From contig NZ_LT629758.1 of assembly GCF_900104725.1 (NCBI RefSeq), forward strand, positions 3,534,001 to 3,598,000: a DNA stretch of 64,000 nt, read 5' to 3'. This document shows positions 1 to 64,000 of this stretch, piece by piece. How positions within the stretch are numbered: the first letter of the stretch is position 1; each line of letters starts with the position of its first letter. A program made the position numbers and the translations under genes. Origin of the DNA: Actinoplanes derwentensis (GTDB lineage Bacteria > Actinomycetota > Actinomycetes > Mycobacteriales > Micromonosporaceae). Under the pieces are notes generated by a model. That model was not told the DNA's origin. It searched no databases and worked only from the letters and a program-made list of their open reading frames with translations.

Positions 1-312
1 CTGCGCCGTGGCGGCCCGCCCTACCAGGCCAGCCCGTCCGAACTCGCCGACAGCCTCGGGCTGACCCGGGGCGCCCTGTCGGCGCGGCTGCGGCCGATCG
101 AGGAGGCCGGGCTCATCACCCGCACCGGGGCCGACGACCGCGACCGCAGGCGGGTGCGGGTGACCCTCACCGAGGCCGGGCATCGAGCGTTCGAGCAGCA
201 CATCGGCACCGAGTACCGGGCCGAGACCGCGTTACTGGCCGCCCTCGACGCCAGTGAACGCCAGGCCCTGGCCGACCTGCTCCGCAAAGTCGTCCTCGCC
301 GCTCAGGAGTGA
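1..312 (+). CDS. MarR-family transcriptional regulator, 5' truncated by window
   Basis: The frame is open from base 1 and stops with TGA at 310-312, giving the last 103 residues. The visible part holds the recognition region of a winged helix (PSELADSLGLTRGALSARL), then the beta-wing with the MarR hallmark DDRDRRRVRVTLTEAG, then a C-terminal dimerisation helix. In this family the DxRxxR wing contacts DNA. The target is not visible because the promoter side is outside the window. It converges with the next gene and the two coding ends overlap by 10 bases. Family assignment is secure; ligand and regulon are unknown. Confidence 0.9.
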   Translation: MRRGGPPYQASPSELADSLGLTRGALSARLRPIEEAGLITRTGADDRDRRRVRVTLTEAGHRAFEQHIGTEYRAETALLAALDASERQALADLLRKVVLAAQE

Positions 313-875
313 TCCACCGACTGCAGAAAAACGCAGGTCAGAGCCGCCTGAGCGGGTTTGGTGTCGGTGAGCGCCCGAAACTCCGGATCCGCGTCGACCG
401 GCATCACACAGGCCCGCGCCTCGTCGATCCGCTGCATCGCCGCGGTGATGTCCCGTTCCCGGTCCGGGCAGCGGTGCGTGATGTCGATATAGACCTTGTT
501 GAGCGTACCGTCGTCGGTGTTGGCCGCCACCCAGTCGTCGAACTGGTCGGCCTCCCAGCCGCAGGCCAGCCCCGCGATCTCCTCGACCTTGGCGAAGTTG
601 AGATCCGACAGCTTGTGCCCGACCTCCTGCTCGACGGCCTTGCGATAGCTGACCGCGTCATAGGCGAACGGCGCGGCCACCGCCGCCGCCGGCACCTCCA
701 CCGGCTGCTCCGGCCCGTGCGGAAACAAGACCCACCCCACCACGAACCCACCGGCGGTCAGCAGCCCCAGCGCTCCCGCGGCCAGCCGCTCGCGCGGATC
801 ACCGGGCCGCGCGTGCCGCCCCCGGCCCCGCGCGTGCACCCCAGCCGCGTGCCGCCCCCGATACCGCCCCGCCAT
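303..875 (-). CDS. Hypothetical membrane-anchored protein, 190 aa
   Basis: The N-terminus is Arg/Gly/His-rich and basic, followed by one hydrophobic segment (about residues 32-50, containing GGFVVGWVLF). This suggests a single-pass protein with its C-terminus outside. The extracytoplasmic part (about residues 65-190) contains three cysteines and is mildly acidic, with no motif I recognise. The ATG at 873-875 is the natural start. Codon use looks typical of the genome, and the antisense frames contain only low-complexity Arg/Pro sequence. Function is unknown. Confidence 0.7.
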   Translation of the reverse strand: MAGRYRGRHAAGVHARGRGRHARPGDPRERLAAGALGLLTAGGFVVGWVLFPHGPEQPVEVPAAAVAAPFAYDAVSYRKAVEQEVGHKLSDLNFAKVEEIAGLACGWEADQFDDWVAANTDDGTLNKVYIDITHRCPDRERDITAAMQRIDEARACVMPVDADPEFRALTDTKPAQAALTCVFLQSVDHS

Positions 876-1119
876 GCCCGTTTCTCCCGCCGTGTGATGG
901 GCGTCCCCACTACACGTCGGCCGATCCGGTCCCTCTTAAAGCAACAAGCCCCTTTTCTGGTACGCCCGCCCAAGGCCCCGTGCCCACCCCACAAGCCAGG
1001 CGGCCCGCCCGGACCGCCCCGCGCCCGCCGGGCGTGAGCGTCCCCGCACCGTCACGCCATTACCGCCACACAGCCAACGGGCTCTGGCTTCGGCCTAGCC
1101 GGCCGGGGTTTCGTGCTGT

Positions 1120-1148
1120 CCCAGCGGCCCCGGGGTGGGGCCGCTGGG
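1120..1148 (-). terminator. Strong hairpin terminator behind the GH43 gene
   Basis: Perfect 12-base inverted repeat (CCCAGCGGCCCC / GGGGCCGCTGGG) with a 5-base loop, 9 bases beyond the stop of the minus-strand galactanase gene. No T-tract follows, which is common for actinobacterial terminators. Confidence 0.75.
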
Positions 1149-1156
1149 CGGCGAGG

Positions 1157-2569
1157 CTACGACACGGTGCGGGTCCACTGCTGGTTGGTGCCGGTGCCGC
1201 AGGTGTACTGGGTGATGTCGGCGCCGTCGGCGGTGTTCGACGAGACCACGTCCAGGCACTTGCCGCTGTGCCGGGCCTTCAGCTGGTAGTAGCTGCCGGT
1301 CGCCACCCACTGCCACTGCTGGTTGGTGCCGGTGCCGCACGTGTACTGGACGATGTTGGCGTTGTCGGCGGTGGACGCCGAGGCCACGTCGAGGCATTTG
1401 CCGCTGTGCTGGGCGACGATCTGGAAATAGCCGCCGCCGGCGTCGCGGAACTCGAACTTCTGGTTGCCGCCGCCGTTCCACGTGTACTGCTTGATCTCGG
1501 CACTGTTGGCCTGCGAACTGCTGACCACGTCCATCACCTTGCCGCTGTTGCGGTTGGTGATCCGGTAATAGGTGGCCGGGTTGCCGGTGATCGTGCCGGC
1601 CGCCGCGTCGATCGTGATCGTCGGGTACCACGACAGCGACATCGATGTGGACGACGGGAAGGCGATCGGCAGCCACACGTACCGGGAGTCGTTGACCGGC
1701 CCGGACCAGGCCCCGGCCCAGCGGTCACCCAGGTAGAGGTAGCTGGTGCCGGAGGTGCCCTGGACCGGGAGCACGTAGGCCGGCTGCGAGCCGTAGGAGG
1801 TGGAGTCGCCCACGTTGGTCCAGCCGGACCAGGGGCCGCTGATGCTGGTGGCGGTGGCGTACTTGGACTGGTTGGGGTTCCAGCCGGAGGTGCCCGAGGT
1901 GAGCAGGAAGTAGACGCCGTTGCGCTGGAACATCGCGGGCGCTTCCCGGGTGGCGTTGTCCCAGAAGTTGCCGACGACGGTGGAGACGTTCAGGAAGTCG
2001 GCGGTGAGGCGATAGATCATCAGGTCGCGGTTCTCATCGGCGGCGGAGATCATGTACGCCGTACCACCGTCGTTGTAGAGGGTGATGTCCCGGGACATGT
2101 AAGTGCCGAAGGGCCGGAAGCTGCCGTGGTACGTGTAAGTACCGTCCACGGTGTCCGACGACGCCACCGCGGCGCGCGCTTCGCCGTAGTCGGTCGCGTT
2201 CTCCTTGTGCATCCACATCACGTACTTGCCGGTGGACGCGTTGTAGACGACCTTCGGGCGTTCAATCTTGGCGCTGCCCAGTTCGGACGCCGACGACGAG
2301 GTCAGTACGTCGTTGCGGAACTCCCAGTTTCGCAGGTCGGTCGAGCGGTAGACGGAGACGGCGCGGAACGTGTCGTCGGCGTTGCGGTTCTCCCCGAACC
2401 AGTACCAGTACGACCCGACTTTGAGCACGCCGCCGCCGTGGGCGTGCAGCCCGGCCCCGGACGTGTCGGTGAACTGCACCCCGTTGGTGATGGTGACCGG
2501 TGCCGCCTGTGCGGGCGCGGGAAACGCCAGCAACAGAAGGAACACCGCGACGGCGGAGAGAAGTCTCAT
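1157..2569 (-). CDS. Secreted GH43 exo-beta-1,3-galactanase with CBM13 (ricin B) domain
   Basis: A Sec signal peptide (residues 1-22, ending APAQA) precedes a GH43 five-bladed propeller (about 25-325) and a C-terminal ricin B/CBM13 beta-trefoil (about 331-470). The trefoil has three QxW-type repeats (NQKF, NQQW, NQQW). GH43 galactanases of the PcGal43A/CtGal43A type use Glu, Asp, Glu and a Gln. Matching residues appear here in order: Glu103 in ERPKV, Asp161 in SRDIT, Glu209 in REAP and Gln262 in SQPAY. The likely role is release of galactose from beta-1,3-galactan main chains of arabinogalactan. The divergent sugar-type regulator at 2684 is the probable controller. The subfamily call rests on motif memory; another GH43 arabinan/galactan specificity is possible. 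Confidence 0.85.
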   Translation of the reverse strand: MRLLSAVAVFLLLLAFPAPAQAAPVTITNGVQFTDTSGAGLHAHGGGVLKVGSYWYWFGENRNADDTFRAVSVYRSTDLRNWEFRNDVLTSSSASELGSAKIERPKVVYNASTGKYVMWMHKENATDYGEARAAVASSDTVDGTYTYHGSFRPFGTYMSRDITLYNDGGTAYMISAADENRDLMIYRLTADFLNVSTVVGNFWDNATREAPAMFQRNGVYFLLTSGTSGWNPNQSKYATATSISGPWSGWTNVGDSTSYGSQPAYVLPVQGTSGTSYLYLGDRWAGAWSGPVNDSRYVWLPIAFPSSTSMSLSWYPTITIDAAAGTITGNPATYYRITNRNSGKVMDVVSSSQANSAEIKQYTWNGGGNQKFEFRDAGGGYFQIVAQHSGKCLDVASASTADNANIVQYTCGTGTNQQWQWVATGSYYQLKARHSGKCLDVVSSNTADGADITQYTCGTGTNQQWTRTVS

Positions 2570-2618
2570 CCACGAGCCCCGATCGATGCGTAAGGATGTG
2601 TATTAACGTCTTCGTAAA

Positions 2619-2666
2619 CGGTCGGAAACGGTGAGGCCATGGTGCGATCGCGGTCGGTCGGAAACG
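2619..2666. promoter_or_regulatory. Putative operator: 12-bp direct repeat between GH43 and its regulator
   Basis: The 12-mer CGGTCGGAAACG occurs at 2619-2630 and 2655-2666, with a related GTAAACGG just before the first copy. Both lie in the 114-base gap between divergent genes, where a DeoR/LacI-type repressor of the galactanase gene would be expected to bind. Assignment as operator is inference. Confidence 0.45.
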
Positions 2667-2683
2667 CAACCAATCGAACAGCG

Positions 2684-3676
2684 ATGTTCCAGGTCCAGCG
2701 GCACGAGCTCCTGCTCGCCGAACTGCGCCGCTGCGGCGCGGTCCGGGTCAGCGACCTCGCCCGCGACCTGGGCGTGAGCGAACTGACGATCCGCCGGGAC
2801 ATCGCCGCCCTGGCCGCCCGCAACCTGGTCCATCGGGTCCACGGCGGAGCGACCCTGCCGACCCCGTCCCGCCCACTGCCGGCCAAGCGCACCGCGTTCA
2901 CCATCGGCATGGTCGTGCCGTCACTCGACTTCTACTGGCCGCCGATCGTGTCCGGGGCCCGGGCCGCCGGCGCCGCCCTCGGGGTGAACGTGCAGCTCCG
3001 CGGCTCCAGTTACGACCCGGAGGAGGACCGCCGCCAGATCGGCCGGCTGGTCGACGCCGGTCAGGTCCAGGGCCTGCTGCTGGCACCCAGCCTGGACGGC
3101 GACGACGCCGACCGGATGATCGACTGGATCACCCGGCTGCCGGTGCCGACGATCCTGGTGGAACGCCAGCCACGCCGCTGGACGAGCACCCCACGACAGA
3201 TCGAATGGGTGCGCAGCGATCACGAGCTGGGCATGGAGATCGCCGTGCACCACCTGTACGAACAGGGCCACCGGCGGATCGGCCTACGACTGTCCGACGG
3301 GAGCCCGACGTCGGCGTACCTGCTGCGGGGCTGGCACCGGGCCTGCACCGACCTGGACCTCCCCGCCGATGCCGGAACCGGCCTGACCGCCCTGATCGTG
3401 CACAGCGACCCGGAAGCCATCGCGGTGGCCCAGTCCTGCGCGGACCGAGGCGTCCGCATCCCCGACGACCTGGCGATCGTCTCCTACGACGACGAGGTGG
3501 CCCACTTGGCGGCCCTGACCGCGATCCGCCCCCCGAAGAACCACGTGGGCCGCCTGGCGGTGGAGATGATGGTCTCCCGTTTGCTGGACGGTGACCGCCG
3601 CCCCACCCAGGGCGTCCTGGTGGCCCCGGAACTGGTGGTCCGCCAGTCGTCACTGTCCCACCGCGTCCGAGTGTGA
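2684..3676 (+). CDS. Transcriptional regulator with DeoR-type HTH and LacI-type sensor domain
   Basis: The N-terminus (about residues 1-60) is a DeoR-like helix-turn-helix (RVSDLARDLGVSELTIRRDI) ending in the HRVHGGA motif. From about residue 75 on it is a periplasmic-binding-protein-like LacI sensor (TIGMVVPSLDFYWPPIVSGA, later PDDLAIVSYDDE). This DeoR-HTH/LacI-sensor hybrid is a known actinobacterial type of sugar-responsive repressor. I chose ATG 2684 because it begins directly before the HTH (MFQVQRHELL); an upstream in-frame ATG at 2639 would add 15 unconserved residues and read through the repeated operator motif. Divergence from the galactanase gene suggests local control by galactose-containing oligosaccharides. 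Confidence 0.85.
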   Translation: MFQVQRHELLLAELRRCGAVRVSDLARDLGVSELTIRRDIAALAARNLVHRVHGGATLPTPSRPLPAKRTAFTIGMVVPSLDFYWPPIVSGARAAGAALGVNVQLRGSSYDPEEDRRQIGRLVDAGQVQGLLLAPSLDGDDADRMIDWITRLPVPTILVERQPRRWTSTPRQIEWVRSDHELGMEIAVHHLYEQGHRRIGLRLSDGSPTSAYLLRGWHRACTDLDLPADAGTGLTALIVHSDPEAIAVAQSCADRGVRIPDDLAIVSYDDEVAHLAALTAIRPPKNHVGRLAVEMMVSRLLDGDRRPTQGVLVAPELVVRQSSLSHRVRV

Positions 3677-3753
3677 CCGCGCTGCGGGACCGGCATCTCT
3701 AGACCCCGGAGGTGTCCCCAACGGGTGCCGGATGGTCCGGGTCGCCACTCGGG

Positions 3754-3952
3754 TAGGCGCCTCATGTCCCAGTGCAGCCGGGCCACGCGGGCACAACGCG
3801 TCGATGATCCCCGCGATGTCGAGCCGCCGGGAGAAGTCCGCGATCACCAGCAATGATCCCAGCCGTTCCTCAAGTGTTGTGACCTGCACCAACTCGGCAC
3901 GAGGCCGCACCGCACCCGCTACCGCCATACCCGCAACCAAAACATCGATCAT
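3754..3952 (-). pseudogene. N-terminal remnant of an IS1634-type (DUF4277) transposase
   Basis: In the minus frame from ATG 3952 the text resembles the DUF4277 N-terminus of IS1634/IS4-group transposases: TTLEERLGSLLVIADF, then RRLDIAGIIDALCP and GPAALGH. It loses similarity about 60 residues in and no DDE catalytic region follows. This is an inactive fragment. The rest of the roughly 550-base gap between 3676 and 4228 shows no gene I can defend. Confidence 0.5.
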
Positions 3953-3981
3953 GCTGGAAGTAACGGACACTCGCTCCAAAG

Positions 3982-4048
3982 CATGTGCGAAACACGGGCC
4001 CGGACGACAGCGGCACCTTTGATCACAACCCCACCGAGTTCGCACATG
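3982..4048. repeat. 10-bp inverted repeat, 47-base loop
   Basis: CATGTGCGAA at 3982-3991 is exactly reverse-complemented by TTCGCACATG at 4039-4048. It lies between the transposase remnant and the Panacea-like gene. It may be an operator, an mRNA hairpin or an element scar. Confidence 0.45.
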
Positions 4049-4227
4049 GAGGAATGATGACCAACTCCGACAAGTCAGTGATCCGACACACGTTGAGTAT
4101 GCCCATCGATACGTTCGGTGTAGCACCGATGCCGGGAGTGGAGGACTGTGTGACAACTACAGCCGTCACCACCCGGACGACGGATGATCAACACCTACGG
4201 GTCGGGCTCCGGCGCTACGGTGCTCCG

Positions 4228-4731
4228 ATGACCGTCGACACCATCGCCGCTGCACTCCGCGAACAGGTCATGCAGCGGATCACATACCTGCCCGACCGGA
4301 AACTCCACGCCCTGCTGTACCTCACCCAAGGCCTCGCCTACGCCTCCGGTGACAAGCCGCTGTTCGATGCCGACATCACCGCCACACCTATCGGTGTTCA
4401 CGTCTCCAGCATCACCCCCGGCGCTGTCCCTGAACCCGCCCCGGAGGCGCTCCTGGCTGTCTCTCGGTACGGGCAGCTCAGCGCCATGGACCTGGAGGCG
4501 CTCATCCGCGGCCAGCAACCGTGGCAGCAGACCGTCACCGGCCAGGTCATCGACCCTGAACTCATCCGCCACTGGTTCCGGGCGCAGGAAGAGATCCCCG
4601 AGGGCACCGTGAGCGGCTACCCCCGTTCCGTCCGCGCCGGACTCCACACGGCTGACAGCACATCCCCCGCCACGCCCGACTCCCCCGAAGAGATCGCGGC
4701 CTTCATCGCCGACACGAAGGCGAGAATGTGA
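4228..4731 (+). CDS. Panacea (SocA/DUF4065)-like protein, candidate antitoxin
   Basis: The core DRKLHALLYLTQGLAYASG followed by KPLFDADITATPIGVHV matches the Panacea/SocA pattern (KLxKLLYxxQGxxLA...PLFxExIxAxxxGPV). The usual acidic and Pro residues are partly replaced. Panacea domains neutralise many unrelated toxins encoded beside them. ATG 4228 starts right at the domain. A longer start at ATG 4057 has a good ribosome site (GGAGGA) and would add 57 unconserved residues, so the true start is uncertain. The next gene begins 8 bases after the stop and is the natural toxin candidate. Similarity is moderate and function is inferred. Confidence 0.6.
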   Translation: MTVDTIAAALREQVMQRITYLPDRKLHALLYLTQGLAYASGDKPLFDADITATPIGVHVSSITPGAVPEPAPEALLAVSRYGQLSAMDLEALIRGQQPWQQTVTGQVIDPELIRHWFRAQEEIPEGTVSGYPRSVRAGLHTADSTSPATPDSPEEIAAFIADTKARM

Positions 4732-4739
4732 GGCATTGA

Positions 4740-5093
4740 GTGGCCACCAACTGGCAGCTGCTGGGGTTCATGGACTCGATCCGGGCGTGGCTGCAACACG
4801 ACCCGCCGCCTGGGCCGCTGTTGGTAAAAGTCGCCGAGTTCGGTGCCGTTCTCGAACATGACCCGTTCAGTGGTGATGCTGAGCAAGAGCATTCGAGCCA
4901 GTTCTTCCGAACCATTCCGGGCACGGAGCACGACAACCACATCGTCGCGATCTCTTACGAACTGGAGGGCCGGACGTCGTCGCCGAACGGCAGGGAGGTG
5001 CGGTGCCAACGCATCGGCTGCGTGCCACACCCCCAGCAGGTCCTGTTCTTTCACGAGTTCCTCAACGAGAAGACACCTGCGCACCACCGGTAG
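4740..5093 (+). CDS. Small hypothetical protein, possible partner of the Panacea-like gene
   Basis: GTG start 8 bases after the upstream stop, so the two genes are probably co-transcribed. The 117-residue product has a helical N-terminus (WQLLGFMDSIRAWL), then a PPGPLL...AEF motif, then a hydrophilic tail. I recognise no catalytic residues. The PPGxLL(x2-3)AE pattern also occurs in the small gene at 62534 in the toxin island, which hints at one family of toxin-locus proteins. It could be the toxin of the pair or an orphan immunity-like protein. Confidence 0.55.
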   Translation: MATNWQLLGFMDSIRAWLQHDPPPGPLLVKVAEFGAVLEHDPFSGDAEQEHSSQFFRTIPGTEHDNHIVAISYELEGRTSSPNGREVRCQRIGCVPHPQQVLFFHEFLNEKTPAHHR

Positions 5094-5128
5094 ACGCTTC
5101 TGTACGGCATAGCGGTTATACGGTTGCC

Positions 5129-5314
5129 GTGGAAGGCCTGGAACAGGACACGAGCACCCGTCATGACGGCGTCTTTGATCCGTCGGTCGGCATGGTCGTC
5201 ACCGAGTCCGGGAAAGCCCGCTGGCGTGAGCGTCTGCAACGGCAGCGTGAGCTGTTGACGCCGGAGAATCGCGCCGCGATGCGGGCCCAGGTCGGTTTCG
5301 CGCCGCCCGCGTGA
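5129..5314 (+). CDS. Short hypothetical protein, possible antitoxin of PIN-like pair
   Basis: This 61-residue frame from GTG 5129 carries a charged helical stretch (ESGKARWRERLQRQRELLTP). It sits 13 bases upstream of a PIN-like gene, the usual order for VapB/VapC-type modules. No ribbon-helix-helix or AbrB motif is clear. The open frame extends further upstream, but that part overlaps the preceding gene. Confidence 0.5.
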   Translation: MEGLEQDTSTRHDGVFDPSVGMVVTESGKARWRERLQRQRELLTPENRAAMRAQVGFAPPA

Positions 5315-5327
5315 GCTACAGGCAGAT

Positions 5328-5684
5328 TTGCTGGACGCGTCGGCGGTGGTCGAGTTGACCCGAGGGCCAATGCATGACGGTGGGCCGATCGCCGAATTAG
5401 ATGAGGATGACACCGTAGTCGGGATTCCGTTCCTGTGCCTGTCGGACGCCATGCGGGCTGTCGCGGAGCTGGACCGGTTGCATATGCTGGTGACCCATCG
5501 TGCGGTGCGAGTCCTGTCGGATGGGCCGTGGTCGTGGCGGGCACATGCGGCGACCCGCGATGTGGTCGGGCTGGCGTCTGCGGTGCTGGCGGCAATGAAC
5601 GACGGTGTGCCGATGCTGACCTGCCATTCAGGCCTATACGAAGGCATCAACAACGGGAACCTGGCGATCGAGGTCCCGGATTGA
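5328..5684 (+). CDS. PIN-domain-like protein, possible VapC-type toxin, active site incomplete
   Basis: The product (118 aa, TTG start) opens with LDASAVVELTRG, the classic first strand and first Asp of VapC/PIN nucleases. It ends with a GVPMLTCHSGLYEG segment that resembles the PIN C-terminus (GxPLLTxDxxYxG). The final acidic position is replaced (TCHS where TxDx is usual), although RDVVGLASAVLAA may hold the third Asp. The fold is likely PIN, but ribonuclease activity is doubtful. It forms a probable two-gene module with the 61-residue upstream frame. Confidence 0.55.
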   Translation: MLDASAVVELTRGPMHDGGPIAELDEDDTVVGIPFLCLSDAMRAVAELDRLHMLVTHRAVRVLSDGPWSWRAHAATRDVVGLASAVLAAMNDGVPMLTCHSGLYEGINNGNLAIEVPD

Positions 5685-5786
5685 TCTGACTGTTCGTATC
5701 GACCGGCCCTGGTCAATCGGTTCGGATTGCTCACGGCTGGGTGAACAGGGAGTCACTGGCGTAGGCAGACTGCGTACGGTGCCCGA

Positions 5787-6290
5787 ATGCGAACATTCGC
5801 CGTCCTCTGTGCTCTGATCCTTCTTGCCGGCTGCAGCAGCGAACCATCCTCATCGTCGCCCGCCCCTGTGACCGCCACATCAGTGGTTCAGGAAGCCGTC
5901 GAGAGTGTGGATGCCGGTGCCGTCGTCAAACGGCTGAAGGATGCCGACATCGGCATCACGGCCGTAGCGGTCCAGGATGAGAACACGGACCCGAACAATC
6001 TGATCGGCCGGCCCAGCGGCTACGTGTCGCGGGCATCAGCTGATCTGCCCGGCGGGAGCGAGCAGGGCGACAAGTACACCGTCGCCCGCGGCCTGGTTGT
6101 CGAGGTGTTCGCCACTGCCGGGCAGGCCAAGACCCGCAGCGACTACATCAACGCTGTTCAGCAGGGCGCCGCGGTCCTCGGCACGGAGTGGCACTATTTC
6201 ACCGGCGGTGGCACTGCCCTGGTGCGGGTTTCAGGAACGTTGAAGCCGTCGCAGGCCAAGAAGGTTGAGGCCGCTGTGGCTGCGCTGTAG
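5787..6290 (+). CDS. Putative lipoprotein, 167 aa
   Basis: A short lipoprotein signal peptide (MRTFAVLCALILLAGC) has a clear lipobox LLAGC with Cys16, followed by a Ser/Pro-rich linker. The mature domain (about residues 35-167) alternates strand-like segments and contains no motif I recognise. Expected location is the outer face of the cytoplasmic membrane. The downstream hairpin at 6310 suggests a monocistronic unit. Confidence 0.75.
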   Translation: MRTFAVLCALILLAGCSSEPSSSSPAPVTATSVVQEAVESVDAGAVVKRLKDADIGITAVAVQDENTDPNNLIGRPSGYVSRASADLPGGSEQGDKYTVARGLVVEVFATAGQAKTRSDYINAVQQGAAVLGTEWHYFTGGGTALVRVSGTLKPSQAKKVEAAVAAL

Positions 6291-6309
6291 CGCAGTAGCT
6301 ACAAAGGCG

Positions 6310-6333
6310 GCCCGCACCATCATCGGTGCGGGC
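6310..6333 (+). terminator. Hairpin terminator after the lipoprotein gene
   Basis: Perfect 9-base stem (GCCCGCACC / GGTGCGGGC) with a 6-base loop, 19 bases after the stop codon. No T-run follows. Confidence 0.6.
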
Positions 6334-6429
6334 GGGCGGCTCAGCGGACCGGTGACCAAACGGTGATGGGCAACCGTGGGCGGACGGCGTGCCGGAGACC
6401 GGGGCCGGACTGGTCGAGGCAGGGTGCTC

Positions 6430-6645
6430 GCCCGCGGCCGCGAGTACCGGGCCGCAGGGCTGGTCGAAAGGCGATTACACCTGATCGCGTACGCGATGGG
6501 CGCGAGCGCGACCGGCATGACCTTCCTCGACAGCGAGATCCCGGCCCTGCTCGGAGCACCGCTGGACGCGTTGATCCTCACGTGCGTAGGGGTGCCGGAT
6601 ACCGGGAGCGCGGCCGACGTACGGCCCATGCGGCACCGGAGCTGA
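6430..6645 (+). pseudogene. C-terminal fragment of a SagB/ThcOx-type nitroreductase
   Basis: The reading frame contains EYRAAGLVERR, then LHLIAYAMGASATGMTFLD, then EIPALLGAP. This is the C-terminal FMN-binding/dimer region of SagB-type nitroreductases (LxxAYALGxxATGxTFxDDE). No N-terminal half exists upstream, where the lipoprotein terminator lies, and there is no credible start. It is a 5'-deleted remnant. SagB-type enzymes oxidise azolines in RiPP pathways, but no RiPP genes are visible here. Confidence 0.6.
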
Positions 6646-6667
6646 GCGGCGCGGCATCCGCACGAGA

Positions 6668-7247
6668 TCAGGGGCGGATGGTCGTGCCGATGCCGAGCCG
6701 GTCGAGGACCACGAAGAACTGGTCCTCGACGAAGACATCGGTCGCGGCCAGCGCCAGCTCCACTGCGGCGACCGGCGCCGGGTTCAGACCAGCCTCCCGC
6801 GCCCACTCCACGGCGGCAGTAGCGGGCGGCGGCCCCGCTCAGCGTCTCGGCCAGCATGTCCTGCTTGGTCGCGGCCGCTTTGGCTTCGTACTCCGGGTCG
6901 ACCCAGCCGTCGCCCAGATAGTTGCCGTCCTCGTCGAAGGGCGAGGACGGCAATTCGGTGTACGCGACCGCGCTGTCGATGTTCAGCCAGGTGTCCCAGA
7001 ACGGCGTCCGCACCCCGACCGCGTGCACGTACGCGGCGGAACTGTCGAGAATGTTGGCGGCCAGCACCGGAGCGCCGGTCGTGTCACGCACCTCGGTGAT
7101 GAACGTGTCCGGCATGTCGCCGGACGACAACTTGATCCGGGTTACCAGCCATCCGCCGGAGAACTTCTCGTACTCCACGTCGCCGTCATACCGGTCCGAA
7201 AACGGTGACTCACCACGATGGACGACGTAACTCCCCCACAACCCCAT
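6668..7247 (-). pseudogene. Hypothetical protein gene with a single frameshift
   Basis: From ATG 7247 a natural-looking protein runs about 140 residues (KFSGGWLVTRIKLSSG; GAPVLAANILDSSAAYVHAV; EYEAKAAATKQDMLAETLSG). Near 6825-6845, in a GC-rich CCG/GCC run, the sense moves to another frame: AVEWAREAGLNPAPVAAVEL, then EDQFFVVLDRLGIGTTIRP and a stop at 6668. One base lost or gained would restore about 192 residues. This is either a recent mutation or a sequencing error. Family unknown. Confidence 0.6.
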
Positions 7248-7281
7248 GGCAGATGATCATGGCGCATCCGACCGGTGCCTG

Positions 7282-8046
7282 TCAGCCCGGGACGTCGTCG
7301 AAGCGGAATTCGAACTCGCCGCTCTCGATGCGGTCGATGAGTTGACCTACGTTGTCGGCCTGGAGTATCCCGCTGTCCCACCCGGCGCTGGCGATGTCGA
7401 CGGTCAGCACCGGCGCGGGATCCCTGCGCAGATCCAGCACCAACTGCTCCCGCGAACCGTCACCCCCGATGATCGCGATGCCGGGATGCGCGCCGGTGGC
7501 CTCGTCCCACGCCTCGTGCAGACCGAGCATCTCGCGGGGCGTGTTGAGCCAGACGTACGCCCCGCTCGTCATCCATCCTCGCCGGAACCACGACCGGCCT
7601 TGCAAGTAGTTTCGCCACGCTTGCGGTAGTGGCGTACCCAGAGCCTCCTCGGTCTCAGCGAACTCCGCGTCATCGACCGGGCCGCCGTATTCTGACTCCT
7701 GTTCGATCGCGCCGATGATGTGCGCGTTGAGATCGGCGATAGCATTCGCCGGGATCCGGTATTCACGTTCGTCACGGCGAGTGCCCTGCCCCACCTCGAA
7801 CCGGTCCAGGAACCGCCGGTCGACGTCGAACTGAATCACGTGACCGGCGCCTTCGGCGGGCACGGTCTGTTCCCGGCAGATCCGCACGGCGAGCTGACGA
7901 TCAGCTACGGTAGCGACGACCGGCCGTGGTGGCCAGGCACGCCAGCCCGAGGACGCGACCGCGTCGAGTTCGTCCGGCCCGACGGAGCGCCACAGGGTGA
8001 TCCGGTTCGGGTCGAGGGTGGCAGTGCTGCGATCGGAGTCGGTCAT
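7282..8046 (-). CDS. Two-domain protein: crystallin J1/ADP-ribosylation-like N-terminus and SMI1/KNR4 (SUKH-1) C-terminus
   Basis: The N-terminal half (about 15-115) has the pattern LWRSVGPDELDAVASSGWRA...VIQFDVDRRFLDRF...REYRIPANAIADLNAHIIG. This resembles a widespread family often annotated as ADP-ribosylation/crystallin J1. The C-terminal half (about 118-250) begins with DDAEFAETEEALGTPLPQAW, the SMI1/KNR4 signature of SUKH-type immunity proteins. SUKH proteins neutralise polymorphic toxins; the N-domain's activity is unknown. Joining a possible effector-like domain to an immunity fold is uncommon. There is no adjacent toxin gene. The domain calls are from pattern recognition. Confidence 0.7.
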   Translation of the reverse strand: MTDSDRSTATLDPNRITLWRSVGPDELDAVASSGWRAWPPRPVVATVADRQLAVRICREQTVPAEGAGHVIQFDVDRRFLDRFEVGQGTRRDEREYRIPANAIADLNAHIIGAIEQESEYGGPVDDAEFAETEEALGTPLPQAWRNYLQGRSWFRRGWMTSGAYVWLNTPREMLGLHEAWDEATGAHPGIAIIGGDGSREQLVLDLRRDPAPVLTVDIASAGWDSGILQADNVGQLIDRIESGEFEFRFDDVPG

Positions 8047-8096
8047 GACGCCATTCTGCGAGGTGGGAGCTGGAAGCTCCCACCTCCCGCCGGGCG

Positions 8097-8930
8097 TCAG
8101 GCGTCGTATTCCTGGAGGAAGGACAGCAGGTCGGTGCTCAGTTGGGCCTTGTGGGTGTCGGTGATGCCGTGCGGGGCTCCGGGGTAGACCAGCAGCCGGG
8201 CGTCCTTCACCAGTTCGGCGGAGGCCTTGCCGCCCACCTCGAACGGGACCACCTGGTCGTCGTCGCCGTGGATCACCAGGGTGGGGATGTCGAATCCGGC
8301 CAGGTCGTCACGGAAGTCGGTGGCCGAGAAGGCGGCGATCGACTCGTAGGCGTTGCGGTGGCCGGCGGCCATCGACTGGAGCCAGAACGCCTGGCGGATG
8401 CCGTCGGAGACGTCGGCGCCGGGACGGTTGTTGCCGAAGAACGGGCCGTCGGCGAGGGTTCGGTAGAGCTGGGAACGGTCGGCCAGCGAACCGGCGCGGA
8501 TGCCGTCGAAGACTTCCAGGGGTACGCCGCCGGGGTTGTCGGGGCCCTGCACCATCAGTGGGGGCACCGCCGACACCAGGACCGCCTGGGCCACTCGGGC
8601 GCTACCGTGCCGCCCGATGTAGCGGGTGATCTCGCCGCCGCCGGTGGAGAAACCGACAAGGGTGACCTCGCGCAGGTCCAGGTGGTCGAGCAGCGCGGCG
8701 AGGTCGTCGGAGTAGGTGTCCATCTCGTTGCCGTGCCACGTCTGGCTGGACCGGCCGTGGCCGCGGCGGTCGTGGGCGATCACCCGGTAGCCGTTGTCCG
8801 CCAGGAACAGCTGCTGTGCCTCCCAGCTGTCGGAGTTCAGCGGCCAGCCGTGGCTGAGCACGACAGGGCGGCCGGTCCCCCAGTCCTTGTAGTAGATGCG
8901 GGTGCCGTCGGCGGTGTTCACGAAGCTCAT
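8097..8930 (-). CDS. Alpha/beta hydrolase of the non-heme chloroperoxidase/arylesterase type
   Basis: A 277-residue cytoplasmic alpha/beta hydrolase. The oxyanion-hole motif is LSHGWPL (about 26-32), the nucleophile elbow is GFSTGG, the acid Asp sits in [11 protein letters not shown] and the catalytic His in [10 protein letters not shown]. Sequence pattern and length match cofactor-free perhydrolases/arylesterases (old name non-heme chloroperoxidase). ATG 8930 overlaps the stop of the upstream gene (ATGA), so the two hydrolases are translationally coupled. Substrate unknown. Confidence 0.88.
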
Positions 8931-9718
8931 CGGGCTGCCTTCTCGATCAGGTCGGCTACGGCCTTGGGCTGGGAGATGTGGACGACGTGCGAGGCCCGTA
9001 CGGCAATCGTCGCTTTTGCTTGTGCTCTTGCCGCCATGAAGTGCTGGGCCTGCGCGGGGATCAGCTTGTCGTCGCGGGCCACCAGGAACCAGGACGGGAT
9101 GGTCTTCCAGGCCGGCTCGCCGGACGGCGTCTGCAGGGTGCTGGCGTCGCCGGGGCGCTGGGTGGCCCACAGCAGGTCGGCGTCGGTGCGGGGCAGGTCG
9201 CCGGCGAAGACGCGGTGGAAGTACTCACGTTTGACGTAGCCGTCGACACCGCCGGGATGCGGGCGGAAGTCCAGGGCGTCCAGGGTCAACTCGGTGCCCT
9301 CGAAGCGGGTCTGCAGGTGGAAGACGTCGTCACCGGCGTCGGGGGCGAACGCGGCCACGTAGACGAGCGCTTTCACGTTCGGGTTGCCGAGTGCGGCGTT
9401 GGTGATGACGACGCCGCCGTAGGAGTGGGCGGCCAGCACGATCGGGCCGCTGACGGTGGCGAGGAGACTGGCCAGGTAGGCGGAGTCGGAGGCGACACCG
9501 CGCAGCGGATTGGCCGGGGCGATGACCGGATAGCCGGCCCGGATCAGGCGTTCGAGGACGCCGGACCAGCCGCCCGCGTCGGCGAACGCCCCGTGCACGA
9601 GCACGATGGTGGGTTTGACCCTGCTGCCACTCGCCGAGGCGGGTGAGCCGGTGACCGCGACGGCTGCGGCGGCTGCCGCGGTGCCGGCCAGTACGGTACG
9701 GCGGGAAACGGTTGACAT
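8927..9718 (-). CDS. Tat-exported alpha/beta hydrolase
   Basis: Start chosen at ATG 9718, which gives a twin-arginine signal ([12 protein letters not shown], then an Ala-rich h-region to about residue 30). An earlier ATG at 9799 would bury it. The mature domain is an EstC-like alpha/beta hydrolase: LVHGAFAD oxyanion region, LAAHSYGG nucleophile elbow, and a late SHVVHISQP segment with the catalytic His. Related proteins are salicylate-esterase/hydroxynitrile-lyase-like. It is the first gene of a coupled pair with the downstream hydrolase, which is cytoplasmic. Physiological substrate unknown. Confidence 0.85.
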
Positions 9719-9773
9719 GCGTTCATGCAACCGTCCCCGCAGCGTGCGGACCATGCAGGACGACCGGCAGAAG

Positions 9774-10694
9774 TCACTGTGGAGTCCAGGACGGATCACG
9801 GCGGACCTCGTCGAGCATCCAGTCGATCTCGGCGGCGACCGTGGTGGCGTAGTCCCCGACCGGGCGATAACCGAGCCTCTCCGCGGCGGTCATGTCCAGG
9901 ATGATCGGCGGGATCCGGTGCCACGGATGCCAGCCGTCCTCGTCGTCGCCGGGCAGCAGGATCTCGTCCCAGGTGTGCCCGGCCCGCGCGGCTACGACCC
10001 GGGAGATGGTCAGGCCGTCGGGGGCGTCCGGGTCGGCGGCGTTCAGGATGCGCCGACCGGGCCGGTCGGCGGCACACGCGACCAGCGCCGCGATGTTGGC
10101 GGCCGCCGAGGTGTGATCAGTGCCGAGACCATCACCTGCGAGCTTGATGTACGGCTGTCGGGCCAGGCATCGTTGCAGGAACCACCATTCCCGGGGCGGC
10201 CGGGCACCGATCCCGTGGACTTTGGACGGCCGCAGCACCGTGACCGGAGCGCCGCTGTCCAGGAGGGTGTGCTCGGCGGCGATCTTGTTGGCCCCGTACC
10301 CCAGCGGTGAGTCGTAAGGCATGTCGCCCGGTGCCATCGTCGGCTGGTCCTCGCTGATCGGCCCGGTGAATCGCGGCGGCTCCGGCGAGTTGACGTGGTT
10401 GCCGTCGGCGTCGACGTAGACGGCCTTGCTGGAGATCAGCACCGCCGAACCGGCCGCGCGCATCAACGGCAGAACCTGCCGGGCGTGCTCGGCGGTGAAG
10501 CAGGCGGCGTCGACGACCAGGTCGAACTCCCCGCCGGGCAGATCGTCGTGGCCGGCCAGAATCAGGGTGGCCCCGGCCGGAGCCGGTCGTGGGGTGCGGC
10601 CGGTGACGGTGACCTGCCAGCCGTCCCGGAGCAGGTGCCGGGCGACGGCCCCGCCGATCATCCCGGTGCCTCCGATGACAAGAGCGGATCTCAT
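9774..10694 (-). CDS. NAD(P)-dependent epimerase/reductase (extended SDR-like)
   Basis: The N-terminal Rossmann motif VIGGTGMIGGAVARHLL binds the dinucleotide. The Tyr-x3-Lys pair is represented by YGANKIAAE around residues 150-158. The later VLRPSKVHGIGA and DHTSAAANIAALVACAA fit NAD-dependent epimerase/dehydratases acting on nucleotide sugars or similar substrates. ATG 10694 was chosen because it directly starts the first beta strand; the upstream ATG adds a basic stub. Specific reaction not assignable. Confidence 0.85.
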   Translation of the reverse strand: MRSALVIGGTGMIGGAVARHLLRDGWQVTVTGRTPRPAPAGATLILAGHDDLPGGEFDLVVDAACFTAEHARQVLPLMRAAGSAVLISSKAVYVDADGNHVNSPEPPRFTGPISEDQPTMAPGDMPYDSPLGYGANKIAAEHTLLDSGAPVTVLRPSKVHGIGARPPREWWFLQRCLARQPYIKLAGDGLGTDHTSAAANIAALVACAADRPGRRILNAADPDAPDGLTISRVVAARAGHTWDEILLPGDDEDGWHPWHRIPPIILDMTAAERLGYRPVGDYATTVAAEIDWMLDEVRRDPSWTPQ

Positions 10695-10719
10695 GGTTCT
10701 CCTTCTGCGGACGCCGTGC

Positions 10720-10875
10720 ATGATCTACGCCATGATGATCCCGCACCGGTGGAACCGGCCGGCGGCGATCGAGGTGTGCCTGGAGGCGCTGGCCACCGGG
10801 CGGGTGCACGGTTTCTCCCCGAACCACGATCCGGAGCTGGCCGCCTGGCGTCCCCTGCTGCGCGGCGTCGGCTGA
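10720..10875 (+). CDS. Possible small protein, 51 aa
   Basis: A short frame divergent from the epimerase gene encodes MIPHRWNRPAAIEVCLEALA and ends WRPLLRGVG. The composition looks protein-like rather than shadow-like, but there is no recognised family and it is short. It could also be a gene remnant. Confidence 0.3.
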   Translation: MIYAMMIPHRWNRPAAIEVCLEALATGRVHGFSPNHDPELAAWRPLLRGVG

Positions 10876-10924
10876 CCGATCCCGTACCCTGCTCTCCTTG
10901 CATCGATCTTGAGGGGACTCCGGT

Positions 10925-11571
10925 ATGCGCCGCATCGTCATCGCCGTGACCAGTGCGGTCGCGCTCGGTGGAGTCGGAATCGCCCTGGCCGCCACCGCGA
11001 ACGCCGCCGAAGGGCCGAACGTCGCCCCGACACCGTCAAGATCTGGTGGGGCGACGGCACGACCAGCACCGTCAAGGCGTACATCGCCGAGACGATCGCG
11101 ACGCACGTCTACACCAAGGCGGGCACCTTCAAGGTGACGGCCGCTCCGGCCAACGAGTTCGGCACCGCCACCGCGCGCAGCGCCGGCAGCATCACCACGA
11201 AGGCCGACGCCACCAAACCGGCCGTCACCCTGACGAAGCCGTCGAGCCCCGCCCGCTCCGCGTCGTGGGCGACACTGCGCGGCAAGGCCACCGACGTCGG
11301 CATGGGCGTGCGCGGTGTCAGCGTGACGGCGATCGAGAAGCGCGGCACCGCCTGGTACTACTACAACGGCGTCAAGTGGGTGAAGGCCACCTCCGGCAGC
11401 GCGGCCGTCGCGAAGGCCAAGGTCCTCACCGTCACCCCCAGCACCTCCGGCGCCTGGATCTTGAAGATCAAAGGCTTGGCGAAAGGTACGGCTCGCTTCA
11501 CATACTCCGCCGTCGACAAAGCCGGCAACCGCTCCGCCGCGAAGCTCCTGAACCAGAAACTGACCTCGTGA
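10925..11571 (+). pseudogene. Secreted PKD-domain protein, signal peptide and body in different frames
   Basis: A good ribosome site (GAGGGG) precedes ATG 10925, which encodes a Sec signal peptide (MRRIVIAVTSAVALGGVGIA ... ATANAAEG). That frame soon becomes Arg/Ser/Pro nonsense and stops at about 11137. The real body continues in another frame from about 11030: VKIWWGDGTTSTVKAYI (the PKD WGDGT motif), an Ig-like stretch, and TARFTYSAVDKAGNRSA near the end. The start of the PKD domain is missing at the junction, so a small deletion plus frameshift is likely. The next gene starts inside its stop codon (GTGA). Confidence 0.6.
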
Positions 11572-12209
11572 CCCGCGGTGTGGTGTTCTTCGATGTGGAC
11601 GGGACTCTGGTTCCGCGTACCTCCAGTGGGCAGCATCTGGCGGATCGGCTCGGGCACGCGGAGGTTCTGCGGGCAGCGGAGGCCGCCTATGACGACGGAA
11701 CCATGACCAACCAAGAGGCGTCGGTCATCGACGCGCGCGGGTGGGCCGGATGGACGCCGGCTGAGGTGGGTGGCTTTCTGGAGTCGATGCCGCTGGTGGA
11801 CGGGATCGCGGAGACCGTCTCCTGGTGCCGGTCCCGGGACGTTCAGCCGGTGCTGGCGACCCTGGCCTGGGATGTCGTCGGTGAGTATCTGTGTGAGCGG
11901 TTCGGGTTCGGGCAGACGTCCGGGCCTCGGCTCGAAGTGCTCGACGGCCGCTTCAGTGGGGCGGTCGCCGAGCACTTCGACGAGGTGGGGAAACGGGACT
12001 ACGCGCGGGCGGTGGCCGCCGGCTTCGGCGTCGGGCTGCGGGACTGTGCGGCGGTCGGGGACAGCCGGTCGGACCTGCCGCTCTTCGCCGAAGCCGGGCT
12101 GGCCGTCGCCTTCAACGCGTCACCGGCGGCCGAGGCGGCCGCGCACGTGAGCGCCGGAGGCGACGACCTGCGCGTGGTGTTACCGCTGCTGGAGGCGTGG
12201 TTCCGGTAG
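11568..12209 (+). CDS. HAD-superfamily (SerB-like, subfamily IB) phosphatase
   Basis: Motif I FFDVDGTLVP supplies the nucleophile and acid Asp residues, the cap has a helical insert, and motif IV AVGDSRSDLPLF binds Mg. The order and length (213 aa) fit HAD-IB phosphatases related to phosphoserine phosphatase. The GTG start overlaps the upstream stop (GTGA). Its 3' end overlaps the convergent MFS gene by 30 bases. Substrate unknown. Confidence 0.85.
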   Translation: MTRGVVFFDVDGTLVPRTSSGQHLADRLGHAEVLRAAEAAYDDGTMTNQEASVIDARGWAGWTPAEVGGFLESMPLVDGIAETVSWCRSRDVQPVLATLAWDVVGEYLCERFGFGQTSGPRLEVLDGRFSGAVAEHFDEVGKRDYARAVAAGFGVGLRDCAAVGDSRSDLPLFAEAGLAVAFNASPAAEAAAHVSAGGDDLRVVLPLLEAWFR

Positions 12210-13394
12210 GGCCGTGAGCGGGGTGGCGGCGTGCAGCAGCGCCGCCACGACAGCCAGTGCGGCGGCTCCGGCGAACAGCAGGCCCGGGTTGCCGTACGAC
12301 AGCAATCCGCCGAAGGCGACGCCCGCCGTGACCGGGACGACCGCCTCGGCCATCGCACCGACTCCGGTCAGCGCGCCCTGCACGGTGCCCTGCTCGTCGG
12401 GGCCGGTGACACGCGAGATCCACGACTGGGCGGCCGCTCCGCCGAACGAGCCGAGCACCCCCACCGCCAGCGCCGTGTAGAGCATCCACGGGCTGGACGC
12501 GACAGCCGTCCCCAGGAACGACACGGCACCGAGCAGCCCACCGGCGACCGCGGCCCGTTTGTCACCGAGCCGGCGGGTGATCGGGCCGACCGCCAACGAC
12601 TGGAACAGTGCCCCGGCCAGGGCACTCGCCGCCATCAGAACACCGACGTGCGCGGTGCTGAAGAGGAAGTGGACGGTCAGGAAGAACGACCACAACGACT
12701 GGTGGATCATGCGGGCCACGTCCGAGCAGAACCGCGCCCAGGTGAGCCGGCCGAGCACCGGGCGGCGCAGGACCACGGTGACGGCCGTGATCGGGTTCGC
12801 CATCCGCAGCGTGAGCGCGGTGGTGCGATCGCCGGGGCGGGATTCCGGCAGCACGAACCAGCCGTAGGCGACGTTGACGAAACAGAGCAGACCGGTCACC
12901 AGGAACGGCAGGCGCACGTCGACACCGCCGAGCAGGCCGCCGAGAACCGGGCCGGCCACGAAACCAAGACCGAAGGCGGCACCGATCCGGCCGTACGCCC
13001 GGGCCCGGTCCTCGGGTTCGACGACGTCGGCGACGTAGGCGTTGACCACGGTGTTCGTGCCGGCGCAGGCTCCGGCGAGCGCGTGGAACGCCAGCAGCAC
13101 CCACATGCCGCCGGCCGAGGCGTGGGCCAGCCAGTCGACACCCAGGCAGGTCAGCGAGAGCAGCAGGACCGGACGGCGCCCGTAGCGGTCGGAGAGCCGC
13201 CCGAGCAGAGGTGACAGGGCGAATTGGAGTACGCCGTACGTGGAACCGAGAATCCCGGACCAGAGGACGGCGGTGGCGGGATCGTCGGTGACCGTCGTCA
13301 GCAGGGCGGGCAGGATCGGGACGATCAGACCCAGGCCGAGCATGTCGATGAAGACGGTGACCAGCAGGAAGTTGAGGGCGGGTGCCCGGTGCAT
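12180..13394 (-). CDS. MFS transporter, TetA-like drug:H+ antiporter
   Basis: A 404-residue protein with 12 predicted membrane segments. The opening FLLVTVFIDMLGLGLIVPIL and the loop 2-3 motif GRLSDRYGRRPVLLLSL are characteristic of the TetA/DHA1 12-TM efflux family. Loop 8-9 carries a weaker counterpart (GPITRRLGDKRAA). Likely role is proton-driven export of a hydrophobic drug or metabolite. Short direct repeats lie upstream at 13473. Tetracycline specificity is not implied. Confidence 0.88.
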   Translation of the reverse strand: MHRAPALNFLLVTVFIDMLGLGLIVPILPALLTTVTDDPATAVLWSGILGSTYGVLQFALSPLLGRLSDRYGRRPVLLLSLTCLGVDWLAHASAGGMWVLLAFHALAGACAGTNTVVNAYVADVVEPEDRARAYGRIGAAFGLGFVAGPVLGGLLGGVDVRLPFLVTGLLCFVNVAYGWFVLPESRPGDRTTALTLRMANPITAVTVVLRRPVLGRLTWARFCSDVARMIHQSLWSFFLTVHFLFSTAHVGVLMAASALAGALFQSLAVGPITRRLGDKRAAVAGGLLGAVSFLGTAVASSPWMLYTALAVGVLGSFGGAAAQSWISRVTGPDEQGTVQGALTGVGAMAEAVVPVTAGVAFGGLLSYGNPGLLFAGAAALAVVAALLHAATPLTALPEPRLQQR

Positions 13395-13472
13395 CGGGAG
13401 CTCCTACGGTGTCGAGAAGGGCAGGTGCCCCCCTCGTTTCCGCAGGACTTCCGGCGACCGGCTGTCTACCGA

Positions 13473-13494
13473 CCGGCTACCGTCCGGCTACCGA
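13473..13494. repeat. Two tandem 11-bp repeats upstream of the MFS gene
   Basis: The unit CCGGCTACCGT/A occurs twice in tandem, with a looser copy just upstream. It lies 79-100 bases before the pump start codon and could be an operator, or simple sequence. Confidence 0.35.
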
Positions 13495-13517
13495 CCGTCT
13501 TCCACAGGCACGGAGGA

Positions 13518-14180
13518 TCAGATTATCGGTAGCGTCAACCCATTTTCGTAGTAGGAATTCACGGCCGGCTGACCGGTGTAGTTCGGGCCCGCCTTGTCGT
13601 CGGCGCCCAGATACCGGAACGGTAGACGGAGATCACGCGGCCCGGTGCAGGTGATCCGGCGCCGGCGGGTGTCGTAGCCGATGTCCGCAGCCCGCAGCAG
13701 AGCAGGCAGCCCTCTCGCGTTCTCCGCCCGCACCGATGCGAGATCCAGGTCGGCGACGAAGGTCCCGGTCGGCGTCAGCCATTTCAAGACCCGCGTGAGT
13801 ACGCCCAACTTGTCGCCGATGTAGTGCAGCCCATGCACACAGGTGATCAGGTCGAACGCCCGGTCCGGCGTCCAGTCCCCGACCGGCGCCTCGACGAACC
13901 GCACCCCCGTCGTCGCCGGCGGGGCCACCAGATCCACTCCCACCAGAGTCACGTCGGCCCGTCGCGCCGCCGCCTGAGTCAGGGCCCGACCGCTGCCGCA
14001 GCACAGATCCAGCCAGGCGCTACCCGGCTCGGTGAGCCGTGTCAGCGGGTCGAATCCCAGCTCCTTGGCGTAGCTGTTCACCCCGGTGAGCTGGCGTTCC
14101 CGGTTCATCGCGTTGTTGGCGACCACGGACGACGCATGAAGTTTCCCATCATCGAGCAGCACCGTTGCATTCTTCCGCAT
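13518..14180 (-). CDS. SAM-dependent class I methyltransferase
   Basis: The SAM-binding motif I is WLDLCCGSGRALTQAA (about residues 55-70), followed by VGVDLV and the acidic GDWTPDRAFDLITC motif II/III region. The N-terminus NRERQLTGVNSYAKELGF matches a small actinobacterial class I methyltransferase family. Length 220 aa. Substrate unknown. It is divergent from the TrmH-type gene with 70 bases between starts. Confidence 0.85.
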   Translation of the reverse strand: MRKNATVLLDDGKLHASSVVANNAMNRERQLTGVNSYAKELGFDPLTRLTEPGSAWLDLCCGSGRALTQAAARRADVTLVGVDLVAPPATTGVRFVEAPVGDWTPDRAFDLITCVHGLHYIGDKLGVLTRVLKWLTPTGTFVADLDLASVRAENARGLPALLRAADIGYDTRRRRITCTGPRDLRLPFRYLGADDKAGPNYTGQPAVNSYYENGLTLPII

Positions 14181-14250
14181 GCCGGGTCGCCCGGCCGGGT
14201 TGTTAGGCTGCTGCGCACGTCAGCCCAGGTTCGTGAAAGAGGCCTCACCC

Positions 14251-15063
14251 ATGTCCAAGATCAGAAACGAGTCTCGGGTGGAGCGGCGCAACGCCCGGTT
14301 CCAGCAGTGGGAGGCCCTGCTGACCAACCGGAACACCCGGCACCGTCTGGGCCAGTTCCTGGTGCAGGGTGTGCGCCCGATCAACGAGGCCATCGCGCAC
14401 CACTGGCAGATCCGGGCGCTGCTGCACGCCGGGAACCTGAAGTCGCAGTGGGCCCGTGACCTGGTCGACGGCCACGTCGCTGACGAGGTGACCCGGCTCT
14501 CCCCCGAGTTGCTGCGTGACCTCTCCGACAAGGACGACGACACCGCCGAGCTGATCGCCGTCGTGGCGACCCCGGCCGACGACCTTACCCGGATCCGGTT
14601 GCGCCCCAACGGCGTCGTGGTCGTGCTCGACCGGCCGATCAGCCCCGGCAACGTGGGTTCGCTGCTGCGCTCGGCCGACGCGCTGGGTGTCGACGGGGTG
14701 GTCATCGCGGGCCGGGCCGCCGACCTTTACGACCCGAAGACCGTCCGGGCCAGCCGCGGATCCCTGTTCGCCGTTCCGACGGTCCGGGCCGAGACACCGT
14801 CGGCGGTGCTGGACTGGCTCCGCACGACCACTGCGATGACGCTGGTCGGGACGAGCGAGGACGCGGTCACCGACATCTGGTCCCACGGTTTCACCGGCCC
14901 GACCGCGGTGGTCGTAGGCAACGAGACCACCGGCATGAGCAGCTTCTGGTCCGACAACTGCGACACGACCATCCGCATCCCGATGGTCGGTTCGGCTAGC
15001 TCCTTCAACGCGACGGTCGCCGCCTCGATCACCCTGTACGAGATCACTCGCCAGCGCGCATGA
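14251..15063 (+). CDS. TrmH/SpoU-family RNA 2'-O-methyltransferase
   Basis: The C-terminal SPOUT domain shows all three motifs: motif 1 RPISPGNVGSLLRSADALGV, motif 2 AVVVGNETTGMS and motif 3 IPMVGSASSFNATVAASI. The first half (about 1-110) is the substrate-binding extension that begins SRVERRNARFQQWE. These enzymes place a 2'-O-methyl group on tRNA or rRNA; in actinomycetes such paralogues can also confer ribosomal antibiotic resistance. ATG 14251 was chosen because it starts just before the conserved N-terminal basic stretch. Confidence 0.9.
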   Translation: MSKIRNESRVERRNARFQQWEALLTNRNTRHRLGQFLVQGVRPINEAIAHHWQIRALLHAGNLKSQWARDLVDGHVADEVTRLSPELLRDLSDKDDDTAELIAVVATPADDLTRIRLRPNGVVVVLDRPISPGNVGSLLRSADALGVDGVVIAGRAADLYDPKTVRASRGSLFAVPTVRAETPSAVLDWLRTTTAMTLVGTSEDAVTDIWSHGFTGPTAVVVGNETTGMSSFWSDNCDTTIRIPMVGSASSFNATVAASITLYEITRQRA

Positions 15064-15079
15064 CCCCGGCTCCGCCTCG

Positions 15080-15883
15080 TCATCCGGGTAGGTCGGCGTG
15101 CATCTCCCAGGGCGCCTGTGGCAGGACCTGGCCGGTCTCCAGTAGGGACTTCAGGTTCGCCATCACCGCCGGCCAGCCGAACGAGATCGCCGTGACGTCG
15201 TCGTCGCTCTGCAGGTTGGCGTGGGTGACGGTGAGCCGGACGATATCCTGATACCGCTCGATGAGGAACGTCACCACCGATGACTCGGGCCCGGGCACCG
15301 CTCCCGGCTCGCCGAACGTCATCACCAGCCGGTCGGGCGGCTCGACCTCCAGAACGACCCCACCAGCATCGGCCACTCCGGACCCGTCGATGCGCACGTG
15401 CTCCCACGGCGATCCGGGTCGCCAGTCGGAGACGTTGCGGTGCCCCCAGAAGTCTCCGGTCAGATCGGCCGAGAGCAGCGTCTCCCAAACCCGCTCCGGA
15501 GTGGCATGGATGTAGGTCACGTACACATAGTCGGGTCTCATCGATGAATCCTCCTTCTGTCGCCGGGGCTGCTCCGCTTCGCGGCGGATCGTGTCGAGAA
15601 CCCGCAGCCTGGGCTCCTCGAACGACGCGATCCACCTGTTGCGTACGTCTTGGAGCGGCACCGGGTTGAGGTAGTGCAACCTCTCCCGCCCGCGCCGCAC
15701 CGAACTCACCAGGTTCGCCTCCTCCAGCACGCCGAGGTGCTGGGTGACGGACTGTCTGGTCATGGCCAGCCGGGCACAGAGCCGGCCCAACGTCTGCCCG
15801 GTCTCGGCACGCAGGTCGTCGAGCAGCCGCCGCCGGGTGGGGTCGGCAAGCGCCTTGAACACCTTGTCCATGTCACCGGCCAT
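15080..15883 (-). CDS. ArsR-type regulator fused to an SRPBCC (AHSA1-like) domain
   Basis: Residues about 1-95 form an ArsR winged helix (KVFKALADPTRRRLLDDL; RLAMTRQSVTQHLGVLEEAN). No metal-binding Cys pair is visible. From about residue 118 the sequence MRPDYVYVTYIHATPERVWE begins an AHSA1/SRPBCC domain, a START-like hydrophobic pocket. These are often two neighbouring genes, so this is a gene fusion that may link ligand sensing to repression. ATG 15883 is preferred to the in-frame GTG 15889. A 10-bp inverted repeat directly upstream is a likely autoregulatory operator. Confidence 0.85.
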   Translation of the reverse strand: MAGDMDKVFKALADPTRRRLLDDLRAETGQTLGRLCARLAMTRQSVTQHLGVLEEANLVSSVRRGRERLHYLNPVPLQDVRNRWIASFEEPRLRVLDTIRREAEQPRRQKEDSSMRPDYVYVTYIHATPERVWETLLSADLTGDFWGHRNVSDWRPGSPWEHVRIDGSGVADAGGVVLEVEPPDRLVMTFGEPGAVPGPESSVVTFLIERYQDIVRLTVTHANLQSDDDVTAISFGWPAVMANLKSLLETGQVLPQAPWEMHADLPG

Positions 15884-15888
15884 GACCA

Positions 15889-15916
15889 CATTATGCAGGC
15901 ATCCGACTGCATAATG
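15889..15916. promoter_or_regulatory. Probable ArsR operator: perfect 10-bp inverted repeat
   Basis: CATTATGCAG, 8-base spacer, CTGCATAATG. It fills the gap between the stop of the upstream MarR-type gene and the start of the ArsR fusion. Its AT-rich arms stand out in this GC-rich DNA, which favours a dimeric repressor site over a terminator. Confidence 0.65.
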
Positions 15917-16375
15917 TCAACGTTCAACGTTGCCGATCATCCGAAGCAGTACTTTCAAGGCGGCCACGTAGTCCGCATCGTCGATCCCCTCGTGAATCCG
16001 TGCTCTGATGTCCGGCGCGGCCCCCTTGAACTGGATCCGGGCCATCTCTCCGGCTGCGGTGATCCACCAGCGGTCCTCCGCATCCCGGGTGAGCCACTCC
16101 TTGGCCAGAAGCGTCTCCGCCGTTCGGGCCAGGTCGTCCTCGGCACGCAGATAGGTCCTCATCGCCTCCTTCAGCTCGGGAATCGTGCGTCCCCGCCCGT
16201 CCGGCGAGAGATCGTTCGCCGAGAGGTTGCGCAACATCCAGAACTGCGGCTGCGTGAACCCCGCCTCGGCCTGTCTCGCCCTGGTGAACCCGATCAACGC
16301 CTCGTAGGCCACCCCGGTCCAGTAGGCAGCCGGTTGCCCTGCCAATTCCGCATCGGTCATCTGCGCAGCGTCCAT
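15917..16375 (-). CDS. MarR-like winged-helix regulator
   Basis: A 152-residue protein. FTQPQFWMLRNLSAND and the later LAKEWLTRDAEDRWWITAAGE have the helix-turn-helix and wing layout of MarR-family regulators, although the recognition helix is atypical. A perfect 7-bp-arm inverted repeat lies 15 bases upstream of ATG 16375, suggesting autoregulation. It is in line with the ArsR-SRPBCC gene 33 bases further on and may share its transcript. Ligand unknown. Confidence 0.75.
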   Translation of the reverse strand: MDAAQMTDAELAGQPAAYWTGVAYEALIGFTRARQAEAGFTQPQFWMLRNLSANDLSPDGRGRTIPELKEAMRTYLRAEDDLARTAETLLAKEWLTRDAEDRWWITAAGEMARIQFKGAAPDIRARIHEGIDDADYVAALKVLLRMIGNVER

Positions 16376-16390
16376 GGCGCCGACCGTAGA

Positions 16391-16410
16391 ACCTCAAGTG
16401 CATTTGAGGT
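16391..16410. promoter_or_regulatory. Perfect palindromic operator upstream of the MarR-like gene
   Basis: ACCTCAA, 6-base spacer, TTGAGGT. The CCTCAA/TTGAGG arms resemble sites bound by SoxR/MerR-type activators, but the adjacent regulator is MarR-like. Position just upstream of its start supports a binding site. Confidence 0.65.
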
Positions 16411-16551
16411 CAAGCACTCACCTCAGCCGAGACCGGGAACAACCGCCGTCAGGCAGCCTCACCGGGTGGCCGGACCGGGCATCGAGTGGACGTCTGGCCC
16501 GTCGACACGATCTCCACCGGGTTCGGAATCGGAGCCGGATAGCCTCACCGC

Positions 16552-17220
16552 ATGATCAAGGCAGTCATTGTCGATGTGGATGACACGCTGTGCCTGACTG
16601 AGGCGACGTCGTTCGTGCTGGAGAACGAAGTGCTGGCGGCGATGGGGCGGCCGCCGATGTCGCGAGGTCTGCATCTGGCGAACTGGGGTGAGCCGCTGTT
16701 GGAGGCCATGCCGAAGCGATCACCCGGGATCGATCTGGAGCGGTTCGGGCCGCTGTTCCACGACTTCATGCGGCGGCACGTCGCCGACGGGCGGATCGAC
16801 GTGATTCCGGCGGAGAACCTGGCCGCTCTGGACGAGCTGGTGCTGTCCGGGCGCACCGTGATGCTGTTGACGTCGCGGACCGGGCCGGAGATCCAGCACA
16901 TGCTCGCACCCGATCATGTGCTGACCAGCCGGATCAGCGGGATCTACCACCGGGACAACACCCGGCACGGCAAACCCGACCCACGGGCCTTCGACGAACT
17001 GCTGGCGCACACCGGGCTGTCCCCGGCGCAGTGCGTCTACGTCGGGGACTCGCCCGGTGACGCGAACGCGGCCGGTGGAGCGGGGATGGCGTTCATCGCG
17101 TGCCTGCAGAGCGGGGTACGGCGCCTGGACGAGTTCGACGAGCGCTGGGTCACCGCGTCGATCAACACGTTCCCGGAGGTGGTCGCCACGGTCGACAAGA
17201 TCGGCGGAGCCGCAGGGTGA
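16552..17220 (+). CDS. HAD-superfamily hydrolase (subfamily IA)
   Basis: All HAD motifs are present: motif I VIVDVDDTL, motif II MLLTSRTG, motif III Lys in HGKPDPRAF, and motif IV VYVGDSPGDANAA. A helical cap sits between motifs I and II. Length 222 aa is typical of phosphoglycolate-phosphatase-like enzymes. DVDDT instead of DxDGT is a common variant. Substrate unknown. Confidence 0.85.
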   Translation: MIKAVIVDVDDTLCLTEATSFVLENEVLAAMGRPPMSRGLHLANWGEPLLEAMPKRSPGIDLERFGPLFHDFMRRHVADGRIDVIPAENLAALDELVLSGRTVMLLTSRTGPEIQHMLAPDHVLTSRISGIYHRDNTRHGKPDPRAFDELLAHTGLSPAQCVYVGDSPGDANAAGGAGMAFIACLQSGVRRLDEFDERWVTASINTFPEVVATVDKIGGAAG

Positions 17221-17260
17221 CCGGAGCAGCACGGTGACCAGGGCCGCACGGTGACCGGGG

Positions 17261-18541
17261 TCAGCCGAACTCCACGCTGATGCGATGGCTGCTCGACGGC
17301 CACGCCGGTACCGGGAGGGTGGTGCGGCCGCCTCCTCGCTCCCGGGCCACCACCGAGACCGGGGAACGGCCGGCGGGGATGAACAGGTCGACACCGGAGA
17401 TGAACGTCTGGGCGATGAACTCCGGCAGGGGTGCGGTCAGATCGCTCACACCGTCGCTGGAATCGTCGAAGGCGAAGACGCCGATCACCCGGCGGGCGTG
17501 CGGGGCGGTGGCCGGGTTCAGGATGTCCCGACCGTTGATCCACAGATGGTCGCCCTCACCGCCCCACCATTCCTTCTGGCGCTGGAACGTCAGGGCGGTG
17601 TGCCGGTCGCTGGTGTCGACGAGACCGCCGAGACCCTCGCCCGGGCGGCTGGTCAGCAGTCGCACGAAGTTGTCCGAACGCCGGAACGGCTCGAAGTAGA
17701 AGTGGTGAGTGGACTGGCCGGTCCGGAGCAGGGCGAACTCGTACCGATCATGGGGTGTCAAGGGGATCGGGCCGAAGGCGCCGTCGGGGCCGACAGCCCG
17801 GCGCCAGACCGCCCGGCCGGAACGCAGTCCGGTCTTCGAGCGCACCCGGTAGACCTCGAGGACCGCGTCGGTCACGCCGGCGTTGCTCGGGAAGAGCACG
17901 GCACGGCCGGAGACGTACGCGGTGCGGGCCGGCCGGACACCGCAGTAGCGGGGCGGGTGGCCTCGCAGGAAGCGGTGGATCTCGCGGAAGGACTCCACCG
18001 ACGAGACGGTCTGGGTGTGTGACTGGTCCGGGAAGTGGACGTTCGCCGCACCGGCCACGGTTCGGGCCGGATCGCCCTCGCCCCAGACGGCCAGGGTCTC
18101 GACACCGCCGGGCAGAGCCGTGGCGGGCCGGCCGTCCAGGTTGACGTAGTGGGCCACGCGCGCGGCCCGCTCGGCGGAACTGTTCAGGTAGGCCTGGGTG
18201 ACGAAGGTGCCGAGCGAGTGGGCGAGCAGGTCGACCCGGTCGGCGCCGGTGGCGGCGAGGAGACGGGTGATACGGGCGTCGAGTTGGGCGAACACCTGCT
18301 GGATGATCGTGGCGATGTTGGGTGAGTCGTACTCGTGCGCTTCGATGACGGTGCTCGGATAGCCGTTGCCGGCCAGGCGTTTCGCCTGGACACGGAACTG
18401 CATCGCGGATCCGGCACTGCCGTGGATGAAGATCACCGGCCGCGGTGGGGCCGGACGCCCGGCACGGGCGGGTAGAGCCGGGAGGCCGGTGAACGCGGCG
18501 GCGGCCGGCAACACGATCACACTGCGGCGACTGATGCCCAT
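17261..18541 (-). CDS. Exported alpha/beta hydrolase/lipase with C-terminal beta domain
   Basis: The start at ATG 18541 reveals a twin-arginine-type signal (MGISRRSVIVLPAAAAFTG). The hydrolase domain (about 30-205) has the oxyanion motif VIFIHGSAGS, nucleophile elbow LLAHSLGT and a C-terminal His in PDQSHTQ. Residues about 215-426 are a strand-rich extension (YVSGRAVLFPSNAGVTDAVL), similar in layout to lipases with an AFL-type C-terminal domain. It likely acts on extracellular lipids or esters. Confidence 0.8.
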   Translation of the reverse strand: MGISRRSVIVLPAAAAFTGLPALPARAGRPAPPRPVIFIHGSAGSAMQFRVQAKRLAGNGYPSTVIEAHEYDSPNIATIIQQVFAQLDARITRLLAATGADRVDLLAHSLGTFVTQAYLNSSAERAARVAHYVNLDGRPATALPGGVETLAVWGEGDPARTVAGAANVHFPDQSHTQTVSSVESFREIHRFLRGHPPRYCGVRPARTAYVSGRAVLFPSNAGVTDAVLEVYRVRSKTGLRSGRAVWRRAVGPDGAFGPIPLTPHDRYEFALLRTGQSTHHFYFEPFRRSDNFVRLLTSRPGEGLGGLVDTSDRHTALTFQRQKEWWGGEGDHLWINGRDILNPATAPHARRVIGVFAFDDSSDGVSDLTAPLPEFIAQTFISGVDLFIPAGRSPVSVVARERGGGRTTLPVPAWPSSSHRISVEFG

Positions 18542-18604
18542 CAACCCTCCAGATCGACAAGCATGATTTTGCACGGTCAGTGCGAGTATCACAACCGGGC
18601 GAGG

Positions 18605-19246
18605 TCAGGAGACCTCGGCAGCGGGGGCCAGTCGCCGGTCGACCTGCTCGGTGACCAGTGCCCATCGGGCCAGCAGCAGCACCGTCACCACCTCGGCCAG
18701 ACCCAGCAGACGTTCGACGGTGCCCAGGGGGATCGCCTGCCACCAGCGCTCGCCGGTCCACGACGCGGACACCACCGCCCACAGGATGGGCATGAAGCAG
18801 AGCAGAGAAACCAGCCCGCCGATCATCACCCAGCGGGCCGGGCCGTCAGCTCGGCGGGCCGCGAGCAGGGCACCGATCGGCAGGCTGAGGAATGCCACCA
18901 CGCTGGCCACCCGGTGGACGTCACCGCTGATCGACGGGCCGGCCTGCCAGTTGTGCTTCTCGAACCAGACCACCCCGACCAAGCCGACCACCCACAGACC
19001 GAGAGTCACCAGCGCGGCCCGGGACAGCAGACCGGCATGCTGCAGGGCGGCCAGGATCGCGGCGGAACCGAAGGCCAGCAACAGGGTCGCGGCGTCGAAC
19101 ATCCAGCCGTTGGACATCAGCGCGTACTGACTGATGGTGCGGCGGGACCAGTCCAACTCGGCGGACGGTGGCAGCAGGTGCAGGGCACCGTACAGGGAGA
19201 GTGAACCGATCACGCAAGCGACACCGAGGCCGGCAAGGGCTTTCAT
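18605..19246 (-). CDS. DUF998-family integral membrane protein
   Basis: About six hydrophobic segments span 213 residues. The ISQYALMSNGWMFDAATLLL motif between the first and second segments is the DUF998 signature. ATG 19246 begins at the first membrane helix; the longer open frame adds an unconserved Arg/Pro stretch. Function of the family is unknown. Confidence 0.8.
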   Translation of the reverse strand: MKALAGLGVACVIGSLSLYGALHLLPPSAELDWSRRTISQYALMSNGWMFDAATLLLAFGSAAILAALQHAGLLSRAALVTLGLWVVGLVGVVWFEKHNWQAGPSISGDVHRVASVVAFLSLPIGALLAARRADGPARWVMIGGLVSLLCFMPILWAVVSASWTGERWWQAIPLGTVERLLGLAEVVTVLLLARWALVTEQVDRRLAPAAEVS

Positions 19247-19287
19247 CCGACAAGGGTGCCCGGACATCCTGTGAGTCCTCTGGGCTC

Positions 19288-20160
19288 TCAGCCGTTGCGG
19301 TGGTGACGTTTCACGAACGTGTAGCCGGGCTCCAGGGTGAAGCCGTCTATCTGCTCCTTCTCCATGGCCTGCTGGTGGAGGCTCAGCTGTTTCCGCGAGG
19401 CGCTGGAACCCGCGGGCAAGCGGCGGACGAACCCGTTCACCCAATGGTCGCGGCGATCGGCGCCGTCCCCGTCTCCGGGCTCACCGGACTCGCCGGGCAG
19501 CGGGGCCTCCTCCAACAGCGGCGCGTAGAACAGCAGGTCCAGAGCTTCCTGGCCGTCGACCGCGGGATAGTTCAGCGCACCGTCCGGGCCGGTACTGCCG
19601 GGAACCCGGGTCACGTACCCTTCGCGGAGGAGCTGGTCCACCGCGTTGCGCAGCAGGAACGTCCCCTTCTTGCCCCGGCCGAGGCCGCAGTGCGCGGGCA
19701 ACTCGGCCTCGGGGAACACCGCACTGCCGTCGTCGAAGACCCGGCCCAGCTGCCGGACCACCCTCAGCACCTGACCACGGTTGGACAGGCCGGGATCGAA
19801 CTCGCGCGTGATCACCCGCGGGTCATAATCGTGGTAGTAGTCGACACCGTCGACCCGGATCGGCTCGTCGAGAGCCGTGGTGCGCACGTGGACGTAATCC
19901 TCAGCCGATTTCCAGACCACGCTGACCAGTGCGCCCGGCCGCAGGTCGACGGGCCAGGGCACGTCGGCGAGCCGCCAGCCGGGGTCCTGCACGGCTGCTG
20001 ACTCGAACGACTCCTGCAGCGGCGTGACCCCGAAGAGCTTGTGATCGAACACGACCGTGACCGACTCGCGCTGCCGCAGACTCTCGACGAGATCCTCGGG
20101 CAGCGGGCACACAGACCCTTCGAGGTCCGCCCGGACCAGAGCGAACCGACGACTTCTCAC
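19288..20160 (-). CDS. Hypothetical protein, about 290 aa
   Basis: A soluble protein with no clear motif. It contains TVVFDHKLFGVTPLQESFES early and ends with a conserved-looking tail (HWVNGFVRRLPAG, then GYTFVKRHHRNG). The C-terminal third resembles a family seen in other actinomycetes, but I cannot name it. GTG 20160 was chosen because the upstream extension reads as shadow sequence. Confidence 0.65.
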   Translation of the reverse strand: MRSRRFALVRADLEGSVCPLPEDLVESLRQRESVTVVFDHKLFGVTPLQESFESAAVQDPGWRLADVPWPVDLRPGALVSVVWKSAEDYVHVRTTALDEPIRVDGVDYYHDYDPRVITREFDPGLSNRGQVLRVVRQLGRVFDDGSAVFPEAELPAHCGLGRGKKGTFLLRNAVDQLLREGYVTRVPGSTGPDGALNYPAVDGQEALDLLFYAPLLEEAPLPGESGEPGDGDGADRRDHWVNGFVRRLPAGSSASRKQLSLHQQAMEKEQIDGFTLEPGYTFVKRHHRNG

Positions 20161-20238
20161 GCCGGGAAGATTACCTCCCCGACCTGGGCACCATCCGTGG
20201 CCCGAAAACTGTCGTAGGGTCCTGTTAGCGTGCGGGGC

Positions 20239-20715
20239 ATGACGGGGATCGACGCGGACAAGGCTGTGCTGCACGAGTTCCTGGGCTACCAACGGGCCAG
20301 CGTGCTAGCGATCATCGACGGCTTGAGTGAGGAAGGGCTCCGATCGGCCGCGCTGCCGTCCGGGTGGACGCCGCTCGGGCTGGTCGAGCACCTCGGGCAT
20401 GCGGAGCGGCACTGGTTCCAGACGGTGCTGACCGGAGCGGCTGTCCCCATGCCCTGGCCGGAAGGTGACTGCCCGCCCCTGACCACGCCACGGCCGACCA
20501 CGGTGGTGATCAGCTTCTACCGGGAGCAATGCGCCCTCGCCGACGAGCTGATCACGAGGACATCGCTGGACTCGGTACCGGCCGGAAGACACGAGCCGGC
20601 CACCGACCTACGTTGGATCATCCTGCACATGATCGAGGAGACGGCCCGGCACGCCGGGCATCTGGACGCGGCTCGCGAGCTGATCGACGGGCGCACCGGC
20701 CTGGGCCCGCGCTGA
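20239..20715 (+). CDS. DinB-like (DUF664) metal-binding protein
   Basis: A 158-residue four-helix protein. It has an early LVEHLGHAERHWF motif with paired His residues and a late HMIEETARHAGHLDAAREL motif. Together these give the three His ligands typical of DinB/DUF664 (mini-circle) proteins. These proteins often act as mycothiol- or bacillithiol-dependent transferases; in actinomycetes mycothiol is the likely thiol. ATG 20239 is preferred to the in-frame GTG 9 bases earlier. Confidence 0.82.
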   Translation: MTGIDADKAVLHEFLGYQRASVLAIIDGLSEEGLRSAALPSGWTPLGLVEHLGHAERHWFQTVLTGAAVPMPWPEGDCPPLTTPRPTTVVISFYREQCALADELITRTSLDSVPAGRHEPATDLRWIILHMIEETARHAGHLDAARELIDGRTGLGPR

Positions 20716-20810
20716 CCTGAGCATCCGGCGGGTCGACGGGTCGATCTATCCGGCATGGAGATCGCTCCTGTTTGCTGGGCTTCTGGAGGTTTCGGCTCGG
20801 CACGGGTCGC

Positions 20811-20900
20811 GGGCAGCGACCGGGTCGCGCGCCGAGTCAAGGGCAGCGACCGGGTCGCGCGCCGGGTCAAGGGCAGCGACCGGGTCGCGGGCCGGGTCAG
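20811..20900. repeat. Three tandem 30-bp repeats at the 3' end of the oxidoreductase gene
   Basis: Units 20811-20840, 20841-20870 and 20871-20900 are nearly identical. Each begins GGGCAGCGACC and holds a small palindrome (GCGACC-G-GGTCGC). The last unit covers the stop codon of the minus-strand gene at 20897. The array lies between two convergent genes. Confidence 0.85.
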
Positions 20901-21898
20901 TGGATGGTGGCGCGAGATTTGGCCACCTGGCGTTCCTGGGCCGCCGAGAACGGGAGTGCCGCTCGGACGTCTTCCTCGACGAGATCGGCATGGAGGTCTA
21001 CGGCGGCGATTGAGCCGGCACCGGCGGCGGTGATCATCTGGGCGTGGGCGGCGACGACGGCCCACACGCCGGGAACGCTGGTGCGGCCGGTGAGTGTGTC
21101 GGTCACCGCCGCGCCGAGAGCGGTGAGCAGCTGGTCGGCCGGGGCCGGGCCGGGGCCGACGTGACCGGCCGGGGCCGGGCCGGGGGCGACGAACAGGGCG
21201 TGCGGGGCCACCACGCTGGCCCGGTCCAGGGTGATGCCGGCCAGCCGGTCGTCGACCACGACCAGGCCCGTCACCGTGCCTTCGACGATGCGGACGCTCC
21301 GGGCGGTGAGGCGCTGCCGGTCGGTGCCGGTGAGGGACTGGGTGTGGGCGAAGTAGGCGATGTCGGCCGACCATTGCCGGATCAGCAGCGCGTACTGGAC
21401 GGCTTCGGGACTGCCGCCGAGGACACCGAGGGGGCGATCGCGGACCTCGAAGCCCTGGCGGTACGGGCAATGCAGCACGTCCCGGCCCCAGCGATCGGCG
21501 AAGCCCGGGATTTCCGGGATCACGGCCTGCGGGCCGGTGGCCACGAGCACGCGCCGGGCGAAGAACACCTCCCCGGACCTGAGCCGCACCAGGAAACCGG
21601 CGTCCCGGGCACTCGCCGCATCCCCCGCCCGGCCAGGGCGGACCATAGGAGGAACGGACGGGACGGCAGAGGCCGGGACGGGAAAGGCCGGGACGACTGA
21701 GGTGACGGTGCCGGGAACGAGGTGGGCCCCGTAAGCGGTGACCTCGGACCGGGCCGTGGCCGGGAAACCCGTCGGGTGGGGGTCGTGCGGGGCACCGTCG
21801 TCGATGACCGCCACCCGGCGCAGCGCGCGGGCCAGGATGAGGGCCGCGCTCAGGCCGGCGGGGCCGCCGCCGATCACGATGACGTCGTATTCGTTCAT
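20897..21898 (-). CDS. FAD-dependent pyridine nucleotide-disulfide-type oxidoreductase (thioredoxin reductase-like)
   Basis: The N-terminal FAD motif VIVIGGGPAGLSAALILARA is followed by an NADPH-domain motif (PLGVLGGSPEAVQYALLI) and a final VPGVWAVVAAHAQMITAAGAG that closes the FAD site. The redox CxxC of true thioredoxin reductases is not present where expected (only HCPYRQG), so this is a TrxR-like oxidoreductase rather than TrxB. An unusual Pro/Ala/Val-rich insert lies near residues 72-100. The XRE-cupin regulator gene is divergent with a palindrome between them, suggesting local control. Confidence 0.82.
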   Translation of the reverse strand: MNEYDVIVIGGGPAGLSAALILARALRRVAVIDDGAPHDPHPTGFPATARSEVTAYGAHLVPGTVTSVVPAFPVPASAVPSVPPMVRPGRAGDAASARDAGFLVRLRSGEVFFARRVLVATGPQAVIPEIPGFADRWGRDVLHCPYRQGFEVRDRPLGVLGGSPEAVQYALLIRQWSADIAYFAHTQSLTGTDRQRLTARSVRIVEGTVTGLVVVDDRLAGITLDRASVVAPHALFVAPGPAPAGHVGPGPAPADQLLTALGAAVTDTLTGRTSVPGVWAVVAAHAQMITAAGAGSIAAVDLHADLVEEDVRAALPFSAAQERQVAKSRATIH

Positions 21899-21965
21899 GC
21901 GGACCAGATTCCGTGCCTGCGGGCGGTTCGGCGAGGTTCCTTGCCGTTTCCGGGAATCCCGGTTT

Positions 21966-21983
21966 CGGCAACAAAAGTTGCCG
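21966..21983. promoter_or_regulatory. Palindromic operator between the oxidoreductase and XRE genes
   Basis: CGGCAAC-AAAA-GTTGCCG is a perfect 7-bp-arm inverted repeat in the 115-base divergent gap. It is a natural site for the adjacent XRE-cupin regulator. Confidence 0.6.
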
Positions 21984-22013
21984 CCGACGGGCCGCGCGGA
22001 GTGTGATGACCAG

Positions 22014-22610
22014 GTGGAACCAGCGATCGCAGCGACACTCGCCGAGGTCGGGCCCCGGCTGAAGCGGCTGCGCGCCCAGCGCAACGTGACCCTGACCGCG
22101 CTCGCCGAGATGACCGGTATCTCCAAGAGCACCCTGTCCCGGCTGGAGAGCGGTCAGCGTAAACCCAGCCTGGAGTTGTTGCTGCCGATCGCCCTGGCGC
22201 ACCGGGTTCCGATCGACGAGCTGATCGGGGCGCCACAGGGTGGTGATCCGCGGGTCCGGCTGGTTCCGCAGCGGGCGAACGGGCGGATCGTGCTGCCGCT
22301 GACACCGCATGCCGGGTCGCTGCAGGCCTGGAAGATGATCATCCCGGCTGATCAGAGCGAACCGGACCAGCGGACCCACGAGGGGTACGAGTGGCTCTAC
22401 GTGCTGTCCGGGCGGTTACGGCTGGCGCTGGGTGAGCACGACTTCGTGATCGGCCCCGGCGAGGCGGTCGAGTTCGACACCCGGTTGCCGCACTGGTTCG
22501 GCAGCACCGGCGAACACCCGGTCGAGATCCTCAGCATTTTCGGGCGCCAGGGCGAACGCATGCACGTGCGAGCGCGACCCAAAACCGCCACCCGTGCGAG
22601 CACGTCTTAA
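22014..22610 (+). CDS. XRE-family regulator with C-terminal cupin domain
   Basis: Residues about 12-66 form an XRE helix-turn-helix (LRAQRNVTLTALAEMTGISK, then STLSRLESGQRKPSLELL). The C-terminal cupin (about 95-185) contains THEGYEWLYVLSGRLRLALG and a late PHWFG. This SutR/PuuR-like type usually senses a small molecule in the cupin. The start is GTG 22014. It is divergent from the flavin oxidoreductase and probably controls it through the palindrome at 21966. Its 3' end overlaps the convergent peptidase gene by 4 bases. Confidence 0.88.
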   Translation: MEPAIAATLAEVGPRLKRLRAQRNVTLTALAEMTGISKSTLSRLESGQRKPSLELLLPIALAHRVPIDELIGAPQGGDPRVRLVPQRANGRIVLPLTPHAGSLQAWKMIIPADQSEPDQRTHEGYEWLYVLSGRLRLALGEHDFVIGPGEAVEFDTRLPHWFGSTGEHPVEILSIFGRQGERMHVRARPKTATRASTS

Positions 22611-23908
22611 AGCCGTGCGATGAGCGCCCCGTACCAGGCGACACCTTTCTCGTACGCCGCGATCGTGATGTTCTCGTCGTTGGCGTGGATCGACTCGCGC
22701 TGCGTTTTCGTCATCTCGAACGGCGTGAAACGGTAGACCCGTTCACAGATCCGGGTGAAGTGCCGGGCGTCGGTGGCGGCCATCATCACGTACGGTGAGG
22801 TCACCGCCTCGGGGAATTGCTCCTCCGTGACCGTGGCCAGCAGGGCGAAAGCGTCGTCCAGCGGGGACGACGGCGACGGCTCGGTCGTGCTGAGCACCCG
22901 GATCTGCACCTGTGGATCCTTGATCACTCGCCGGACGTGCCGGATCACCCCGTCGACGCTGTCCCCGACCAGGATGCGGACGTTGACTCCGGCGGTGGCG
23001 GTGCTGGCGATCACGTTCAGGGCCGGTGAGCCGCTGAGGGTGGTCACCGCGAACGTGGTCCGCACCATCGCCGCCGCTTCCGGGCCGGCCGCCAGCAGCA
23101 GGCGCGTGAGCAGGGCCCGGTTGCGGACGCCGACGCTCAGCGCGTACCGGATCGGGGGTTCGGCGTGGGGTGCCGCCCGCCGGAGGAGTTCGACGGTCGC
23201 GTCCGGGGCCGAGGCCCGCATCGGGGTCCTGTCCAGGCGGGTGATGGCCCGGGCCAGCCGCGCGGTCGGCCCGAGTGGCGCCGGGGTGGAGGCGTGCCCG
23301 CCGCTGCCGTCGACACGCAGTTCGAGGGACGTGACGCCTTTCTCGGTGACGCCGATGACCGCCATCGGTTTCGGCACGCCGGGGAACGCGTCGTAGGCGA
23401 CCGCCCCGCCCTCGTCGAGCACGAACCACGGGGTGACGTCACGCTTCTGTAGTTCCTCGACGGCGAGCCGGGCCGCTTCCCCGGTGACCTCCTCGTCGCA
23501 GCCGAACGACAGCCACACGTCCTGAGCCGGGGTGAAACCGTCGGCGAGCAGGCCCTCGACGGCCTGGCAGATCGCGGTGAGGCTGCCTTTGCAGTCGAGG
23601 GTGCCCCGCCCCCAGATCACACCGTCCTCGACCACCGCGCCGAAGGGCGGATGCCTCCATTCGCCGTCGACGGGCACGACGTCGATGTGAGCCATCAGCA
23701 CGACGGGTTTCTCCGCGGCGGAACCCGGCCAGCGGAACAACAGCCCATGACTGCCGATCCGCGTCAGTTCCAAAGCGTGCAGCAACGGGAAATGCCGCCT
23801 CAACGCGTCGTGAAAGGCGTCGAAGGCGGCATGATCCCACTCAGAGGCGTCCCGCGACGAAACCGTCGGAATACGCAACAGCTCGCGGAACGCCTCCAGT
23901 GATGTCAC
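22607..23908 (-). CDS. M20-family zinc metallopeptidase
   Basis: Metal ligands of the M20/ArgE/DapE type are visible: His in MAHIDVVPVDGEW, Asp in GRGTLDCKGS, Glu-Glu in CDEEVTGE and a late His in SIHANDENI. A lid/dimerisation domain lies between (about 180-300, VDGSGGHASTP). Length 433 aa matches carboxypeptidase-S-like enzymes. Its start overlaps the radical SAM stop by 4 bases (ATGA), so the two are coupled. A substrate made or modified by the radical SAM enzyme is an attractive but unproven idea. Confidence 0.88.
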   Translation of the reverse strand: MTSLEAFRELLRIPTVSSRDASEWDHAAFDAFHDALRRHFPLLHALELTRIGSHGLLFRWPGSAAEKPVVLMAHIDVVPVDGEWRHPPFGAVVEDGVIWGRGTLDCKGSLTAICQAVEGLLADGFTPAQDVWLSFGCDEEVTGEAARLAVEELQKRDVTPWFVLDEGGAVAYDAFPGVPKPMAVIGVTEKGVTSLELRVDGSGGHASTPAPLGPTARLARAITRLDRTPMRASAPDATVELLRRAAPHAEPPIRYALSVGVRNRALLTRLLLAAGPEAAAMVRTTFAVTTLSGSPALNVIASTATAGVNVRILVGDSVDGVIRHVRRVIKDPQVQIRVLSTTEPSPSSPLDDAFALLATVTEEQFPEAVTSPYVMMAATDARHFTRICERVYRFTPFEMTKTQRESIHANDENITIAAYEKGVAWYGALIARL

Positions 23909-25212
23909 TCAGCGGCCGGCAGCGTGTCCATGAAGGAACTGACCGAGAACACCGCGTTACCGGGGCCGGGCAGGCCGTAACCGGGCGGCGTCTTGAGGTT
24001 GTTGGCCTCCATCGTCGCGCGATACGCCTCAAGCAGCCGGATGTGGTACTCCAGCGGAGCGCCCTCCGGATTGGTCTTGCCCAAGGGCGTGGTCGGCTCC
24101 GGGCACCAGGTCGTGAACCGCGGCAGAATGCCCCGCGACATGAAGTACTGCAGGCCCTCGGTGGTCGACTCGATCGCCGCGTCGACGGTGCGGAAACCGA
24201 ACGGCTCGGCCATCTCGATACCGGCCACGAAGTTCGGGATCACGTTACGCGGCCCGAACACCTCGGCCGATTCGAGAATGCGGCGGTGCCATTCGGCGCG
24301 GCCGACGTAGCGTTCCTTACCGGGGCAGTGCAGTTCGAACAGCCGTTTGTCCCACACCTCGAAGTTCGGGTGGTAGATGCGGATGCCGTAGTCGTAGAAC
24401 CGCTGCACGTCCTCTTTCGGAAGTGCCTGGGCGACGACCTTGCCGATCCACCGGCCGGGGAACCGCTCCTCGATCGCCTGTGCGTACCGCCCGTAGAAGT
24501 CGGCCTCGGCCAGCCCGTCGACCTTGCTGGTGATGCTGCCACCGGTGAGGGTGTAGGCCTGCGAGGTCTTGGCGGTGTCGTACTTGTCGATGATCTCGAG
24601 CGCTTCGAGCACCTCGTCGACCGGCTTCACGCCCGTGTAAGGACGCTTGGCCGCCTTGTGCTGACGCCAGTTGTGGTTGATGTCGCAGAACTGGCATTCC
24701 TCTTTGGCGCCGAAATACTGGCAGACCCGGAAAGCGGTGAGATAAATGAGATATCCCCACTGAATGGTGGGCGCGACCTCCATCACCGACTTGCCGTTGT
24801 CGAGCTTGTGCCGGTAGTAATCCGGCATCGGCGGCAGACCCACGTCCGCGATCGGGCGATCGTCGAGGTGAAGCATCAGCTTCCCGTCCTCGGTCGGCTT
24901 CACCACGTAAGGTGACGACGGGTTGATCCGCACGGACACCACGGTCCGTCGCAGGTCGTAAGGCCCGCCGGTGAGCACGATCTCCTCCGGCGGACGACGG
25001 AGCGCCGCCTCACCCAGCTCCGGAAGAGTGCGGTGGTCGAACGAGAAGATGAAGTAAGACTTCGGCTTCACGTCACCGTTCTCGTTGTCGGTGAGCGCCG
25101 AATCATCGAACGCCAGCCCGCCCCGCAGCAGGTCTTCCTTGATCACCGCTTCACGCGGGATATGCGGGAATCGTCCCATCAGATCTTCGATGAGATCCGT
25201 GCGCCTTTGCAT
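23905..25212 (-). CDS. Radical SAM enzyme with an atypical CX8CX2C cluster motif
   Basis: Residues Cys164, Cys173 and Cys176 (CQYFGAKEECQFC) would ligate the 4Fe-4S cluster, spaced CX8CX2C rather than the usual CX3CX2C. The next residues are consistent with a TIM-barrel SAM domain (QAYTLTGGSITSK like the GGE motif; NFVAGIEMAEPFG). About 150 residues precede the cluster, an unusual N-terminal extension with TGGPYDLRRTVVSVRINPS. No C-terminal Cys-rich SPASM motif is seen. ATG 25212 was chosen because the upstream frame is Arg-rich shadow. It is followed by a coupled M20 peptidase. Reaction unknown. Confidence 0.8.
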   Translation of the reverse strand: MQRRTDLIEDLMGRFPHIPREAVIKEDLLRGGLAFDDSALTDNENGDVKPKSYFIFSFDHRTLPELGEAALRRPPEEIVLTGGPYDLRRTVVSVRINPSSPYVVKPTEDGKLMLHLDDRPIADVGLPPMPDYYRHKLDNGKSVMEVAPTIQWGYLIYLTAFRVCQYFGAKEECQFCDINHNWRQHKAAKRPYTGVKPVDEVLEALEIIDKYDTAKTSQAYTLTGGSITSKVDGLAEADFYGRYAQAIEERFPGRWIGKVVAQALPKEDVQRFYDYGIRIYHPNFEVWDKRLFELHCPGKERYVGRAEWHRRILESAEVFGPRNVIPNFVAGIEMAEPFGFRTVDAAIESTTEGLQYFMSRGILPRFTTWCPEPTTPLGKTNPEGAPLEYHIRLLEAYRATMEANNLKTPPGYGLPGPGNAVFSVSSFMDTLPAAE

Positions 25213-25420
25213 GCGTCCTCCCCTACGGAACGTAGCACGCCAGGGTCTGCAGCTCCGGACCGAGGCTCCCGTGTCGATCGTCACCAAACCCCAGGTCAAC
25301 CGCCTACTTTAGTACGCCCCACCGCTCCCCGACCGCAGCGAGACCTCCCGTTTCGTCCCCGCGAGCAGGGCGAACTCCAGGTCACCCCGCGACCGCCGGG
25401 CGGCGATCCCCACTCACCGG

Positions 25421-26137
25421 CTACCCGCCGCCGTCTCCGGCTCCGCTCTCGCCGGCGACCAAGCCGTCAGGGACCAGGCCGCCGGGAACCAGTTCGAGTA
25501 GTCCGGCGACCAGTAGGGTGCGGCGGACCGCGTCCTGCACCATCGCCGGGCGGATCGGGCGGCGCTCGCCGGTCACGGTGAACAGTTCCCGGTCGCGCAC
25601 CGTCCACGGTGGGATCCGCTGCCCGAGATAGGCCTCCCGCAACGCGGGCCGGGTGAGCACCGGCGCGTCACCGACGAACTCGTACGGCATGTGCAGTGCC
25701 ATCGACGGTGCCGCCCGTGGCAGCCGCAGCACCACGAAGATCCCCTTGCCCTCCGGCCGGCTGACCGCGCCGTGCAGCGCGCCGCCCCGCCAGCGGATCT
25801 CCCCGGCCGTGACCGGAAGCCCATCCGTCTCGAACTCCCAGGTCTGCCCGATCTGGACGGTCCCGCCCGCCGTCATCGCGGCCCACGGCCATTCCCGTCC
25901 GCCCGGATCGGCGCTGGCCCAGCCCGACCGGGTCACGTGCCGCCGCAGGGAGTGCGCGGCCGCGACCCGGTTGGCCAGATAGATCAGCAGGGGCAGCACC
26001 AGGAGCAGGAGCAGCCCGCCGGACCGCTGTCCCGGGTACTGCTCCCCGAGCCGCCGGAAACCGGCGTCCGCGACGAAGAACAGATAGCTCACCACGAGCG
26101 AGAAAGCCGCCCACGAGACGAAACCGGCCAGGCGCAT
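25421..26137 (-). CDS. Hypothetical membrane protein, 238 aa
   Basis: Two N-terminal hydrophobic helices (about 8-24 and 42-58, with LLLLLVLPLLIYL) precede a soluble, strand-rich C-terminus of about 175 residues. The latter includes IRWRGGALHGAVSRPEGKG. Likely the C-terminal domain faces the cytoplasm. No family recognised. Confidence 0.65.
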   Translation of the reverse strand: MRLAGFVSWAAFSLVVSYLFFVADAGFRRLGEQYPGQRSGGLLLLLVLPLLIYLANRVAAAHSLRRHVTRSGWASADPGGREWPWAAMTAGGTVQIGQTWEFETDGLPVTAGEIRWRGGALHGAVSRPEGKGIFVVLRLPRAAPSMALHMPYEFVGDAPVLTRPALREAYLGQRIPPWTVRDRELFTVTGERRPIRPAMVQDAVRRTLLVAGLLELVPGGLVPDGLVAGESGAGDGGG

Positions 26138-26263
26138 CGGCGGTCCCCCGATCGAAGCCGTTGCATCCGCGAAAAGTCGGGGCCCGGCTAGGAGCGTCCC
26201 GATCTCCTCGACTATGCCTGGGCCCAGGCGTCCCGGTCGACCCCGTCGCCCGTCCGGGATCGG

Positions 26264-27202
26264 TCAGTACTTCAGGTGCTGCCGGGTCAGTTTGGCGATC
26301 TTCTCGACCAGGGTGATGCCGGCTTTCATCGACTTGTTGTTGTGCGACAGGACGGCCACCGAGACGTCGACCTTGCCGTTCTTCGTGGTGACCCGGCCGA
26401 TCGAGTTGACCGCCCACAGACCGCCGTCGGCGGAACGCGTGTCCCAGCCGTTCTTGACCGTGAAGATCTCACCCTTCTTGACGACCGCCGGAACCCCCCA
26501 GTCCTGGGCTTTCGACACGGTGTTCATCAGGGTGAAGGCGGTCTTGCGGGAGGACGCCTTCAACGGCCCCTTGGTGTCGACGAGTTCCTCGAGGAGCCGG
26601 ATCTGATCGGACGCGGTGGTCCGTGTCAGACCCCACCGGGTGTTGACGACGGTTTGTGTCAGGCCGAGCCGCTTGTTGCATCTGGTGACCGCGCTCTTGC
26701 CACCGATCCTCTGATAGAGCGTCGTGGTCGCGTTGTTGTCGCTGAGCCGGATCATCGGCCGGGCCAGTTTCATCTCGGCGGTGGTCGGGCCACGGCCGGC
26801 GTCCTGGGCTTTCAGCAGCATGCAGGCGAGGATCTGGGTCTTGACGATGCTGGCGGTGTCGAATTTGACCGAGCCCCGATAGACGTACCGCTGACCGGTT
26901 CTGCGATCGAAGACCCCGACCGAGAAATCAGGCGTCTTCCCGGCGAGTTTCTTCAGCGCCGCGTTCAGTGCTTTCACCTGAGCGGCCCGGTCGAGAACGG
27001 CGAGTTCCGCCGCGGTGGGGCCCAGCGGGGCGGCGAGAACGGACGCGGAATGGGACGCGGAGATCGACGACACCGGCCGCAACACGAAAGTGGCGGTGGC
27101 CGGATAGGAGTCACCGCTGCTCACCCGGGCCACGATCAGACCCCCGCCAGCCAGGCTGACCGCCACCGTCCCCGCCAGAATCGCCACCCGTAAGAACCTC
27201 AT
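26264..27202 (-). CDS. Exported serine hydrolase of the class A beta-lactamase/PBP-like fold
   Basis: An N-terminal signal/anchor (MRFLRVAILAGTVAVSLAGG) leads to a beta-lactamase-like domain. The SxxK motif is TASIVKTQ, the SDN motif is LSDNNATT, and the KTG box is represented by KNGWDTR. An Omega-loop Glu typical of true class A lactamases is not evident. Related actinobacterial proteins are often annotated as class A beta-lactamase-related serine hydrolases. Acting on peptidoglycan or beta-lactams is plausible; resistance is not implied. The upstream LysR gene reads 92 bases into this gene. Confidence 0.8.
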   Translation of the reverse strand: MRFLRVAILAGTVAVSLAGGGLIVARVSSGDSYPATATFVLRPVSSISASHSASVLAAPLGPTAAELAVLDRAAQVKALNAALKKLAGKTPDFSVGVFDRRTGQRYVYRGSVKFDTASIVKTQILACMLLKAQDAGRGPTTAEMKLARPMIRLSDNNATTTLYQRIGGKSAVTRCNKRLGLTQTVVNTRWGLTRTTASDQIRLLEELVDTKGPLKASSRKTAFTLMNTVSKAQDWGVPAVVKKGEIFTVKNGWDTRSADGGLWAVNSIGRVTTKNGKVDVSVAVLSHNNKSMKAGITLVEKIAKLTRQHLKY

Positions 27203-28097
27203 GACCGCCCACTCTAGTCATGAAATCCCCGGTCAGAGCGATCAGCGCGCGGGCGGCGGCACTCGGCGGCCGGTCGTCCGGCACCGCCAGCGAGAGCGGC
27301 CACCGCAGATCCGCGCCGGTGACCGGAATCGACACGATCCCGGAAAGACCGTCGAGCAGAAAACGCGGGAGAAGAGCAACACCGAGCCCATTGCGTACGT
27401 AATCCACGCTCGTTCCGATATCGGTCAGCTCGATCGTCACGTGCCGTCGCACACTCGCCGCGGTGAACGCTCGGTCCGCTACGTCCCGGTTGCCGAAACC
27501 GACCGGCAGGTCGATGAAGTCCAGCCCACCGAGCGCCTCGATCGAGATCGACGGCAGTCCGGCCAGCGGATGCCCGATCGGGACCGTCAGGTCCATCACC
27601 GACGTGGCCAGTTCGGTGAGCCGCAACCCGGCCGGCCGGGGCCCGGGAACCGAGACGAACGCCACGTCGAGCCGGTGCCCGACGAGCATGTCGACGAGCC
27701 CGCCGGAGCCGGTCGGTGACACCGCGGTCTGCAGGATCACCCCCGGATGGCGGCGGTGGAACTCGCCGAGCAACGCCGGCAGGTCGATGATCCGGATCGA
27801 GGTGAGCGTCCCGATCCGCAGGGTTCCGCGCAGGCCGCCGGTGACCTCGGCGACCGCGTCCCGGGCGTCGCGGGCCGCGTCCAGGGCGATCCGGGCCCGC
27901 GGCAACAGGGCCTCCCCGGCGTCGGTGAGCCGGACCCGTTTGGCGTTGCGGTCCAGCAGCGGGGTGCCGAACTCGCGTTCCAGGGTCTTGATCGCGGCGG
28001 AGACCGCGGACTGGACCACATGCAGGCGGGTGGCCGCCCGGCTGAAGTGCAGTTCCTCGGCGACGGCGACGAAATACTCGAGCTGGCGCAGTTCCAC
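27111..28097 (-). CDS. LysR-family transcriptional regulator
   Basis: The N-terminal HTH begins at the GTG start: VELRQLEYFVAVAEELHFSR, RLHVVQSAVSAAIKTLE. A type-2 periplasmic-binding-like sensor domain follows (about 90-295, GTLRIGTLTSIRIIDLPALL). The C-terminus is an odd Gly-rich tail that overlaps the start of the downstream hydrolase by 92 bases in another frame. The normal family end would be near ALIALTGDFMTRVG. The gene is divergent from an MFS pump with a 12-bp palindrome between, so it probably regulates the pump. Confidence 0.88.
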   Translation of the reverse strand: MELRQLEYFVAVAEELHFSRAATRLHVVQSAVSAAIKTLEREFGTPLLDRNAKRVRLTDAGEALLPRARIALDAARDARDAVAEVTGGLRGTLRIGTLTSIRIIDLPALLGEFHRRHPGVILQTAVSPTGSGGLVDMLVGHRLDVAFVSVPGPRPAGLRLTELATSVMDLTVPIGHPLAGLPSISIEALGGLDFIDLPVGFGNRDVADRAFTAASVRRHVTIELTDIGTSVDYVRNGLGVALLPRFLLDGLSGIVSIPVTGADLRWPLSLAVPDDRPPSAAARALIALTGDFMTRVGGHEVLTGGDSGGDGGGQPGWRGSDRGPGEQR

Positions 28098-28112
28098 ACT
28101 CCCGAGTATCAA

Positions 28113-28124
28113 CGATCGCGATCG
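28113..28124. promoter_or_regulatory. 12-bp perfect palindrome in the LysR/MFS divergent promoter
   Basis: CGATCGCGATCG lies 15 bases from the LysR start and 56 bases from the MFS start. A LysR binding site is plausible, although the motif lacks the classic T-N11-A form. Confidence 0.35.
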
Positions 28125-28180
28125 GTTCGAGCGGAAACTTTCGTTGGCGATGATGCTCGGATCGGCGCAGAGTCCCCGGT

Positions 28181-29449
28181 ATGGCACTACTTCTGGAAGA
28201 ACGCGTCCGCCCGGCAGCACGAACGAGCACCGGGTTCTGGTCGGTCGCGACGGCGTTCCTGATCGCGATGGCGTTCTCGACGGTGCCCGCGCCGCTGTTC
28301 CCGCTCTACGGGTTCACCACGTTCACCGTCACGATCGTCTTCGCCGCCTACGCCGTCGGGGTGGTGGTCAGCCTGGTCCTGGCCGGGCACGTCTCCGACC
28401 GGCTCGGCCGCAAACGCGTACTGGTCCCGGCACTGGCCCTGGAGGTCGTCGCCGCGGCACTGTTCCTGACCGGAACGTCACTGCCGGTGCTGATCGCGGC
28501 CCGGCTCATCACCGGCCTCGGCGTCGGCATGATCACCGCTACGGCCACCGCCCACCTGCACGAACTGCACGCCGCCCACCGGCCCGGCGCGCCCGGCACC
28601 CGGTTCGAGATCGTGTCCACGGCGGCCAACATCGGCGGGCTCGGGCTGGGCACCCTGGTCGCGGGTTTCCTGGCGGAGTTCTTCGGAGCCCCCTTGCGTA
28701 CGCCGTACCTGGTATTCCTGGTCCTGCTCCTGGTCGCCATCGGCGCCGTGCTGATCGCCCCGGAGACGGTCCGGCCGGACAACGCCTACCGATACCGACC
28801 GCAGCGGATCACCACCACCCCCGGCCCGGCCTACCTGGCCGCCGCGACCGGCGCGTTCGCCGCCTTCTCGGTCTTCGGCTTCTTCACCTCGGTCGCCCCC
28901 GGGTTCGTCGCCGGCACCCTGCACCACCCGTCCCGGCTGCTGGCCGGCGTGATCGTCTTCGCGGTGTTCGGCGGTTCCGCCGTGGCGCAGACCCTGACCA
29001 CCGGGCTGCCGGCCCGCACCAGGACCACCCCGGGCCTGGCCTTCCAGGCGACCGGCGTACTGACCCTGGTCACCGGCATGCACCTGACCAGCCTCCCGGT
29101 CTTCCTCACCGGCGGTCTGCTGGCCGGCATCGGCGCCGGCATTCTTTTCAAGGCCTCCATCGGTACGGTCGCCGCACTGGCCGCCCCCGCCGAACGAGGC
29201 GCCGCCCTGGCCGGACTCTTCCTGATCGCCTACGTGGCACTCGCGGCATCAGCCTTGTCGATCGGCGTGGCCACGCTGTTCACCGGCGTGATCACGGTGA
29301 TGACCTGGTTCGCCGCAGCCCTGCTGCTGATGCTGGCCGCGGTCGCCGTCCTGGCCCACCGGCCGAATACCGTCCGACCGCCGGCCAGCCCCGCCGCTGG
29401 CTCAGGGCCGCCCCGCAGCAGACCGCTGACCCACCCCACGGGCGGCTGA
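28181..29449 (+). CDS. MFS transporter
   Basis: A 422-residue protein with 12 predicted membrane segments. The loop 2-3 motif GHVSDRLGRKRVLVP is the MFS signature, and the first helix contains TVPAPLFPLYGF, typical of a YcaD/AraJ-like subgroup of actinobacterial efflux proteins. The C-terminus ends in a Pro/Ser/Arg-rich cytoplasmic tail. Divergent from a LysR gene that likely controls it. Substrate unknown. Confidence 0.87.
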   Translation: MALLLEERVRPAARTSTGFWSVATAFLIAMAFSTVPAPLFPLYGFTTFTVTIVFAAYAVGVVVSLVLAGHVSDRLGRKRVLVPALALEVVAAALFLTGTSLPVLIAARLITGLGVGMITATATAHLHELHAAHRPGAPGTRFEIVSTAANIGGLGLGTLVAGFLAEFFGAPLRTPYLVFLVLLLVAIGAVLIAPETVRPDNAYRYRPQRITTTPGPAYLAAATGAFAAFSVFGFFTSVAPGFVAGTLHHPSRLLAGVIVFAVFGGSAVAQTLTTGLPARTRTTPGLAFQATGVLTLVTGMHLTSLPVFLTGGLLAGIGAGILFKASIGTVAALAAPAERGAALAGLFLIAYVALAASALSIGVATLFTGVITVMTWFAAALLLMLAAVAVLAHRPNTVRPPASPAAGSGPPRSRPLTHPTGG

Positions 29450-29515
29450 GGCCCCGCAGAACCGCTGGCCCGGCCCATCGACAGGCCACCGATCTGACCC
29501 GGCGATAAACCGCCG

Positions 29516-29869
29516 TCAGACCAGTCGTCGGCCGTATTCTTCCACCATCTGCCGTAGTGTCGCCCGGTCGTCCAGATATGGGCGACCGGTTGCGGTCAGC
29601 ACCGATTCGCCCGGGAGCACTCGCGCGCCCTCGGAGCGCCCCACGACCCGATGAACGTGGAATTCGCCAGACGTCATGCCCGGCTGCGGTCACGTGGTGG
29701 ACCAGCATCGCCCGGCGCCCCTCGGCCGTGGTCACGGGGTGGCCGTCGAGTTCGGGACGGGCCGGGCCGGGCCCGGCCCGAGCAGGACGTCCCACGCCGT
29801 CGCCGGTTCGGCCAGCACCGCCTGCCACTGCCCGGCCGTGAGTCGTCGGCCGATCAGGCTCATTCCCAT
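29516..29869 (-). pseudogene. Hypothetical protein gene broken by two frameshifts
   Basis: From ATG 29869 one frame reads MGMSLIGRRLTAGQWQAVL, then AEPATAWDVLLG. Sense then moves to a second frame (ELDGHPVTTAEGRRAMLVHH) and to a third (SGEFHVHRVVGRSEGARVLP), ending EEYGRRLV with a stop at 29516. Together these give about 115 residues. The MGMSLIGR start recalls DUF1877-type proteins, but the rest does not clearly fit. Nothing else is seen in the 29450-29992 gap. Confidence 0.5.
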
Positions 29870-29992
29870 GTCCGGCCACCTGACTCTCCCCGGAGGGCCG
29901 CATTCGGCCCGGCGGTCGCGTTTCGGTCCGGAGCACCGCCGGGCTCGCGCGGACGCCACGGGGCTCTGCGGACTCGTACCAGGAAAAGGTCT

Positions 29993-30427
29993 TCAGAAGC
30001 CGCTCAGCCGTAACGGCTCACCGGACCGCCAGGCAGCGACCGACGCCGCGGACGAGGGGTAGGTCGTGGGTGGCAGGTCATCCCAGGGGAACCAGGCTAT
30101 CTCGGCGCATTTGTGGGGTTCTGCGTTGAACGGGGTGCCGTGCCGTGCCGGGGCGAACGGAACGGCGAACGTCAACCCGATCCGGGTATGTCCGGACGGC
30201 GTCCGATGGTGGATGGTGGTGACCAGGCGGGGCTCGGACGGGCCGAGGCGCACCCCGATCTCCTCCAGGGTCTCCCGGCGCACGGCCGAGACGACGTCCT
30301 CTCCCGGCTCCAGTTTTCCACTCGGCAGGTTCCACTGGCCGTCGGCGAAACCGGTGCCGGACCGCAGCCCGAGCAGCACCTGATCACCGTCAGCGAGGAT
30401 GAGCAGCACGTCGACCGGATGTGACAT
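29993..30427 (-). CDS. NUDIX hydrolase
   Basis: The NUDIX box is complete: GKLEPGEDVVSAVRRETLEEIG matches GX5EX7REUXEEXGU (given here over residues about 37-58). A HPVDVLLILADG first strand and a FNAEPHKCAEIAWF region complete the fold. Length 144 aa. Likely hydrolyses a nucleoside diphosphate linked to X; substrate not assignable. Confidence 0.9.
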   Translation of the reverse strand: MSHPVDVLLILADGDQVLLGLRSGTGFADGQWNLPSGKLEPGEDVVSAVRRETLEEIGVRLGPSEPRLVTTIHHRTPSGHTRIGLTFAVPFAPARHGTPFNAEPHKCAEIAWFPWDDLPPTTYPSSAASVAAWRSGEPLRLSGF

Positions 30428-30495
30428 ATGGGCATTCCAGCACAGGGGTATGACAAAAGCGCGTGCTGCGCCAGACTGGCCGGGGAGGTGCGAGC

Positions 30496-33471
30496 GTGCC
30501 CGTCACCCCGTTGCTGGCCGGCGATCCGGAACGGCTCGGTGCGCATGCCGTGGTCGGGCGGCTCGGCAGTGGTGGCATGGGCACCGTCTACCTGGCTGAA
30601 GGGCCGGACGGGCGGCAGGTCGCGATCAAAGTGGTCCGGCAGACCGATCCCACGTTTCTGGCCCGGTTCCGCAGTGAGGTGAAACGGGCCCGCCAGGTTC
30701 CGCCGTTCTGCACGGCCGCGGTGCTGCACGACGATCTGGAACATGATCCGCCGTACCTGATCGTCGAGTACGTCGACGGGCCGAGCCTCGCCGAGGTGGT
30801 ACAGGAGCGCGGGCCGCTGCACCCTTCCGAGGCGTACGCGGTGGCCGTCGGTGTGGCCACCGCCCTGGTCGCCATCCACGGTGCGGGTGTGGTGCACCGT
30901 GACCTGAAACCGGCGAACGTGCTGCTGGCCGTCGGCCTACCCAAGGTGATCGACTTCGGGATCGCCCGTGGTGTCGACCTGAGTGCCGAGTTGACCGGTC
31001 CTGATCAGGTGATCGGCACCATCGGCTACCTGGCGCCGGAATGTCTGGATCCCGGCGACCGGGGCCGGGTGGGGCCGCCCGCGGACGTGTTCGCGTGGGG
31101 GGTGCTGGTCGGGTTCGCGGCGACCGGGCGAACCCCGTTCGGCGGTGACTCCCCGCTCGCGACGATCGGCCGGATCCTGACCCGGGCGCCCGATCTGGAC
31201 GGTGTCCCGGAGCCGTTGCGCCGGCTGGCCGCCGCCGCCCTGCAGAAGGATCCGGCGAAACGCCCGTCCGCGCCGGAACTGCTGGACGCCCTGCTGTCGG
31301 CCGGGCGGCCGGGCCCGGAGCTGCGGCGGGTCGCCCTGGCGGCGCAGGCCAGCAGCCGGCCGCGGCGCCGGGCCGCCTGGGCGGTGGCCGGTGTGCTGGT
31401 GCTGGGGCTGCTGGCGGGGGCGATGGTCGCGCTGGACCGGGCCGGTGACACGGTGGCCCGGCAGGACCGGGCACTGGCCCAGCGGGACCTTCTCGACCGG
31501 TCGGCGCGGGTGCTGGACGGTGATCCGGGTCTGGCGTTGCGGCTGGCGGTGAGTGCCGAGCGGATCAGCCCGTCGGCACGCAGCCGGGCCGCCATCGACA
31601 CCGCGCTGGCCACCGGTTATGACGGTGAGTTGAGCCCGGACGAGGCGGTCTACGCCGCCGAGTTCCGGCCGGACGGCCGGATGGTGGCGACGGCCGGTGC
31701 CGGTGACGTCGCCCTGTGGTCGATGGACGGCGGCCGATTCGAACGGGTGGGTGCCCTCGGGGTGGACGGGGAGACGGTCGATCTGTCGTTCAGCCCGGAC
31801 GGCCGGACCGTCGCGACGGCCGGGGCCCGGCTGCAGCTGTGGGACACGTTCGGGGCCTATCCGCTGGCCGAGCTGACCGGGCAGGCGTGGGACGGAGTGC
31901 AGTTCAGTGCCGACCGGCGGCGGCTGTTGACGGTCTCGGACCGGATCGAACTGTGGGATGTCCGTGACCGGAAACGACCACGGTCGGTGTGGTCCGCGGC
32001 GGCCGGGACCGCGACTCGGGGCGGGGCCCGGCTCAGCCCGGACGGGCGGCTGCTCGCCGGAGTGGCCGAGGGTGAGCTGCTGACCGTGTGGGCGGCCGAA
32101 GGCGAGCCGCGGCGACTCTCCGTCATCACCGATGCGGACGCAGTGCTCAACCTGGCGTTCAGCCCGGACGGGACGTTACTCGCGGCAGCTACGGTCAGTG
32201 ACGGGGTGCGGCTCTACGATCTGCGGGATCCGGCCCGGCCACGGCTGTTGTCGCGGTTCGCCGGGGACAGCGGGACCGTCACTTCGGTGGCGTTCGACCG
32301 GACCGGCGGGATCCTCGCGGTCGGCGGTGACCAGCGGACTGTGGGTCTGTGGAGTCTCGCCGAGCCGGCCGTCCCGCTCGCGTTGCGCACGTTGCGGCGC
32401 GACGGTGGCTGGATCTCCTCGATCGACTTCACCCCGGACGGGAACCGGCTGCTCACCGCGGGCTGGCAGGGTGCGGCCCGGTCGGCGGCGCTGTGGCGGG
32501 TGGCACCGTTCGCACCGCGGCTCGCGAGCCGGATCGACGGTCCGGTCGATCCGGCTCGCACAGTGGCCGTCGCCGGTGGGGTGCTGGCCGTGGCGTCGCC
32601 GGGCACCGAACGGATCGACTTCTGGGATCTGCGGGACCCGGACCGGCCGGTCCCGGCGCGCCCGCCACTGTCGGTGACCGGGATGGTGCGGGCGCGCCTC
32701 GCCGGTGACCTGTTGTACGCGACCGGTGCGGTCTATGACCTGTCCGCAGACGCGCCCCGCAAACTGCTGGAACGGGTGATCGCCGCCGACCCGGGACGCG
32801 GCCTGGCCACCGTCTTCGCGGATCAGTCCCGGATTCAGGTCTTCCGGCTGGCGGCCGGCACCGCACCGGTCCGGCTCGCCGAGATACCGGCGTCGTGGGT
32901 GGCGGCGGCCACGTTCGACGAGGTCACCGGGGATCTGGTGGTCGCCGGGGACAACGGTGGTTCGGAATCGTCGCTCACCGTCTGGTCCATGATCGACCCG
33001 GCCGTGCCGCGCCGGGCCACCACGCTGGCGACCCAGGGCGGATTCCAGACCTTGGAAGCGCGCGGCGGCACGATCGTCGCCGGGCAGCGGGACATCGTCG
33101 TCTGGACCGGCGGGACCGTCAGCGCCGTACCCCGCAGTGACAGCGGGTCGGTCACCGTCAGTCTCTCCGCCGACCGGACGATGATGGCCGTGACCGGCGA
33201 CTCCGGCACCGGGCTGTGGCACCTCTCCCCCGGTGCCGCCCCACTGAAGGCCGCGGTGCTGCCGGGCCGGGCGGTCTCCGCCGGTTTCAGCCCGGACAGC
33301 CCGCTGCTCACCGTCGGTGATCCGCGGGGCACCACGGTCTGGGACGTCAGTGCCCTGCAGATGACCCTGCGTGACCCGCTGTCCGAGGCGTGCCTGCGGC
33401 AGGGCGGTCTCACCGAGCCCGAATGGCGGGCGTACACGCCGACGTTGCCCTTCCAGCAGGCCTGCCGCTGA
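30496..33471 (+). CDS. Transmembrane Ser/Thr protein kinase with C-terminal WD40 propeller
   Basis: The 991-residue protein starts at GTG 30496. Kinase motifs: Gly loop GRLGSGGMGTVY (21-32), catalytic Lys45 in VAIK, HRDLKPAN with Asp136, and DFG at 153-155. A single membrane helix follows at about 293-315 (AWAVAGVLVLGLLAGAMVAL). The extracytoplasmic part begins with a helical nSTAND-like linker (LAQRDLLDRSARVLDGDPGL...RLAVSAERISP). It then forms a WD40-type propeller with repeated FSPDGR..VA.A blades. Such kinases sense envelope or ligand signals, but no ligand is evident. It follows a divergent NUDIX gene and has no obvious operon partner. Confidence 0.9.
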   Translation: MPVTPLLAGDPERLGAHAVVGRLGSGGMGTVYLAEGPDGRQVAIKVVRQTDPTFLARFRSEVKRARQVPPFCTAAVLHDDLEHDPPYLIVEYVDGPSLAEVVQERGPLHPSEAYAVAVGVATALVAIHGAGVVHRDLKPANVLLAVGLPKVIDFGIARGVDLSAELTGPDQVIGTIGYLAPECLDPGDRGRVGPPADVFAWGVLVGFAATGRTPFGGDSPLATIGRILTRAPDLDGVPEPLRRLAAAALQKDPAKRPSAPELLDALLSAGRPGPELRRVALAAQASSRPRRRAAWAVAGVLVLGLLAGAMVALDRAGDTVARQDRALAQRDLLDRSARVLDGDPGLALRLAVSAERISPSARSRAAIDTALATGYDGELSPDEAVYAAEFRPDGRMVATAGAGDVALWSMDGGRFERVGALGVDGETVDLSFSPDGRTVATAGARLQLWDTFGAYPLAELTGQAWDGVQFSADRRRLLTVSDRIELWDVRDRKRPRSVWSAAAGTATRGGARLSPDGRLLAGVAEGELLTVWAAEGEPRRLSVITDADAVLNLAFSPDGTLLAAATVSDGVRLYDLRDPARPRLLSRFAGDSGTVTSVAFDRTGGILAVGGDQRTVGLWSLAEPAVPLALRTLRRDGGWISSIDFTPDGNRLLTAGWQGAARSAALWRVAPFAPRLASRIDGPVDPARTVAVAGGVLAVASPGTERIDFWDLRDPDRPVPARPPLSVTGMVRARLAGDLLYATGAVYDLSADAPRKLLERVIAADPGRGLATVFADQSRIQVFRLAAGTAPVRLAEIPASWVAAATFDEVTGDLVVAGDNGGSESSLTVWSMIDPAVPRRATTLATQGGFQTLEARGGTIVAGQRDIVVWTGGTVSAVPRSDSGSVTVSLSADRTMMAVTGDSGTGLWHLSPGAAPLKAAVLPGRAVSAGFSPDSPLLTVGDPRGTTVWDVSALQMTLRDPLSEACLRQGGLTEPEWRAYTPTLPFQQACR

Positions 33472-33486
33472 TCCCGTCCACCGGCC

Positions 33487-34212
33487 TCACCACTCGATGG
33501 GGCCCGAGTCGTCGAAGAAGGCGCCGGTCGGGCCGCCGTCGGGCAGGGTCGCCAGGGTGACGGCCGCCGCCGCGCCCTCGGCCGGGGTCCGGTGGCCGCG
33601 GTGGCCGTTCAGGTCGGTCTTCACAAAACCGGGGCAGGCCATGTTGATCAGGATGCCGGTGTCGCGCAGGGCCTTCGCGTACTGGACGGTGATCGCGTTC
33701 AGGAACGTCTTCGACGGGGCGTAGGCCATCGACAGCGGGCCGGTGTCGGCGTCCGGCACGCTCTGCCGGGTCAGCGAGCCGACGGTGCTGGACATGTTGA
33801 CGATGCGCGGGGACGCCGACCGGCGCAACAGTGGCAGCAGGGCGTCGGTGACCCGCATGACGCCGAGCACGTTGGTCTCCACGACCGTGCGCACGATCGA
33901 CAGGTCGGTCTCGGTGGGCGCCTGTTCCCAGCCGCCGGTGATGGCGGCGTTGTTGACGAGTACGTCGAGGCGCCCGTACCGGTTCTGGAGAAGTTCGGCC
34001 GCGGCGGTGACGCTGGTGTCGTCGGTGACGTCGAGGGGCACGCCGAACGCGTCGACGCCCGCGGCCCGCAGTTCCCGGACCGCGGTCTCGCGTCGTTCGG
34101 TGTCGCGGGCGCCGATGCCGACGGTCCAGCCGAGGGCGCCGAGTTCGGTGGCGATGGCGTACCCGATGCCCTTGTTGGCGCCGGTGACCAGTGCAATCGT
34201 GTTGTCGCTCAT
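33487..34212 (-). CDS. Short-chain dehydrogenase/reductase
   Basis: Classic SDR: cofactor motif TGANKGIG (TGxxxGxG), NNAAITGG (NNAG-like), a Ser in MSSTVGSL and the catalytic YAPSKTFLN (YxxxK). Length 241 aa from ATG 34212. Similar to carbonyl-reductase-like SDRs preferring NADPH, judging from the ARDTERRE after strand 2. It is divergent from a LysR gene with an ATACC/GGTAT site between. Substrate unknown. Confidence 0.9.
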   Translation of the reverse strand: MSDNTIALVTGANKGIGYAIATELGALGWTVGIGARDTERRETAVRELRAAGVDAFGVPLDVTDDTSVTAAAELLQNRYGRLDVLVNNAAITGGWEQAPTETDLSIVRTVVETNVLGVMRVTDALLPLLRRSASPRIVNMSSTVGSLTRQSVPDADTGPLSMAYAPSKTFLNAITVQYAKALRDTGILINMACPGFVKTDLNGHRGHRTPAEGAAAAVTLATLPDGGPTGAFFDDSGPIEW

Positions 34213-34268
34213 GGCACCGATCCTGGCCGGGGCAGATCCACGGACCAACACCGCTTGGGCACGAACCG

Positions 34269-34283
34269 ATACCCGTCAGGTAT
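34269..34283. promoter_or_regulatory. LysR-type binding site in the SDR/LysR divergent promoter
   Basis: ATACC-N5-GGTAT is a perfect 5-bp-arm inverted repeat of the T-N11-A kind, 25 bases before the LysR GTG start and 57 bases from the SDR start. Confidence 0.6.
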
Positions 34284-34307
34284 GGATCCGGAGCTACGGT
34301 TGCGGAT

Positions 34308-35147
34308 GTGGAGACCAGGGAGTTGCGCTACTTCGTGGCGGTCGCCGAGGAACTGCATTTCGGCCGGGCCGCGCTGCGCCTGGGGATCGCCCAGCCGCCG
34401 CTGTCCCGCGCGATCAGCCGCCTCGAACACCGGCTCGGGGTGCTGCTGCTGGAGCGCACCAGCCGGGCCGTGGCCCTGACCGGGGCCGGTGCGGTGCTGT
34501 TGCGGGAGGGCCGGGCGGCACTGGACGCGATGGCGGCGGCCGAGCGGCGTACCCAGCGGGCGTCGTTGAACGGACCGGCCGGTCTGGTGCTGGTGTCGAA
34601 GGCCGGCGCGTCCAGTGAGCTGCTGGCGAAACTGCTGGACGCCTACGCGGCCGAGCCGGGTTCGGTGCCGGTCGAGGTGATGCTGTGCGGGATCGGTGAG
34701 CAGGAGCCGGCGCTGCGGGACGGGCGGGCCGACGTGGCGTTGCTGCATCAGCCGTTCGACTCGGTGGCCGGTTTCGACACCGAGGAGATGAGCACCGAGC
34801 GGCAGGCGGTGATGCTGCCGGCCGGGCACCCGTTGAGCATCCGGGAGTCGATGACCATCGCCGAGGCGCTCACCATCCCGGGACTGCCACCGGCCCGGTG
34901 GCCGCTCGCCGAGGGCGGTTACCCGGACGGGCCGGGACCGGAGATCCGCGACCACGCCCAGCTGCTGCAACTGGTGGCGCTGGGCCGGACCGCGGTGATC
35001 CTGCCCGAGACGGTCCGCTCCCTGATCACCGGACTGGCCGCGGTGCCCGTGTCGGACGCACCGAAGGTCACGACGGTGATCGCCTGGCCGCCGCACAGTC
35101 GCTCCCGGGCGTTGGCTACCCTCGTGCGCACCGCCACGCGTCTTTAG
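34308..35147 (+). CDS. LysR-family transcriptional regulator
   Basis: HTH at the GTG start (VETRELRYFVAVAEELHFGR; LGIAQPPLSRAISRLE), linker, then a shortened substrate-binding domain (about 90-279) with LMLPAGHPLS-like and GRTAVILPETVRS segments. Length 279 aa. The divergent SDR gene is its probable target through the ATACC/GGTAT site. Inducer unknown. Confidence 0.88.
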   Translation: METRELRYFVAVAEELHFGRAALRLGIAQPPLSRAISRLEHRLGVLLLERTSRAVALTGAGAVLLREGRAALDAMAAAERRTQRASLNGPAGLVLVSKAGASSELLAKLLDAYAAEPGSVPVEVMLCGIGEQEPALRDGRADVALLHQPFDSVAGFDTEEMSTERQAVMLPAGHPLSIRESMTIAEALTIPGLPPARWPLAEGGYPDGPGPEIRDHAQLLQLVALGRTAVILPETVRSLITGLAAVPVSDAPKVTTVIAWPPHSRSRALATLVRTATRL

Positions 35148-35232
35148 CAGATGGTTGCTGATCTATCACTATGCGTGGAAAATTCCGGACAAGACGTGTC
35201 GCTGGATTCGTCCATTTGAGACACTGCCGGGC

Positions 35233-36216
35233 ATGCCAACGACGGATCTTCATCTGGTCGTCGACATCGCCGCATGGTGGATCACCGCGGTGTACGAGTC
35301 CGGGAGTGTGCTGCAGCCCGTGCTCTTCGACGGCCGGGCAAGCCTACCCAGCGGGGTCTTCGACGATGCCGGTATCTGGACCGCCGGCCGGGACGCCCTG
35401 GCCGACGGGCTCCGGCGCCCCGAGTCGTACCGTCCCGACCCGATGACCCTGTTACGGCACGGCGGGCCGGTCGAGGCGGTCGCCGCGGTCCTGGCGCACG
35501 TCGCGGCGGCGGCCACCGGCCGGGTCGCGGCGCTGACCGTCGTCACCGCGCACGAGTGGGAGCAGCCGGCCCGGCACCGGCTCGAACGGGCCGCCGCCCT
35601 GGCCCGGCTGCCTCGCCCACGGGCGATCAGCACCGCCGCCGCTGCAGCCGCCCTGGCCGGCACCGACCTGGCAGTGGTGTGCGTGCCCGGCACCGCCTGG
35701 CCGGAGCTGACCCTGGTCGACACCCGGAACGGCTACCGGCACCTGGCCACGGCCGCGGTCCGGGCACCGGGGGTCCCGGCCGTCGACGAGGCTCTGCTGC
35801 GGGTCGCGGCGAACCGGGCCGGTACCGACGCCGACCCGGACAACTGGCAGGTCTGCCGGGAGGTCGAGCAGGCGCGGGCGGTCCTCGCGGTGCAACCCCG
35901 GGCGTCGATGCTGCTGCCCGAACCGCACGGGGCGGTCGAGTTGAACCGGGACGACCTGGCGGCGGCGACCGCCGTCCACCTGGAGCGCCTGCCGGACTCC
36001 GCGAAACAGCTCCTCGCCGACGCCGGCACCGATCCGGCGCAGGTCGGCGCGGTCGTGATGGTCGGCGAGGATCCGCAGCTCGGCAAGGCACTGGCCGGGG
36101 CCGCGCTGACCCCGACGGTCACCGTCCGCGACACACACGCCCTGTTACGGAGCGCGGCGGCCACCCGCCCGCCGGGCCGCCCGTCCTGGCGGCCCTGGCA
36201 GCGGCGGCGCTTCTGA
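35233..36216 (+). CDS. Hsp70-like (actin-fold) protein, actinobacterial, no substrate-binding domain
   Basis: The 327-residue product begins TDLHLVVDIAAWWITAVYES, a variant of the Hsp70/actin phosphate-1 strand. It has AALTVVTAHEWEQPARHRLE (like the VPA/TVP strand), a DLAVVCVPG region, and a late VGAVVMVGEDPQLGKAL matching the VLVGGxSRxPxV motif. Only the nucleotide-binding-like fold is present; the peptide-binding half of DnaK is missing. Several ATP-contact residues look altered. Such truncated Hsp70-like proteins occur in type VII secretion and envelope loci of actinomycetes, but their function is unknown. Confidence 0.65.
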   Translation: MPTTDLHLVVDIAAWWITAVYESGSVLQPVLFDGRASLPSGVFDDAGIWTAGRDALADGLRRPESYRPDPMTLLRHGGPVEAVAAVLAHVAAAATGRVAALTVVTAHEWEQPARHRLERAAALARLPRPRAISTAAAAAALAGTDLAVVCVPGTAWPELTLVDTRNGYRHLATAAVRAPGVPAVDEALLRVAANRAGTDADPDNWQVCREVEQARAVLAVQPRASMLLPEPHGAVELNRDDLAAATAVHLERLPDSAKQLLADAGTDPAQVGAVVMVGEDPQLGKALAGAALTPTVTVRDTHALLRSAAATRPPGRPSWRPWQRRRF

Positions 36217-36242
36217 AGCCGCTTACTGGCCTTTAACGCGGC

Positions 36243-37145
36243 CTATTGGAAGACGATGGTGTGGTTGCCGTGCCGGATGACCCGGTCCTCGGCGTGCCAC
36301 AGGACGGCCCGGGACAGCACCGCCCGCTCCACGTCGGCACCCTGACGGCGCAACTCGGCGACGCTGTGGGCGTGGTTCACCCGGACCACGTCCTGCTCGA
36401 TGATCGGCCCCTCGTCGAGGTCCTCGGTCACGTAGTGGGCGGTCGCCCCGACGAGCTTCACCCCCCGCTGCGCGGCTTTGGCGTACGGGTCGGCGCCGAT
36501 GAACGCGGGCAGGAAACTGTGGTGGATGTTGATGATCGGCACCCCGACCCGCTCGATGAAGTCCCCGGAAAGGATCTGCATGTAGCGGGCCAGCACGACG
36601 AAGTCGACGTTGCCGGTCAGCAGCCGCAGGTGCTGGGCCTCGGCGGCGGTCTTGTCCGGGCCCTGCGACGGCACGTGGAAGAACGGGATGCCGAACGAGC
36701 GCACCTCGTCGGCGGTGGTCGCGTGGTTGGAGATCACCATCGCGATGTTGATCGGCAGTTCACCGCGCCGGTGCCGCCACAGCAGGTCGAGCAGGCAGTG
36801 GTCGGCCTTGGACGCGAAGATCGCCACCCGTTTCGGCACGGACAGGTCCCGTACCTGGTATTCGAGTTCGAAGTCGTCGGCGAGTTCGGCCCGCAAGTCG
36901 GCCTCGATCGCCGGCAGCGCCGCCTTCAGACCGGCCTGGCCGAAGACGGTGCGCTGGAAGAAGGCCCCGCCGACCGGATTGTCCGAGTACTGGTCGAGCG
37001 ACACGATGTTGGCTCCGTGCCGCCCGAGCACCGCGCTGATGGCCGCGACGATCCCGGTCCGGTCCCGGCCGTGCACGATGAGCACCGCCTGGTCGGCGGA
37101 CGGCTGCACCGAGTGCTGGTCTCGGGCGTTCTGGGTCAGGGTCAC
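36243..37145 (-). CDS. purU: Formyltetrahydrofolate deformylase
   Basis: An N-terminal ACT domain (about 20-95, VLIVHGRDRTGIVAAISAVL) precedes a formyltransferase fold (about 103-300) with the catalytic NIHHSFLPAFIGA and the DLDEGPIIEQD motif. These are diagnostic of PurU, which hydrolyses 10-formyl-THF to formate and THF and balances one-carbon pools. Length 300 aa is normal. Cytoplasmic. Confidence 0.95.
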   Translation of the reverse strand: MTLTQNARDQHSVQPSADQAVLIVHGRDRTGIVAAISAVLGRHGANIVSLDQYSDNPVGGAFFQRTVFGQAGLKAALPAIEADLRAELADDFELEYQVRDLSVPKRVAIFASKADHCLLDLLWRHRRGELPINIAMVISNHATTADEVRSFGIPFFHVPSQGPDKTAAEAQHLRLLTGNVDFVVLARYMQILSGDFIERVGVPIINIHHSFLPAFIGADPYAKAAQRGVKLVGATAHYVTEDLDEGPIIEQDVVRVNHAHSVAELRRQGADVERAVLSRAVLWHAEDRVIRHGNHTIVFQ

Positions 37146-37223
37146 GGCGGTGCGTCCTTCCGAAACAACGATGGGTGAGCCACCGAAGTGTAGAAATCTA
37201 GCCGGACCCGATGGCCCGGTGGA

Positions 37224-37505
37224 TCACCTCGTGAGAAAACCCTCGGCTTCGGTGACCGCGCCACCGGCCGCCCTGCGCAGCCGGAATTCCGGGCTCTCCG
37301 CGTTCGGAGCATCTCCTCGACCGGCAGGGCGGGGTTGGCCGCCGCGTACTCGTCAAGGCCCGGATCGGCGAGCGGCGCCCCGTGTGCGGACTCGTCGAGC
37401 CAGCACGGGAGCGCGGCCGTGTGGCGGCGCACCCGTGGATCCGGATGCGCCGCGGCCAGGCGGTACAGACGCCGGTCGTACTGCCTGGCCGGAATCAATT
37501 CAGCC
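37224..37505 (-). pseudogene. 5'-truncated, frameshifted LRV/HEAT-like repeat protein fragment
   Basis: A real-looking minus frame reads RQYDRRLYRLAAAHPDPRVR, then RRHTAALP and YAAANPALPVEEML, a leucine-rich-variant-like repeat. At about 37308 one base is lost; continuing in the next frame gives NAESPEFRLRRAAGG, then AVTEAEGFLTR and a stop at 37224. The N-terminus is missing at the junction with the SUKH-4 gene. Probably left over when the downstream end of this toxin locus was replaced. Confidence 0.5.
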
Positions 37506-37511
37506 TCGACC

Positions 37512-38039
37512 TCAGGGCCCGGGATAATCCCAGTCGGAGTAATAACCCTGTGCGGCGTCCTCGCAGAACAAGTCCCAGAACCCGTCCTCGGCGTATTTGC
37601 CCGGATCGTAACTCCTGACGATGTCACGCAGCTCCCCTGCGAGCCGCCAAAACTCTTCCTCGTCGCTGTCCTCTTCGTAAAAAGGAAAGCGGTCGATGAC
37701 CGCCGCAACACACCGGGTGAAGCTGCCGACATCTCGATTGACTTCACTCACATACGTGGACCCCGGCTCGGGGACATACCGCACTGCCCCCGTGTGCACG
37801 TCCACACAAACGCGCCCGAAAGCCCCCGAGGATCCGAATGCAACCAGGTGTCCGCCAAGCGGTCCATCGAGGTGCACGGCCGCTGGAAGTGCCTGGTATT
37901 CGTACCCGATCAACCCAGCCGGGACGCCAGTCTCTGCGAGGGATTTCTTGACATGATCAGGAACGTCCACCGGAACGGCGATCCGAACCAGGGTGAAACG
38001 CGGCTTGGGAAGGACTGGGAACCGCTCGTTCTCATCCAT
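37512..38039 (-). CDS. SUKH-4-like immunity protein
   Basis: About 175 residues. It contains LAETGVPAGLIGYEY, then GGHLVAFGSSGAFGRVCVDV, and an acidic C-terminus (YEEDSDEEEFW; WDLFCEDAAQGYYSDWDYPG), as in SUKH-4 immunity proteins. SUKH proteins bind and block toxin tips of polymorphic toxins. It directly follows the deaminase-tipped toxin gene, so it is very likely the cognate immunity protein. The start is ATG 38039, or an in-frame TTG at 38072 only 3 bases past the toxin stop. Base composition is lower in GC than its surroundings, like the toxin tip. Confidence 0.8.
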   Translation of the reverse strand: MDENERFPVLPKPRFTLVRIAVPVDVPDHVKKSLAETGVPAGLIGYEYQALPAAVHLDGPLGGHLVAFGSSGAFGRVCVDVHTGAVRYVPEPGSTYVSEVNRDVGSFTRCVAAVIDRFPFYEEDSDEEEFWRLAGELRDIVRSYDPGKYAEDGFWDLFCEDAAQGYYSDWDYPGP

Positions 38040-38075
38040 CGAAAACTCATGCCTCGCTGCAAGGACGAACAATCA

Positions 38076-41000
38076 TCAAAGGCCTCGCGATTTGAACATG
38101 GCCACAACCGCTTCCTTCAGGTCCGCTGTCGTCTTTTTCTGAATTTTCTCCCGATCACCCAGATCCGGATGATTCCAACTAAAAGTATAGTAGACCTTTA
38201 CATTCTTGCCACGCAGCAAGCCGTCGCACTTCCTGGCGCACGGGGCGCGTTCAGTGTACAGCGCTTCGATGTTGTTGATCCCGCCGGCCTGAATGATCAG
38301 ATCTTCCTCTGAATGAATTCCCGCCGCACCCTTACCGAGTGCCTTACCCGTAATGATCGTCTTGTTCTTCAGGAGAGCCGCGCCATAGTTCTTGGTCGTC
38401 TTGTTCTTGTCCTGGATTCGACGGTTATGGACCGCGAGGACCAGAGGATTGTTCGTATCCGTGTAAGAGATCTGAATGCCGAGGTCATGACAAGAATTGT
38501 TGTGGGTCAGAAGTGACGTGCCCTTGGCCGTCACATAGTAGGTGTGAACGTCGGCGACGGTGAGGTTGTGAACTCGCGTGTTCGCAGTACGGTGACCGAT
38601 CGCGGATATCTGAGCGAGGGTGCCGCTACTGGTGCGTAGCCATTGCTGGGGCGACAGGTGTTCGGCGTCCACCCAGTCGGAGAGCGCCGGGACCCAGAAG
38701 GGATGGTTATGGGTCGCGGTGACCGTCGCGGTCTCGGTACCGCGGTCGCCGTCGGTGTCGATGGTGATGTCGACAAGTTTCTTGTCGCCGTCGCCGGTGA
38801 TGGTCGCAGTGACGGGTTCGGCCGCGGTGACGCCGTTGATCGGATCCGTAGCGACGACCAGGTCGCCGATCTTCAGTTCTTCGATGGGCCGGGTGCTGCC
38901 GTCGGCGAGCAGGACGGGCGTGCCCGGCAGGAAGCTGTTCTCCTCGTCCTCGCAGGTATCCCGGTCCTTGGCTTCCTTCTTCAGCCGTCGGGCGAGTTCC
39001 AGGAGTAGATGGCGCCGATGGTTGGCGTCTTTGAGCTTCTTGATGAAGGCGACGATTTTGGGCAGTGCTTTGACGATCTTGTAGCCGGCGCGGACGGCTT
39101 TGATGCCGCCGAGCAGGCCCGCGAGGCTCCACAGGCAGGCTTCGATGTTGCCGTCCCGGAAGCAGCGGACGAGGTCACCGACACCGGACAGTTCGTAGAG
39201 CAGGTCGGCTGCCTCGACCTTGAGGAAGTCAAGGACGCTGAGCCCGGCGTCGCTGTTCGCCTGACGCAGTTCTGCCTGCTGTTCGGGAGTCAGGTACTGC
39301 AGCAGGTCCGGGTCGAGAGGATCGAGGGTGCCACCGGCCGCGGCGTCGGCGATGGCCTGCGCCTGGCGCTCGCGTTCAGCTTCTTCAGCCTGGTCGGCGG
39401 CCTTCTGTGCGTCGACGGCGTGCTGCAGCGCGTTGCTCGCTGCCTGGGTGGCGCCTTCGACATGTTGTTGTGCGCTGTCTGCGGCCCGGCGCGCTGCTGC
39501 GGCGTCGGCTTCGGCGCTGTCTGCTGCCTGGCGCGCTGCTGCGGCGTCGGCTTCGGCAGCGGTGGCGGCCTGGTCGGCGCGGTCGGCGTCGTTCTGGGCG
39601 TCCTGGGCGCTGCGTCCGGCGGCGTTGGCGTCGCTGGCTGCGGCGTTGGCTGCGGCGCGGGCCGCGGTGGCGTCGGCGCGGGCCTGGGCGTCGTGGCGGG
39701 CCGCGTTGGCGGCGGCGAGGCGGGCTGCTGCGCCCTCTGCGGCGGCTTCGGCGGCGGACTGCTTGGCCTCGGCTGCGGACCTCGCGGCGGATGCGGCCGA
39801 CTGTGCTGCTTTGGCGGCCTCCTGGTAGGCGAATTTGACGTGGGTGGCGGCCCGGTCGGCGGCCTCGGTGGCCAGCCTGGCCGCTTCGGACGCCTCGGTC
39901 GCACGGGTGCTGGCCGCGGCGGCCTGCTCGGCGCCGATGACCTTGGCCTGCTCGGCGATGCGGACCACGAAGTCGGCGTCGATGTCGGTGCCGGTGAACG
40001 GGCGCACCATCGCGATGGCGGTGTTGGCGGGGTCGGCGATCCCGGCCGCCGACGTCGCCGCCGCCTGCGAGGCGGCCACCGCGTCATCGGCCTGCGAACT
40101 GGCGGCCACCGCCTCGGTGGTCGCGGCCTGTGCCGCGTCGCGGGTACGGTCGGCGGCCCGCAGCGACTTACCGGCCTCGTCGTTGGCCTGCGACGCCAGA
40201 CGCTGCGCGGTGTCAGCGGCGGCAGCGGCCTTCACCTGCTGAGCGGTCGCCTGCGCGGCCTTGGAATCCGCCAGAACCCGGGCCGCGTGAGTGGCGCGGG
40301 CACCGGACTCGGCCTTGTCGGCCGCCGCGTCAGCGGCCCTCGCCGCGGAACGGGCCTTCTCGTGCGCGGCCCAGGCCATGTCAGCGGCATGCTGCGCCCT
40401 GGTCGCGGCAGCCCGGGAATCGGCCGCGGCACCGGTGGCGGTGTTCGCCGCCGCACGAGCCGAACGAGCGGCGTTACCGGCGGTGGCGGCCTCCCGGTCG
40501 GCGATGGCGGCCTGCTCGACGGCCTCGAGCCTCTCCGCTTCGGTGTCCGCCGACGCCGCAGCAGCACGGAAGGCCTGCGCCTTGGCCTTGGCAGTCTGTT
40601 CGTCGCGCTCAGCGCTGATGGCCGCATCGCGGGCCTGCCGGGCGTTGGCCTCCTGGTCCCACGCCCGGTCCTCGGCGTTCGCGGACGCCTGGTCAGCGTC
40701 TTCAGCCTTGGTACGCGCCTGCCCGGCGATCCCGGCTTGCCGATCGGCCTCACCGCGAGCGGTGGAAGCGATGGCTGCCTGGCGTTCGGCTTCGATGCGG
40801 TGACGTTCAGCGTTGGCGCGCTCGGCTTCGGCGTTCTGCCGTTGCCGGGCGGCCTCAGCGGCCTGATCCTCGGCGATCTTGCGTTGCTGGGCGACCTTCG
40901 CCGCCTCCGCCGCGGCCGTACGTTCGGCGGCCTCGGCCTGCTCACGGGCGGTCTTGGCACGGGCCGCAGCGGTCTTGGCAGCGGCGGCCTGCTTCTGCGC

Positions 41001-42317
41001 GGAGGCGGCCAGTCTCGCGGCGGCACGGGCGTGCTCTTCGGCGTGATGGTTCCAGGTGATCGCCTGCTGCTCACGGGCCACAGCCTGCGCCTGCGCGCCC
41101 TGAGCGTTGTTCGTGGCGATCGTCGCGTCGATGGCATGCGCGGCGGTCTGCGTCGCGCTGAGTGCGGCGCTGGCCGCCTCGTTCATCCCCTGGGTGATCC
41201 GGGCCCACTCGATGCCGTACTCCAGGCCCGTCTCCACCAGCACATCAGTGGCCAGGGTGGCCTTGGCCGCCGCGACCCGGGTCAACTCGGCGGCGTTGCG
41301 CACCCGCTGCAGTTCGGCGGCGGTCAGATCCTTGACCGTGGTCAGCCGGCTGTTCTTGACCGCGACCGTGTCGCTACCGGTGATGATCCGCTGGGCTTCC
41401 CGCGCGTTGTTGGACGCCCCACCCATGGCGTTGGCGACCAGCATCAACGCCTTCACACCCTCGCCGTGCGCGACCATCAACTGCCGGCGGGCCTCATTGG
41501 CCCGCGCCGACCGCTTGGCCAGATCGGTGAGTTCCTCCGCGGCCTTGTTACGTTCTTCCAGGTCCTTGAGGTGCTGCTCCCACTCGGCGGCATCCGCGTT
41601 CGCCGCGGTCAGGTAGCCGGTCTTCAGGAACGTGGCGATCGCCGTGTCCCCACCGGCCAGCGCCGCCTCGGCAGCCCGCTTGACCTGCGACGCCTCAGCC
41701 GCCCCGGCCGCGATGATCTGCACCCGCTGGCGTAGTTCCGCAGCCCGTTCCAGGGTCCGCTTCGCGGTCTGTTCGTCACGCTCACGAGCGATCCGAGCCC
41801 CATAAGCCAGGAACAACACCCGGTCGTACGCGGAACCGGCCAGCACCCGGGTGACCTCGGCGTTGAAGTAGCCGCCCGCCGCACCGGTGCCCTTCATCGC
41901 CTTGACCTTGGCCAGGTTGTCAGCGGCCTCCTTGTACTTACGGTCGCTGACCTGCTGGTCCAGGATCAGCATGTCCTCCATGACGAACTTCATGATCACC
42001 GCGTTGTCGCCGGTGGCCAGCGCCGCCAGCGCAGCGTCGCGGATCTCCGGCTCCTCGGCGGACTCGGCGGTGTCGGCGACCCACTGCCGCCACCGCTCGT
42101 CCATCTCGGGCACGCCCTCGCTGCCGTCCCACGGGTCGGTCACCAGCGGCGGGACCGGGATCTCCGGAAGCTGAGCCGCCTGCGGCACCGCGGAACGCGG
42201 CGACGCCGACACCGACGGCGGCACGTACCCCAACGTCACGACGAGCGTCACCGCCAGCGACAACAACGTCGCCGAACGGACCCGTCTCCAGAGACCGGGC
42301 ATGCGGATGCTGTTCAT
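38076..42317 (-). CDS. Secreted polymorphic toxin: ALF/alanine-rich repeats, Hint domain, nucleic-acid deaminase-like tip
   Basis: The 1413-residue protein starts with a signal peptide (about 1-38, LLSLAVTLVVTLGYVPPSVSA-like). An ALF-type helical region follows (about 50-330, ALATGDNAVIMKF; AALAGGDTAIATFLKTGYL), then several hundred residues of Ala/Glu/Arg-rich coiled coil to about 1050. A hydrophobic stretch (about 1060-1100) precedes a Hint domain (about 1128-1275: FLPGTPVLLADGSTRPIEEL, THNHPFW, ending LLTHN) that should cut off the tip. The last about 137 residues carry HSE (1335-1337) and PCARKC (1359-1364), the Zn/catalytic pattern HxE...PCx2-4C of deaminase-fold toxins. The tip DNA is clearly less GC-rich. 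A SUKH-4 gene follows. Residue ranges are approximate. Confidence 0.88.
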   Translation of the reverse strand: MNSIRMPGLWRRVRSATLLSLAVTLVVTLGYVPPSVSASPRSAVPQAAQLPEIPVPPLVTDPWDGSEGVPEMDERWRQWVADTAESAEEPEIRDAALAALATGDNAVIMKFVMEDMLILDQQVSDRKYKEAADNLAKVKAMKGTGAAGGYFNAEVTRVLAGSAYDRVLFLAYGARIARERDEQTAKRTLERAAELRQRVQIIAAGAAEASQVKRAAEAALAGGDTAIATFLKTGYLTAANADAAEWEQHLKDLEERNKAAEELTDLAKRSARANEARRQLMVAHGEGVKALMLVANAMGGASNNAREAQRIITGSDTVAVKNSRLTTVKDLTAAELQRVRNAAELTRVAAAKATLATDVLVETGLEYGIEWARITQGMNEAASAALSATQTAAHAIDATIATNNAQGAQAQAVAREQQAITWNHHAEEHARAAARLAASAQKQAAAAKTAAARAKTAREQAEAAERTAAAEAAKVAQQRKIAEDQAAEAARQRQNAEAERANAERHRIEAERQAAIASTARGEADRQAGIAGQARTKAEDADQASANAEDRAWDQEANARQARDAAISAERDEQTAKAKAQAFRAAAASADTEAERLEAVEQAAIADREAATAGNAARSARAAANTATGAAADSRAAATRAQHAADMAWAAHEKARSAARAADAAADKAESGARATHAARVLADSKAAQATAQQVKAAAAADTAQRLASQANDEAGKSLRAADRTRDAAQAATTEAVAASSQADDAVAASQAAATSAAGIADPANTAIAMVRPFTGTDIDADFVVRIAEQAKVIGAEQAAAASTRATEASEAARLATEAADRAATHVKFAYQEAAKAAQSAASAARSAAEAKQSAAEAAAEGAAARLAAANAARHDAQARADATAARAAANAAASDANAAGRSAQDAQNDADRADQAATAAEADAAAARQAADSAEADAAAARRAADSAQQHVEGATQAASNALQHAVDAQKAADQAEEAERERQAQAIADAAAGGTLDPLDPDLLQYLTPEQQAELRQANSDAGLSVLDFLKVEAADLLYELSGVGDLVRCFRDGNIEACLWSLAGLLGGIKAVRAGYKIVKALPKIVAFIKKLKDANHRRHLLLELARRLKKEAKDRDTCEDEENSFLPGTPVLLADGSTRPIEELKIGDLVVATDPINGVTAAEPVTATITGDGDKKLVDITIDTDGDRGTETATVTATHNHPFWVPALSDWVDAEHLSPQQWLRTSSGTLAQISAIGHRTANTRVHNLTVADVHTYYVTAKGTSLLTHNNSCHDLGIQISYTDTNNPLVLAVHNRRIQDKNKTTKNYGAALLKNKTIITGKALGKGAAGIHSEEDLIIQAGGINNIEALYTERAPCARKCDGLLRGKNVKVYYTFSWNHPDLGDREKIQKKTTADLKEAVVAMFKSRGL

Positions 42318-42391
42318 GGCACCTGATTCCTTCTGCGCACAAAGGCTGACAAAGAATGTTTGGGACACCGTGGACGGTGCGGGCGGGCGGG

Positions 42392-42814
42392 TCAGAGCTG
42401 CATACGCAGCTCGCCGGCCAGCGCAGCCTTCTCCGCGTTACGGGCGCTGGACTCCAACTGCCTCAGGTTCACCCGGCCACCATGCCGGCGTCCGCACACC
42501 GCACCTTCAGAATTTCCAGATCCACCGCGGCGGCATGCTCCTCGGGTGCGAACTCCACGTTGTGCGTGGCCAGAATCCGCTCGGCGAAATCGGCGTCGGC
42601 GGCGTTGAGGCTCCGCGAATAGTCGACCGCGAACTTCAACTCCGATTTCAGAAACCGGGCCAACACCCGGATCAACCGCCACCGCCGCGGCGGTCATGAC
42701 GGCTGAGGAGGCCGGGATCGCCCATACCGGCGCCGGCCCCGCGGCCAGCAGACCCGGAACCGTCATCAGGACAGCCAGAAAAACGGCCCGACGGGCCGTC
42801 GGTCGCGCATTCAT
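42392..42814 (-). pseudogene. Small secreted protein gene with two frameshifts
   Basis: From ATG 42814 a signal peptide is clear (TARRAVFLAVLMTVPGLLAA). The natural-looking middle lies in another frame (LARFLKSELKFAVDYSRSLN; ADFAERILATHNVEFAPEEH; LEILKVRCADAG). The end returns to the first frame (VNLRQLESSARNAEKAAL, stop 42392). Two opposite shifts would restore about 140 residues. It sits just upstream of the secreted toxin and may once have been part of that locus. Confidence 0.5.
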
Positions 42815-42862
42815 TGAATTATCCCCCGTGTTTAACAGCATCCCGCCGAGAAGTAGCCTCCA

Positions 42863-42890
42863 CCAGCACCGACTATGACCTCGGTGCTGG
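42863..42890. repeat. Perfect 10-bp inverted repeat in a gene-poor gap
   Basis: CCAGCACCGA, 8-base loop, TCGGTGCTGG. It lies 49 bases upstream of the broken secreted-protein gene. The surrounding gap (42815-43287, about 470 bases) shows no gene I can support and includes locally AT-rich stretches near 43070-43110. Confidence 0.5.
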
Positions 42891-43287
42891 CATTCGCATA
42901 GTTCCCCACACCTGTGAAGGGCATCGCTTGACAGGTCGGACAGCAGGGATTCACGACAACGGGATCGACATCGACAAACCTGCTTCATTCACGTTCGCCG
43001 AATCCTGACTAGATCTAACACGACCGCGGACCGACCCGCCACCCCGCCCGCATCAACCTGAGAAACCTATTTCCTGGATTATTGCAACCATTACTTGGTG
43101 ATTAACGCAGCTCGTCATGCCATTGACGGCCTTCCTCGGGTTCCCACCGAAGCCACCGGCGCCCGCGTGAAGACCGCTGCCACCACCGCCTACAACGGCA
43201 GAACGGCAGGGCCGAGTCGGCGGTCGGCCCGCGGCGGCTCAGGCCTTGTCGCCCATCCGCCAGAAGGCCGTCTCGTAGGGTGGCCGG

Positions 43288-43935
43288 GTGCGGCGATCAA
43301 CCACTCCGACGGCACCGACGGTGCCGGATTCTGTTCAGACGGCCGAAGCCGGGCTCGACTCCGAAGAGTTCTACGAGAAGAAACTCTTCGACGGCACCGA
43401 CCTGATCGGGCTGTTCGCCCAGGACGTCGAGTTCGCGCAGTGCCGGTTCCGGGCGGCGCGGCTGGCCGGGGCGGTGCTGCCGAAGGTCCGGCTCACCGAC
43501 TGCCTGGTCGAACGTTCCGACTGGTCCAACGCGCGCGCCGAGACCGGCACGATGGAACGGCTCGCCTTCACCGACTGCCGGATGACCGGTCTCGCCTTCA
43601 ACGGGGGCCTCCTGCGGAGCGTCACGTTCACCGACTGCAAGGTCGACCTGACCAACTGGCGGTTCGCCAAGTTCGACACCGTCGTCCTGACCGGCTGCAA
43701 CCTGACCGGCGCCGACTTCACCAGCACCGACCTGCGCGGCGCCTCGTTCGTCGACTGCGACCTGACCGGCGCCCAGTTCCACAACGCGACCATGCGCGGC
43801 GCCCGTTTCCAGCGCTGCGAACTTTCCGGCATCGGCGGCATCACCAGCTGGGAGGGTGCGATAGTGCACCCCGACGATCTTCTCGGCCTGTCGTACGCCC
43901 TGGCCGGGGCCCTGGGCATCGTCGTCAAGGAGTAA
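43288..43935 (+). CDS. Pentapeptide-repeat protein
   Basis: From GTG 43288 (215 aa). Residues about 55-190 consist of A(D/N)LxG/xF-type repeats such as CNLTGADF, TDLRGASF, CDLTGAQF and ATMRGARF, which fold into a right-handed quadrilateral beta helix. Some family members (Qnr, MfpA) mimic DNA and protect gyrase. No evidence here for that role. Likely cytoplasmic. Confidence 0.88.
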   Translation: MRRSTTPTAPTVPDSVQTAEAGLDSEEFYEKKLFDGTDLIGLFAQDVEFAQCRFRAARLAGAVLPKVRLTDCLVERSDWSNARAETGTMERLAFTDCRMTGLAFNGGLLRSVTFTDCKVDLTNWRFAKFDTVVLTGCNLTGADFTSTDLRGASFVDCDLTGAQFHNATMRGARFQRCELSGIGGITSWEGAIVHPDDLLGLSYALAGALGIVVKE

Positions 43936-43938
43936 CGG

Positions 43939-44577
43939 TCAGGCCAGCCCCGCCTCCCGGGCCAGGATCGCGGCCTGGACCCGGGACGTACAGCCCAGTT
44001 TGGCCAGCACCCGGGACACGTGGGTCTTCGCGGTGGCCTCGGTGATGGACAGCGCGGCGGCCAGATCGGCGTTGGACAGTCCCCGGCCCAGGGCGGCCAG
44101 TACGTCACGTTCCCGCTGGGTGAGGCCGTTCAGGACGGGTGGTGCGGGCGGCCCGGCCGGTGTGGCGGCGAACGCGGTCAGCAGACGGCGGGTCACCTCC
44201 GGGGCCAGGAAACCGTCCCCGGCGGCGATCCGGCGGACCGCGTCGACCAGGGCGGCCGGTTCGACCGATTTGAGCAGGAAACCGGCCGCCCCGGCACGCA
44301 ACGCCCCGAACAGGTATTCGTCCAGGTCGAAGGTGGTCAGGATCAGCACGTCGGCGAACCCGGCGGTGGTGATCTCGCGGGTGGCGGTGATGCCGTCGGT
44401 GCCGGGCATCCGGATGTCCATCAGCACCACGTCCGGGCGCAGTACCGCGGCCTGCCGGACCGCGATCGCCCCGTCGGCGGCCTCGCCGACCACCACGATG
44501 TCGGTGGCCTGCTCCAGCATCAGGCGCATCCCGGCCCGGATCGCGGCATGATCGTCGGCGAGCAGAACCCTGATCAT
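43939..44577 (-). CDS. Two-component response regulator, NarL/LuxR type
   Basis: The receiver domain (1-120) has the acidic pair in LLADDHAA, phosphoacceptor Asp in VVLMDIRMPGTDG, and conserved Thr and Lys (LTTFD; FLLKS). The C-terminal LuxR HTH (about 148-205) has LTQRERDVLAALGRGLSNAD. It is encoded with, and coupled by ATGA to, the upstream histidine kinase gene. Target genes unknown; self-control is common. Confidence 0.93.
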   Translation of the reverse strand: MIRVLLADDHAAIRAGMRLMLEQATDIVVVGEAADGAIAVRQAAVLRPDVVLMDIRMPGTDGITATREITTAGFADVLILTTFDLDEYLFGALRAGAAGFLLKSVEPAALVDAVRRIAAGDGFLAPEVTRRLLTAFAATPAGPPAPPVLNGLTQRERDVLAALGRGLSNADLAAALSITEATAKTHVSRVLAKLGCTSRVQAAILAREAGLA

Positions 44578-45728
44578 CGGCTGATCAGAGGCAGACTCGC
44601 CTCGACCGTCCACGTGTCGCCGTCCGGTCCGGCGGTCAGGTCCCCGCCGAGCAGGGCCGCGCGTTCCCGGATCGACCACAGCCCGGTGCCCGTGCTCAGC
44701 ACCTCGTGGTCCAGGCCGGCCGGGCCGGTCAGGGTGTTGGTGACGGTGACCAGCACCCGGTCGCCGGTAGCCCGCACGTGCAGGCGCACCTGAGAGCCGG
44801 GCGCGTGTTTGGCCGCGTTGGTCAGCGCCTCCCGCAAGATGCCGTAAACAGTGTGCTGAACTACCGCCGGGGCGCCCGGTACCTCGCGGATCCGGACGTC
44901 CATTCGCAGGCCGCCGGCGTCGGCGGCCTCGATCAGTTCGGGCAGCCGGTCCAGGCCGCCGGGCAGCGACGGTTCCTCGGCGGCCCGCAGCAGCAGGATC
45001 ATCGAGCGCATCTCCTCCAGGGCGGCGAGGCTGCTGGTCCGGACGGCCTGGAGGGCGGCCCGGTCCCGCTGGGTGTCCGGTGGTGCGGCGAGCGCGGCGC
45101 CGGAGTGCATGGCCGTGGTGGCCAGGTGCGCGGCGATCACGTCGTGCAGGTCGCGGGCCATCGTGGCGCGTTCGGCGAGAACCGCCTCGCGGGCGGTGCG
45201 CTCGGCGTCGAGCAGGCCGAGTTGCTGTTGCTGGCGCAGGTTCGCGGCCCACCACAGCGGCACGAACAGCAGCGACGTCAGTTGCAGGCCGATGAAGACG
45301 GCGATCCGGAGCTGACCGGCGGCCAGCCCGCCGACGACGGTGGCGGTGCCGATCAGCACGAAGATCACGCCGGTCACCGCGGTCCGGGCCCGGGTCGAGG
45401 CGAACAGGCCGACCGCGAAGATCAGGTCGAACATCACCAGGACCACGGCGATGCTGCCGCCGAGCAGCACGTCGACGCCGAGGCACAGAGTGCCGGCGAC
45501 GAGCGCGACCGTCGGATGCCGGCGTTTGGCCAGAGTGAGCAGACAGCCACCGGCCAGGGGGACGACGTGCCAGACGTCGGGCAGTCCGCCGAACTCATCG
45601 ATCTTCGGTAGCGACCAGACCTCGATCAAGCCGACCACGTTCAGGAGGACGCCACCCACGAAGAGAGCCGCGGCGTTCGCGGCGTCCCGGAGAAAGACGC
45701 TGCTCCGCCACCGTTCCCGCAGATCCAC
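44574..45728 (-). CDS. Sensor histidine kinase, NarX/DesK type
   Basis: Residues about 18-165 contain several hydrophobic membrane segments. The HisKA_3 box RATMARDLHDVIAAHLAT-like segment carries the phosphorylated His (RDLHDV), and the ATPase domain has LTNAAKHAPGS and GTGLWSIRERAALLGG. 384 aa. Partner is the response regulator whose ATG overlaps its stop. The signal sensed by the membrane region is unknown. Confidence 0.92.
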   Translation of the reverse strand: MDLRERWRSSVFLRDAANAAALFVGGVLLNVVGLIEVWSLPKIDEFGGLPDVWHVVPLAGGCLLTLAKRRHPTVALVAGTLCLGVDVLLGGSIAVVLVMFDLIFAVGLFASTRARTAVTGVIFVLIGTATVVGGLAAGQLRIAVFIGLQLTSLLFVPLWWAANLRQQQQLGLLDAERTAREAVLAERATMARDLHDVIAAHLATTAMHSGAALAAPPDTQRDRAALQAVRTSSLAALEEMRSMILLLRAAEEPSLPGGLDRLPELIEAADAGGLRMDVRIREVPGAPAVVQHTVYGILREALTNAAKHAPGSQVRLHVRATGDRVLVTVTNTLTGPAGLDHEVLSTGTGLWSIRERAALLGGDLTAGPDGDTWTVEASLPLISR

Positions 45729-45846
45729 CCCGTCATCTCACCATGCCCGCGCGGCCGGGTTCGTCCGTCGAAAGTTGTATGCCGCGACCGCGTGCACATC
45801 CTTCGGCCGACGCGCGGGACGGCCATCGGGACTCATCGTGACGGGC

Positions 45847-46542
45847 ATGGATGTCGCTCTGCTCGCCTCATTGTCCGTGCTCGCACTGATCGACTCGACC
45901 AGCTTCGGCACCCTGCTCATCCCGATCTGGCTGATGATCCACCCCGGCCCGGTGCGTCCCGGGCGGATCACGATCTTTCTGGGTACGGTCGCCGCCTTCT
46001 ACTTCGCGGTCGGCGTCGCCGTGGTTCTCGGCGCGGGTGCGCTGCTTCCCGAGATCAACCGGATCCTCGACACCCGCCCCGCACAGTGGACCATGCTGGT
46101 CATCGGGGTCGCGCTGTTCTTCGGGAGTTTCCGGATGGGCCGTAAGAAGAACCCCGGCACCGAGGGCCGTGCGGCCCGCTGGCGGCGCCGAGTCCTGGCC
46201 GAGGACGGCGGGACGCTCGCTCTGGCCGGCCTGGCGCTGGTGGCCGCGCTGATCGAGGTGTCCACCATGCTCCCCTACCTCGGGGCGATCGGCCTGATCA
46301 CCACCGCGGACCTCGCCGTGCCACCGATCGTGCTGCTGATGGCCGGGTACTGCCTGGTCATGATCGTCCCGGCTCTGCTCCTGATGGTGCTGCGGCTGGC
46401 GGCCGGGCGGCGCCTGGTGCCCGCGCTGACCCGGATCAGCGACTGGATGACCAACAGCGACACTCTTTCGTGGATCGTCGGCATCGCCGGCTTCCTGCTG
46501 GCTCGCGAGGCCGCCGTCGGCCTGGCCCTCATCAACACCTGA
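45847..46542 (+). CDS. GAP/Sap-family integral membrane protein
   Basis: About six membrane helices over 231 residues. The start ALLASLSVLALIDSTSFGTL and the later GRRLVPALTRISDW match the GAP (Sap, sulfolipid-1-addressing) family of actinobacterial envelope lipid-transport proteins. ATG 45847 is used; an in-frame GTG at 45838 adds three residues. Direct function unproven. Confidence 0.75.
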   Translation: MDVALLASLSVLALIDSTSFGTLLIPIWLMIHPGPVRPGRITIFLGTVAAFYFAVGVAVVLGAGALLPEINRILDTRPAQWTMLVIGVALFFGSFRMGRKKNPGTEGRAARWRRRVLAEDGGTLALAGLALVAALIEVSTMLPYLGAIGLITTADLAVPPIVLLMAGYCLVMIVPALLLMVLRLAAGRRLVPALTRISDWMTNSDTLSWIVGIAGFLLAREAAVGLALINT

Positions 46543-46619
46543 TTCGCCCCGAAATCGGCTTCTCGTTTTGATTCGTGCACCCCGGAAAGGCGTCACCGAA
46601 TAGGCACCGAAAGTCACGT

Positions 46620-46647
46620 TTGATAACGTCCGTCCACCCTATATATT
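46620..46647 (+). promoter_or_regulatory. Near-consensus sigma-70-type promoter
   Basis: -35 TTGATA (46620-46625), 16-base spacer, -10 TATATT (46642-46647). It is AT-rich within otherwise GC-rich DNA and lies about 105 bases before the GTG of the HhH gene, which has a GGAGG ribosome site at 46742-46746. Confidence 0.7.
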
Positions 46648-46751
46648 CTGATCTTGAAGTTGCGGGCCCCGGACGCGGGAGAACCGTTGCCGCGCCGCCT
46701 TTGCATGCAGGTGTTTCAGCGCGGTTTCCCCTTGCGTTTTCGGAGGTCACC

Positions 46752-47663
46752 GTGGGTTGGTTCATCAGTCAGTCACTAGTCTTCATCATCCTCGCATTCA
46801 TTTTGGGGGTGATTGCCGGAAGACTGTGGAAAAAGGCGCCGGAGAAGCCCACGGAACCACCGGTCACCGACGATGAATTGGAACGGATCGAAGGCGTCGG
46901 CCCCGCCATGGCCAATGCCCTGCGCGCCGCCGGAATCCGCACGTTCGGCCAGCTCGCGGAAAGTGACGACGACGCCAAGCGCAACGCCCTCAAGGCGGCC
47001 GGCCTGAAATTCGCCCCCAGCCTGGTCACCTGGAGCCGGCAGGCCCGCCTGCTGGCCGATGGCGACGAGGCCGCCTTCGCGGTGCTGACCGCCCGCCTGA
47101 TCGCCGGCCGGGACACCGAGCAGCCGACGTCCCGTCCCACCCCGAAACCCACCAGCCGCTCCACCGGCAGGCCCACCAGCCCATCCCCGACAGCGGCGTC
47201 CGCCGTCCCGGCCACGTCGTCCGCGTCGCCGGCGGCGTCTCCGGTCCCGGCCCCCGCCGACCCGTCGTCGTGGTCCGCCATCCCGTCCGCACCCGCACCC
47301 GGCAAGCCGGACACCCCCTCCGCCGTGACCGGCACCCCGGAATCGGGAGAGCGGGGAACGGTCGCCGTGCTGGAACGGACCGAGGTCACCGCTCCCCCCG
47401 CAGGTCTCGAAAGCGTCACCACCACCGAAAACGCCGCCACGCCGAAGAGCAGCGGCACTGCAAACAGCGCTGACATCTCAGACAGCACCGACGCTTCAGA
47501 TGGCCCCGGCGCCTTGGAAAGCGCCGACAGCGGCACCATTGGCGCGCCGAAGAAGGCGGCTCAGCACAAGAGCGAGAGCAAAAAGAGCGAAAGCAAGAAG
47601 AACGAAGGCAAGAAGGGCGACCGCAAGAAGTCCGGCCGCGATTCCGAGGCGACCGCCCGATGA
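46752..47663 (+). CDS. Membrane-anchored helix-hairpin-helix (DUF4332-like) protein
   Basis: From GTG 46752 (303 aa). One membrane helix (about 4-24, SLVFIILAFILGVIAG) leads to an HhH-type module (about 38-110, ELERIEGVGPAMANALRAAG; IRTFGQLAESD). A long Pro/Ser/Thr/Ala linker follows, then a Lys/Ser/Glu tail with repeated KSESKKSE. The HhH may bind DNA or mediate protein contacts. The stop overlaps the OmpA-like gene start (ATGA), so the pair is one operon. Confidence 0.8.
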   Translation: MGWFISQSLVFIILAFILGVIAGRLWKKAPEKPTEPPVTDDELERIEGVGPAMANALRAAGIRTFGQLAESDDDAKRNALKAAGLKFAPSLVTWSRQARLLADGDEAAFAVLTARLIAGRDTEQPTSRPTPKPTSRSTGRPTSPSPTAASAVPATSSASPAASPVPAPADPSSWSAIPSAPAPGKPDTPSAVTGTPESGERGTVAVLERTEVTAPPAGLESVTTTENAATPKSSGTANSADISDSTDASDGPGALESADSGTIGAPKKAAQHKSESKKSESKKNEGKKGDRKKSGRDSEATAR

Positions 47664-48433
47664 CGACGACAGTCTCCCGGCGCCCGATCACGACGCCGCT
47701 CTCCCGCCGCTGGATCGCCGTGCTGGCCGCCGTTCTCGGACTGGCCGCGATCATCGCCGGCCAGCTCGGGCCGAACCGTTACCGCCTGGAGGACGACCTG
47801 GCCCAGCGGGCCGGCGCAGCCCTGTCAGCAGCCGGTCAGCCGCACGCGAGCGTGTCGTTCGCCGGCCGGGACGCCCTGGTGGCGGCCCCCTCGCAGGTCG
47901 AAGCCGACCAGGCCCGCAACGTGGTGGCCACAGTGTCCGGTGTCCGGGCCGTCGGCACGCGGGTGACCGCTCCGGCGAAGACCGCTCCGGTGGTGGACCA
48001 TGCGGCCGAGGCGACCCGGCAGCGCTTGACCGAGGCTGCCGAGCGGGCCCGGGTGAGGCTGGCCGAACGGCAGAGCGCGTTGGCCGTACAACAGCAATTG
48101 GATGATCTTTCGGCGTTGACCTTCCACACCGGAGGCGCGAACCTGACCGCCGAATCGCGGAAGGCGCTGCGGAAGGTCGCGGCGCTGTTGACGGCCAATC
48201 CGGGGATGGGGCTCCGGGTCGGCGGGCACACCGATTCGCGGGGGTCGACGGCGACGAACCTGGCGTTGAGCCGGGACCGGGCCGACGCCGTCAAGGACGC
48301 CCTGGTCGAGAACGGGGTGGCTGCTGACCGGCTGACCGCGAAGGGGTACGGCGAAGCCCGCCCGGCGGTGTCCAACGACACCGCCGAGCACCGGGCCACG
48401 AACCGTCGGGTGGAACTCGCGATCGTCAGCTGA
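47660..48433 (+). CDS. OmpA-family protein with peptidoglycan-binding C-terminus
   Basis: One N-terminal membrane helix (about 18-38) precedes a BON-like segment (about 45-100, SVSFAGRDALVAAPSQ) and an OmpA-like domain (about 148-257). The latter has LRVGGHTDSRGSTATNLALS and NRRVELAI, including the Asp/Arg that bind diaminopimelate. The layout resembles mycobacterial ArfA. It should tether the membrane to peptidoglycan. It is coupled with the HhH protein under the strong promoter at 46620. Confidence 0.9.
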   Translation: MTTTVSRRPITTPLSRRWIAVLAAVLGLAAIIAGQLGPNRYRLEDDLAQRAGAALSAAGQPHASVSFAGRDALVAAPSQVEADQARNVVATVSGVRAVGTRVTAPAKTAPVVDHAAEATRQRLTEAAERARVRLAERQSALAVQQQLDDLSALTFHTGGANLTAESRKALRKVAALLTANPGMGLRVGGHTDSRGSTATNLALSRDRADAVKDALVENGVAADRLTAKGYGEARPAVSNDTAEHRATNRRVELAIVS

Positions 48434-48491
48434 CCACTGGTGACCCGGACCGCCCGGTCCGGGTCACCGGTGCCGGTGGCCGGAGCCTGCC

Positions 48492-50237
48492 TCAGCTGCT
48501 GGCCCGATGCAGAACCGGCTGGATCCGCAGCGCCTCGACCAGACTCCGGTAGAGATCGTCGGACGCATACAGCGACGTGTGGGTGCCCTGGGCCCGGATC
48601 CGCCCGGCCTCCACGACCACGATCCGGTCGGCGTCGAGCACGGTCGACAGCCGGTGCGCGATCGTCACCACCGCCCCGTGCGCGGCGTGCGCGCGGATGC
48701 AGTCCTGCACGGCGGCCTCGGTCAGCCCGTCGACCTGCGCGGTCGCCTCGTCCAGCAGCAGCACCTCAGGAGTGCGCAGCAGTGCCCGGGCCAGGGCGAT
48801 CCGCTGGCGCTGGCCGCCGGAGACATCGGTGGCGTGCAGAGCCGGCTCCAACTCGTCGAGGCGTACGGACCGCAGCACCGCCCGTACCTCGGCGTCGGTC
48901 GCGTCGGGATGGGTGAACCGCACGTTGTCGCCGACCGTGCCCGGGACCACCGGGGTCTCCTGCTCGACGTAGGCCAGCCGGCCCCGCACCTCCCGGTGAC
49001 TCCACTCGGAGTAGGGGCGCCCGTCCAGCAGGATCCGGCCCTCCTCCGGCTCTAGGAACCGCAGGAGCAGCGAGAACAGGGTGGTCTTGCCCGCGCCGGA
49101 CGGGCCGACGATCGCGGTGTGACCACGCCGGGGGATCTCCAGATCGAGACCGTGCAGCACCGGCGGGGCGTCCGCACCGTACCGAGCGGTCACGCCCTGC
49201 AACCACAGCACCGGACCGTCCGGTGTCGTCGCGGTCTCGGAGGAACCGGCCGAGACCGGTTCGAGGGCGATCGACTCCAGCTCGTTGATCCGGCCGGACG
49301 CGGCGATGCCGGCCTGGAGCGCGGTCAGGTTCCGGGTCAGTTCGCCGATCGGGCCCATCAACTGGAAGACGTAGAGCAGGAACGCCACCAGACTGGACAC
49401 CTCGAGCAGCCCCGCGTCGGCCCGCCAGGCACCGACCGCGAGGATCAGGATCACCGCGAAGTTGATGCCGGACCAGGCGATGGTCCACACCGAGGCGGCG
49501 ATCCGGGCGGCCCGGACGCTGTACCTGGCGGCGTCCTGCGCGTTGCCGACGATCTGGTCACCCTGGCGGGCCTCGGCCCGGGAGGCCTTGACGGTGCGGA
49601 TGGCCCGCAACGCTCCTTCGAGGTTCGCGCCCAGCTTGCCAACCGACTCCTGAGCGGCGGTCTGCGCCACCCCGATCTTCGGCAACAGCAGGGACATCAG
49701 CACCGTGACCACGACGACGGCGCCCAGCGTGCAGGCGAACAGCGTGAGGTCGAGCACCGCCATCAGCACCAGCGTGCCGATCAGGCCGATGCCCGCGTTG
49801 ATCAGCCCGATGATGCTGCTCGACGCCTCGTGCAGCAGACCGGTGTCGGAGGTGACCCGGGTGACCAGCTCACCGGTCGCGCGGGCCTGCAGGTCGAGGA
49901 CCCGGGCCCGGAAATAGCGCCGGATGATCGAGGTGCGGGCGTCGAGGACGATCCGCTCGGCAAGTGTCCCCAACAGGATCGACTGCCAGAGGTTGATCAC
50001 GGACCCGACCACGACCAGCCCGGCCAGCACCGCGATCGGCCCGGTCAGGTCGACGCCGCCGCTGAAGCTGTCGAGCACCCACTTGGTGACCATCGGGGTG
50101 GCCAGCCCGGCCGCGTTGCCGATCAGGCCGAGCACCAGCCCGAGCGCCATCGTGCGACGATGCGGGCGGAGCACGGCGAGCAGAGTGCCCAGTCTCGTGG
50201 TGTCTGACATGCCCGCTGTCGAAGTGGTGTCTGGCAT
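48492..50237 (-). CDS. ABC exporter with fused membrane and ATPase domains
   Basis: Six membrane helices (about 20-310) precede an ATPase domain with Walker A GPSGAGKTTLFSLLLRF, signature VSGGQRQRIALARALL and Walker B EVLLLDEATAQVD. 581 residues, a half-transporter of the MsbA/multidrug type that should dimerise. The first codons are duplicated (MPDTTSTAG / MSDTT), so either ATG 50237 or 50210 may be used. Substrate unknown. Confidence 0.92.
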   Translation of the reverse strand: MPDTTSTAGMSDTTRLGTLLAVLRPHRRTMALGLVLGLIGNAAGLATPMVTKWVLDSFSGGVDLTGPIAVLAGLVVVGSVINLWQSILLGTLAERIVLDARTSIIRRYFRARVLDLQARATGELVTRVTSDTGLLHEASSSIIGLINAGIGLIGTLVLMAVLDLTLFACTLGAVVVVTVLMSLLLPKIGVAQTAAQESVGKLGANLEGALRAIRTVKASRAEARQGDQIVGNAQDAARYSVRAARIAASVWTIAWSGINFAVILILAVGAWRADAGLLEVSSLVAFLLYVFQLMGPIGELTRNLTALQAGIAASGRINELESIALEPVSAGSSETATTPDGPVLWLQGVTARYGADAPPVLHGLDLEIPRRGHTAIVGPSGAGKTTLFSLLLRFLEPEEGRILLDGRPYSEWSHREVRGRLAYVEQETPVVPGTVGDNVRFTHPDATDAEVRAVLRSVRLDELEPALHATDVSGGQRQRIALARALLRTPEVLLLDEATAQVDGLTEAAVQDCIRAHAAHGAVVTIAHRLSTVLDADRIVVVEAGRIRAQGTHTSLYASDDLYRSLVEALRIQPVLHRASS

Positions 50238-50250
50238 GCCCGCTATCGAA
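50197..50250. repeat. 27-bp tandem duplication at the ABC gene start
   Basis: Units 50197-50223 and 50224-50250 differ at two positions. Each contains the ribosome-site context and ATG, so the duplication adds nine in-frame codons and gives two equivalent starts. Confidence 0.85.
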
Positions 50251-50306
50251 CACCATCTCTTCCAGCGGCTACGCCAACGGTACCGGCATCTCCCACGGCG
50301 AGTCGG

Positions 50307-51107
50307 TCACTCCCCGGTGAAGACCGGCACGCGGCGGGCCAGGCTGGCGGCGATGCCTTCGGCGCTGTCCTTCGTCGCCCAGTGGATCCGCTGCTCGGCC
50401 AGTTCGTGGTCCAGCGCCGCCCGCACCCGCTCGGCCAGGCCCTGCCGCAGCGTGGCCCGGATCGACCGGACCGCCAACGGCGCCGACCCGGCGATCTCGG
50501 CGGCCAGCGCGCGAGCCGTCACCCGCAGCAGGCCCGGCTCGGCGAGACGGTCGGCCAGCCGCAGACGCAACGCCTCGTCGCCGCCGACCCGCCGCCCGGT
50601 CAGCAGCATGTCCGCGGCGGCCTGCCGCCCGACGATCTCCGGCAGTGTCACGCTCACCCCGAACCCCTGGTGGAAGCCGAGCCGCGCGAAGTTGGCCACG
50701 AATCGGGTCGACGCCTCCGCGACCCGGAAATCGGCGGCGCACGCCAGGCCGAGCCCGCCGCCCACGGCGGTCCCCTGCACGGCGGCGATCATCGGCGTAC
50801 GAACATCGAACAGCTCCGCGGCCCGCCGGTACAGCCGCTCGGCCGCCGCCACGTGATCCACGGCGAAATCGCCACCGCCGAAGTCGGCGCCCGCACAGAA
50901 GTGCTTCCCCTGTGACGCCAGGATGATCACCCGGCAGGCGGGGTCGTCGTCGAGCCCTTTGGCCGCTTCCACGACCCGCCCGATCAGCGCCTCGTCGAAA
51001 TGGTTGGCCGGCGGCCGCCGCATCTCCAGCAGCGCCACCCCGTCCTCGACCTCGACCTCGACCTCGACCTCGACCTCGACCTCGACGGGCAGATCGTCAC
51101 TCAGCAC
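50307..51107 (-). CDS. Enoyl-CoA hydratase/isomerase-family protein
   Basis: Crotonase fold: QGKHFCAGADFGGGDF forms the first oxyanion loop, and GTAVGGGLGLACAADFRVA the second. A Glu in the LGFHQGFGVSVTLP region is less clear, so hydratase versus isomerase activity is open. From GTG 51107 (266 aa). Residues about 8-21 are seven Val-Glu pairs from a CTCGAC microsatellite, an unusual N-terminal feature for this family. Confidence 0.88.
   Translation of the reverse strand: MLSDDLPVEVEVEVEVEVEVEDGVALLEMRRPPANHFDEALIGRVVEAAKGLDDDPACRVIILASQGKHFCAGADFGGGDFAVDHVAAAERLYRRAAELFDVRTPMIAAVQGTAVGGGLGLACAADFRVAEASTRFVANFARLGFHQGFGVSVTLPEIVGRQAAADMLLTGRRVGGDEALRLRLADRLAEPGLLRVTARALAAEIAGSAPLAVRSIRATLRQGLAERVRAALDHELAEQRIHWATKDSAEGIAASLARRVPVFTGE
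51045..51086. repeat. Hexanucleotide microsatellite (CTCGAC)7 inside the crotonase gene
   Basis: Seven perfect tandem CTCGAC units encode (Val-Glu)7 on the minus strand. The repeat is 6 bases long, so copy-number change keeps the frame. Confidence 0.95.
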
Positions 51108-51156
51108 AGTCGCACCGTACCGGATCGTCTTCCGGCGACCATGCGAACATCGGGTC

Positions 51157-51705
51157 GTGCGTAACGAGCAGCGAATCCCGACCCGGACACCGGAATCCCG
51201 AGACTTTGCGGTACGCGTACAAACAGTGATGAATTTGACCGCGAAACTCAACGCGCTGCCGTTCGACGATCTCGCGGCCCGCCGGAGGTTGCTCACCGAG
51301 ATCTTCGGCGGGCCGATCCCGGAGTCACTGTCGATCCTGCCGCCGTTCCACTGCGACTACGGGCTGGGCGCGTCGTTCGGCGAACGCGTGTTCATCAACC
51401 AGGGCTGCTACTTCCTCGACCTGGGCGGCATCACCATCGGTGACCGGGTCCTGATCGGCCCCCGGGTCACGCTGACCACCGCCGGTCATCCCGTCGAACC
51501 CGCCGAACGCTACGACTACCTGACCCACGCCCCCATCGTCATCGAGGACGACGTGTGGATCGGCGCCGCCGCCACCATCACCCCCGGAGTGACGATCGGC
51601 CACGGCTCGGTCGTCGGCGCGGGCGCGGTGGTCGCCAAGGACGTGCCCCCACTGAGCGTGGTGACCGGCACCAGCATCGTGGAACGCAGACGCCTATCTC
51701 ACTGA
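51157..51705 (+). CDS. Left-handed beta-helix acetyltransferase (maltose O-acetyltransferase type)
   Basis: About residues 60-182 form hexapeptide repeats (ITIGDRVLIGPRVTL; PIVIEDDVWIGAAATITPGV; VVGAGAVVAKDVP) with the catalytic His in TTAGHPVEP. The substrate end has FHCDYGLGASFGERVFINQG. Typical of maltose/galactoside O-acetyltransferases. From GTG 51157; an ATG at 51229 is an alternative that removes 24 residues. Confidence 0.88.
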   Translation: MRNEQRIPTRTPESRDFAVRVQTVMNLTAKLNALPFDDLAARRRLLTEIFGGPIPESLSILPPFHCDYGLGASFGERVFINQGCYFLDLGGITIGDRVLIGPRVTLTTAGHPVEPAERYDYLTHAPIVIEDDVWIGAAATITPGVTIGHGSVVGAGAVVAKDVPPLSVVTGTSIVERRRLSH

Positions 51706-52295
51706 GGCCGGGCCTTCTGCGGGTGAGGCGTCTCGTGGCGGGACAGCATCGCGACGAACTCGACGATCTTGCGGGCTCGGGTCTCGGCACGCTTGACGGA
51801 GTTGACCCGCACGATCAACGCGAACCGGTTGCTCTTGGTGAGCACGTCGAACATGGCCTGCGCTGCCGGATCGGCGGCGATCGCGGCCGCCAAGTCGTCG
51901 GGCACCACGGCTTCGGACGGCGGGGCGTAAGCGGCCGCCCACCGGCCGTCCGCCCTCGCGGACTCCACCGCCGCCCGGCCCGCCGGGAACATCAGCCCCG
52001 CCGCCTCCAGTCGGGCGACGTGCTCGACGTTCCGCTTCGACCAGGAACTACGCGCCCGGCGCGGGGTGTACCGGATCCACGAGGACTCCTCGTCCCGCTT
52101 ACGGGCCTGCCCGTCGATCCAGCCGAAACACAACCCCTCGTCGACCGCCTGCTGCCAGGTCAGCGTGGTGACGGTGCCACCCTTCCTGGTCAGGGCGAGC
52201 CACACGCCGGGCGCTGACGTGTGGTTCGCCAGCAGCCACGCCCGCAGCGCCCCGGAGTCGGCGACGATCAGTTCCGGCAGTTCAGCGGCAGCCAC
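51699..52295 (-). CDS. YdeI/OmpD-associated-family protein
   Basis: A 198-residue protein with LRAWLLANHTSAPGVWLALT, then VDEGLCFGWIDGQARKRDE and WSKRNVEHVARLEAAGLM, the signature of the YdeI (OmdA) family. GTG start at 52295. Linked in E. coli to envelope stress. Separated by only 6 bases from the downstream end of the deaminase-SUKH gene, so it may be in the same transcript. Confidence 0.85.
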   Translation of the reverse strand: MAAAELPELIVADSGALRAWLLANHTSAPGVWLALTRKGGTVTTLTWQQAVDEGLCFGWIDGQARKRDEESSWIRYTPRRARSSWSKRNVEHVARLEAAGLMFPAGRAAVESARADGRWAAAYAPPSEAVVPDDLAAAIAADPAAQAMFDVLTKSNRFALIVRVNSVKRAETRARKIVEFVAMLSRHETPHPQKARPQ

Positions 52296-52301
52296 GGCCG
52301 A

Positions 52302-53558
52302 TCAGCTCCAGGTGCCGTCGTCGCGGACCCGGTAGGTCCGGCGACCCGAGGTCAGCGTCTCCAGAGCCTCCAGGTAGGTGTCGGCCACAAACCACTCACC
52401 GGCCTGATCCAGATCGAAGACCCGCCCATGCTCGTCGATGGCCAGGACCGATTCGCTGTTCACCCGGCCCAGCGGAAGCAGACGGGCCCCGATCACCTGA
52501 CCGAATTCGTGCAGCAGGTCGGCGGTATGAGCCGCGGTCCCCGGATGGATCTCGAAGAGGCGGGAACGCTGGGACACACCCGGCGCACGACGGCTGGCCC
52601 CGACCAGTCCGGTGTAGCCCATCGCCTCGGCGAACGCCGCAAACGACTCGTGCCGGAACTCCTGACCGGCGACCGGGAGGATGTCCTCCTCCAGCGTGCC
52701 CTGCATCATCTCGGCGACCAGCTCCCGCGGTGCATCCGGCCACCATCCGCCGTTGAGCAGTTCAGAGGCAGCCGTGTCGGAGAAGACGGCCGGGACGGGG
52801 TTAGGCCGGGGCTCCGCCCTGAACTCGTGCAAAGCCCCGGAACTGGCCCACGGCAGCAACGCCAACTGGGTGAGCACGTAGACGCAGGTCTCGCACGGGT
52901 CGTTGGCCTTGCCGCCCAACGGGTCACCGGGGGCATGGATCTGGAACGTCTGGAACTGTGATCCCCGCAGTGAGGCCCGTGCCTCGTCGAGGGTGACCGG
53001 GGGAAGGCCGTCCAACGCCCGGCGCCGGTCCACGTCGTGCAGCGCGTCGGAGCAGGCGATCAGTTCGGCATGCCGCTCGTGACCGCGAACCTGCTCGTGG
53101 GGTGTCTGCTCGGCCAGCCGTTCCAGCACCAGCCGGTGATGGTTGAGTTTCTGGTCGCCTTTGGCTCCACGGCTGATGTAGACACGCCCGCCGACCGTCG
53201 CGTGTGCGGCGATACTCGGCGCTACCCGGCGGTGGATGTCGCGGCGTAGCTGCACCTCCGGGTCGGCGGTGCGAGGCGGGCCGACGATGTCGTCGCGGTT
53301 GTTCCGGTACATCTGCTGCACCGTGTCGAACGGCAGGTTCGGCCACGTCGACAGTCGCCCGGTCTCCCGGTCGATGATCTGGGCACCGCCGCCGATCTCG
53401 ACCGGCGGTGAGCCCGGCCCGACCGGTGGAGGCGCGGTCAAGGTGACGAGGAACCCCAGGTCGAACTCCTGGACCAGAGCTCTGCGCTCCTGGCCGGTCA
53501 ACGTGTGGAAACGGGCCCAGGTCGCCGCGATGGCGTCGGCCTCCGCACGAGTGATCAC
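52302..53558 (-). CDS. YwqJ-type deaminase fused to Imm35-like and SUKH-3-like modules, copy A
   Basis: A 418-residue fusion. N-terminus (1-95): Imm35-like strand/helix unit with IIDRETGRLSTWP. Middle (about 105-240): YwqJ-related deaminase core with ARGAKGDQ-like turn, HAE (163-165 in ERHAELIACSDAL) and PCETC (221-225), i.e. all three Zn ligands. C-terminus (about 258-418): SUKH-3-like fold with AASELLNGGWWPDA, LHEFGQVIGARLLPLG, then SVLAIDEHGRVFDL. Starts with GTG 53558 inside the stop of its paralogue (GTGA). No signal peptide. It may be an immune adapter, a cytosolic effector, or a toxin-immunity fusion. Confidence 0.75.
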   Translation of the reverse strand: MITRAEADAIAATWARFHTLTGQERRALVQEFDLGFLVTLTAPPPVGPGSPPVEIGGGAQIIDRETGRLSTWPNLPFDTVQQMYRNNRDDIVGPPRTADPEVQLRRDIHRRVAPSIAAHATVGGRVYISRGAKGDQKLNHHRLVLERLAEQTPHEQVRGHERHAELIACSDALHDVDRRRALDGLPPVTLDEARASLRGSQFQTFQIHAPGDPLGGKANDPCETCVYVLTQLALLPWASSGALHEFRAEPRPNPVPAVFSDTAASELLNGGWWPDAPRELVAEMMQGTLEEDILPVAGQEFRHESFAAFAEAMGYTGLVGASRRAPGVSQRSRLFEIHPGTAAHTADLLHEFGQVIGARLLPLGRVNSESVLAIDEHGRVFDLDQAGEWFVADTYLEALETLTSGRRTYRVRDDGTWS

Positions 53559-54808
53559 TGTTCGTTCCTCCAGGTGCCGTCATCACGGATACGGGCATTC
53601 GGTAAGCCCATGACCAGCGCGATGATCGCCTCGTCGAGCGTCTCCCCGATGAACCACTCGCCGCCCTGATCGAGCGAGAAGACCCGGCCGCGCTCGTCGA
53701 TCGCCAGGATCGCCTCGTCGAAGCCCTCGGAGCCGAGCGGGAACATCCTGGCCCCGGTGACCTGGCCCAGTTCGTACAGCGGATCGGCCAGATAGCGGCC
53801 GCCACCGCCGGAGTTGATCTGGAAGGAGCGGACGCGCTGCCCCAGGCCGGGCCCGTTGCGGCGGGTCATCACGTCATGGAACTGGAGGTACGCCTCGCGA
53901 GCCGCCGGAAACACCCGGATATGGTGCTCGGTGTCCAGGTCCCGGTCGTCTTCGGTGTTCGCCAGGTCCGACTCGGCCCGGCGTGATCGTCCCCATCCCG
54001 CCGCGGTCAGCTCCCACGCCACCTCTGGCGGGAAGCGGCCGGGCTGCGGGTCGTCGCCCGAGGTGGCCCGTCGGATCAGCTGGTTGACCCGGTGGATGTC
54101 CTCCGAGGCCGCGAGCATCCCCAGCTCCACCAGAATCTCCCAGCAGGTGGCGCACAGATCGGTGGGCCGGCCGCCGCGGAAGTCGTTCTCCTCGCGGATG
54201 TAGAACGTCTCGAATCCGCCGTGGCCCAGCAGCACCCGGGCCTCGTCGAGGCTGAGCGGTGTCTGGCCGGCTCCGGCACGGGTCTGATCGGCGTCGGCGA
54301 ACACGTCCGACAGCACCAGCAGTTCGGCGTGCCGCTCAGCGCCGCGGATCCGGGCCTGTCGCGGGATCGCTTCGAGCAGTCCCGCGACCAGCGGATGATG
54401 GCGCAGCTCCTGGTCGCCCTTGGCGCCACGGGCCCGGAACAGCCGGCCACCCAGGGTGATGTGTGCCGCCACCGACGGGCTGACCCGGCGGTGGGCCTCC
54501 CGGCGCAGTTCGGCGATCGGGTCGGCGGTCCGGTGCGGGCCGTTCACGGTGTCCCGGCGCTCGGTGTAGATCCGGTCGAGTTCCTCGGAGGGTGCCGGCG
54601 GCCAGTACGACAGTCGGCCGGTCTCACGGTCGACGACGGTGGTCAGGTCGGCGCCCGGCTGAGTGCGGATCTCCGGCGGCAACCGCATCCAGACCGCGAA
54701 CCCGTGGGTCAGTTCGTCAACCTCCGGCATGCACTGGTAGCCACGCCGGAACGACTGCCTGCGAGCCCACCCGCCGGCAATGTCCTGCACCTCGGCCAGC
54801 GTGATCAT
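53555..54808 (-). CDS. YwqJ-type deaminase fused to Imm35-like and SUKH-3-like modules, copy B
   Basis: A paralogue of the downstream gene (417 aa) with the same module order. The deaminase core has ERHAELLVLSDVF (His160, Glu162) and Cys219/Cys222 in LCATC, where the usual Pro before the first Cys is Leu. The SUKH-3-like part ends with LYELGQVTGARMFPLG and AILAIDERGRVFSL. From ATG 54808, divergent from the YbaB-WXG-effector cassette with 128 bases between. Divergence of the two copies (matched motifs, different sequence elsewhere) fits recognition of different partners. Confidence 0.75.
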   Translation of the reverse strand: MITLAEVQDIAGGWARRQSFRRGYQCMPEVDELTHGFAVWMRLPPEIRTQPGADLTTVVDRETGRLSYWPPAPSEELDRIYTERRDTVNGPHRTADPIAELRREAHRRVSPSVAAHITLGGRLFRARGAKGDQELRHHPLVAGLLEAIPRQARIRGAERHAELLVLSDVFADADQTRAGAGQTPLSLDEARVLLGHGGFETFYIREENDFRGGRPTDLCATCWEILVELGMLAASEDIHRVNQLIRRATSGDDPQPGRFPPEVAWELTAAGWGRSRRAESDLANTEDDRDLDTEHHIRVFPAAREAYLQFHDVMTRRNGPGLGQRVRSFQINSGGGGRYLADPLYELGQVTGARMFPLGSEGFDEAILAIDERGRVFSLDQGGEWFIGETLDEAIIALVMGLPNARIRDDGTWRNEQ

Positions 54809-54936
54809 CCAGCCCGCCCCCTTCGGTCCGTCCGTGCGAGCTTAGAGCCCTCGGCCAACGCCGCTCGGTGGAGGCCCGGGGTTGATTCCTGCTGGTAGGT
54901 TCTGTCAGTCAAATCGCGAGTCCGGGGGAGACAGCC

Positions 54937-55365
54937 GTGAGCAGACAGGCCGACCGCGACGCGAATCATGCACTTCGCGCGCGTTTCGATGACGTGGTGT
55001 CGCAGTACCAGCGCCTCCGCCTGGGCCTTGACGACCTGCAGGAACGCCTATCGGCCATGACGGTGACGGCCGAGTCGCCGGACCGGATGGTCAAAGCCAC
55101 CGTCGGCCCGCGCGGGCAGCTCGTCGATCTGAAATTCGACCCCGAGGCCTACCGCCGCCTGACTCCCGAACAGCTCTCCCGGACCGTTCTGCGGACCGTC
55201 GAGCAGGCTGTCGCGCAGACCACAGACCAGGTGCAAGAGATCGTCGGCGAGTACCTTCCGGCCGATTCCGGCGCGTCCCGGTTCATGCGGGACGGCCAGT
55301 TCAGCAGCTTCCTCGCCCGCCAGGACCGGGTGATGCGGGAAGCCGGTGACGACGATGGCCGGTGA
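54937..55365 (+). CDS. YbaB/EbfC-like small protein at the head of the effector cassette
   Basis: 142 residues from GTG 54937 with a strong ribosome site (GGGGGAG). It has a helical start (RFDDVVSQYQRLRLGLDDLQ), then MVKATVGPRGQLVDLKFDPE and a helix with LRTVEQAVAQTTDQVQE, as in YbaB/EbfC nucleoid-associated proteins. Variants of this fold are frequent at the head of WXG-effector operons in actinomycetes, where they may act as chaperone or secretion partner. Its stop overlaps the next start by 11 bases. Confidence 0.8.
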   Translation: MSRQADRDANHALRARFDDVVSQYQRLRLGLDDLQERLSAMTVTAESPDRMVKATVGPRGQLVDLKFDPEAYRRLTPEQLSRTVLRTVEQAVAQTTDQVQEIVGEYLPADSGASRFMRDGQFSSFLARQDRVMREAGDDDGR

Positions 55366-55693
55366 GCAGCTCTATCTCGACGCGCCGCGAGCCACCGCGG
55401 GCGGGCGCGACCTGACGCTGGCCGGCAACGAGATGGTCAGCATCAACAACAGCACCGTCGCCGCCATCGCCGCGGCCAGTGAGAACAAGCCGTGGGGCAA
55501 CGACGACATCGGCGCCGCGTTCCAGAAGAACTACGCGCCGCTGCTCCAGAAGTTCACCGAGGCGTTCGGTAACGTCGCCCAATTCGTCGAGGGTCTCGGC
55601 GAGGCGGCGGTCGCGAGCGTCGAGGACAACATGAACGCCGACGCGCGCTCCGGCGAGACCGTCCAGAACGCGTACCGGACGCCCCTGACATGA
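55355..55693 (+). CDS. WXG100/EspC-like secretion-associated protein
   Basis: 112 residues, helical hairpin with NKPWGNDDIGAAFQKNY in the middle, a WxG-like turn between two amphipathic helices. ATG 55355 is used. The stop overlaps the effector gene start (ATGA). Probably forms a heterodimer with the effector N-terminal domain for type VII export. Confidence 0.78.
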   Translation: MAGEQLYLDAPRATAGGRDLTLAGNEMVSINNSTVAAIAAASENKPWGNDDIGAAFQKNYAPLLQKFTEAFGNVAQFVEGLGEAAVASVEDNMNADARSGETVQNAYRTPLT

Positions 55694-58600
55694 CGATGCT
55701 GCCCAGCCCCATCCCCCACCCGCTCGACTTCTCCCCCTGGGATCTGCCCGGCTGGGCGTACGAAGCCCTGGAATGGGTCGTCGGTTTCGACTGGCCCGAG
55801 GGCAACGAGGCGCTGACCTGGGACATCGCCGACCAGTGGTATGCCCTGGCCGACGCGATGGTCGGCCCGCGCGAGGACTCCGTCCTGGCCGCGCAGCAGA
55901 TCATCGACGCCTACGGCGGTAGCGGCACCACGATCGACGCGTTTGTCGCCGCGTGGAATCAGATCGCCGCCGGTGGCGACGAGGCGCCACTCAACTCACT
56001 GATCACTTTCGCCGACGCGATGGCCCAGATGGTGTGGGAGTGCGGTGGCGACATCGAGGCCGCCAAACTCGAGGCGTGGATCGAGCTCGGCCTCTTCGTC
56101 ATCGAGCTGATCGCCCTGGCCGTCACGGTCGCGCTCACCCTCGGCGCCGCCTCGCCCGCGGCCGGTGGACTCATCGCTGCCACCCGCTTCACCATCCAGC
56201 AGATCTTCAAGAAGCTCGTCGCCCAGCTCGCCAAGAAGACGATCAAGCAGGCGCTCAAGGATGCCGGAAAGCGCGCCGCCAAAGACGTACTCACCAAGAA
56301 GGGTTTGAAGAATCTCGGCAAGAACGCCTGGCGTTCAGCCAAGGACGAAGCCCGGGAAGAAGCCTTCACCAACACCCTCGTCCAGGGCTATCAGGACGCG
56401 GCCGGGCACGGCAACTTCTCGGTCAGTGAACTGGGGATGTCCGCGCTCGGCGGAGCGGCCGGGGGTGCGGCGGCGACCGGCGGCGGCATCGGCGGCAACG
56501 GCAAGGGCGGCGTCTTCCGCGGAGCCGCGTCTGATGTCCTCGGTGAGATCGGTGGATCGGCCGTCAGCGGCGACTTCCCCAGCTTCGAAGACCTGGCCAA
56601 GGCGGGCACGTCCGGCGCCGCCGGCACCTCGGTCTCCAACACCGGTGACGCCTTCAAGGACGTCCGTTCCGACCTCAACGGCGGCGACCTCAAACTCAAC
56701 GGCTCGCTGCCGGCGTCTTCCGGACCTTCGAACACTTCTTCCGGTACGGGTGGGAGCAGCCCGAGTCTCGACTTGTCGGGTGGGGGAGATTCTGGATCGT
56801 CGTCGGGCTCGTCCTCCGGCGGCGGATCGTCCTCCTACTCAGGTGACGGATCATCCTCGAGCGCGGATTCGTCCTCGTCGTCTTCAGGCTCGTCGTATTC
56901 AGGCTCATCCTCTTCGGCCTCGTCATACACCACCGCTTCGCACTACTCCCCGTCTACGTCTACCGCGTCCTCCTCCGACGGCGGGTCGTACTCGGCTTCC
57001 TCGTCCTCGTCCTCTTCTTTCACTCCCTCCTCGTCTTCGTCCTCCTCCGATCACGGGTCTGCCCCGTCCGTTTCGGCACAGGGGGACGGGGGCTCCTCGG
57101 CCGCTTCGTCCAATCAGGCCTCGTCCGGTCCTGCCGCGTCTACACCGGCTGGTTACAGCCACTCGTCGTCGTCGGACAACGACGTGCGGCTGTCGTCGTT
57201 CGCGCCCCCGGCGGAGTCCCCGGCACAGACCTCCGGAAACACTGGTATGTCGTCGCCGGCTTCGAGCCCGGTCAACACGGCGCCCTCGGGCGGCAACCCT
57301 TCGACGAACGCGCCGATGGCTTTCGCGCCCGGCACTGTCAACAGCGGGCCGCTGGGCGGAGCTCCCAACCCGAACGTGTCCCTCGCGACCGGCGGGCCCA
57401 CGCCGAGCAGCTTCTCGCCGTCGACCACCCCACCTTCAACCGTCCCACAGTCGGTCACTTCACCGTCGACGCCGAACATCAGCCCGGCGACCACCTCGCC
57501 AGGCTCCCCCACGCTGCCGAACGTCAACACCTCGCCGAGCAATCCCCCGCCCACCGGCACTTCACCGCAGGGCCCGTCACCGGCGACGACAACACCCGGT
57601 CCCAGTACACCGGCGACCGCCAACCCGGCAACGAACGCCCCCACGTCGACGAACCCCAGCACCCCATCGGCGGCCACCCCGAACACCCCGAACACGACCG
57701 GTCCGGCGAATCCGAGCACGCCCAGCCCGAAAGGCCCGGGCCCGGCCGGTTCGCCGCCGGTCCCGGACGCCGGGCGTGGCAACGACGCAATCGCACCTGC
57801 GGGTATGCACGGCTCCCCGAACCTGACCTCGCGGACCCCGGACGAGGCGAGATTCGAGCAGGCCTACCTAGATCAGGGCGCACGCAACAAGAAGACCGTC
57901 GAGAACACCATCAGGGACCGCGCGCTCCAGGCGTTCGACAAAGAGATCACGCGAACCAGGGACGCGCAAAATTTCGCCAGACGCGAGGCGCAGAAGGCGT
58001 TCCGACTGAACTTCTCGAAGCGCGCCCACTACCAGAACATGGAAGCGCACTACCAGCAGCAGGAGCAGGATGCTCTGCACCGGCGTGCGCTGGCCATGCA
58101 CTTCTTGAGCCAGCCGTACAAAGTCCATCTCGACCCCGACAGCGGGCCGAATCACCAGGTGGCCAACGACGAGTCGGCCTTCCACGTCGATGACAGTCCG
58201 ATCTGGCACAACGACCAGTCGGCGCTGACCGGAAACGACAATCCGCCCAACGTCAGGACGACCCGGCCGTACGGCGAGCGCGGCGGTCTTCGTCCACCGC
58301 TGCCGATGCACCAGGCGGACCTGGAGCGTGTCTTCCCACTGGACTCGAATGGCCGGCCGGAGCGGGCCGCGGATCCCCGTTCGACCTACCTGAAGCTCAT
58401 GAACGACGGCGGGCCCGGCGCCGACCCGCAGCGCGGTGTCAACTGCTTGGACTGCGCCCTGTCGTTCCTGGAGACCTACGTGCATGGACGCCCGACGGTG
58501 TCCGCCGCCCGTACTGCTGATTCCTATGGTTTCGGCCAGCCCGACACCCTCGACGGCGAGAAAGACGGCCACTACCGGGCCGAGCAGGCGACCGGCAGCG

Positions 58601-61125
58601 GTTTCACCAGCCTCACGCAGCGGTGGCTGGAGGGCAACACCCGGCCGGCCGCCGACGTCAAGGCCGAGGTCGACGCCGGTTTCCAAATGATCATCGATAC
58701 GCTGAAAACGGGCGGTCACGGTTCCGCCGCGATCATCATCAACGTATGGGAGGGCAACTCCGCGCACGCGTGGAACGCCGTCAACCACAACGGTGAGATC
58801 GTCTTCGTCGACCCGCAGACCGGCGAGTACACCGACTTCTCCAACATGGTCAGCACGGCTGCCAACCCGCAATTCGGTACCCACTACGGTCACACCGGGC
58901 TTCCGAACCGCAACAACGTCGTCGAGCTGAACGCCCTGATGATCGACGGCCAGGGCAACCCGATGTCGGTACCGAACACCCATCAGTCTCCGCACTACAG
59001 TCGCCAGCCCACCCCGCCTCCGCCGCTGGCCTGGCAGCAACAGCAGGCGCAACTCCAGCAACAGACGAACCCGCTGCCCCCACCGCCGCCTGTGCCGGGA
59101 CCGCCGCCCCCTCCCTCTCCCGTCAACACTCAGCCGGACCCCGGTCCGGCCGTCGAAACGCGGGTCGACACCACGCCGCCTGGACCGCCTGCGGTGGACA
59201 CTCAGCCGACACCCGACGTGCAGGAGCCGACCGATTCGGATCCTTTGCGGGAAAGCTCCACTGCGGACCCGAGCCCCCAGCCGGAGCAGGACACCACCCC
59301 GGAACCGGAGGACAGCAAGCCGCAGCCGCACGACTTCGATCCGCTGTCGGTGCTGGACCCGCACTCGATGGACCGGCCACCCACGGACGATCCGTTCGCG
59401 GTGCTGGATCTCTCGCCGAAGCCGGCGCCCACGCCGGAACCCACCGTCGACACCGAGCCGGACAACGCTCGGCCGGATGAGGTCAAGACCGAGAACGACC
59501 TCACGCTCGCCGACACTTCGGACACGCCAGTCCCGCAACCGGCACCACCGGTCGATCGGGAGGCCGAGCAGCGGACGAAGGACGCCTACCACTTCGAACT
59601 CGACAGCAAACGCCGCGGTTTCGACACCGAACACCGCGACAATCTGGCCCATGACCTGCGTAGGCAAGCACGGGCGAGGGACGACGAGGCGGACGAGCAC
59701 GCCCGGCGGAACCGGGTAGCCGACACCCTGGGCGACCCGGCGGATGCCGCCCGTCGTGAGCAGGAGCGCGAGCAGATGCGCGCCGAAGCGGACAGCCTGC
59801 GGGAGCAGGCGAACCAGGTGGAGCGCGGCGGTCCGATCGGGGACGTCGAACTGAGTGGTTCGGACTGGGAGCGGGCCAACGAGACCTGGGCCGATACCAG
59901 CCCCGGCCCGGTGGAGACGGATGACCGGTCGGCGTTGACCGGCGACGGGGAGCCGCGACCGATCGACACGACCCGGCGTTACAACGAGCGGGGCGGTCTG
60001 CGGCCGCCGTTGCAGATTCACCAGACCGACCTGGAACGGGCGATGCCCCGCGACCAGGACGGCAACGTGGTTCGTTTGGCGGATCCGCGTGAGGGTGCCT
60101 GGTTCGGCCTGCAGAACGACGGCGGTCCCGAGGCGGATCCGACCCGCTCGAACAACTGTGGCGACAACGCCTTGTCGTTCTACGAGTCGTACATGCACGC
60201 CCGCCCGCGCGTTTCCGCTCCGCGCACGTTCGACGGCTACCACCGCGGCGACGTGAACAGCCCGATCGACCCGGAGACCGGTGTCATCGACCGGATCGAA
60301 CAGACCACGAACTCGACGTTCGAGGGCCTGACCGATGTCGGCGATCTGTCGCCCGAGGACGCTCGCAACCAGATCCGGATGGCCGAGAGCCGCCTGCACC
60401 ACCACCTGCTGGGCACCGGCCACGGTTCGTTCGCGTTCATCACGACCCAGGACCAGGCCGGCCGCACCCACATTTACGAGGCGGTCAACCAGAACGGCAC
60501 GATTCTCTACGTCGACCCCCAGACGAGGGCCGTCCGCGAGAACTCCCCGCTCTACACCAACACGGGCCGAGGCGTGGGCCCCGACGTGGTCCGCATGGAC
60601 GCCCTGACGCTGGACGGCCAGAACCGCCCCCGACCCCTCCACACCGGCGACGCCCCGAACATCGCCACCGACCCCTCCGGGACGTCCTGGCAGGTCGCAG
60701 ACTCGGTTGTCGGCCCCGCCAAGGGCGCGAGGATCACTGCGCCACATCCCCGGCATACCGTGAGCGGCGCCCGCGGTGCACGGTCGAAAGACAACAACAC
60801 CGTGTACCTGCGAGGGTACGAGTCCTACCGATTGTCAGATACGCAGGCGATCGCGGAGGGGCGTGCCCCGTGGAACTCAGAATTGAAAGCATATGTAATC
60901 GAAGGACGCAGATACAACGTAAAGGACAAGAAGACCGTTTATCCGCTTGATGGGCCCGGTATGGTGAAACTCGAACGCGCCGAATACTCCGCCCTTGTAG
61001 CGATCGCCGATGCTTACGGCGATGTTTCAGCCGCCACCGCATTGACCCGAAACCCGTTCATCGCCAACTTCCCGGGCGCGGCAGAGAAGGCCAAAGCGAT
61101 CTACGATGGGACATATGAGCCGTGA
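55690..61125 (+). CDS. Giant type VII-type effector: CpnT-like N-domain, two papain-fold toxin domains, novel C-terminal tip
   Basis: 1811 residues. The N-terminal about 160 residues match the WXG100-like/CpnT N-domain (WAYEALEWVVGFDWPEGNEA), followed by hydrophobic segments at about 130-165. A Ser-rich and then Pro/Thr-rich linker spans about 340-710. The first Tox-PL (papain-fold, glutamine deamidase-like) domain is about 868-1090, with Cys919 (NC), His1026 and Asp1041. A second Pro-rich and coiled-coil segment leads to a second Tox-PL, about 1410-1650, with Cys1490, His1594, Asp1609. The last about 130 residues, after TAPHPRHTVSGARG, match nothing I know and are less GC-rich. Immunity candidates follow, starting with GTGA overlap. 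Confidence 0.88.
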   Translation: MTMLPSPIPHPLDFSPWDLPGWAYEALEWVVGFDWPEGNEALTWDIADQWYALADAMVGPREDSVLAAQQIIDAYGGSGTTIDAFVAAWNQIAAGGDEAPLNSLITFADAMAQMVWECGGDIEAAKLEAWIELGLFVIELIALAVTVALTLGAASPAAGGLIAATRFTIQQIFKKLVAQLAKKTIKQALKDAGKRAAKDVLTKKGLKNLGKNAWRSAKDEAREEAFTNTLVQGYQDAAGHGNFSVSELGMSALGGAAGGAAATGGGIGGNGKGGVFRGAASDVLGEIGGSAVSGDFPSFEDLAKAGTSGAAGTSVSNTGDAFKDVRSDLNGGDLKLNGSLPASSGPSNTSSGTGGSSPSLDLSGGGDSGSSSGSSSGGGSSSYSGDGSSSSADSSSSSSGSSYSGSSSSASSYTTASHYSPSTSTASSSDGGSYSASSSSSSSFTPSSSSSSSDHGSAPSVSAQGDGGSSAASSNQASSGPAASTPAGYSHSSSSDNDVRLSSFAPPAESPAQTSGNTGMSSPASSPVNTAPSGGNPSTNAPMAFAPGTVNSGPLGGAPNPNVSLATGGPTPSSFSPSTTPPSTVPQSVTSPSTPNISPATTSPGSPTLPNVNTSPSNPPPTGTSPQGPSPATTTPGPSTPATANPATNAPTSTNPSTPSAATPNTPNTTGPANPSTPSPKGPGPAGSPPVPDAGRGNDAIAPAGMHGSPNLTSRTPDEARFEQAYLDQGARNKKTVENTIRDRALQAFDKEITRTRDAQNFARREAQKAFRLNFSKRAHYQNMEAHYQQQEQDALHRRALAMHFLSQPYKVHLDPDSGPNHQVANDESAFHVDDSPIWHNDQSALTGNDNPPNVRTTRPYGERGGLRPPLPMHQADLERVFPLDSNGRPERAADPRSTYLKLMNDGGPGADPQRGVNCLDCALSFLETYVHGRPTVSAARTADSYGFGQPDTLDGEKDGHYRAEQATGSGFTSLTQRWLEGNTRPAADVKAEVDAGFQMIIDTLKTGGHGSAAIIINVWEGNSAHAWNAVNHNGEIVFVDPQTGEYTDFSNMVSTAANPQFGTHYGHTGLPNRNNVVELNALMIDGQGNPMSVPNTHQSPHYSRQPTPPPPLAWQQQQAQLQQQTNPLPPPPPVPGPPPPPSPVNTQPDPGPAVETRVDTTPPGPPAVDTQPTPDVQEPTDSDPLRESSTADPSPQPEQDTTPEPEDSKPQPHDFDPLSVLDPHSMDRPPTDDPFAVLDLSPKPAPTPEPTVDTEPDNARPDEVKTENDLTLADTSDTPVPQPAPPVDREAEQRTKDAYHFELDSKRRGFDTEHRDNLAHDLRRQARARDDEADEHARRNRVADTLGDPADAARREQEREQMRAEADSLREQANQVERGGPIGDVELSGSDWERANETWADTSPGPVETDDRSALTGDGEPRPIDTTRRYNERGGLRPPLQIHQTDLERAMPRDQDGNVVRLADPREGAWFGLQNDGGPEADPTRSNNCGDNALSFYESYMHARPRVSAPRTFDGYHRGDVNSPIDPETGVIDRIEQTTNSTFEGLTDVGDLSPEDARNQIRMAESRLHHHLLGTGHGSFAFITTQDQAGRTHIYEAVNQNGTILYVDPQTRAVRENSPLYTNTGRGVGPDVVRMDALTLDGQNRPRPLHTGDAPNIATDPSGTSWQVADSVVGPAKGARITAPHPRHTVSGARGARSKDNNTVYLRGYESYRLSDTQAIAEGRAPWNSELKAYVIEGRRYNVKDKKTVYPLDGPGMVKLERAEYSALVAIADAYGDVSAATALTRNPFIANFPGAAEKAKAIYDGTYEP

Positions 61126-61976
61126 CCTACGCTCTCTTGCTCCAGGATTCCCCCGACAGACAGCGTTTGGCATCTGCCATCGCGGCCGTTCTGTCAGTGC
61201 CGATCGAGTCGGTGGATGTCGCGGAAGACGGCGATGACAACCGGAATTGGAAGGCGCCGGTCATTTGCACCGTCACCTCCATCGGTGGTGACCTGCGTCA
61301 GAGTATTCTCATCTACGTTGCCGACACTTCTGGCGAGAATATTTCCCAGGAAATCGCGGCGGCAAGGCTCGCCGAGCGGTTGAAGACTCCTGTCGCCTAT
61401 GAGGCGATGCCGATTCCTCCGGATATGTATTGGCTTGTCGGCGCAGACGGCAGGCGAAGTCGAGCGCGGATCAACGATGACGAAGACGACGGTGAACTCG
61501 TCGCTTTCCGGGTTGAGGCCGTGGAACAGCCAGTCGCCGGCGCACCTGACCTGCCCGTGGGCCCGGTCCCCGAGGTCATCCACAGCCACCGGATCCCGAC
61601 GCCTCTCACCGATCAGTTTCGGGGCTCCCCAGCCTCTGACGGCACTGGATGGGTGGTAGTAAGCCGGCTCGCCTCGTGGGAAATCATGATCACTCGCCTG
61701 ATCGAAGGCTGGCCACCGGACGGCTGGTACCCGGCCGAGTACTACCGGGACGACCTCGGTTACCGCGACGACCTAGTCACCGGTGTCGGTGAACTTCCGG
61801 ACGAGGTAAGAGGCGATTTCGCCGAAGTGCTGGCCACTCTGGATCGTCGCTTCGCCCAGGCGACTGTCGACGACGCCGGCCGGGCATTGGCGGCCGCCAC
61901 CGGACCGGTGCCGGATCGCTGGTGGTGGCACCGGATCACGGATCCCCTTCCGTGGCACGACATGCCTGGAGGTTGA
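61122..61976 (+). CDS. Candidate immunity protein, 284 aa
   Basis: GTG 61122 overlaps the effector stop (GTGA), so expression is tightly coupled. The product is acidic, with no signal peptide. It has an N-terminal alpha/beta unit (YALLLQDSPDRQRLASAIAA) and a C-terminal helical part with WEIMITRLIEGWPPDGW. No family recognised. Position directly after a toxin tip is the usual place of the cognate immunity gene. Confidence 0.7.
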   Translation: MTYALLLQDSPDRQRLASAIAAVLSVPIESVDVAEDGDDNRNWKAPVICTVTSIGGDLRQSILIYVADTSGENISQEIAAARLAERLKTPVAYEAMPIPPDMYWLVGADGRRSRARINDDEDDGELVAFRVEAVEQPVAGAPDLPVGPVPEVIHSHRIPTPLTDQFRGSPASDGTGWVVVSRLASWEIMITRLIEGWPPDGWYPAEYYRDDLGYRDDLVTGVGELPDEVRGDFAEVLATLDRRFAQATVDDAGRALAAATGPVPDRWWWHRITDPLPWHDMPGG

Positions 61977-61978
61977 TC

Positions 61979-62434
61979 ATGGGGTGGGATGGCCTGCGTC
62001 AGCATCGGCATCCGAACTGGGACTTTGCGCTCGCGATTCTGGCCGCGGTCCTTCCGGGGTCCACCAGGTTCAACCCGGATCGGATCACCGGGCATGGACG
62101 CGCTGACTGGCATCCCTTCGACCTCAAGAAACGCGACATGGACGATATCGAGGACGACCTACTGAGCCGCTGCGCCGACATGACCGGCATGCTGGTCGTC
62201 GTCAATGACCCCAGCTTCAGCGTCGACGGATTCCAGCCCGGCCCGTTTTTCGTCGACGCCTCCGAGCTCCGGAACTTGGTGAAGGACTTCGGCGAGCGCG
62301 TCGGCTCCTACATGACGGACGGCCACGTCATCATCGTGTCCCCGGCCACCGGCATCGTCGTGATGGTGGTGGATGACGGACTGATCGCCAAGATCCGCGG
62401 ACGCACCGTCAAACGGGTTCTCGGACGAGAATGA
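61979..62434 (+). CDS. Small hypothetical protein, possible second immunity protein
   Basis: 151 residues from ATG 61979, 2 bases after the upstream stop. Contains WDFALAILAAVLPGS, DMTGMLVVVNDPSF, a FFVDASELRNLVKDF helix and HVIIVSPATGIVVMVVDDGL. Appears soluble and acidic. May neutralise one of the Tox-PL domains or the unknown tip. No known family identified. Confidence 0.65.
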   Translation: MGWDGLRQHRHPNWDFALAILAAVLPGSTRFNPDRITGHGRADWHPFDLKKRDMDDIEDDLLSRCADMTGMLVVVNDPSFSVDGFQPGPFFVDASELRNLVKDFGERVGSYMTDGHVIIVSPATGIVVMVVDDGLIAKIRGRTVKRVLGRE

Positions 62435-62533
62435 TCAGACCCGGCTACATACTTGAGCTCGTCTCACCTTAGGGGATCCGAAGCATCGTGGACATATCGA
62501 GACTGCCGGAACCATTTCGCTCCCGGGCGGAAG

Positions 62534-62908
62534 ATGACGGCCCGGCCTGCCATCGAGAAAGTCCGCTCGCTTTTCCAGATTTGTGTCGAGGATTCTCAGT
62601 CGTTGGACGAGGTGATGGAGGAGTTTCGGGACTCCGCTCAGCGGGACACGTTCTTTCTCCGGCAGAACCTCACCGCGTTGGAGACCATTCTCGACGAACC
62701 ACAGCCTCCGGGGACACTGCTGCAGCTCGCCGAATGGGATGCCAACTGGTCGATGGACCATGACCCGACCAACGATGGCGCGGCGGTTTTCCTGCGCCGG
62801 CTCGCCGAGATGCTCCGTTCTGCCATCGAAGAGGAAGAATCCGGCCGATGGCGGACTTCGTCGGCGATTGGTACTGCGAGCACCGAAGAAGGCGATGACT
62901 CCGCTTGA
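62534..62908 (+). CDS. Small acidic helical hypothetical protein
   Basis: 124 residues from ATG 62534. Acidic and helical (EKVRSLFQICVEDSQSLDEV) with a PPGTLLQLAEW motif, like the PPGPLL...AEF of the gene at 4740. An upstream TTG would add residues that look less natural. Probably another toxin-locus accessory or immunity protein. Confidence 0.55.
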   Translation: MTARPAIEKVRSLFQICVEDSQSLDEVMEEFRDSAQRDTFFLRQNLTALETILDEPQPPGTLLQLAEWDANWSMDHDPTNDGAAVFLRRLAEMLRSAIEEEESGRWRTSSAIGTASTEEGDDSA

Positions 62909-62993
62909 GAAGAAGCTGTTGTGGCTCGGCTACGAGGACTACACTAGGCCTGATGAAAAACGGGTCTCGGTATGGTGCGGGACTACCGACCGC
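62895..62993 (+). pseudogene. Truncated hypothetical gene start (MTPLEKKLLWLGYEDYT)
   Basis: ATG 62895 overlaps the upstream stop. The first 17 residues match a common actinobacterial family found near such immunity genes, but the continuation (RPDEKRVSVWCG) does not, and the frame runs into the convergent ABC gene. It appears cut off by a deletion or recombination at about 62945. Confidence 0.45.
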
Positions 62994-64000
62994 CTACTGA
63001 GCCGGGTAAGCCCTGGTCTCGGTCGCTTTGACGGCTACCCACAAGGGACGGCCCGGCGACAGGTCGAGTTGGGCCGCGGCGGCCGGGGTGATGTCGGCGG
63101 ATACCGAGACGGGGCCTTCCAGACGTACCCGCAAGTTGTCGCCGTGATGTTGGATGTCGGCCAGCGTGGCCGGCCACGTGTTGCGGGGGCTACCGGACGG
63201 CTGGTCGGGGTGCAGAGCCACAGCGGACGGCGGGAAAGCCAAAAAAACGTCCCCCGAGACCGTGTCGGTGCTGGTCAGGGTGAACCCGTCGGCGACCGTG
63301 ACGGTGTGGCCGTCGCCGACGCCGCGGTACAGGTTCAGCCCCACGAGACGGGCCACGTAGTCGGTGCGAGGGCGGGCCGTGATCGTCGCCGCGTCGCCCT
63401 CCTGGACCACCCGGCCCTGTTCGACGATGACCAGGCGGTCGGCCAGTACCAGGGCGTCCAGCGGATCATGAGTGACCAGCAGCGTCGCGCCGGGGTGGTC
63501 GGACAGGTGGCGCCGCAGCTCACCACGCGTCTCCAAGCGGGTGCGGGCGTCCAGCGCCGCCAACGGCTCGTCGAGCAACAGCAGCACTGGATCGACCGCG
63601 AGGGCACGAGCCAACGCGACCCGCTGCGCCTGACCGCCCGACAACTGCCGGGGCTTGCGACTGCCGAACGAGCTGAGGCCGACACGCTCCAGCCATTCGT
63701 CGGCCACGGCATGCGCCGATTTTCGGTCCATGCCGTGGCGGCGCGGGCCGAATGCGACGTTGTCCCGGGCAGTGAGGTGCGGGAACAGTAGATAGTCCTG
63801 GAAGACGACGCCGATCGGGCGCTGTTCCGGCGGCAGCGGGGCCAGGTCTCGCCCGCCGAGGCGCAGATGGCCGCCCGACAATGACGTGAGGCCGGCCAGC
63901 GTACGCAAGGCGGTGGTTTTGCCTGCGCCGTTGGGGCCTAGAAGGGCGACCGTCTCACCCGGCGCGATCCTCAGGGAGATATCCAAGGTGAAAGCGCCGC
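62994..64000 (-). CDS. modC: Molybdate-type ABC transporter ATP-binding protein, 5' end beyond window
   Basis: The frame is open through base 64000, so the first residues are missing. Walker A GPNGAGKTTALRTLAG, Q-loop FQDYLLFPHLT, signature LSGGQAQRVALARALA, Walker B LLLLDEPLAALDAR and H-loop LLVTHDPLDAL are present. A C-terminal TOBE domain (about the last 120 residues) is typical of ModC, CysA and PotA. Gene order (substrate-binding and permease genes) lies outside the window, so molybdate is a likely but not certain substrate. Confidence 0.85.
   Translation of the reverse strand, partial: GAFTLDISLRIAPGETVALLGPNGAGKTTALRTLAGLTSLSGGHLRLGGRDLAPLPPEQRPIGVVFQDYLLFPHLTARDNVAFGPRRHGMDRKSAHAVADEWLERVGLSSFGSRKPRQLSGGQAQRVALARALAVDPVLLLLDEPLAALDARTRLETRGELRRHLSDHPGATLLVTHDPLDALVLADRLVIVEQGRVVQEGDAATITARPRTDYVARLVGLNLYRGVGDGHTVTVADGFTLTSTDTVSGDVFLAFPPSAVALHPDQPSGSPRNTWPATLADIQHHGDNLRVRLEGPVSVSADITPAAAAQLDLSPGRPLWVAVKATETRAYPAQ

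Follow-up and report, generated by a model that had tools for sequence, protein, structure and literature searches.

Tandem genes encode Imm35-like, deaminase and SUKH-3 domains in one chain

What does a toxin-type deaminase do between two domains of immunity families? The question is raised by two tandem genes on the minus strand of the window, the 64,000 nt stretch of the Actinoplanes derwentensis genome analyzed here. Copy A (52302-53558, GTG start) encodes 418 aa and copy B (53555-54808) encodes 417 aa, and their ORFs overlap by 4 bp. This agrees with the initial annotation, which had described two overlapping genes for proteins of ~418 residues, each with an Imm35-like N-terminus, a YwqJ-type deaminase core and a SUKH-3-like C-terminus. 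In copy A, the Imm35-like domain comprises residues 1-95 (53274-53558) and the deaminase domain residues 104-240 (52839-53249), with the HAE motif at H163-E165 (53064-53072) and the CxxC motif at C222-C225 (52884-52895), while the SUKH-3 domain spans residues 256-418 (52305-52793). Copy B has the same architecture, with the deaminase domain at residues 97-229 (54122-54520), in which HAE and CATC are present, and the SUKH-3 domain at residues 259-401 (53606-54034).

The deaminase and SUKH-3 assignments were borne out in both copies. The YwqJ-deaminase model PF14431 matched copies A and B with E-values of 3.8e-20 and 7.2e-18 (72.9 and 65.5 bits against a curated cut-off of 25.9), and the SUKH-3 model PF14433 with E-values of 4e-22 and 2.1e-30 (79.4 and 106.3 bits against 23). 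The deaminase domain of copy A also gave deaminase-fold matches, and its C-terminal domain matched YobK/Knr4/Syd. For the N-terminus, Pfam's own Imm35 model (PF15567) was silent, both on the N-termini of copies A and B alone and on all 90 scanned homologues. However, hhalign paired the N-terminal third with a profile of 13 Imm35 domains gathered from related genomes at 94.7% in one direction and 81.1% in the other, against at most 8.9% for unrelated profiles and at most 4.5% in 50 column shuffles. By profile-profile comparison with these controls, the N-terminal third is homologous to Imm35, so the annotated Imm35-like domain stands at this level although not at that of Pfam. Each chain therefore holds two immunity-type domains, Imm35-like and SUKH-3, the minimum for a polyimmunity protein.

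The predicted model of copy A is confident and compact (pLDDT 96, pTM 0.92). Pfam revealed no export domain in the fusion chains, which also lack a hydrophobic segment; each copy has a single YxxxD/E string, and the two positions are unrelated, so a shared export signal is not evident from the sequences. No known anti-phage defense protein in PADLOC matched the fusion at E-values up to 0.1. At E ≤ 1e-3, copies A and B have 420 and 176 homologues, respectively, and most of the best 120 listed for each copy bear both Pfam labels. Proteins of this kind already bear database names like 'SUKH-3 immunity protein/YwqJ-like deaminase'. Among the PMC titles and abstract openings searched, none was plainly devoted to the three-domain fusion; a survey of deaminases from 2011 (doi 10.1093/nar/gkr691) may mention it.

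A YdeI/OmdA-type gene (51699-52295, minus strand; Pfam OmdA) starts 6 bp past the stop codon of copy A and probably shares the operon with the fusions; a homologue is present in one of the 80 named loci compared below (L056, A. couchii). Elsewhere in the same genome (G000:C1:7323369-7323686; L003, L048), a third, weak YwqJ-type match lies near a short SUKH-3-like stretch.

The fusion operon is divergent from a type VII effector cassette

The initial annotation had placed the fusion pair divergently from a type VII effector cassette, and this arrangement was confirmed. A gap of 128 bp (54809-54936), which from its position may hold both promoters, separates the fusion operon from genes on the plus strand for a YbaB/EbfC-like small protein of 142 aa (54937-55365; PF02575, E 4.5e-17), a small WXG-like protein of 115 aa (55346-55693; named from its size and position, with no Pfam match) and a type VII-type effector of 1811 aa (55690-61125). 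The effector consists of a WXG100_2-like N-terminus, two Tox-PL1/Gln_amidase domains, PL1a (58441-58824) and PL1b (60151-60528), and a variable C-terminal tail with no Pfam match (60640-61122). The NC-H-DPQ residues are intact in both PL1 domains and are of the type given as the Tox-PL1 signature in section 12 of Zhang et al., 2012 (PMC3482391).

The effector stop overlaps by 4 bp with the gene for a 284-aa protein (61122-61976, plus strand), which belongs to no Pfam family and has homologues in six other loci (L023, L029, L056, L058, L060 and L066). This protein is possibly the immunity protein of the effector tail, but its link to the tail is unsure because the homologues sit beside two different tail clusters. 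On the fusions' own strand, no toxin gene adjoins them within the window.

The divergent locus is conserved among relatives

We asked how far this architecture is conserved, as the initial annotation had proposed. The whole divergent YbaB-WXG-effector cassette adjoins the fusion in 77 of 80 named loci, in four of which the contig ends within the effector, ahead of PL1. The exceptions are L102, where the fusion lies about 1.1 kb from the contig end, L108 and L125. In a set of 24 relatives' loci (L023, L024 and L026-L047), which overlaps with the 80 in some species and excludes the distant, partial or cut loci L025 and L048-L055, every fusion is accompanied by a WXG gene and a PL1 effector, and YbaB was matched in 22. 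Copies A and B form sister clades (94/83). The tail-to-tail fusion pairs of genera g39 and g40 are placed elsewhere in the tree than the tandem pairs, and the origin of their second fusion is unsure because of long branches.

The fusion follows PL1 in presence and copy number

Among 150 genomes of the window's family, effectors were collected by N-terminal matches at E ≤ 1e-31, which leaves out a second effector piece in G029 (E 4e-30) and all weaker matches; one of the latter, in G089, was fetched as L184 and has fusion and PL1 together. The 64 effectors comprise 51 with PL1 and a nearby fusion, 11 with neither and two mixed cases (Fisher p = 1.9e-10, the genomes being related and the counts thus not independent). 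Both mixed cases look like contig breaks: the effector of G173 runs off its contig, and in G076 two fusions and a two-PL1 effector lie on different contigs. The 11 'neither' effectors (L171-L181), which were fetched and contain no PL1, come from g29, g41 and, as third copies, g39; g29 and g39 also have effectors of the first kind. These 11 loci share the effector N-terminus, and in some of them several kb separate the effector from the YbaB and WXG genes.

The number of fusions also agrees with the number of PL1 domains. Where both could be seen, two fusions were matched by two PL1 domains in 7/7 cases among the relatives' loci, 11/11 among the 80 named loci and 13/13 among the 150 genomes (11 of these 13 being from genus g39). 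Single-fusion loci mostly have one PL1: 13 of 17 relatives' loci with the cassette (two PL1 in four), 57 of 66 named loci with the cassette (two PL1 in five, cut in four) and 33 of 38 loci in the 150 genomes in which PL1 was seen (two PL1 in five). The single-fusion loci with two PL1 domains show that the correspondence is not exact, and a coevolution test did not assign copies A and B to PL1a and PL1b.

Fusions without an adjacent effector were found in L108, L125, G069 and G126, as expected of immunity genes. G126 has no such effector and encodes another PL1 protein far off; G069 has no PL1 at E ≤ 1e-10. Imm35 matches in relatives are also found near PL1: in a comparison made by hand, 6 of 15 Imm35 matches in 60 relatives, one of the six being under the Pfam cut-off, have a PL1 on the same strand no more than about 4 kb away. 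PMC3482391 ties Imm35 to Tox-PL1 and considers it a possible protease inhibitor.

To which part of the effector is the fusion linked? In 67 effectors with tails longer than 60 aa, the N-terminus and the last PL1 matched in 2211/2211 pairs, and the tails in 554 (BLAST E < 1e-3, with more than half of the tail covered). Among the 260 pairs whose PL1 domains are at least 75% identical, the tails were similar in 130. By single linkage, 56 tails fall into one cluster, and the 11 tandem-fusion loci are distributed over six others. It is the constant PL1 part, and not the effector tail, that the fusion accompanies. Most effectors seen have PL1 in an internal position, and in some it lies at or near the C-terminus, with 19-29 aa following it in L046 and L047 and 31-62 aa in six Micromonospora loci. 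When ten tails were scanned, two from Micromonospora (L081:4916-6286 and L070:4797-6206) matched RelA/SpoT.

The deaminase site is kept in the close family and altered in some lineages

The HxE and CxxC motifs provide the zinc and catalytic residues of YwqJ-like deaminases. The initial annotation had taken the LCATC of copy B for an altered active site next to the intact PCETC of copy A. The alignment contradicts this: HAE and both CxxC cysteines are present in both copies and in 223/223 aligned close rows, which were drawn from the best-listed homologues and from fusions in fetched loci, with some species appearing twice. Many relatives have L, F, A, S or other residues just ahead of the first cysteine, and the residues between the cysteines vary; by this alignment, the LCATC of copy B is ordinary for its clade. 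In a 90-row subset, identity to copy A falls to about 40%. Such constancy of the catalytic residues suggests that selection acts on deaminase chemistry within the close family.

Widening the comparison to 159 three-domain proteins, namely the two window copies and 157 distinct locus proteins, gave an intact site in 144 and an altered one in 15. Both cysteines are replaced (PAESS) in L162 (9923-11245) and L190 (3299-4972), and within genus g39 HPD stands in place of HAE in six second copies, as does HAD in three copies from further loci; the remaining altered-site proteins are in L053, L054, L161 and L164. These changes require a minimum of four events on a 54-row tree. Altered-site fusions share their locus with a PL1 effector in L162, L164, L168 and L190, and also in L188, next to an intact copy. 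As the variants without CxxC cysteines still accompany PL1 effectors, the partnership with PL1 needs no deamination, and catalysis is dispensable in some lineages, given the 15/159 proteins with an altered site.

The deaminase resides in the effector in some relatives

None of 103 close-family effector frames, some from the same species, contains a deaminase, Imm35 or SUKH-3 domain. In L049, L156, L170, L185 and L186, the effector or its frame includes a deaminase immediately ahead of PL1, which has a CAE or CVE and a CxxC of its own. A frame for Imm35-SUKH-3 that lacks the deaminase occurs in the same stretch in L049, L156, L170 and L186, and in L154 for the genome of L185, at distances from adjacent to about 11 kb from the effector and not always divergently.

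In outgroups, a deaminase-bearing gene is followed on the same strand by a separate, overlapping SUKH-3 gene (13 pairs in 12 loci); the pairs of L050 and L051 have lost the deaminase site. A sample of the class gave matches at E ≤ 1e-25 in 39/394 genomes, 36 of which belong to genus g88, perhaps Streptomyces, most of what is seen there being the SUKH-3 part or a split pair. The simplest reading of these arrangements is a stepwise origin of the fusion, probably from separate toxin and antidote genes.

Discussion

The architecture of these proteins is real, conserved and unusual; an antidote dedicated to PL1 that has captured a deaminase explains it best. We consider it probable (roughly 0.6) that the fusion is a cytosolic partner dedicated to Tox-PL1, with an Imm35-like inhibitor and a captured deaminase capped by SUKH-3. 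The Imm35-like N-terminus would most likely bind and inhibit the PL1 domains of the type VII effector encoded divergently from it, either to protect against delivered PL1 or to block premature self-processing in the producer. The PL1 linkage, the match in copy number and the fusions found without an effector fit such an inhibitor of, or immunity protein against, PL1. The YwqJ-type deaminase in the middle has its full set of catalytic residues; it would have been captured from a toxin-immunity pair, and the fusion's own SUKH-3 domain most likely caps it in cis, whatever its substrate and the time of its release, if any, may be. By analogy with the 13 outgroup pairs, in which SUKH-3 follows the deaminase, SUKH-3 would neutralize the toxin domain. 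A table in PMC3482391 pairs SUKH with Tox-PL1 as well as with YwqJ, so that PL1 might be the target of SUKH-3 instead; in that table Imm35 is also listed for Ntox40. Counting against the preferred explanation, the fusion is divergent from its effector, unlike the usual order of toxin and then immunity gene.

A narrower form of this explanation, whose odds overlap with it, holds that PL1 is solely a self-processing peptidase and that the fusion times effector maturation and confers no immunity. Internal PL1 in most effectors and the far greater variation of the tails beyond it are in favor, as is the self-processing role proposed for internal Tox-PL1 in section 12 of PMC3482391, but terminal or nearly terminal PL1 in some loci is not, and fusions without an effector suit immunity better; we regard it as somewhat unlikely. 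In a further reading, a toxin domain would have shifted from weapon into antidote, as an armed guard fired by foreign toxin or as a part exported with the effector, a broad proposal that strikes us as rather unlikely. In the guard, Imm35 would sense a papain-like toxin and SUKH-3 would restrain the deaminase; once foreign toxin displaced SUKH-3, the enzyme would be set off inside the cell. An immunity protein that is booby-trapped such that foreign or excess PL1 on Imm35 frees an active, SUKH-3-restrained deaminase and leads to self-damage or dormancy is quite improbable. The catalytic residues are unchanged in all close rows though PL1 pairing survives elsewhere without them, and the compact model would fit coupled domains, but PADLOC holds no relative.

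No better odds go to a deaminase fold that just separates Imm35 from SUKH-3 or serves as a lure, with its chemistry irrelevant: the altered sites, and the CxxC-less proteins of L162 and L190 beside PL1 effectors, would be accounted for, whereas four catalytic positions unchanged in every close row at the divergence reached there would not. Still less probable is that the fusion rides with the effector through the contact of Imm35 with PL1 and delivers the deaminase as cargo, replacing in trans the effector-embedded deaminase. The domain is indeed found inside the effector in five relatives and in the partner in the close family; however, the chains lack a hydrophobic segment and an evident shared export signal, fusions exist without an effector of this type, and SUKH-3 would be carried along. 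The functional readings offered by the initial annotation, namely a defense or decoy protein, a self-neutralized effector or an adapter, are partly supported overall.

Antidote proteins are normally viewed as binders without enzyme activity. A conserved antidote-type protein that has kept a toxin-type site unaltered throughout its close family and follows one effector domain would show that toxins and antidotes trade parts, and the relatives with the deaminase in the effector instead of the antidote belong to the same argument. As variants with and without the catalytic residues exist in nature, the two functions can be told apart and the role of the embedded enzyme can be tested directly.

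The fusion resembles several known systems. Like the pairs of Imm35 (PF15567) and Tox-PL1, it matches the Imm35 profile at its N-terminus and has a partner effector with Tox-PL1 and NC-H-DxQ residues, but its N-terminus is below Pfam detection, and it is encoded divergently and fused to deaminase and SUKH-3. With YwqJ-type toxins and their SUKH immunity proteins it shares the deaminase and SUKH-3 families, which form separate gene pairs in relatives, but here both are in one chain without an export domain. Polyimmunity proteins, as described by Zhang et al., 2012 (PMC3482391), also have two unrelated immunity domains per polypeptide; the present fusion differs from them in the toxin-type enzyme between the domains and in adjoining one type of effector. 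Operons for polyimmunity proteins usually lack a toxin gene, while the fusion has none beside it on its own strand in the window but a divergent effector next to it in 77 of 80 loci. The SUKH-Tox-GHH fusion tabulated in the same paper likewise joins an immunity and a toxin domain in one chain, whereas the present fusion has another toxin domain, an added Imm35-like domain and a linkage to PL1 effectors.
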